Origin: a virus
Virus record (IMG/VR): IMGVR_UViG_3300028581_000233
Span: 1-24,630 of that record
Length of the DNA: 24,630 nt
Direction: 5' to 3' (one strand)
Positions 1 to 24,630 of this stretch are shown in pieces (position 1 is the stretch's first letter; each line of letters begins with the position of its first letter). A program made the position numbers and the translations under genes. The notes under the pieces were generated by a model, which was given only the letters and a program-made list of their open reading frames with translations, did not search any database and had not been told where the DNA came from.

Positions 1-307
1 GTATCCAAATAGGTAACTCTTCAGGTCCAATTTTATATCCTAACTTTTTTAACAGGTTTTCCGTTTGTATAAAATCTTCATCAGTTAGAACTTGAAGATT
101 TAGATAGTTAAACTCTGTATCAACAGGTTCATTAGTTTTTTGGTAGTGTTGTTTACATTTATAGGTTTTACCAAACTTACCATCTTTTGAATTATAAAAC
201 TCATCTTCAGATTTATAAGTTCCACACAATCTACAAAATAAAAACCACTTACCGTCTGGTCCTATGAACCTGCGATTTACAAGTGAGTTTATCCTGTTGT
301 TACTCAT
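1..307 (-). CDS. Zinc-finger-like small phage protein, 3' end cut by window edge
   Basis: Reading from the ATG at 307 leftward gives an open frame of 102 codons that is still open at the window edge. The N-terminal part has a CRLC pair (residues about 26-29) followed about 20 residues later by CKQH, a Cys-x2-Cys...Cys-x2-His arrangement like the short zinc knuckles common in phage DNA-binding or HNH-associated proteins. No catalytic motif is visible in the part present. The ATG overlaps the end of the upstream 74-residue gene by 8 bases, so the two are probably cotranscribed and translationally coupled on the minus strand. Function unknown; the zinc-binding reading comes from the Cys/His spacing only. 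Confidence 0.6.
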   Translation of the reverse strand, partial: MSNNRINSLVNRRFIGPDGKWFLFCRLCGTYKSEDEFYNSKDGKFGKTYKCKQHYQKTNEPVDTEFNYLNLQVLTDEDFIQTENLLKKLGYKIGPEELPIWI

Positions 308-524
308 TCAAGAGTTGCTTACCATATTTCTCGTTTATGAACTTATCAACAGCTTCTAACTTTTTCATTACTTCAGGGTTTCTTCCCTTGAGGGAGTATT
401 CTGACATAACATCAGTAATCCTACACAATTCAGTTAGAGTTGCTTTTATGTTATTGTTCTCCAAATATTTTAGAACCAAGTGTGATTGGTTTTGCCAAGT
501 AATAGTTTCTTCTTTAGTTTTCAT
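300..524 (-). CDS. Hypothetical 74-residue protein
   Basis: Small, charged and probably helical protein (begins MKTKEETITWQNQ) that I do not recognise. It has no signal peptide, membrane segment or Cys motif. Its ATG lies inside the 3' end of the upstream 57-residue gene (11-base overlap) and its stop overlaps the start of the next gene. This tight chaining is the main evidence that it is real. An overlapping plus-strand frame of similar length is rich in Phe, Ser and Leu and is best explained as its shadow. Probably part of an early or accessory phage operon. Confidence 0.6.
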   Translation of the reverse strand: MKTKEETITWQNQSHLVLKYLENNNIKATLTELCRITDVMSEYSLKGRNPEVMKKLEAVDKFINEKYGKQLLNE

Positions 525-687
525 AGTTTAGATAGTTGTTAAAAAATGTTTCCATTTGGTTATTTAGTTCTTGTTCTTTTTGTTCACGATACTCTTGATA
601 CAAGTAGTCGTCGTCAAGTTGATTGTTTTGAGTTTCTAAAACCCAATTTTCAATCAGTAATTCAAAATGTTGTGATGTTTTTCCCAT
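514..687 (-). CDS. Hypothetical 57-residue acidic protein
   Basis: An ATG at 687 on the minus strand opens a 57-codon frame ending TAA at 514-516, overlapping the next gene by 11 bases. The product begins MGKTSQHFELLIENW and is rich in Glu, Gln, Asn and Asp, with a Q/E-rich stretch in its second half (about residues 31-44) that would be helical. No known domain is recognised. Its support is its place in the chain of overlapping minus-strand genes and an AT-rich leader upstream. Function unknown. Confidence 0.5.
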   Translation of the reverse strand: MGKTSQHFELLIENWVLETQNNQLDDDYLYQEYREQKEQELNNQMETFFNNYLNYEN

Positions 688-716
688 AATATATTTCTTT
701 TATACATAAAATATAG

Positions 717-758
717 AAAATAAAAATGAAAAAAAAAGGATTTATTCATTTTTATTTT
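717..758. repeat. 14-bp perfect inverted repeat between minus-strand genes
   Basis: Positions 717-730 (AAAATAAAAATGAA) and 745-758 (TTCATTTTTATTTT) are exact reverse complements with a 14-base A-rich spacer. The repeat lies between the stop of the gene at 768-1154 and the start of the gene at 514-687. As RNA it would be a weak, nearly all A-U hairpin without a clean U tract after it, so it could be a leaky terminator, a leader structure or chance in AT-rich DNA. Confidence 0.35.
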
Positions 759-767
759 ACTTTATTT

Positions 768-1154
768 TTATTTTTTATTTAGTTCTTGGTAAATATCTTG
801 AATATAATCAAGTTGGTTTGGTGACATAAACAAGACCATTGGTTCATCTGTTTTACCACCCCCACCAACAACAGATAGTTCAATTGCAAGTTCAGCGGTA
901 TCAGTAAGTTCACGGTCAAAGAACTCCATATTAACAACATCATTGACCCCATAGAAATAAGATATATTGGTTTCGTCCAAAATTGCTTCCTCTAATTTTT
1001 TTGTTACCGACTCATAGGTAAGTAAAGTAGGGTGCTCTTCAAGGACATCAATGAAGTGATTATAGATAACTTTGATTTCAGCTAAAGTTAAATTAAGTTT
1101 TTTGTTGTTGTTAAAGTCTTCACCTTTAACGTTGTAGTAATGTTGCTCTTCCAT
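768..1154 (-). CDS. Hypothetical acidic protein, 128 residues
   Basis: The open frame can be extended upstream to 1220, but I choose the ATG at 1154 (product begins MEEQHYYNVKGEDF). The upstream extension is Lys/Phe/Tyr-rich AT sequence that looks like a leader, and it overlaps a motif shared with the divergent gene at 1862. The protein is acidic, with a short Gly run (VVGGGGKTD) in its C-terminal third and a C-terminal stretch (SPNQLDYIQDIYQELNKK) that looks helical. No domain is recognised. It is the first gene of the minus-strand block reading away from the non-coding divergence region. Function unknown. Confidence 0.6.
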   Translation of the reverse strand: MEEQHYYNVKGEDFNNNKKLNLTLAEIKVIYNHFIDVLEEHPTLLTYESVTKKLEEAILDETNISYFYGVNDVVNMEFFDRELTDTAELAIELSVVGGGGKTDEPMVLFMSPNQLDYIQDIYQELNKK

Positions 1155-1189
1155 TTTTTTATTATAAATATAAGTAAGTTTATTTTTAT
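1155..1189 (-). promoter_or_regulatory. Candidate promoter/leader of the minus-strand block
   Basis: Read on the minus strand, this AT-rich leader contains CTTATATTTATA starting 20 bases before the ATG at 1154, followed by an A-rich run. The same 12-base block precedes the divergent plus-strand gene at 1862. The shared sequence in the two outward-facing leaders suggests a promoter or operator element. It is not a clear match to the Bacteroidota TTG/TAnnTTTG consensus, and in AT-rich DNA coincidence is possible. Confidence 0.35.
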
Positions 1190-1400
1190 ACAAAAATAGA
1201 ATAAAAAACTTTTTTATCAAGAAAAATAATTTATTTTACAATTTTATTTTTTTTGTTTCTAAACGACTATTTTAGGTTGTGGGTTATGGTGATAAGGGTT
1301 TAGGGACTAAAGTGTCTTAAACAACAAATAAAGTATGTTATATGAGGTTTAACACATTAGGTTTGTTATATCCAAATACAACTCTACCAACAAATAAAGA

Positions 1401-1455
1401 AAAAAATAAAAAAAAACTATAAACTCTTTTTTTTTTACAGAGTTATTTTATAGTT
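1401..1455 (-). terminator. Candidate intrinsic terminator, minus strand
   Basis: Arms 1415-1421 (AACTATA) and 1449-1455 (TATAGTT) pair, continued by 1422-1427 (AACTCT) with 1439-1444 (AGAGTT), leaving a 4-base bulge. On the minus strand the hairpin is followed by nine T, one A and six T (positions 1416 down to 1401). On the plus strand no T run follows, so the orientation is minus. It would end a transcript entering from about 1770 toward 1460, where no protein gene is seen. Confidence 0.5.
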
Positions 1456-1546
1456 GTGTTGTAGACTACTGAAATGTGTTTACCTCCTTGTTTGTAATTC
1501 ACGGACTTATATCAAACAACCAGACCTCAAATATGAGATTTGTGTA

Positions 1547-1601
1547 AAGGGAGTTCCTCTAGAACTAGCATTACTAGCATCTAGAGCGGACTTACTCCCT
1601 T
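1547..1601. ncRNA. Candidate structured RNA element (long hairpin)
   Basis: Outer arms 1547-1554 (AAGGGAGT) and 1594-1601 (ACTCCCTT) are perfect complements. A second perfect 7-bp stem pairs 1557-1563 (CTCTAGA) with 1580-1586 (TCTAGAG), and a CTAG/CTAG pairing closes the tip (1565-1568 with 1574-1577). It is markedly more GC-rich than the surrounding leader DNA and sits between terminators on opposite strands. The strand is undecided because both read a stable fold. It does not fit a tRNA: there is no TTCRA loop and no cloverleaf arm set. Confidence 0.4.
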
Positions 1602-1771
1602 CCTTCCTAAATATAAAATATAAATTACTAGTCTAGTTAAATAATAAATTAGTAGGTAACCTAATAAAATATAATTTGCTTGACTAACTAAAAATTATTA
1701 ATATATTTATTTTATAGATAGTATTGCTCCCATAATATAATCTAAAATTGATTTCTTAATTGATTTATAAG

Positions 1772-1805
1772 CCCTAACTTATGTCCGTGAGTTAGGGTTT
1801 TTTTT
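1772..1805 (+). terminator. Strong intrinsic terminator, plus strand
   Basis: CCCTAACT (1772-1779) pairs perfectly with AGTTAGGG (1790-1797); the inner bases can extend the stem with wobble pairs. It is followed at once by eight T (1798-1805). This is a classic rho-independent terminator, placed 57 bases before the start of the plus-strand gene block. Since no plus-strand protein gene precedes it in the window, it probably ends a non-coding RNA or insulates the structural operon from upstream transcription. Confidence 0.8.
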
Positions 1806-1833
1806 GTTATATCTTTTTTTTTACAAAAAAACT

Positions 1834-1853
1834 CTTATATTTATATTATAAAA
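1834..1853 (+). promoter_or_regulatory. Candidate promoter/leader of the rightward block
   Basis: CTTATATTTATA followed by TTATAAAA lies just upstream of the ATG at 1862 and just downstream of the terminator at 1772-1805. A new promoter is expected in exactly this interval. The first 12 bases are identical to the block before the divergent gene at 1154. No Shine-Dalgarno sequence is present. Confidence 0.4.
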
Positions 1854-1861
1854 ACTAACTA

Positions 1862-2110
1862 ATGGGTTGCAATTGTAAAAAAAATACACAGGTTCTTAAT
1901 AATTTAGATTCTCAAGACCATTTGAATATGGCGTTTGATGTTTATAAAACTTATATCAAGGGAAAACCTGAAGGGTTTACATATGACGAGGGGGATAAAA
2001 AAATATTTGTAGATACATTCTTATCACTTTACCCCAACGTAAAAACGAAGGTAAGCTATGAACACGCATTAGAAACAATTAAAAATATAAATAAACAATA
2101 TGGAAAATAA
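1862..2110 (+). CDS. Hypothetical 82-residue protein with N-terminal MGCNCKK motif
   Basis: First gene of the long rightward operon. The extreme N-terminus is MGCNCKK, a CxC pair right after the initiator, followed by a soluble mixed helical protein with no membrane segment. Small phage proteins starting with such a Cys motif occur near packaging and head genes, and the CxC could bind a metal, but I cannot name the family. The stop overlaps the start of the terminase-small-like gene by 11 bases, indicating translational coupling. Position after a terminator and candidate promoter supports it being the operon leader gene. Confidence 0.65.
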   Translation: MGCNCKKNTQVLNNLDSQDHLNMAFDVYKTYIKGKPEGFTYDEGDKKIFVDTFLSLYPNVKTKVSYEHALETIKNINKQYGK

Positions 2111-2534
2111 TAAAAAACCTATTGGTAGACCTCGTTTAGAAACGACAATGAATCCAGAGTGGTATAAAATTATTGTTGATGCTGGTAGTAAAGGAAAACA
2201 CATAACTCAATTCCTTTTAGAACTCGGTATATCTTGGGAAGGACACCACGCATTACTAAAAAGAAATAACAAATATTATGAAGCCGTTGATGAATACCAC
2301 AAATTGTGTGAGAATTATTGGTATAATATGGCACATAAAAGTATGGAAGAAACCGGAGGTAACGGATTCAATTCAAGGCTGTGGAGTTTGATAATGAGAA
2401 ATAAGTTTAGTAGTAGATGGAGTGAACAGAGTAGAGTAGACCTAACAACTCAAGGAGAAACCATAAACACCCCCTCACCTATACAAATAGAAATAGTGAG
2501 ACAAAAAATAGATAATGATGAAGATAAAATCTAA
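2100..2534 (+). CDS. Terminase small subunit-like DNA-packaging protein
   Basis: 144 residues. The N-terminus carries a GRPRLE basic segment, then a helix-turn-helix-like stretch (about residues 30-60, ITQFLLELGISWEGHHALL). A segment around residues 74-107 reads NYWYNMAHKSMEE, then LWSLIMRNKFSSRWSEQ. This follows the layout of phage gp3-like small terminases: HTH, then an aromatic helix ending in an 'asparagine-lysine-phenylalanine ... tryptophan' motif. A polar tail follows. It would recognise phage DNA and load the large terminase, whose gene lies 5.3 kb downstream. A second small-terminase-like gene lies directly ahead of the methyltransferase and large terminase, so which one acts in packaging is unclear. 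Assigned from pattern, not from an alignment. Confidence 0.6.
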   Translation: MENNKKPIGRPRLETTMNPEWYKIIVDAGSKGKHITQFLLELGISWEGHHALLKRNNKYYEAVDEYHKLCENYWYNMAHKSMEETGGNGFNSRLWSLIMRNKFSSRWSEQSRVDLTTQGETINTPSPIQIEIVRQKIDNDEDKI

Positions 2535-2679
2535 AACTGGAAAAGAATATTTATATTCTTACAAAACAATATTGCTAAAACCTGAAGTGGCTTACGAGTT
2601 ACAAGAACTACGGAAGATACACAAGGTATCATATTCAGACCTACTGATGGGTTTGATACAAATGTCTAAAACTAAATAA
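2515..2679 (+). CDS. Small probable ribbon-helix-helix-like protein, 54 residues
   Basis: Starts at ATG 2515 (or the next codon, 2518), inside the 3' end of the preceding gene, and ends TAA 2677-2679. The product runs MMKIKSKTGKEYLYSYKT and then an amphipathic segment with LLKPEVAYELQELRKIHKV and YSDLLMGLIQMSK. A short beta-like strand ('KTILLKPEVAYELQEL') followed by two helices fits a ribbon-helix-helix/CopG type fold, which suggests a DNA-binding regulator. Supported by overlaps on both sides (17-20 bases upstream; the TAATG junction shares one base downstream). Fold assignment is tentative. Confidence 0.55.
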   Translation: MMKIKSKTGKEYLYSYKTILLKPEVAYELQELRKIHKVSYSDLLMGLIQMSKTK

Positions 2680-2816
2680 TGGCTAAAGTTAAAACTCAAT
2701 CAACAACAAAACTTGTTAAATCAAAAGTAACAAGACCCGGTGTCCACGCAAAAACAAAAACATCAACAAGTAAAAGTTCAAGAAACTATAAAAAGAAATA
2801 CAGGGGTCAGGGGTAA
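2679..2816 (+). CDS. Conserved-looking 45-residue very basic protein
   Basis: Starts at the TAATG junction with the previous gene and ends TAA at 2814-2816. Nearly all residues are Lys, Arg, Ser, Thr, Gly or small; it begins MAKVKTQSTTKLVKSKV, then TRPGVHAKTKTS, and ends in NYKKKYRGQG. It should be disordered and bind nucleic acid or DNA-filled structures. I recall very similar short basic proteins (a 'RPGVHAK-K...NYKK-Y-GQG' pattern) near terminase genes in other environmental phages, but I know of no assigned function. A 25-base gap to the ParB-domain gene follows. Confidence 0.6.
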   Translation: MAKVKTQSTTKLVKSKVTRPGVHAKTKTSTSKSSRNYKKKYRGQG

Positions 2817-2841
2817 TAACTAATAAAAACAAATAAACAAT

Positions 2842-3459
2842 ATGGAAAAAAAAATAACAGAAACTAAAGGAACTATTGAATTAAAACTTATCAATGCAAA
2901 TCCTAATAACCCAAGAACAATCAAAAAAAATCAGTTAGAAAAACTGAAGAAATCAATTAGTGAGTTTCCTGAAATGTTAGAACTACGCCCCCTCGTAGTA
3001 GATGAAGATATGGTAGTGTTGGGGGGAAATATGAGATTAAAAGCACTCAAGGAATTAAACTTTACACAAGTTCCTTATATTCAAGTTTTAGGATTGACTG
3101 ATGAACAGAAACAACAATTCGTTATTAAAGACAATGTAAACTACGGAGACTGGGATTGGGGTGTTTTACAAAATAGTTGGAACGTTGATGGTTTAGGTGA
3201 TTGGGGTTTAGATGTTCCTGAATGGGTTATTGATGGGGACACAGAACCCGAGATTGATTTAGACGAACTTGACCAAGCGTTAAACAAATATATTGATGGT
3301 AAGATAAAACAAATCACTTGTTATTTTGATACTAAAGAATATGACGTTATGATTAAAAAGTTGGAATATATCAAGGATAAAGAAAAACTTGAAAACCATA
3401 CAAAAGTATTACAATATCTAACTGAACTTTATGGTGAGGTGAATAAACTAAACAACTAA
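2842..3459 (+). CDS. ParB/Srx-fold domain protein of the DNA-modification island
   Basis: 205 residues. Residues about 12-95 match the ParB N-terminal (ParB/sulfiredoxin) fold: a strand with NPNNPRTIKKNQLEKLKKSI, the segment RPLVVDEDMVVLGGNMRLKA with the GGNxR nucleotide/phosphate loop at 61-65, then LNFTQVPYIQVLGLTDEQK. The rest is acidic followed by a helical tail, with no ParB HTH domain. Such stand-alone ParB domains in phages usually sit next to DNA methyltransferases or base-modifying enzymes, as here. Its role could be sequence targeting, nuclease or NTPase activity. Start chosen at the ATG 25 bases after the previous stop, with an A-rich leader. Its stop overlaps the next ATG by one base. 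Confidence 0.8.
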   Translation: MEKKITETKGTIELKLINANPNNPRTIKKNQLEKLKKSISEFPEMLELRPLVVDEDMVVLGGNMRLKALKELNFTQVPYIQVLGLTDEQKQQFVIKDNVNYGDWDWGVLQNSWNVDGLGDWGLDVPEWVIDGDTEPEIDLDELDQALNKYIDGKIKQITCYFDTKEYDVMIKKLEYIKDKEKLENHTKVLQYLTELYGEVNKLNN

Positions 3460-4199
3460 TGAGTGTGGTAAAAGAAAAATTATCATTTAATGACTTTTCA
3501 AGTGAGATTATAAAATCGGGGGATATTGACCCCGATTATATTTTCCTAAAAAATCATTTAGATAAGTTTGGTCGGGATGAGACAATTGAATTGTTTAAGA
3601 AAAAACTTTTGATTTATAATCTTGAATCAGAACTGTTATATCACACAGGTCAAATAACACAAGAAGAATTAAAGTTTGGTGCGGAACGTAGAAAACAAAA
3701 AAGATATTTTAGTAAGTGGGAACAAAAATTACAAAAGGTAGATTTTGATAAGGTTATGAAAACTTTTGACGGAGCTGACTATTTGGTATTTCGTGAGTTT
3801 TTTATAACATTAGAAGGTATGGGTAATTGGGCAAGTTGGAAGGCTGCGGATATTATGAATAAAGTTTTTGGTGTTACTTTTCATTTTGACGAAATGACTT
3901 TTCTTAACGCATATGAATATCCACTCAAAGGTTTATTGATGATAAATAATGAAACTGAAGATATTAAACTTTATAGGAATACAGAACTATTCAAGGAACA
4001 TATCCAAAACGCATTTAACATATCTAAAAACGTTCCTAATGGATTCTTTTTCAACACGGGGGACTTACTTACTCTTGAAACTTGTTTGTGTAAATACCAC
4101 TCCTATAAACACGGGAAATACAATATTGGTGAAGACCTCCATAGAATAATGGAAATCAACAATAATCCAAGGTTACAAAAATATTGGGGTTTAATATGA
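3459..4199 (+). CDS. Alpha-glutamyl/putrescinyl-thymine pyrophosphorylase-like protein (aGPT-Pplase)
   Basis: 246 residues, alpha-helical. Two motifs point to the aGPT-Pplase family (clade 3 type, from memory). The first is GMGNWASWKAADI at 120-132, a helix-hairpin-helix-like turn related to DNA glycosylases. The second is ETCLCKYHSYKHGKY at 207-221 followed by a GED motif. In thymidine-hypermodifying phages these enzymes displace the (pyro)phosphate from 5-phosphomethyl-dU in DNA with the amino group of an amino acid or polyamine. The N-terminal third is less typical. The gene sits in an ATGA-overlapping chain with a flavoenzyme, the kinase that would make its substrate, and a dioxygenase, which strongly supports the assignment. 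Amino donor is not readable from sequence. Confidence 0.75.
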   Translation: MSVVKEKLSFNDFSSEIIKSGDIDPDYIFLKNHLDKFGRDETIELFKKKLLIYNLESELLYHTGQITQEELKFGAERRKQKRYFSKWEQKLQKVDFDKVMKTFDGADYLVFREFFITLEGMGNWASWKAADIMNKVFGVTFHFDEMTFLNAYEYPLKGLLMINNETEDIKLYRNTELFKEHIQNAFNISKNVPNGFFFNTGDLLTLETCLCKYHSYKHGKYNIGEDLHRIMEINNNPRLQKYWGLI

Positions 4200-5032
4200 A
4201 AATAAAACATTTGATTTTAGGTAAAGGTTTTATGGGACTATCGGTATACGGGGCAATTAAGGATACTGACAAAAAAATTATATGGAACTACAAACCAGAG
4301 TCAGCATCCAAAAGTGCTGCAGGGATACTCACGGAGAGTTGGTATACAGCCTCAACAATTAGGGGTCAATACAAATATCCCTTTACAAGAGAAATGGTAA
4401 CCAACGGAATAAAGTTTTTGACTGAAAACGGGGCAATACTTTTACAAGAAGACGAGTTAAGAATAAATGAAGTCAACGTAGGTTCAGAAGTAAAAGTCAG
4501 TAAAGATACTTGGCTCCTATGGAATAAAGATGAATATTTAGATTCTCCAACAGAAACAATTCAAGAAACTATATTAGATATTGATTTTGTAAATAAAAAA
4601 GTTGAGACAACAAATGGTATTTACGAGGCTGAAAATCTTTATGTTTGTTTAGGGATAAACTTATTGGACTTTACAAAAGAAATACCCTTGAGACCAAGAT
4701 TGGGTCAAGCACTGTTTATTGATGACTCTGACCAAACTTTAAGAACTTATTATACCTCACCCTATACACACTTTACCTTAAGACCTTGGGGTAACGGCAA
4801 GGTTAGAATTGGTGATACAACCAGTAAAACACATTTACCATATATCCTAAAAAGATTTGGTAAGGGGGAAATAACAAAGGGGGTTAGACCAGCTCCTATA
4901 AAAGACGGACTAATTTATCACAAATTAAAAAACACACACATTTTTACAAGTGGTGGTAGAGTTGGTTTTGGTTTGAGCGGTATGGTAGGTTATTATTTCC
5001 AAGATTTAATAGACAATAAAATACAATTTTGA
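4196..5032 (+). CDS. FAD-dependent oxidoreductase/lyase, glycine-oxidase (DAO) type
   Basis: 278 residues from the ATG at 4196, chosen over 4184 because it forms an ATGA overlap with the preceding stop and puts the nucleotide-binding strand at the N-terminus. Residues 5-16 (HLILGKGFMGLS) contain the GxGxxG dinucleotide loop. SKSAAGIL (38-45) matches the 'AAG' FAD contact of D-amino-acid/glycine oxidases. The C-terminus has GVRPAPIKDG (229-238) and the FAD-closing TSGGRVGFGLSG (251-262). In hypermodifying phages such a flavin-dependent lyase trims amino-acyl thymine, for example N-alpha-glycinyl-thymidine to 5-aminomethyl-dU. That role is inferred here from the neighbouring kinase and aGPT-Pplase-like genes. 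It is shorter than cellular glycine oxidases (about 360-370 residues), so the substrate-binding domain is reduced. Confidence 0.8.
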   Translation: MKIKHLILGKGFMGLSVYGAIKDTDKKIIWNYKPESASKSAAGILTESWYTASTIRGQYKYPFTREMVTNGIKFLTENGAILLQEDELRINEVNVGSEVKVSKDTWLLWNKDEYLDSPTETIQETILDIDFVNKKVETTNGIYEAENLYVCLGINLLDFTKEIPLRPRLGQALFIDDSDQTLRTYYTSPYTHFTLRPWGNGKVRIGDTTSKTHLPYILKRFGKGEITKGVRPAPIKDGLIYHKLKNTHIFTSGGRVGFGLSGMVGYYFQDLIDNKIQF

Positions 5033-5033
5033 T

Positions 5034-5516
5034 ATGCAGGTATATTTGGTAATTGGGGAATGTGGTGTTGGTAAAACTTGGTTGATGAAAAAACTTATTG
5101 ATTACCTTGAAACTAAAAACAGGGCTAAAGTCGGTAAGGTAAAGTTCAACCTAAATAAAGAAAAAAATATTTATATTTTAGGAAACTATGACGGTTCTAT
5201 GTATGAAGGGAGTGATAAACTATCTATGGCTGTAGCCGGTGATTTTGAGTTTTTTTATCACTATCTAAAAACAACAAACAACCCAATTGTTATTTGTGAA
5301 GGTGATAGATTTACAAATAAAACTTTTATTAATATGTTCAAACCAACTATAATAAAAATAAACGGAGATGGTTCAACAGGTCGTGAATTAAGAAAATCTA
5401 CACAAACCCCCCGTCAATTAAAAAGTATTGCCACACGAGTTAGAAATATTAGTGAAAATATAACTTTTGATAATAGTGAAAAAACTTTTGAGTTTTTCCA
5501 AAAAGAAATAATATAA
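5034..5516 (+). CDS. P-loop kinase, 5-hydroxymethyl-dU DNA kinase-like
   Basis: 160 residues. Walker A is GECGVGKT at 8-15. LGNYDGSMYEGSDKLSMAV (49-67) holds the 'G-YDG---EG-D-LSMAV' signature I associate with phage DNA-base kinases. ICEGDRF (87-93) is the Walker B-like strand with an acidic pair. The C-terminal part is basic (RELRKSTQTPRQLK). The predicted reaction is ATP-dependent phosphorylation of 5-hydroxymethyl-deoxyuridine within DNA, activating the base for the aGPT-Pplase. One base separates it from the flavoenzyme gene and two from the dioxygenase gene. Kinase identity is firm; the DNA-base substrate rests on the motif and neighbourhood. Confidence 0.8.
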   Translation: MQVYLVIGECGVGKTWLMKKLIDYLETKNRAKVGKVKFNLNKEKNIYILGNYDGSMYEGSDKLSMAVAGDFEFFYHYLKTTNNPIVICEGDRFTNKTFINMFKPTIIKINGDGSTGRELRKSTQTPRQLKSIATRVRNISENITFDNSEKTFEFFQKEII

Positions 5517-5518
5517 AT

Positions 5519-6418
5519 ATGAAAAGGTTAGATTTACAATTTAAGGAAATTGATATTGCCAAGTTTAAGAAAAGAACGGCACTTTTGAGTGATGTTAAAA
5601 ATATGATAAAAGATGATGTAATAATTTATGTTGATAATCAACCAGTCTTATTGTATAAAAATATTAAAGAAAATACTGACGATTTAAGATGGGCGGTTAA
5701 GAATATAGATTATGTGGAAGGTAAAAGAACGAGGGGTCTAAAATCAACATCAGCAATATTTGGATACTCACCAAGAATTGCTATGAGGCATGACTATTGC
5801 ACCATAACAAGTATGGCGGAAAAACACCCTAAACAACATCATATTATATCAAACTATATTAGAAGAGTTATACAATATTACGAACAATATTTCCCTGAAA
5901 TATTTGAACAACATAAAGATATAGTATATGAAAAAGTTTTAGATGAATGGAAAATTGGTAACACCCCTTTTACGTCAGGCATTGTAAATAAAAATAATCA
6001 ATTGAAATATCATTTTGATACTGGTAATTTCAAGGGTGTTTTATCTAATATGGTTGTATTCAAGAAGGGAACATCAGGGGGGCATTTAGTTATACCTTCT
6101 TTAGATTTAGCCCTTGAGGTGTCAGACAATAGTTTAACAATATTCAACGGACAAGATATTTTACACGGAGTATCCCCAATTGAATACGATACTGAAACAG
6201 GTTATAGATATTCTGTAGTATATTATTCTTTAGAGCAAATGTGGAAGTGTGAACCTTTAGGTGATGAAATTGATAGAATAAGAAATGTGAAAACACAACG
6301 GGAGATTAATAGGTTAGACCAAGACCACCTTAACAAACTGTCAAAAAGTGCTGATAGTTTAAGTAAGTTTGTAGAGAACGAAAAAAAAATAAAAAAGGAA
6401 AAGAACAATATAAAATAG
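5519..6418 (+). CDS. TET/JBP-family 2-oxoglutarate/Fe(II) dioxygenase
   Basis: 299 residues. The double-stranded beta-helix core is clear: H165-x-D167 in LKYHFDTGN, distal His H216 in DILHGVSPI, and the 2-oxoglutarate-binding Arg R230 in GYRYSVVYYS, 14 residues after the distal His. Upstream conserved stretches (SAIFGYSPR at 78-86, NTPFTSGIVN at 148-157) and SNMVVFKKGTSGGHLVIPS (176-194) match phage-type TET/JBP oxygenases. The last 50 residues are a Lys/Glu-rich helical tail. These enzymes oxidise the 5-methyl of a pyrimidine in DNA. With a 5-hmdU-type kinase and an aGPT-Pplase next door, and no visible 5-methylcytosine methyltransferase, thymine is the favoured substrate. All metal and cosubstrate residues are intact, so it should be active. 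Confidence 0.85.
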   Translation: MKRLDLQFKEIDIAKFKKRTALLSDVKNMIKDDVIIYVDNQPVLLYKNIKENTDDLRWAVKNIDYVEGKRTRGLKSTSAIFGYSPRIAMRHDYCTITSMAEKHPKQHHIISNYIRRVIQYYEQYFPEIFEQHKDIVYEKVLDEWKIGNTPFTSGIVNKNNQLKYHFDTGNFKGVLSNMVVFKKGTSGGHLVIPSLDLALEVSDNSLTIFNGQDILHGVSPIEYDTETGYRYSVVYYSLEQMWKCEPLGDEIDRIRNVKTQREINRLDQDHLNKLSKSADSLSKFVENEKKIKKEKNNIK

Positions 6419-6679
6419 ATGAACGAAAAACAAGAACAATTCATTAAAGAATTATCAAGTTCATTAGGTATAGTTTCTGTTGCATTACAAAAGTCAGACA
6501 TTACAAGAACTGAACTTGACAGTTGGAAAAACAATATGGAGTTTCAAGAAGAGGTAAAAAAAGTTAATGAGATGTGTTTAGATTTTGTTGAAAACAAATT
6601 GATACAACAAATCAACTCGGGGGAATTGCCAGCAATCCAATTCTATCTAAAAACCAAAGGTAAAAAAAGAGGTTATTAA
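6419..6679 (+). CDS. Short HTH protein, terminase-small-subunit-like
   Basis: 86 residues. It begins MNEKQEQFIKELSSSLG and contains a helix-turn-helix (about 16-36: IVSVALQKSDITRTELDSW), a helical middle (EEVKKVNEMCLDFVENKLIQQI) and ends AIQFYLKTKGKKRGY. This is the typical order of HTH small-terminase or phage DNA-binding proteins that share the terminal 'FYLKTKGKKRGY' motif. Usual members continue for tens of residues with a 'VERQE'-like tail. This one stops right at the motif, so it is C-terminally short, perhaps lacking the large-terminase-binding part. It starts one base after the dioxygenase stop (TAG then ATG) and precedes the methyltransferase and large terminase. Confidence 0.65.
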   Translation: MNEKQEQFIKELSSSLGIVSVALQKSDITRTELDSWKNNMEFQEEVKKVNEMCLDFVENKLIQQINSGELPAIQFYLKTKGKKRGY

Positions 6680-6680
6680 A

Positions 6681-7844
6681 ATGATTGATATAAGATTGGG
6701 GGATTGTTTTGAGTTGATTAAGGACTTACCTGATAACTCTGTGGATTTGGTAATCACCAGTCCACCCTATGCAGATATTGTAAATTATGGTATAAACATA
6801 TCAATTAAAAAACCTGGTGAGTATTGTGATTGGTTATTACCCCTATTCAATGAAATACAGAGGGTTCTTAAACCAAGTGGTAGTTTCATACTAAACATCA
6901 ATGATAATTGTTCTAATGGGTTAAGAAACCCGTTTATCTATGAATTGATATACCGCAGTCAAAAGGAAACAAAGTTAAAGTTTTATGATACCTACATCTG
7001 GCATAAGAAAAATGGTATTCCAAATGGTAGTAAAAAACGATTTAGGAATAACACAGAGTTTATATTCCATTTTGTTAAGAACCAAAAGGAGTTAAAGTTC
7101 TATATGGATAGGGTAATGAAAGATGGTGCTGAATCTTACAATGAAAGAAAGAAATACGCATGGAAAGTAGCCAATCACGGATTTACCGAAGATGGTATTA
7201 GATTAGATAAAAAATTTATTGATGGTAGTAATTTACCCGATAAAGTTAGACCTGATAATGTATTCAGGTTTCCAACAGCAGGATTAGCAAGGGATAATAC
7301 CATTAGACACCCTGCTCCATATCACAAAGAATTACCCACATATTTCATCAATTTACTAACAGATGAAGGTGATACTATCTTGGATGTATTCAGTGGAATA
7401 GGGACAACAGGATTGGGGTGTAATGATAGAAATTACATAGGGTTTGAGTTAAATGAGAAATACGCAGAGTTCTCAAAGAAAAGATTAAGTGGTGAAGAAC
7501 TTGAAGATTGGTTGGTATGCCAGTATGACTTGGATGATAACCTGATTGCTTGTTATAAGAACAGGATGGAAGCAGAGAAGGCAACAGGTGTAAATAATAT
7601 GGATATAATGAGAACCTACAACAGAACCAAGTTTAATAGTCGTGGGGGTTATAAATGGAAACTACAAAGGAAGTATGTAATCAACCAATATGACCTAAAT
7701 GATACATTTGTTCGTAGTTGGGATACAATCACACAGATTGAATCTGAACTTGGATTTGATAGTCACAACCATATTGAAGATTGTATTAGAAAAGGAAATC
7801 AAACCAGTTATGGTTATAAATGGAAATTAGAACAAAGAATATGA
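6681..7844 (+). CDS. Beta-class DNA methyltransferase fused to two NUMOD1-like repeats
   Basis: 387 residues. Catalytic motif IV TSPPY at 26-30 precedes SAM-binding motif I (ILDVFSGIGTTGLG, 233-246), the beta-class order used by amino-methyltransferases (N4-cytosine or N6-adenine; TSPPY slightly favours N4C). Downstream, residues about 278-329 and 332-385 are two related repeats of the form 'QYDL-D--------A-----G--------------GYKWKL', resembling NUMOD1 DNA-binding modules of homing endonucleases. The fusion may give extra DNA contacts or sequence specificity. No cognate restriction enzyme is visible, so self-protection or regulation is likely. Starts one base after the HTH gene; its stop overlaps the terminase start (ATGA). 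Confidence 0.85.
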   Translation: MIDIRLGDCFELIKDLPDNSVDLVITSPPYADIVNYGINISIKKPGEYCDWLLPLFNEIQRVLKPSGSFILNINDNCSNGLRNPFIYELIYRSQKETKLKFYDTYIWHKKNGIPNGSKKRFRNNTEFIFHFVKNQKELKFYMDRVMKDGAESYNERKKYAWKVANHGFTEDGIRLDKKFIDGSNLPDKVRPDNVFRFPTAGLARDNTIRHPAPYHKELPTYFINLLTDEGDTILDVFSGIGTTGLGCNDRNYIGFELNEKYAEFSKKRLSGEELEDWLVCQYDLDDNLIACYKNRMEAEKATGVNNMDIMRTYNRTKFNSRGGYKWKLQRKYVINQYDLNDTFVRSWDTITQIESELGFDSHNHIEDCIRKGNQTSYGYKWKLEQRI

Positions 7845-8992
7845 AGATACAAACAACAATTGTTTTTGATGAGTTATTAAAATCTGACGCAGAAGACAAG
7901 AGAATTGTTGTTGCTCAAGGGGGGTCTCGTTCTGGTAAAACTTATAACATTCTAATCTATTGGGTTTATAAATTATTACAAGAAGAAAACAAAACCTTAT
8001 CAATTGTTCGTAAAACTCTACCAGCGTTAAAAAACTCTGTATTAAAAGATTTACAAGAAGTGTTAGAATTATTCGGTCTATGGAATGATAAAGACTGGCA
8101 CAAAATGGAGGGATACTTCAAGATTGGAACAAACACTATCAATTGGTTCTCTATTGACGAACCACAAAAGTTAAGGGGGAGTAAAAGAGATTACCTATAT
8201 TGTAACGAAGCAAACGAACTAAAAATTGAAGACTGGAACCAACTTATATTTAGAACAACAGATAAAGTTATATTGGACTTGAACCCGTCAGAATTATCTT
8301 GTTGGGTTTATGATTTAGAAAAAAGAGAAGATTGTTTTTATTTCAAGACAACTTGGAAGGACAATCCCTTCGTAGATAAGAATATTATAAAAGAATTAGA
8401 ATCGTTAAAGTATAAAGATGAAAACCTTTATAGGATTTATACTTTAGGAGAAAAAGGTATACCAACAACATTAGTATTCAACACATATAACACAATACAA
8501 AATATTCCTGAATATGCAAAACTGTTAGGGTATGGTGTGGATTTTGGATACAATGACCCATCAACTTTAGTGGCGGTATATCAAAACGGGGAAGAACTTT
8601 ATTTTGAGGAAAAGTTATTTGTAAGGAACCTAACAATACAAGATTTTATTTACAGAATAAAAGAAGAACAAATAAATCAAACAGATTATATTTGGGCGGA
8701 CTCCGCATCACCACAAGCCATAGAAGAAATACGTAGAGAGCGGTTTAATATCAGGGGGGTAAATAAAAAATCAATCCTACACGGAATAGACCTTGTTAAA
8801 AGACATAAAGTTTTTATAACAGAGGCATCACAAAATATATTACGGGAGTTTCAATCGTATAAATGGAAAACCGATAAAGACGGCAAACTCCTTGACGCTC
8901 CCGAAGATAAAGACAACCATACCATAGATTCAATAAGATATGTATTAGAATCAACTGTTGGTAATAAACAAAAGAAATTCAGTTTCGTATGA
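7841..8992 (+). CDS. terL: Terminase large subunit (packaging ATPase/nuclease)
   Basis: 383 residues from the ATG at 7841, chosen over 7820 because it makes an ATGA overlap with the methyltransferase stop. The ATPase domain has Walker A GGSRSGKT (27-34), a Walker B-like strand DYLYCNEAN (117-125) with the catalytic Glu at 123, and the coupling segment DLNPS. The RNase H-like nuclease domain has GVDFGYNDPS (D234), WADSASPQ (D287) and HTIDSIRY (D363), consistent with a complete Mg-dependent nuclease triad. The protein pumps DNA into proheads and cuts the concatemer. Length is normal for a terminase_3-like protein. This is one of the most secure calls in the window. Confidence 0.95.
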   Translation: MKIQTTIVFDELLKSDAEDKRIVVAQGGSRSGKTYNILIYWVYKLLQEENKTLSIVRKTLPALKNSVLKDLQEVLELFGLWNDKDWHKMEGYFKIGTNTINWFSIDEPQKLRGSKRDYLYCNEANELKIEDWNQLIFRTTDKVILDLNPSELSCWVYDLEKREDCFYFKTTWKDNPFVDKNIIKELESLKYKDENLYRIYTLGEKGIPTTLVFNTYNTIQNIPEYAKLLGYGVDFGYNDPSTLVAVYQNGEELYFEEKLFVRNLTIQDFIYRIKEEQINQTDYIWADSASPQAIEEIRRERFNIRGVNKKSILHGIDLVKRHKVFITEASQNILREFQSYKWKTDKDGKLLDAPEDKDNHTIDSIRYVLESTVGNKQKKFSFV

Positions 8993-9636
8993 TAAAAATA
9001 AAAATAGATAATAAAGAAATCTTGATTGACCCAAGGTTAACAATCAATATGTATCAAAAGATACAAAAAAATCCTAAAAAATATGAAACTCCAACAGAGG
9101 TATTGTCCTTGTATTTGGATTTAGAACCAAAAGAATTACGGTCATTACCGGTTGATGAAATATCTTATATTGCAGATACAATAACAAAACATAATGAAGA
9201 ACCAAATACCGATATAGTTCTAACCTTCAAGTATAAAGGAATTGATTATGGTATGGAGAACGATTGGGGGAATATGACTTGGGGACAATGGACAGATTTA
9301 GAAGTATTCAGTCAAAAGGATAAAATAAATGATTCTATTCATGTGCTTATGGCACTCCTCTACAGACCGGTAAAAGTGCAAGAAGGAAAAACATATGTGT
9401 TGGAAAAGTTTAACTCTGACGAAGTATGGGATAGAGCAAATCTTTTCAAGGATATACCTGTTGAATATTGGTTTGGAGCTTCTACTTTTTTTTTGCTTAT
9501 GTCAACAACATACATAAAAAATATGGAAAGTTCTATGAAAACGACGATGCGGGTCAAGAAGATAATTTGGACGGGGATGAAACATCTACCAAAATGGTTA
9601 GTTCCGAAGCGGCTGCACGATTTTATTTTGAGTTAA
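8989..9636 (+). CDS. Tail assembly chaperone, zero-frame product
   Basis: 215 codons in the zero frame, overlapping the terminase stop by ATGA. The first about 168 residues look like a real folded protein (ITKHNEEPNTDIVLTFKY, later VEYWFGASTFF). It resembles the tail-assembly chaperones ('F-GA--FF') of Bacteroidota siphophages that protect the tape measure. After the T9 run at 9486-9494 this frame becomes Lys/Trp/Arg/Met-rich with rare codons (CGG, CCG, CTG), while the -1 frame becomes the better coding frame. The last 47 codons are therefore probably only the tail of the short, unshifted product. Family assignment is from pattern; its position after terL and well before the tape measure is somewhat unusual. 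Confidence 0.65.
   Translation: MIKIKIDNKEILIDPRLTINMYQKIQKNPKKYETPTEVLSLYLDLEPKELRSLPVDEISYIADTITKHNEEPNTDIVLTFKYKGIDYGMENDWGNMTWGQWTDLEVFSQKDKINDSIHVLMALLYRPVKVQEGKTYVLEKFNSDEVWDRANLFKDIPVEYWFGASTFFLLMSTTYIKNMESSMKTTMRVKKIIWTGMKHLPKWLVPKRLHDFILS
9486..9494 (+). promoter_or_regulatory. Candidate programmed -1 ribosomal frameshift site
   Basis: A run of nine T places the heptamer T TTT TTT in the right phase of the zero frame (...ACT TTT TTT TTG...). This is a canonical X XXY YYZ slip site. A one-base backward slip joins the upstream chaperone frame to the long -1 frame ending at 9794, giving a product of about 268 residues. Because it is a homopolymer, a missing T from sequencing would have the same effect (T10 would make one continuous frame). 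Confidence 0.55.
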
Positions 9637-9794
9637 CATTTCAGTTGTCTAATGACGATATAACGAAATTTGACGGACTGAATAAAACTAATATGTATTT
9701 ATGTTTGAATGCGGCATCTTTAATTAAAGATAGAATTATTCAACAACAAAACGAGTTAAAAAAATTAGAACAAAAACAAAAAGTTAACAGATGA
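9492..9794 (+). CDS. Tail assembly chaperone, -1 frame extension
   Basis: The -1 frame from the T9 run to the TGA at 9792-9794 adds 100 residues. It reads FAYVNNIHKKYGKFYEN, then an acidic stretch (DDAGQEDNLDGDE), then ARFYFELTFQLSNDDITKF and a Gln/Lys-rich helical end. Composition and codon use look properly coding. The frame has no ATG near its beginning: upstream only a TTG at 9468, and the first internal ATG at 9592-9594. Expression by frameshifting, like gpG/gpGT of lambda-like tails, is therefore the simplest reading. Its stop overlaps the next gene by ATGA. Alternatives are a homopolymer sequencing error or a separate gene from ATG 9592. Confidence 0.6.
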   Translation, partial: FAYVNNIHKKYGKFYENDDAGQEDNLDGDETSTKMVSSEAAARFYFELTFQLSNDDITKFDGLNKTNMYLCLNAASLIKDRIIQQQNELKKLEQKQKVNR

Positions 9795-10351
9795 GTAATG
9801 TAATGAATCAATATACAACCTTCCACAAGGTTTTAGATTATCTACAATATTTTCAAGAACAATCCCCCATAGTCAATTCTTTTGGTTATGGTAATCTTGT
9901 TGATTTTGGAAAAAATATATCAGGTAGTTCTGTAAATTACCCCTTCTTATTTGTTGTTCCACAAGCAATAGAATATCAAGAAAATATGACCGTATATTCT
10001 GTTACGATGATATTTGCGGATATTCTTAATTGGGATTTATCAAATGAAAAAGATTGTGTAAGTGATATGAGTTTACAGGCACGTAGATTTTTATCTTATA
10101 TTAAAAGGGGTATGAATACTTCACCTGAAATATATGATAATATTGATGTCAATTTTCCTCTAACCGCACTACCGTTTTTTGAGAGATTTGGAGACCACGT
10201 AGCCGGTGTTGCTCTTGAGGTTCCTTTAATAGTTTATGATACAATAGATGCTTGTGATTATTACCCAACCCCAACGCCAAGCATATCATCAAGTCCTACA
10301 CCAACAATAACTCCTACACCAACAATAACACCTTCAATAACCCCTCCATAA
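9791..10351 (+). CDS. Tail-terminator/neck-like structural protein with C-terminal PT tract
   Basis: 186 residues. The body (1-157) has a compact alternating strand pattern (SVNYPFLFVVPQAIEYQEN, SVTMIFADILNWDLSNEKD, MSLQARRFLSYIKRG, FFERFGDHVAGVALEVPL). This fits the small proteins found with the HK97-gp10-like gene in Bacteroidota phages, probably a tail terminator or head-tail joining protein. From residue 159 on it is a Pro-Thr/Ser-Ile tract (YYPTPTPSISSSPTPT and further). The tract could be an exposed flexible arm on the virion. Start overlaps the previous stop (ATGA); the next gene begins one base after its stop. Function by context; the fold is not assigned. Confidence 0.65.
   Translation: MSNVMNQYTTFHKVLDYLQYFQEQSPIVNSFGYGNLVDFGKNISGSSVNYPFLFVVPQAIEYQENMTVYSVTMIFADILNWDLSNEKDCVSDMSLQARRFLSYIKRGMNTSPEIYDNIDVNFPLTALPFFERFGDHVAGVALEVPLIVYDTIDACDYYPTPTPSISSSPTPTITPTPTITPSITPP
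10265..10348 (+). repeat. Pro-Thr codon repeat (C-terminal arm of neck-like protein)
   Basis: About 28 codons made almost only of CCA/CCT, ACA/ACC and ATA/TCA, encoding a PTPT/ITPT tract. The repeat is in frame and ends at the stop codon. Similar tracts occur in the 10925-12595 gene and in the partial gene at the right edge. Confidence 0.8.
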
Positions 10352-10352
10352 G

Positions 10353-10925
10353 ATGAACGAACGTGAGACACAAATATTATTACAAATATGTGATGATATT
10401 AAAAACAACATTCAAAAAGAATTATTAAAGGATAGGTTCTCACGAGCATACGATGGAACAAGAAAACCGGTAAATGGAGGGTATGTTGGAGCTTTAAGCA
10501 ATAGAAAAACTACCGGTAAGTTATTTGAGGCTGTAACTGTTCAACCAACAACAACAGAAAAAGGTTTTGATATACAAGTAACTTTTCCTGGTGCTGACTA
10601 TTGGAAGTGGGTCAATTTTGGACGTAGGGGTAAAAATACAGATATAGCTGGTAATTCAACAACTGTAAAATATCCCCCACTATCAGCAATACAATCTTGG
10701 ATTGCAAACAAGGGTCTACCACAGTTCAGAGACAAACGAGGTAGATATATGAGTAATGCAGATAGAGCATTTCTAATACAAAGAAGTATTGGAGAATATG
10801 GTATTTTTCCTACTTTATTTGTAAACGAAGGTATACAAAAATCAGAGGAAGATGTAAAGTTCTTCCTTGTTGACTACGGTAGAACCGTTATCAAATCAAT
10901 CATAGACAAACAACTAAAAAAATAA
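10353..10925 (+). CDS. HK97 gp10-like neck/tail-completion protein
   Basis: 190 residues. The central motif 'YWKWVNFGRRGKNTD' (about 88-102) followed by VKYPPLSAIQSWIANKGL and then FLIQRSIGEYGIFPT is the signature order of HK97 gp10/virion-morphogenesis proteins. In those, a W-x-x-F-G-R/T-G loop is followed by a 'P-L--I--WI' helix. These proteins sit at the head-tail joint. A helical C-terminus (DVKFFLVDYGRTVIKSIIDKQ) closes it. It lies between the PT-tailed neck-like gene and the long PT/Cys-domain protein, with a one-base overlap (TAATG) at its stop. Length is within the usual range. Confidence 0.75.
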   Translation: MNERETQILLQICDDIKNNIQKELLKDRFSRAYDGTRKPVNGGYVGALSNRKTTGKLFEAVTVQPTTTEKGFDIQVTFPGADYWKWVNFGRRGKNTDIAGNSTTVKYPPLSAIQSWIANKGLPQFRDKRGRYMSNADRAFLIQRSIGEYGIFPTLFVNEGIQKSEEDVKFFLVDYGRTVIKSIIDKQLKK

Positions 10926-12595
10926 TGTCAATTACATTTCAATCAACCCCAGCGGAGTTTCAACCTGTTTTATCTGACGGTATATTTTTCACCCTATCAT
11001 CAAACACCTATAACACACTATCAACATTCAAGTTTAAATTCAACTATAACTTATTTGTAGAAGATGTATTGGTTTTTGCTGGTAAATGTTCCCCAAACCC
11101 CTATGGATTAGGTATTGTTGATTTACAACAAATATTAGAAACCTACACAGATTCTTTACCTATATCTTATTGGGATACAACCCCTATTTATACACATCAA
11201 ACATTTCCGTTCTCAAGACCTGCAAATGAAGAGGTTATAAATTATTACTTGAAGGTGGGGTATGAATTTGCGGATAGTGAAATAAGTCCGGTAACCGGAT
11301 ATACAGGATACGGTAATTCTGTTGGAGACCCTGCAGTTCAAACACAAGTATACAAGGTATTCCGTTCAACTATGGGAACTAACCCAAGAGCCACACAACA
11401 GAGTTTTAACATAGACCCATATATTTTATCAGGATTACCACAAGGGGTATATCCAACAACATCAGGATTATTTCTAACAAACGCACCACGTATTTTAGAT
11501 GTGTTAGATACTGACTATTTTACTTTAGGTTTTACTAACTATTACCTGTGGAGTGGACAAACTTCAGGATTTAGTCAAGGGTATTATGTTGAATATAACT
11601 TTTATGATGACCAAGGCGCATTACTATCAGCAACCACCTATGATAATATTACAACAAATGGGGGAGGTCCAAGAACTAATTGTAATTTAGTTTATCAAAA
11701 CCTTTATTTGATTGAGCCTGTTTCAGCCGCTACAGATTGGAACACTATGTATGTTGCTGCAGGTCCGGCTAATTTACCACAAATCCCAAATGGAACGGTT
11801 CAATATACAGTTCAACTATTCGGGAACTTTACAGGAACTACAAGTCCTATCTTACCATCACCTACGCCAACCCCTACACAGTTCTTAACACCAACCCCAA
11901 CACCAACACCGTCATCAACCCCTGCGGGAATCTGTTCAGGTTGCACCGAGTATCAAATAACATACACGGGAGAATCCGTAGCGAGTGTTACAATAATAAA
12001 TTGTTACACACAACTAGCACAAAATATTCTAATTCAACCTAATTTAGTTTACAATGTATGTTCTTGTGAATTCCCAGTTACTGAAGTAGAAATGCAAATC
12101 TTAACAGGAGGTCCTTGTGGTCCCCCAATCACACCAACTCCAACCCCAACTCCAACTAATAGTTGTATTTGTGTAGAATATCTTGTTACAAATGATACCT
12201 TAATTACTGACTTTATACAATACATAAACTGTCTTGGTATTCCAACTACATATGGTTTAGCTGGTAATTCCGCAACCACAATTTGCGCATGTGAGGGAAC
12301 AATAGTAACTGAATACTCAACTGTTAGTGAATTAGGTCCTTGTGTTCCTCCATCTCAAACTCCTACAAGAACCCCTACTAAAACTCCTACACCAACACCA
12401 ACACCAGGGTGTGTTTGTATTGAATACCAAATTGACTCAGAGCGAGAAGATGTAACTACAGTATCTTACATTGACTGCGAGAATCAAGCGCAATTTGACT
12501 CACTACCTGGATTTGGAACCCTAATAATTTGTGCTTGTGAAGGTTCTGTTAATGTTGAAGGTGGTGTTTCTATTACTAACTTAGGTCCTTGTTAA
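10925..12595 (+). CDS. Virion structural protein with PT linkers and three six-Cys domains
   Basis: 556 residues. Residues 1-305 are beta-rich (for example STFKFKFNYNLFVEDVLVF, GLGIVDLQQILETY) and resemble tail proteins of Bacteroidota phages, probably surface-exposed tail or receptor-contact components. Residues 311-334, 402-411 and 479-494 are PTPT tracts. Each leads into a domain of about 60 residues with the Cys pattern C-x1/2-C-x19-C-x17/18-C-x-C-x16/17-C: Cys 337/340/360/379/381/398, 414/416/436/454/456/473 and 496/498/518/536/538/556. Beads-on-a-string domains with conserved Cys suggest disulfide-stabilised adhesin-like modules. Protein function is inferred from position and architecture. 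Confidence 0.7.
   Translation: MSITFQSTPAEFQPVLSDGIFFTLSSNTYNTLSTFKFKFNYNLFVEDVLVFAGKCSPNPYGLGIVDLQQILETYTDSLPISYWDTTPIYTHQTFPFSRPANEEVINYYLKVGYEFADSEISPVTGYTGYGNSVGDPAVQTQVYKVFRSTMGTNPRATQQSFNIDPYILSGLPQGVYPTTSGLFLTNAPRILDVLDTDYFTLGFTNYYLWSGQTSGFSQGYYVEYNFYDDQGALLSATTYDNITTNGGGPRTNCNLVYQNLYLIEPVSAATDWNTMYVAAGPANLPQIPNGTVQYTVQLFGNFTGTTSPILPSPTPTPTQFLTPTPTPTPSSTPAGICSGCTEYQITYTGESVASVTIINCYTQLAQNILIQPNLVYNVCSCEFPVTEVEMQILTGGPCGPPITPTPTPTPTNSCICVEYLVTNDTLITDFIQYINCLGIPTTYGLAGNSATTICACEGTIVTEYSTVSELGPCVPPSQTPTRTPTKTPTPTPTPGCVCIEYQIDSEREDVTTVSYIDCENQAQFDSLPGFGTLIICACEGSVNVEGGVSITNLGPC
11855..12592 (+). repeat. Three tandem PT-linker + six-Cys domain repeats
   Basis: Three in-frame modules, each a Pro-Thr codon tract followed by a domain ending in a Gly-Pro-Cys codon triplet (at 12116-12118, 12341-12343 and 12590-12592 for the final Cys). 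The DNA is only loosely repeated except at the PT tracts and a GGTCCTTG block before each end, so the duplications are old or fast-evolving. On the minus strand the linkers give short GG runs (GGTGTTGGTGTTGG type). Confidence 0.75.
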
Positions 12596-12607
12596 AAATT
12601 AAAATAT
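12594..12607 (+). promoter_or_regulatory. A-rich translation leader AAAAATTAAAATAT
   Basis: The 14-base sequence AAAAATTAAAATAT immediately precedes the ATG at 12609. The identical 14-mer lies at 23588-23601 before the tail-tube gene. There is no Shine-Dalgarno sequence at either start. An A/T-rich leader that keeps the start site unstructured is typical of Bacteroidota and their phages. Confidence 0.4.
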
Positions 12608-12608
12608 T

Positions 12609-13142
12609 ATGGCTTTAATCCCACAACCAGTCCCAACAGGATACACAGAAGGAAACTGTGTAGAATATACACCTGTCAGCGAGATTTTTACATTCAACCT
12701 GACTTGTGGTCCAACTCGTTCAGCAAACCAACATATACAACTTATGTTCTTAAACAGATATGGACAATTTGATTATATTACACTTTTGTTTAACAGATTT
12801 CAGGGTCTATCAATTTCAAGACAAAGTTATAAATCTCTTAATATTGATTGGGGTTCAAACGACCCACAGAAAACACAATACTCAAGGGGATTGAATGACT
12901 CAAATGTTGTTATGGTGGAAACGGTAATCGTTAATTCAGGTTTTGTAAATCAACCGACTTTTCAATGGTTAGAAGAACTATACACATCAAACCTTGTTTA
13001 TGAAATAACAACAGAGGGGGGTTTAGCACCGGTAAATATTCTTAATACTGAATTTGAAAAAAAGATACAAGGTAATAGAACTATCTATAATCTTGAACTA
13101 CAATATGTTTATAGCAATAATATCAAACTATTAGGTAAATAA
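12609..13142 (+). CDS. Tail structural protein
   Basis: 177 residues, mostly beta. It contains a Cys near the N-terminus (GNCVEYTPV) and FNLTCGPTRSANQ, then IQLMFLNRYGQFDYITLLF followed by a segment ending ISRQSYK. The 'LNR-G-FD-IT/F' pattern recalls the C-terminal half of large tail proteins of Bacteroidota phages, whose N-terminal half resembles the preceding 556-residue gene. It may therefore be the separated C-terminal half of an ancestral single protein. It starts 13 bases after the previous stop and ends exactly where the next gene begins. No enzymatic motif. Likely part of the tail or baseplate. Confidence 0.6.
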   Translation: MALIPQPVPTGYTEGNCVEYTPVSEIFTFNLTCGPTRSANQHIQLMFLNRYGQFDYITLLFNRFQGLSISRQSYKSLNIDWGSNDPQKTQYSRGLNDSNVVMVETVIVNSGFVNQPTFQWLEELYTSNLVYEITTEGGLAPVNILNTEFEKKIQGNRTIYNLELQYVYSNNIKLLGK

Positions 13143-15752
13143 ATGGATACTATTTTATTAGTTCAACTCACCGGTAATACTTGGTCTCGTCTTGATATAT
13201 TTGAGGATATACCAATTACGCTTGTAATTCAACAGAGTGATTTAACTGATTTAACAGCCCGTAGGGTTCCATACTCAAGAACAATTACTATACCTGACAC
13301 AAATAATAATTCAATTTTATTTGAGCACTATTTTGAGATTAACGGTTTAGATTTTAACCCCCTACAAAAAATACCTTGTGTGGTTCAATATAGAGGAACA
13401 GACATTTTTCAGGGAGTATTACGTCTTAATTCTGTTACAACTAACGGAGATGAGAGAACTTATGAAATATTCATTTTAGGTGAGGTGTCTGATTTTTTAG
13501 CACCGTTAAGAAACTTGGAACTTCAAGATTTGGATTATACGGACTTAAATCACGAGTTGGTATACTCTTCTGTCACTCAATCTTGGGAGTGTGTTAATGA
13601 CGGTTTAACGGGGTTATTACAGGGTCAAATCATATATCCTATGATAAACTATGGATTAGATTATCAAGGCGATTCATCTTCAGGGGCAACACCAACATTT
13701 TCTTATGATTTTGGTTTATCCACATCTTTTGACGACCCTACTAATTCTGTCCCACCTTCAATATTCAAGCCAGCTATTCAACTAAAATCTGTATTAGATA
13801 GAATGTTTGATAAAACAGGTTACCAAATACAGAGTCAATTCTTAAACTCACCATACTTTACATCAATTTATATGGATACATTCCAAAATGGTAAAGTAGG
13901 AATTGAATATGCATCAGGGGTTACAAATCAAAATATCTTTAATACATTTACAATAGGTAATGTATCTAAAAAGTATGATAAGGATACTATTACTCAACTG
14001 AACTTTACCCCCCAAATATCAAATGGTATTGACCCTTTAGGTAATTTTGATACTCCGGGTGGTATATCAAATAGATTTCAAGTTCCTTATGCCGGACAAT
14101 ATAGTTTCAACATTAGGTTTAATGTTTTAACAACCGATGTATTAATATTTACAGCACTCCTGGTTCCTGATATTGTTGTAAGGGGTTTTGTATCAAACTT
14201 TAGTACAGATATTGTTGGAACAGGAACTATGTTTTATGAATCTCCACCGATAAAACTATCACAAGCCTACGTAGGATTTGGGGGTTCAGGTCCATTACCA
14301 GTCAATTTATTTATAAACGAAACCTTCACAACAGGTCAATTTGTAGAGTTTATTGTTTTTGATAAAACAGCTTTTGTTCCTATTGGGATTGGTACTGGTA
14401 TTGGTCAATATGTTTTACAAGGTTTTAGTCAAAATGGAGTAACAGACCCTTTTCCAAGATATGAACTATACAACTCACCAACGGTAATTACTGATTTGGT
14501 GGATATGAAACTTGGAATACCAAATATAGATTGTATTCAATTTCTAAAGTCAGTAATCACACTGTTCAACCTTATTGTAAGGTCAGACGAAACAACGAGG
14601 AAAATTATTATTGAACCTTACAATACAGAGTTTAACGATACAACAAGGACAGTAAGAGATTGGACGAATATTTTAGATATAGATTCAGATGTTAAAATTG
14701 AACCTTTATCTTATGAATTATCTAAAGATGTTGTTTATACTTATACAAATACTGATTTAGAGTTCCTACCATTAGAGTTTTTTGGTAGATTTGATTATGT
14801 ATTTGGTAGACAGCGTTTTAGTTCAATATCAAACTTATTTACGGGGGAACAAGTTTACGAAGTGCCGTTTGGTTCGTGCCCAACATCGGGGGTAACAAAC
14901 GCACCAAACTTTATCATACCACAATTTTACTATCTAAATAATCAACAACAATCTCCTTACGCAACTAAACCGCACCTATTCTTTTGGGTTGGTAATAGAC
15001 TGGCATATAAAGATGCGCTAAAGTCAGAACAAGGTTCTTGGTATTTGACTTCAGGAGCCACACCGATAGAATGGACTACTTACCCTTGTGTATCACACTT
15101 ATCAACTTTAGAATCACAAACGGTAAGTGAGGTAATATCAGATTTGAATTTCCAATCTACTTTTGATTTTTTTGGAAATACAAATACACAAATATTACAA
15201 TTTACACAATTCACATTATACAATACTTTTTGGAGGACTTATATTGAAAACCTATACAACCCAACAGGTAAAAGATTATCAGGGTCTTTTTATTTTAGAC
15301 CAATTGATGTTTATGAAACACAACTCAACGATAAGATTTGGATAAAGGATAGTTATTTCACTATTGAAAAAATAACTGACGGTGACTTGGTAAATAAAAG
15401 ATTGACTCAAATAAGCTTACTCAAGGACTCAACCCCTTACTATGAAATAAACCCCCCAGCACCAATTTATATTTATAGTCCTAATCAGGGTTATCCTTCA
15501 CCAGAGCCCTTCTATTATGGACTTGCATACGTATCAACAGATAAAGATTTGGTTTGTAATGGAACAACACCATCCCTTACAACCTTCTATTCATTTGGAA
15601 CAGGAACTATTGAAAATCTTGACCAAATATATCTTGATACAGGCACATCGTTTGTTCTCTTACCACAGGGAACTTACATAAGACAAATAACATCTACGAC
15701 TACCTTCGTTGTTGTAAATAATTTTGGTGAAGTATTACAAACAAACTGTTAA
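13143..15752 (+). CDS. Large tail/baseplate protein
   Basis: 869 residues, beta-rich, no signal peptide or membrane segment. The N-terminus has RRVPYSRTITIPDTNNNS, then FNPLQKIPCVVQYRGTDIF and a nearby GVLRLNS. This is a pattern ('YS-T--IP-T--N------GF-P-K-----------G---L') I associate with distal tail or baseplate proteins of Bacteroidota siphophages. A middle section (about 440-640) resembles a hub-like domain (KLGIPNIDCIQFLKSVITLF). The protein lies directly before the tape measure, where distal-tail or hub genes often occur. Starts at the base after the previous stop. Exact place in the tail cannot be read from sequence. Confidence 0.65.
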   Translation: MDTILLVQLTGNTWSRLDIFEDIPITLVIQQSDLTDLTARRVPYSRTITIPDTNNNSILFEHYFEINGLDFNPLQKIPCVVQYRGTDIFQGVLRLNSVTTNGDERTYEIFILGEVSDFLAPLRNLELQDLDYTDLNHELVYSSVTQSWECVNDGLTGLLQGQIIYPMINYGLDYQGDSSSGATPTFSYDFGLSTSFDDPTNSVPPSIFKPAIQLKSVLDRMFDKTGYQIQSQFLNSPYFTSIYMDTFQNGKVGIEYASGVTNQNIFNTFTIGNVSKKYDKDTITQLNFTPQISNGIDPLGNFDTPGGISNRFQVPYAGQYSFNIRFNVLTTDVLIFTALLVPDIVVRGFVSNFSTDIVGTGTMFYESPPIKLSQAYVGFGGSGPLPVNLFINETFTTGQFVEFIVFDKTAFVPIGIGTGIGQYVLQGFSQNGVTDPFPRYELYNSPTVITDLVDMKLGIPNIDCIQFLKSVITLFNLIVRSDETTRKIIIEPYNTEFNDTTRTVRDWTNILDIDSDVKIEPLSYELSKDVVYTYTNTDLEFLPLEFFGRFDYVFGRQRFSSISNLFTGEQVYEVPFGSCPTSGVTNAPNFIIPQFYYLNNQQQSPYATKPHLFFWVGNRLAYKDALKSEQGSWYLTSGATPIEWTTYPCVSHLSTLESQTVSEVISDLNFQSTFDFFGNTNTQILQFTQFTLYNTFWRTYIENLYNPTGKRLSGSFYFRPIDVYETQLNDKIWIKDSYFTIEKITDGDLVNKRLTQISLLKDSTPYYEINPPAPIYIYSPNQGYPSPEPFYYGLAYVSTDKDLVCNGTTPSLTTFYSFGTGTIENLDQIYLDTGTSFVLLPQGTYIRQITSTTTFVVVNNFGEVLQTNC

Positions 15753-15757
15753 AAAAA

Positions 15758-18700
15758 ATGGCTAATAACGTAGCATATACAATTCAAGTTGATACCTCCA
15801 AGGCGGTAAAAGATATAATTGCACTTGAAGAACAAATCGCAATATTAAAAAAAGAACTTGTAGGGTTAAAGGAAGGAACTGAAGGTTTTGATACTTTGTC
15901 TTCAGCAATAAAAGGTCTTGAATCAAACTATAATAATTTAATACAGACCGCAGAAAAGTCGGGTGATATTGTTGTAAAATCTGCAGATGAGAGCGCAGAA
16001 GCGGTAAAGGCTGTAGGAACTGCAGCAACTAATACAGAAAAAAGTATTGGTAAGTTAGGTGAAAAATCAAAGAAAATAGACCTATCACAACCCTTTAAGA
16101 ATGTTGTAAAGATAGGGGCTGCGGTTACAGCATCTTTTGCTGCAGCACAATCTGTTTTTACTGTATTTGGCGCAGACAGCACAAAAATAGCTGAAGCTTC
16201 GGCTAAAGCACAGGCTCTTTTGACTGTGGCAATTGCTGCACGGGAGGCTGCAGAGGCGGTTGGTGCTGGTACAACTTTATCAGCAACAATAGCCACCAAA
16301 CTAAAAACAGCTGCAGACAATACACAAATTACAGTTCTAAAAAGGTTATACACACTTTTAGCTAATAATCCATATGCGATTATTGCAGTTGGTGTAGGGT
16401 TATTAGTAACAGCATTTATTGCTCTAACTAACGCTACGGACGATGCAACAAAAGCACAAGAAGAGTTCCAAAAAGGAATTGATACTGAAGTAGGTAAAGA
16501 AGTAACAAATCTAAATATATTAATTTCTACAATCAACGATACTACACAATCAATAGAGGCTAGAAAAAATGCTTTAGAAACATTAAAATCAAAGTTTCCT
16601 AGTTATTTCAAGGATTTAAAAGATGAAGATATATTGTCAGGTAAAGTAAAAATCTCTACAGATGAATTGACTAAATCTATTATTGCTCAAGCTCAAGCAC
16701 GTGCATTACAAGGTAGAATTGAAGAACGAGCTGTTCAACTTTTAGATATAGAGAGAAAATTATTAAAAACAAAACAAGACAGGATTAAAGCTGAAAAAGA
16801 ATTCAATCAAACACAAAATGTTATTATTAGTGGTGGTGCAACTGCAGGAGGTTTTACCGCTACAGGAGATTTAAGAAACGCAGCACAAGACAAATATCTT
16901 GGATTATTAGATAAAGAGAACGAACTCAAAAACGAACAAAACGACATCAATGTTGCTAACGCAATTGATATGTCTAAAATATTAGATTTAACAAAACAAA
17001 CAGGTTCAGCACTAAAAATTGAAGGTGATAATCTTAATGACGTTAATAAAGCCACTAAAGAACAAATAGCTTTAGCTAAAGAACTTGAAAACGCATTAAA
17101 CGACCAACTTGTAAGTTTAGAGGATACTGCAGATGTGTTTAGAAAATTAGGGGAAGCTGGGGGTTTTCAATTTCCAGACCCTGAAGTATTGACGAGAATC
17201 AAAGAATTAAAAAATAATATTGAAGGTCTTATACCAGAAGATTTAGCGGATAAGTTTAAGAAAATTGGTTTGGATATTATTATAAAGGATGGGACTTATG
17301 AGATTAAAGAACTTGGAAATGAAGTAAAAAATCTTGAAGATATATTTGGTAACTTTATTGAAGAGACAAGGAAGGAATTAAGTAGTAGAGTTTTTTTACA
17401 AACCATAGATGAATTTGCTAATACTTCAGCAAGAATATTAAAAGATACTTCTGACCTATTACAAAAAGGTCTTATAACTAAAGTTGCATTTGATTCTGCA
17501 GAAAAACTTATAAATCAATATAAGGATTTAAACAGGATAATAACTGAACTACCTGAAGGGGTAAGACAGGTTTTTACTAAAGGTCGTATTGAAGAATACT
17601 TGGATATTACAAAACAATTATCAATAGCCACAGGTAAAATTAAATATGAAAAAGTGAACGGACAAATTGTTGAAATAAAGAACTCAACAGTTGACCTTAC
17701 AAAAGAAACTGAAAGATTAGTCGCATTCCAAAAAAGTTCACTTGAAGCTTTAATAAAACTTTATGAGGCTCAATTCAAGATTAAAAACAATGATAGAGAA
17801 CTTACTCGTAAACAATTTTTGGCTGAAATAGAAAATCTAAAAACGTTAGGTAAACTAACAGAGGAAGATGCGGACAAGTTAAGTGCAAGGGTTAAAGATA
17901 CGGGAGCTGACTTTACAAAACTTATTAAAGAAATTGCTGAAGCACAACTAAAAGCCTTAAACAATACGGTTCAAAATATTATTGCTGAAGAAACACAAAT
18001 TAGAGCATTTCTTTTTGAGATTCAACAAGACAGAATAGAAGCACTAAAAATACAAGGTGAAGCGGAAAAAAGAATATTACTCAACAATCTTGAAGATGTG
18101 TTTAAGATAACACAAACTCAAAATGCTATAAATATTGATGCAACAAAAACAAAGGAAGAACAAGTAGTCAGTTTATTAAAACAATTTGCCGATAAGAAAA
18201 TTGACCTTACTTCATTAACAGAAGAAGAACAATATAAAATTGTATTATTTTATTTAGGTAAACAAAAAGAAGCTGTTGACCAAGCACAAAAAACAAGACA
18301 AGAACAAGTTGATAAGTTTGTTGAGGCTATCCAACAAATACAAATGGTTCTGAACTCACTATCACAAACCTCAACAGCCTTTTTCAATCAACAATTTGAC
18401 ACTTTAGAAAAAAGATATAAAAGAGTAACTGATGGTATAACCGGTGATTCAAAAAGAAGTGCAGAGTTAAGAATTGAAGCTGAAAAGGCATACCAAGCTG
18501 AACGTGAGAGGTTAGAGAAAAAGGCGGCTAAAACATCTTTAAGAATAGCATTAGCACAATCCTTAGCAAACACGGCTGAAGCGGTAAGTAAAACAGTGGC
18601 GGTATATGGTGGAACACCTTTAGCTATCGGTGCAGCTGCAGCGGTCGCTGTTTTGAGCGCAGCACAAACAGCAATAATTGCACAACAATTAGCGAATATT

Positions 18701-19042
18701 GATTCTTACCGAAAAGGTGGTAGAATTAAAATGGCTGGAGGCGGACTTGTGCAAGGAAAAAGTCACGAATATGGAGGTGTTAAGTTTCAGGGTGGGGGAA
18801 TAGAACTTGAAGGTAACGAATCTGTTATTAATAGGGTCTCAACGATAAACTATATGGGATTGTTAAGTCAAATAAATCAAGCTGGAGGTGGTAAACCTAT
18901 AGGTCCTGGTTTTGATGACTCAAGAATTGTAGAAGCAATTGCAAAACAGAGGAACACACCAATCAGGGCATTCGTTGTAGAATCAGACATAACACAAAAA
19001 CAAACAACAGCTAAAAAAATACAAGAATTAGCTTCGTTTTAA
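15758..19042 (+). CDS. Tape measure protein
   Basis: 1094 residues, the longest gene. The N-terminal coiled coil (LEEQIAILKKELVGLKEG, SSAIKGLESNYNNL) is followed by a hydrophobic Ala-rich section around residues 115-230 (VVKIGAAVTASFAAAQ; NNPYAIIAVGVGLLVTAFIA is a likely membrane-active segment). Long charged coiled coils follow, with a second Ala-rich stretch near 940-985 and a Gly-rich C-terminus (KGGRIKMAGGGLVQGKS; NQAGGGKPIGPG). This architecture is diagnostic of tape measure proteins that set tail length and enter the host envelope during DNA ejection. A tail of about 160 nm would follow from the common 1.5 angstrom per residue rule (estimate only). No lytic domain is evident. Confidence 0.9.
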   Translation: MANNVAYTIQVDTSKAVKDIIALEEQIAILKKELVGLKEGTEGFDTLSSAIKGLESNYNNLIQTAEKSGDIVVKSADESAEAVKAVGTAATNTEKSIGKLGEKSKKIDLSQPFKNVVKIGAAVTASFAAAQSVFTVFGADSTKIAEASAKAQALLTVAIAAREAAEAVGAGTTLSATIATKLKTAADNTQITVLKRLYTLLANNPYAIIAVGVGLLVTAFIALTNATDDATKAQEEFQKGIDTEVGKEVTNLNILISTINDTTQSIEARKNALETLKSKFPSYFKDLKDEDILSGKVKISTDELTKSIIAQAQARALQGRIEERAVQLLDIERKLLKTKQDRIKAEKEFNQTQNVIISGGATAGGFTATGDLRNAAQDKYLGLLDKENELKNEQNDINVANAIDMSKILDLTKQTGSALKIEGDNLNDVNKATKEQIALAKELENALNDQLVSLEDTADVFRKLGEAGGFQFPDPEVLTRIKELKNNIEGLIPEDLADKFKKIGLDIIIKDGTYEIKELGNEVKNLEDIFGNFIEETRKELSSRVFLQTIDEFANTSARILKDTSDLLQKGLITKVAFDSAEKLINQYKDLNRIITELPEGVRQVFTKGRIEEYLDITKQLSIATGKIKYEKVNGQIVEIKNSTVDLTKETERLVAFQKSSLEALIKLYEAQFKIKNNDRELTRKQFLAEIENLKTLGKLTEEDADKLSARVKDTGADFTKLIKEIAEAQLKALNNTVQNIIAEETQIRAFLFEIQQDRIEALKIQGEAEKRILLNNLEDVFKITQTQNAINIDATKTKEEQVVSLLKQFADKKIDLTSLTEEEQYKIVLFYLGKQKEAVDQAQKTRQEQVDKFVEAIQQIQMVLNSLSQTSTAFFNQQFDTLEKRYKRVTDGITGDSKRSAELRIEAEKAYQAERERLEKKAAKTSLRIALAQSLANTAEAVSKTVAVYGGTPLAIGAAAAVAVLSAAQTAIIAQQLANIDSYRKGGRIKMAGGGLVQGKSHEYGGVKFQGGGIELEGNESVINRVSTINYMGLLSQINQAGGGKPIGPGFDDSRIVEAIAKQRNTPIRAFVVESDITQKQTTAKKIQELASF

Positions 19043-19064
19043 CAACAAAAAGTATTTATAGAAA

Positions 19065-21824
19065 ATGTATAGAATAATTGAACTTGATATAGACACGGAC
19101 TTATCGGGAGATACAGGTGTTTTTGAGGTGGCTTGGGTGGAATACCCAGCAATTGAACAGGACTTTATGTATTTTGGAGAACAAAAGTTTTATAGGGCTC
19201 CTGATAATGTTGCATCCAAGGCTTGTAGGGCGATAAAAGAAAATGAAAAAAGGGGAAACCCTGCGTCAACACAGGTAGGAAAAGTTCGTGGTCAACAATT
19301 GTGTAACCGTGATGAAATATCTTTAGAGACAATTAAAAGAATGAAATCATATCTATCAAGGGCTGCAGAATATTACACTGGTGACTATGACGACAACGGA
19401 ACAATTGCCTATGATTTATGGGGTGGTAAGCCAGCTTTAGATTGGGTTGATTCTATTTTGGATAATGAAGAAAATATGGGAATCCAAGATTTCGTTTATC
19501 CAAAACCTGAAGAAGATAAAAATGATTTTATATCAAGGTGTATTTCTTATGTTATAGACGAAGGTAAAACACCGGAACAAGCTGCGGGTCAGTGTTACGG
19601 AATGTGGGATAATAGGGAGTTTGCTGAAGTCGGTCCAAGAGGTGGAATAAGAGAGAGTAAAAAAGCTCCCAAGTCAGATACACCAAACAAAAACCCTCAA
19701 GGTAAAGGGTCGGCTAAAGGGGACGCATCTACTACAAGGGGTGCGAAGGTTACAGAAGAACAAGAAAAAACATTACAAAAAAAGGTTGATGATTTCAACG
19801 AAAAAGAATCAAATACCAAAAATGGTAGAGCAACACTTGGACAACTAAAATCAGTATTTCAACGGGGACTTGGAGCATTCACCACTTCACACAGTCCAAG
19901 AGTTAAGTCAGCGGAGCAATGGGCTTATGCAAGGGTCAATGCATACTTATTTTTACTCAAGAACGGGAGACCGCAGAACCCTAAATATAAACAGGACAAC
20001 GATTTGCTCCCCTCCTCACATCCAAAAAAACAAGATTTCTCACCAACAAAAGTATCTTTTGATTGGGATAATACTTTAGAAACTGACAGAGGTAAAAAAC
20101 TATTAGAGCAAGAATTATCAAGGGGGTCTTTAATTTATATTATATCAGCAAGAAATATGCCAACAAAAGAAATGTTTGATTTAGCATTGAAGTATGGTAT
20201 TCCTGCAACACATATTTTTACTACTGGAAGTAATCCTGAAAAAATAGAAAAGGTAAAAGAATTAGGAATAAAAAGACACTACGACGATAACTTTAATGTT
20301 GTAAGAGATTTAGGTGGTGTAGGTATCAATTTTGATTATGATACAAGTGGTTTACCGGCATATGACAATTATCCAACAAGTGGTGAAACTGATAGTATGT
20401 TGATAGAACCTGAACTCCCCCCTGTTTTGTTTGACCAATCACAATTTGAACTAAACATATTTGGATACAATACCAAGTATTTTTATATTTGTCCTGGTGC
20501 AATTTCAACATTCACACACCTTGTGGAAATGAACCCTGATGATGAAACTAAAGGTATGATAAGGTCAGCCGCACAAATTGCAGATAATGTATTTGAGATT
20601 GAAGCTGATGTTATTGAAGATGAAGAAGCAAGTGTAGGTCAAGTTATGGAAGCACAGGTCTTGGTAGACGATTTCAAGGACTTAATGGGGGAGATTGATA
20701 AGTTGGTTGGTATGGAGCACGATGTGTCTTATATGGACGGGCACGTTGTAAAAATCAGTTCATATCTAACTGACGAATATACAACAGAGGAGTTTGCAAG
20801 TTTAGAGTTATTAAAGTTCCTTGCTGAAACTGATTACCAAAAGTTTGAATCGGTTATGGGTTCTTTACGGGGTGCAACAGAATCACAGATAATGCAAAGG
20901 AAACACGATAAACCTGTATTTTATTTCAAGTATGATAGGGTTATGAGTGGATTCCCTGATAGAGATTTCTGTATGTCTATAGAGGACAGATATTTCCGTA
21001 GATTTGAAATAGATTTACTGGACGATACTAATAAGGAGTTTGGGCACAACGGGCAAGGATATAGCAAATGGGATTTCAAGGGAGGTCCAGAATGTGTCCA
21101 CGCTTGGAGAAGATTTATTTATACTCCTGCAGAAAAAAACAGAGATGCAAAACTAAAAGATTTAGGTATGGTTCCCGGTAAACCAGGAACAGCACCACAG
21201 GCTATGCAAGGAAGAGGCTATTACCCTGGCACCCCAAGATATGAAGCCGCTGTAAGTCGTGGTGGATTTTCAATGTCTTATATGGAAAATATAGATTGCA
21301 CGTTTGGAAACTTATGTAAAGTCAATTTTAACGAACAACAACTATTTTCAACTCAAGACGAGGAGAGAATGATTTACACTCCCCTAATGATACCTAATAT
21401 TCTAATACCAAGATTTGACGAAACATCACAAGAAAAATACTATGTAAAGTTCAAGCCTGAAGTTATTAAAAATATTAGGGATAAGTTCATGACCGAGTTA
21501 AGAAACAGAAAAACTAATCTTGAACATACCAATCGTAAGTTTGAAGATATTGTAATGGTTGAAACTTGGATTGTTCAGGGGGAACAAGATAAATCTTATG
21601 AATTAGGTTTTACACAAGAACAAATACCCATTGGAACTTGGATGGGTGCATACAAAGTTCTTGATACTCCCGAAGGAGATATGGTTTGGAATAACTATAT
21701 CAAACCTGGTAAGGTTAAAGGTGCGAGTGTTGAAGGAAACTTTATACTCAACTTTTCCAGTGAGAAAACTGATGAATATTTATTAGAACAAGTTATAAAC
21801 ATATTAAAAAAAATAACTGATTAA
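19065..21824 (+). CDS. Multidomain head protein: HAD-like domain and C-terminal XkdF-type prohead protease
   Basis: 919 residues. (a) Residues 16-37 (FEVAWVEYPAIEQDF) resemble the start of XkdF-like prohead proteins. (b) Residues 48-131 hold a small alpha domain ending IAYDLWGGKPALDWV. (c) Residues 188-316 are a basic segment (KAPKSDTPNKNPQGKG) and QRGLGAFTTSHSP with YARVNAYLFLLKNGRPQNP, a DUF5824-like module. (d) Residues 327-416 are a HAD-like domain with D333-x-D335, S361 in IISAR, K393 and DDN at 407-409. (e) About 617-685 lies a Cys/His domain with ECVHAWRRF. (f) From about 815 on is the XkdF/S78_2 type protease with candidate H821 and S888 (KVKGASVEGNF). The protease would mature the capsid; the HAD role is unknown. 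Gene lies immediately before the scaffold and capsid genes. Confidence 0.75.
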   Translation: MYRIIELDIDTDLSGDTGVFEVAWVEYPAIEQDFMYFGEQKFYRAPDNVASKACRAIKENEKRGNPASTQVGKVRGQQLCNRDEISLETIKRMKSYLSRAAEYYTGDYDDNGTIAYDLWGGKPALDWVDSILDNEENMGIQDFVYPKPEEDKNDFISRCISYVIDEGKTPEQAAGQCYGMWDNREFAEVGPRGGIRESKKAPKSDTPNKNPQGKGSAKGDASTTRGAKVTEEQEKTLQKKVDDFNEKESNTKNGRATLGQLKSVFQRGLGAFTTSHSPRVKSAEQWAYARVNAYLFLLKNGRPQNPKYKQDNDLLPSSHPKKQDFSPTKVSFDWDNTLETDRGKKLLEQELSRGSLIYIISARNMPTKEMFDLALKYGIPATHIFTTGSNPEKIEKVKELGIKRHYDDNFNVVRDLGGVGINFDYDTSGLPAYDNYPTSGETDSMLIEPELPPVLFDQSQFELNIFGYNTKYFYICPGAISTFTHLVEMNPDDETKGMIRSAAQIADNVFEIEADVIEDEEASVGQVMEAQVLVDDFKDLMGEIDKLVGMEHDVSYMDGHVVKISSYLTDEYTTEEFASLELLKFLAETDYQKFESVMGSLRGATESQIMQRKHDKPVFYFKYDRVMSGFPDRDFCMSIEDRYFRRFEIDLLDDTNKEFGHNGQGYSKWDFKGGPECVHAWRRFIYTPAEKNRDAKLKDLGMVPGKPGTAPQAMQGRGYYPGTPRYEAAVSRGGFSMSYMENIDCTFGNLCKVNFNEQQLFSTQDEERMIYTPLMIPNILIPRFDETSQEKYYVKFKPEVIKNIRDKFMTELRNRKTNLEHTNRKFEDIVMVETWIVQGEQDKSYELGFTQEQIPIGTWMGAYKVLDTPEGDMVWNNYIKPGKVKGASVEGNFILNFSSEKTDEYLLEQVINILKKITD

Positions 21825-22595
21825 ATGAACGCAACAGAAGCAATTAACAAAATCGCAGAATTGTTAGGTTTAGGTCTGAAGTCACAAAAGTTTATGGTAA
21901 CTAAATTACAAGATAATACAACAACTATTACCAACAATTTAGATGCCCCCTTCACAATTGGAGACTCTGTGTTTATTGTTGGTGAGGATTCAGTATTGAA
22001 ACCCGCACCGTCAGGAACACACAAAACTCGTGAAGGTCTTATCATTAGTTTAGGTAATGATTCTATTATTACAAAAATTGAAGACGAACCTAAACCTGAA
22101 TTGAGTTCACCAATAAACGAGGCTTCAACAGAAATTGAAGACAATAAAACTGAAATGATGACAAAAGCAAAATTAGCAGATGGAACCGAAATTGAATCTG
22201 ACGCAAGTGGAGATTTCAAGGTAGGAGACAAACTGTATGTGATTACAAAAGAGGGTGAAAAAGTTGATGCACCCGCAGGAGAACACACAACCGAATCTGG
22301 TATTACTTTAACTGTAGATGGTGAAGGAAAAATCACCGGAGTTAAGTATCCTGATGAAGAGGGTGAAGGTTCACTTGAAGCTAAAGAAGACGAAATGAAA
22401 AAACTAAAAGACACTATGGAAAAAATGATTTCTATGATGGCTGATTTTAGTAAGGATTTTGAATCCTATAAAAAAGATTATGAAGAATTTAAGAGTTCTC
22501 CAGCATTTGAAAAACCAATTGTTCGTAAAACTTTTGGTAAGGAAAATATCCTTGATGCTAAAGTAGCATTCTTAAGAGACGCATTAAGAAAATAA
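21825..22595 (+). CDS. Capsid scaffold-like protein with duplicated beta domain
   Basis: 256 residues, strongly acidic. Two related modules of about 60 residues occur at roughly 26-88 and 114-177, each with 'F-(I/V)GD--(F/Y)V' and then 'AP-G-H-T--G'. The C-terminal part (about 185-225) is a Met/Lys/Glu coiled coil (MKKLKDTMEKMISMMADFSK) followed by a basic end (RKTFGKENILDAKVAFLRDA). This arrangement, placed between the protease and the major capsid gene, is what a scaffolding protein looks like: removed by the protease while the coiled coil and basic tail bind capsid subunits. It starts on the base after the previous stop. Family name not recalled. Confidence 0.65.
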   Translation: MNATEAINKIAELLGLGLKSQKFMVTKLQDNTTTITNNLDAPFTIGDSVFIVGEDSVLKPAPSGTHKTREGLIISLGNDSIITKIEDEPKPELSSPINEASTEIEDNKTEMMTKAKLADGTEIESDASGDFKVGDKLYVITKEGEKVDAPAGEHTTESGITLTVDGEGKITGVKYPDEEGEGSLEAKEDEMKKLKDTMEKMISMMADFSKDFESYKKDYEEFKSSPAFEKPIVRKTFGKENILDAKVAFLRDALRK

Positions 22596-22612
22596 AAAAC
22601 AATAAAATAAAA

Positions 22613-23581
22613 ATGGAAAAGAAAATATTTAAGAAGGGTGAGGGTAAAAACTTCAACTTTAACTATGATTTAGCAAGTTTACCTGTTTATAATTCTTATG
22701 GTGACGAAATGTTGATTAAAGCATTTCTTGGTTTAACACTACCAAAATATAGTTCAGTTAGACCAAACCTAAAAGGAACCGTAGAAAAGGTAGGTTTTGT
22801 GACCAACGATGTAATTTTGCAAGACGAATCTTGTGGATTTAGTCCGACAGGGGAAACAGTTCAAAATGTTGTAACTGTTAATTTGTGTAATAAAAAAGTA
22901 AACCAACAATTGTGTCCTTACGATTTGTATGATACATATTTGAGTCAGTATTTAACTGATGCAAATTTCCAAGAGAGCGTTCCTTTTGAGGAAGTAATCT
23001 TGACTGATATTGCAAATAGAACAGCTAACCAAATTGAACTACAGTTATGGAGAAACACAACCGCATCAGGTGGAACAATTTATAACGACCAATGTTTCAA
23101 CGGTGTTATTAGTTTGATTACATCGGGTAACGGAGCTACAAGAATCGCTTACACAGGTGCTACAGCAACAAATGGTTTGGATGTGTTCTCATCTTACTAC
23201 AGAGCAATTCCTGAAAACGTATTACACAGAGACGACTTGGTTATCTATTGTGGATTCTCTGACTACCGTGCGTTAGTTGCGTCAATGAGAAATAACTCAT
23301 TCATCAACCTATTTACTGACCCTACGGGAGTTGCTACAGAAGGTTCTGATTGGGGTGTTATGTTACCAGCTTCAAACTGTAGAGTTGTTCCAACACAAGG
23401 TTTGACAGGTCAAGGTAAAGTATACGCAGGTCCGGCACAATACATAATGGTCGGAATGAATTCCGAGATGATGACCCAAAGAGCATTATACGACCCATTT
23501 GAGGACATCGTGAAATTATCACTTCGCGCTACTTACGGCGTTGGTGTATTCTCTGTTGACTCATTTGTAGTTGCAAACTAA
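22613..23581 (+). CDS. Major capsid protein
   Basis: 322 residues with a short basic N-terminus (MEKKIFKKGEGKNFNFNYD), then alternating strands and helices typical of HK97-fold capsid proteins of Bacteroidota phages. The middle helix (ANRTANQIELQLWRN) is the candidate spine helix. The C-terminus (QYIMVGMNSEMMTQRALYDP, then IVKLSLRATYGVGVFSVDSF) matches the end of such capsids. It follows a scaffold-like gene and precedes the tail-tube-like gene, the standard head order. Its coding sequence is notably richer in C- and G-ending codons (AAC, TAC, GAC, ACC) than neighbouring genes, as expected for a highly expressed protein. HK97 fold is inferred. Confidence 0.8.
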   Translation: MEKKIFKKGEGKNFNFNYDLASLPVYNSYGDEMLIKAFLGLTLPKYSSVRPNLKGTVEKVGFVTNDVILQDESCGFSPTGETVQNVVTVNLCNKKVNQQLCPYDLYDTYLSQYLTDANFQESVPFEEVILTDIANRTANQIELQLWRNTTASGGTIYNDQCFNGVISLITSGNGATRIAYTGATATNGLDVFSSYYRAIPENVLHRDDLVIYCGFSDYRALVASMRNNSFINLFTDPTGVATEGSDWGVMLPASNCRVVPTQGLTGQGKVYAGPAQYIMVGMNSEMMTQRALYDPFEDIVKLSLRATYGVGVFSVDSFVVAN

Positions 23582-23587
23582 TAAACG

Positions 23588-23601
23588 AAAAATTAAAATA
23601 T
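23588..23601 (+). promoter_or_regulatory. A-rich translation leader AAAAATTAAAATAT
   Basis: Exact second copy of the 14-mer found at 12594-12607, here 8 bases before the ATG at 23610. No Shine-Dalgarno is present. The leader may serve the strong expression needed for the tail tube. Confidence 0.4.
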
Positions 23602-23609
23602 AGAATAAT

Positions 23610-24155
23610 ATGAGTTGTTATATTTCATCTGGCTTTACTTTAGATTGTCGTAATGCTTCTACAGGTGGTCTTCGGACTGTTTGGATATTAGGAGATGCAG
23701 GTAATGAAATTTCCGGTTGGACAGAAAACGCAGAGAGTCAAGTGCTATCCGCTTCTGGAACAGGAACATTTTACAAGTTTGAGCTAACTAAACAAGGCTC
23801 TTCACTAACAGAAGAGATTGGCGTTAATACCACTGCACAGTCAGTAGTATTTTTACCAACACTGGTAATGAACTTACCGAGACTGGATAAGGATTTACGT
23901 AATGTATTCCAAAATCTTGTATCACAAAATAATATCTACTTTATGGTAGAGGACAACAACGGTCGTTATTGGACTGGTGCTTGGAAGAACGGTGCCCTTG
24001 TAACCGCAGGGTCATTGGCTTCAGGTTTAGCATACACCGATTTGAACGGGATGTCAGCTTTAACCATAACTGGTGGAGAACCAAACGCAACACAAGAGAT
24101 TTTAGTAACAACTACTCTTGGTGCGATATTTACCGGTATTACGGTTCAATCGTAA
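23610..24155 (+). CDS. Tail tube-like major structural protein
   Basis: 181 residues, beta-rich, beginning MSCYISSGFTLDCRNASTGG. Further stretches include TFYKFELTKQGSSLTEEIG, NLPRLDKDLRNVFQNLVSQ, IYFMVEDNNGRYWTGA and a C-terminal ITGGEPNATQEILV. The pattern 'C-SGFTLDCR----GG--TV/I', then 'YKFE--------E', then 'V-DN-G-YW-G' and a final 'ITG-E' is the common small structural protein after the capsid in Bacteroidota siphophages, most likely the tail tube. It sits 28 bases after the capsid stop and is followed by a strong terminator, so it closes the head operon. A minor capsid or decoration protein is the alternative. Confidence 0.7.
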   Translation: MSCYISSGFTLDCRNASTGGLRTVWILGDAGNEISGWTENAESQVLSASGTGTFYKFELTKQGSSLTEEIGVNTTAQSVVFLPTLVMNLPRLDKDLRNVFQNLVSQNNIYFMVEDNNGRYWTGAWKNGALVTAGSLASGLAYTDLNGMSALTITGGEPNATQEILVTTTLGAIFTGITVQS

Positions 24156-24173
24156 TATCCTTAAACACTAATC

Positions 24174-24206
24174 AAGGGGGGAGGTTTTCCTCCCCCTTTT
24201 TTTTTT
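24174..24206 (+). terminator. Very strong intrinsic terminator
   Basis: Eight perfect G-C/A-T pairs (GGGGGAGG at 24177-24184 with CCTCCCCC at 24189-24196) around a TTTT loop, extendable by a wobble and two A-T pairs, followed by T to 24206. It lies 19 bases after the tail-tube stop. It should end most transcription of the structural operon; the 24222 gene then needs its own promoter or readthrough. Confidence 0.9.
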
Positions 24207-24221
24207 AGCCAATTATAAAAT

Positions 24222-24630
24222 ATGAAGTGGAACGGAAGAAGTTATAGACCCGCAGGTGCACAATTTATCACAAAGAAAAAACCTTTTGATTTTCAAGAGG
24301 CGTTAAAGCCATATGGTGAAAAAGAATTGCCTGTATGGAGTTCTGTTGTTAGTGTTAATAATGAAGTTCCCGCATCACCTGTACCAACATCATCACCTAC
24401 CCCAACACCAAGTATTACTCCAACACCTACACAAACACCAGGTGCGAGTCCAAGTCCGACTTCAACAGTAACCCCAACGGTTACTCCTTCAATATCGGTT
24501 TCTGTTACTCCAAGTTTAACACCAAGTATTACCCCAAGTATTAGTCCTTCAGTTAGTCCAACTATTACTCCATCTGTATCCGTATCTGTTAGTCCAAGTT
24601 TAACACCGACAACAACACCTACAAATACAC
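24222..24630 (+). CDS. PT-repeat structural protein, 5' part
   Basis: An ATG at 24222, 16 bases past the terminator T run, opens a frame of 136 codons that is still open at the window end. The first about 48 residues are an ordered basic/aromatic segment (MKWNGRSYRPAGAQFITKKK, then PFDFQEALKPYGEKELPVWS). From residue 50 (24369) onward the product is almost only Pro, Thr, Ser, Val and Ile in PTPT, SPSP, ITPS and VSVS units. It is probably an exposed virion protein with a long flexible stalk, like those in the 9791 and 10925 genes. The short A-rich leader AATTATAAAAT precedes the start. The domain carried by the stalk lies outside the window. Confidence 0.75.
   Translation, partial: MKWNGRSYRPAGAQFITKKKPFDFQEALKPYGEKELPVWSSVVSVNNEVPASPVPTSSPTPTPSITPTPTQTPGASPSPTSTVTPTVTPSISVSVTPSLTPSITPSISPSVSPTITPSVSVSVSPSLTPTTTPTNT
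24369..24630 (+). repeat. Pro-Thr/Ser codon tract, runs off the window
   Basis: At least 87 codons built mostly from CCA/CCT, ACA/ACT/ACC, AGT and ATT, with imperfect internal repeats. One is a near-duplicate 'SVSV(T/S)PSLTP' unit whose core GTTACTCCAAGTTTAACACC-like DNA occurs twice (near 24507 and 24588). Repeat length changes by recombination are likely. Confidence 0.8.

Follow-up and report, generated by a model that had tools for sequence, protein, structure and literature searches.

Phages are known to armour their DNA by attaching amino-acid-derived groups to thymine. The chemistry that follows formation of 5-hydroxymethyl-dU (5hmdU) is reportedly covered by a pathway published in the Lee studies of 2018 and 2022 and the Wen study of 2024. 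Two proteins of phage PaMx11 have been solved: gp46, deposited in the PDB as a glycinyltransferase (8z2m), and gp47, deposited as 'Flavin-dependent lyase' (8z2o). The title of Wen et al. 2024, as it appears in PMC11946847, ties the PaMx11 enzyme work to Na-GlyT and 5-NmdU. Sets of ParB, TET, transferase and kinase genes, with or without an FAD enzyme, have been described beside the terminase in actinophages (PMC9302106, PMC11955845).

The locus considered here carries a set of this kind. A preliminary description took it for a self-contained variant of a previously predicted pathway; since the same genes stand before the terminase in the published actinophages, the set is not new in kind. Overall, we suggest, with a probability of roughly three in four (0.77), that the locus is a TET-started phage thymine-hypermodification operon yielding 5-aminomethyl-dU, its enzyme activities, reaction order, amino acid, final base and role all being predictions from sequence.

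Gene layout and predicted pathway

The window, by which we mean the whole 24,630-base IMG/VR virus record analysed here, is itself a genome fragment. Between 2842 and 8992 its plus strand encodes, in order, a ParB-like protein, an amino acid:DNA transferase (ADDT), an FAD protein, a P-loop kinase, a TET/JBP enzyme, a small terminase (TerS)-like protein, an N4/N6-type DNA methylase with a NUMOD1 tail and the large terminase subunit (TerL). The features used below are:

2842..3459, + strand: ParB-like protein (ParB N-terminal domain), 205 aa; PF02195, phrog_620; conserved partner just upstream
3459..4199, + strand: amino acid:DNA transferase (ADDT; aGPT-Pplase2), 246 aa; PF18724; predicted glycinyltransferase
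4196..5032, + strand: FAD-dependent enzyme, flavin-dependent-lyase/glycine-oxidase-like, 278 aa; PF01266, PaMx11 gp47 profile
5034..5516, + strand: P-loop kinase, Ploopntkinase3-related, 160 aa; actinophage kinase profile; predicted 5-hmdU DNA kinase
5519..6418, + strand: TET/JBP Fe(II)/2-oxoglutarate dioxygenase, 299 aa; PF12851
6419..6679, + strand: small terminase-like HTH protein; weak phrog TerS matches; adjoins TET in relatives
7820..8992, + strand: terminase large subunit (context marker); PF04466

The four ORFs at 3459-6418, previously presented as contiguous and overlapping or nearly abutting genes, were all found there, co-directional on the plus strand. The first base of the ADDT gene is the final base of the ParB stop codon, the FAD ATG at 4196 and the ADDT stop share a 4-nt overlap (ATGA), and 1-2 nt separate the kinase and TET genes from the stop before each. 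For the FAD gene, ATG 4196 is the likely start rather than TTG 4184. Reading frames are conserved: the transferase/FAD/kinase trio shares 50-64% identity with its counterpart in an IMG/VR relative (L084), and the differences gather at third codon positions.

In the pathway that we propose, the TET/JBP enzyme would hydroxylate certain thymines at their methyl group once the phage DNA has been replicated, producing 5hmdU; the P-loop kinase would phosphorylate the 5-hydroxymethyl group; the transferase would swap the phosphate for an amino acid, with glycine the likeliest; and cleavage of the glycyl adduct by the FAD enzyme would leave positively charged 5-aminomethyl-dU, which would be expected to block host restriction. 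The steps after 5hmdU follow the published pathway and the PaMx11 relatives of the transferase and the FAD enzyme, namely gp46 (solved as a glycinyltransferase) and gp47 (solved as a flavin-dependent lyase); the two genes are paired in the window as in PaMx11. The pathway logic of the preliminary description is supported as a prediction. Its term 'self-contained' is overstated, as the record is a 24.6-kb fragment.

The ParB-like gene directly upstream (2842-3459) is part of the unit. It matches phrog_620 (E 2e-23) and, below the Pfam cut-off, PF02195 (E 5e-5). Among IMG/VR loci with more than 1500 nt upstream of TET, 76 of 77 have ParB there, the exception being a short self-fragment. Because ParB is constant whichever decorating enzymes adjoin it, its working partner is probably TET or the DNA. 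TerL (PF04466, E 8e-23) lies downstream of TET in 56/58 loci with more than 2 kb of downstream sequence. The earlier placement of the cassette between small and large terminase genes is partly right and holds for TerL; the TerS side is uncertain, with a conserved TerS-like gene after TET (weak phrog TerS matches, E 1e-3; syntenic gene in most relatives) and a second weak candidate at 2100-2534. The window TerL is nearest to those of Flavobacterium phages (38%), and a Shine-Dalgarno-like motif precedes 1 of 22 genes tested. Both observations fit a Bacteroidota host and agree with the origin first proposed.

Family assignments of the four enzymes

Pfam and family-specific profiles supported the family calls made earlier for all four genes. 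ADDT matches PF18724 (Pfam profile search, E 1.5e-8, 35.1 bits over a cut-off of 26.2) and, in the PDB, 25qc (E 7e-6) and also 8z2m. Residues D22, D24, P25, Y53, R77, G122, E207, T208, L210 and C211 are invariant in 13 relatives. The profile search that had been suggested as a check on this 246-residue protein hence did not lead to an unrelated family; the original label 'aGPT-Pplase-like' names the right family by an older name, PF18724 now being called amino acid:DNA transferase. By analogy with its 8z2m/8z2n relative, we infer that ADDT transfers glycine onto activated 5hmdU.

The TET protein matches PF12851 (E 2e-12, 46.9 bits over a cut-off of 34.9), and its catalytic HxD (H165, D167), H216 and R230 do not vary across 15 relatives. 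It is 55-70% identical to TETs of phages that glycosylate with a TET-associated glycosyltransferase (TAGT, PF20691). A TET query against genome contigs found no host or prophage copy.

The kinase match to PF18751 (E 0.006, 16.5 bits) falls under the cut-off of 27. A profile of actinophage TET-operon kinases, which includes several strong PF18751 members, found the window kinase as its sole match among the window ORFs (hmmsearch, E 8e-12), and in hhalign the window kinase aligned to the actinophage kinases with probability 98 and score 87 (shuffle maximum 18.9). This 160-residue protein, also singled out earlier for a profile search, is accordingly placed with kinases of hypermodification operons despite its sub-cut-off PF18751 score. 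Its AlphaFold model (pLDDT 83.5) gave Foldseek matches to nucleoside/nucleotide kinases and to proteins of SP10 and PhiW-14 annotated as 5-hmdU DNA kinases. A related kinase is present without the transferase in Terij and Serendipitous, a point against the proposed reading.

The FAD protein contains GxGxxG and a C-terminal GG motif, and scores just under the cut-off for PF01266 (DAO; E 4.7e-6). Neither plain phmmer against the PDB nor tblastn against phages returned a significant match, so profile methods were needed. A PaMx11 gp47-like FAD profile matched this protein alone among the 61 window ORFs (hmmsearch, E 6e-18), and hhalign against the gp47 family gave probability 98.5 and a score of about 106-107 over ~240 residues; 100 column shuffles reached at most 22.6, and a cross-control scored 13.5. 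Judged by its sequence, the enzyme is only distantly similar to the solved PaMx11 lyase; an AlphaFold model built from 4 sequences was unusable (pLDDT 41). The FAD profile matched Tonitrus gp8 weakly (E 1.7e-5) and Wooper gp5 not at all, and pairwise BLAST of the window protein against Wooper gp5 gave no match. Hence, we do not claim the fifth gene of the Gordonia operon as the same enzyme.

The slot between ParB and TET

In related IMG/VR contigs the position between ParB and TET serves as an exchangeable slot, filled by unrelated glycosyltransferases or, alternatively, by the transferase/FAD/kinase trio. We compared 80 IMG/VR loci retrieved with TET and 11 retrieved with ADDT, which realizes the synteny survey in metaviromes proposed at the outset: the gene sets recur, in differing orders. 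The usual order is ParB, one gene, TET, TerS, TerL, and the tested examples of the single gene match PF20691. In the 71 loci with a single slot gene, pairs whose TETs are at least 90% identical have a median ParB identity of 94%, and in 46% of these pairs the slot proteins are less than 30% identical. Slot proteins of the 71 loci form six clusters at 35%; several GT-A-like groups are represented, together with one (L011, L037) apparently unrelated to them. In one pair (L036 and L046) DNA identity is 92.8% through the end of ParB and 94.5% from the first codon of TET onward, and the slot gene in between cannot be aligned.

ParB-ADDT-FAD-kinase-TET is the order of the window, L084 and L085. Two loci (L086, L087) combine ADDT with a different P-loop kinase, and L088 and L090-L092 show ParB-TET-ADDT-(FAD)-kinase; the FAD gene is absent from L086, L087 and L090-L092. 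In L077, whose TerL is the closest to that of the window (73%), a class II amidotransferase domain is accompanied by a GNAT, a different ADDT and a kinase. The trio has also been reassorted relative to TET, for the window and L084 share similar trios but their TETs are 35% identical over partial length and their TerLs 34%. A tree of 90 TETs requires 5 changes of slot type; the window TET sits among glycosyltransferase-type TETs, at an exact place that is poorly supported. A similar exchange is seen between mycobacteriophages Serendipitous and Phelemich (ParB 80%, TET 83%, terminase 90%, kinase 66%), one with TAGT and a PIG-L deacetylase, the other with ADDT and an FAD protein. In T-even phages, the glycosyltransferase type is likewise exchanged at a syntenic position (PMC13390438).

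Substrate, end product and known systems

We scored 16 complete ADDT-bearing phages for TET (PF12851) and for thymidylate synthase/dUMP hydroxymethylase (PF00303). Six have TET and no PF00303 (Wooper, Tonitrus, Kozie, Phelemich, LilMcDreamy and MO526) and ten have PF00303 and no TET (Sonora, PaMx11, M6, PhiW-14, Pam3, RHph_TM26, P26218, CN2, RHph_I65 and ctpVu19). The split is perfect (Fisher test, P-value 1.2e-4, not corrected for shared ancestry; all TET-positive genomes are actinophages, possibly of one lineage). Such exclusivity points to thymine as the TET substrate and fits TET and dUMP hydroxymethylase being alternative routes to 5hmdU. No thymidylate-synthase-like ORF is evident in the window, a 24.6-kb fragment; a gene for a dUMP hydroxymethylase or C5-methylase may lie elsewhere in the genome.

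The TET could instead act on 5-methylcytosine, making the product of the cassette an aminoacylated hydroxymethylcytosine and not a modified thymine. Indeed, PMC11404850 and PMC12730594 cite Burke 2021 for the phage TET activity shown experimentally, which is reportedly on 5mC, so that thymine is put forward here as a predicted substrate, and the transferase-bearing L086 contig has a full match to the C5-cytosine methylase family PF00145. That family is absent, however, from the window, from most TET fragments tested (the L026 contig has a sub-threshold match) and from Wooper, Tonitrus and Kozie, the three complete genomes with TET and transferase that the search covered. The solved transferase and lyase relatives belong to a thymidine pathway, and in transferase-bearing phages TET takes the place of a dUMP hydroxymethylase-like gene. 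We therefore regard a cytosine substrate as improbable.

If thymine is the substrate, the predicted 5-aminomethyl-dU could still be wrong: the pathway might end at the amino-acid adduct or another amine, or the FAD enzyme might be an oxidase producing another group. The FAD protein of the window is a remote relative of the solved lyase, with no significant sequence match in the PDB, and the relatives that lack the FAD gene or add GNAT and amidotransferase genes indicate that end products vary. Phages without the FAD gene would stop earlier, and the hypermodification family as a whole probably makes several bases. The ~240-residue profile match to the gp47 family and the common pairing with the transferase argue for a lyase in the window, and a different end product is a possibility that we take seriously while doubting it. 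Finally, the weak generic P-loop and DAO Pfam matches could be read as a nucleotide-metabolism kinase and an amino-acid oxidase standing beside TET by chance. Family-specific profiles are significant against shuffles and cross-controls, and unrelated phages carry the same sets again in other gene orders; we rejected chance neighbours on this recurrence and consider them very improbable.

A thymine-directed, TET-started operon would extend this kind of hypermodification from actinophages to Bacteroidota-type phages, and it raises the testable claim that some phage TETs hydroxylate thymine in DNA. The exclusivity of TET and dUMP hydroxymethylase, together with the swap of decorating genes between near-identical flanks, suggests that DNA chemistry can be changed by replacing one module. 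If true, this would be relevant to restriction evasion and to finding new DNA-modifying enzymes. More generally, it is an even bet that phage TETs of this family hydroxylate thymine in DNA after replication, standing in for dUMP hydroxymethylase as the entry to hypermodification, and that a fixed ParB-TET platform by the packaging genes takes swapped decoration modules.

The closest sets are genes 1-5 of actinophages (Gordonia CaiB/Wooper, Rhodococcus Tonitrus, Mycobacterium Phelemich, Microbacterium Kozie/MO526), which share with the window the ParB-like protein, TET/JBP, PF18724 transferase and Ploopntkinase3-family kinase, an FAD or Rossmann protein, and overlapping genes ahead of the terminase. 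Their order is ParB-TET-transferase-..., whereas that of the window, a low-GC Bacteroidota-type phage with 22-34% protein identity to these sets, is ParB-transferase-FAD-kinase-TET. Phages PaMx11 and M6 (Mesyanzhinovviridae) have the same transferase, kinase and, in PaMx11, FAD lyase families, and likely the same chemistry after 5hmdU, plus acetyltransferase and pyrophosphorylase-like genes. Since they carry a thymidylate-synthase-like dUMP hydroxymethylase, acting at the nucleotide level, and no TET, the parallel with M6 and ViI first drawn for this locus applies downstream of hydroxymethylation but not to the entry step. Glycosylating TET + TAGT phages share the ParB, TET, TerS and TerL neighbourhood but fill the slot with a glycosyltransferase. 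In the base J system, kinetoplastid JBP hydroxylates thymine in DNA ahead of a second decoration, as predicted for the window; unlike it, that system is eukaryotic and glucosylates the base, with no kinase and no amino-acid transfer.

Exchange of genes between ParB and TET

The slot between the ParB and TET genes, whose occupant varies among relatives, holds unrelated genes in two phages (L036:3273-4055 versus L046:3949-4665) whose surrounding segments are 93–95% identical at the DNA level. The swap is confined exactly to the interval from ParB to the TET start codon, and the pair is one of 93 that combine near-identical segments with unrelated slot genes. In such pairs, DNA-decorating enzymes are exchanged between phages like cartridges.

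Gene sets at TET loci of relatives

L094, Mycobacterium phage Serendipitous, 1773-3654: TET, TET-associated glycosyltransferase, PIG-L de-N-acetylase, kinase
L095, Microbacterium phage Terij, 1-3804: only ParB, TET, kinase, terminase
L077, 3185-5605: TET, then class II glutamine amidotransferase domain, GNAT acetyltransferase, different amino acid:DNA transferase (ADDT), kinase
L089, 969-5675: TET, two ADDT proteins, additional genes

The Serendipitous locus has no ADDT, and its gene set suggests decoration with an amino sugar. The Terij locus contains no transferase and no glycosyltransferase; its product is possibly phosphorylated 5-hydroxymethyl-dU. The genes of L077, the nearest relative of the window judged by terminase, possibly make another modified base, and the L089 set resembles a longer pathway. 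Among the relatives, a cytosine route is plausible only for L086 (contig IMGVR_UViG_3300032223_001894), a phage with TET, ADDT and a C5-cytosine methylase (18291-19151).

Other features of the window

6681-7844: N4/N6-type DNA methylase with NUMOD1 tail (PF01555, E 1e-41)
10260-10351, 11900-12500, 24360-24630: Pro/Thr-rich repeats (PTPTPTP, PSITPS)

The methylase is wedged between a small terminase-like gene and the terminase large subunit gene, a position at which no N4/N6-type methylase was found in the relatives examined. The repeats lie internally or at the ends of three virion-region proteins.

Public annotation

Publicly, the operon kinases are annotated as 'terminase small subunit'; the name attached to the TET proteins is 'queuine tRNA-ribosyltransferase' (entries considered: phrog_800, RefSeq actinophage gene 2 and PaMx11 gp49). 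Both labels look like mis-annotations.
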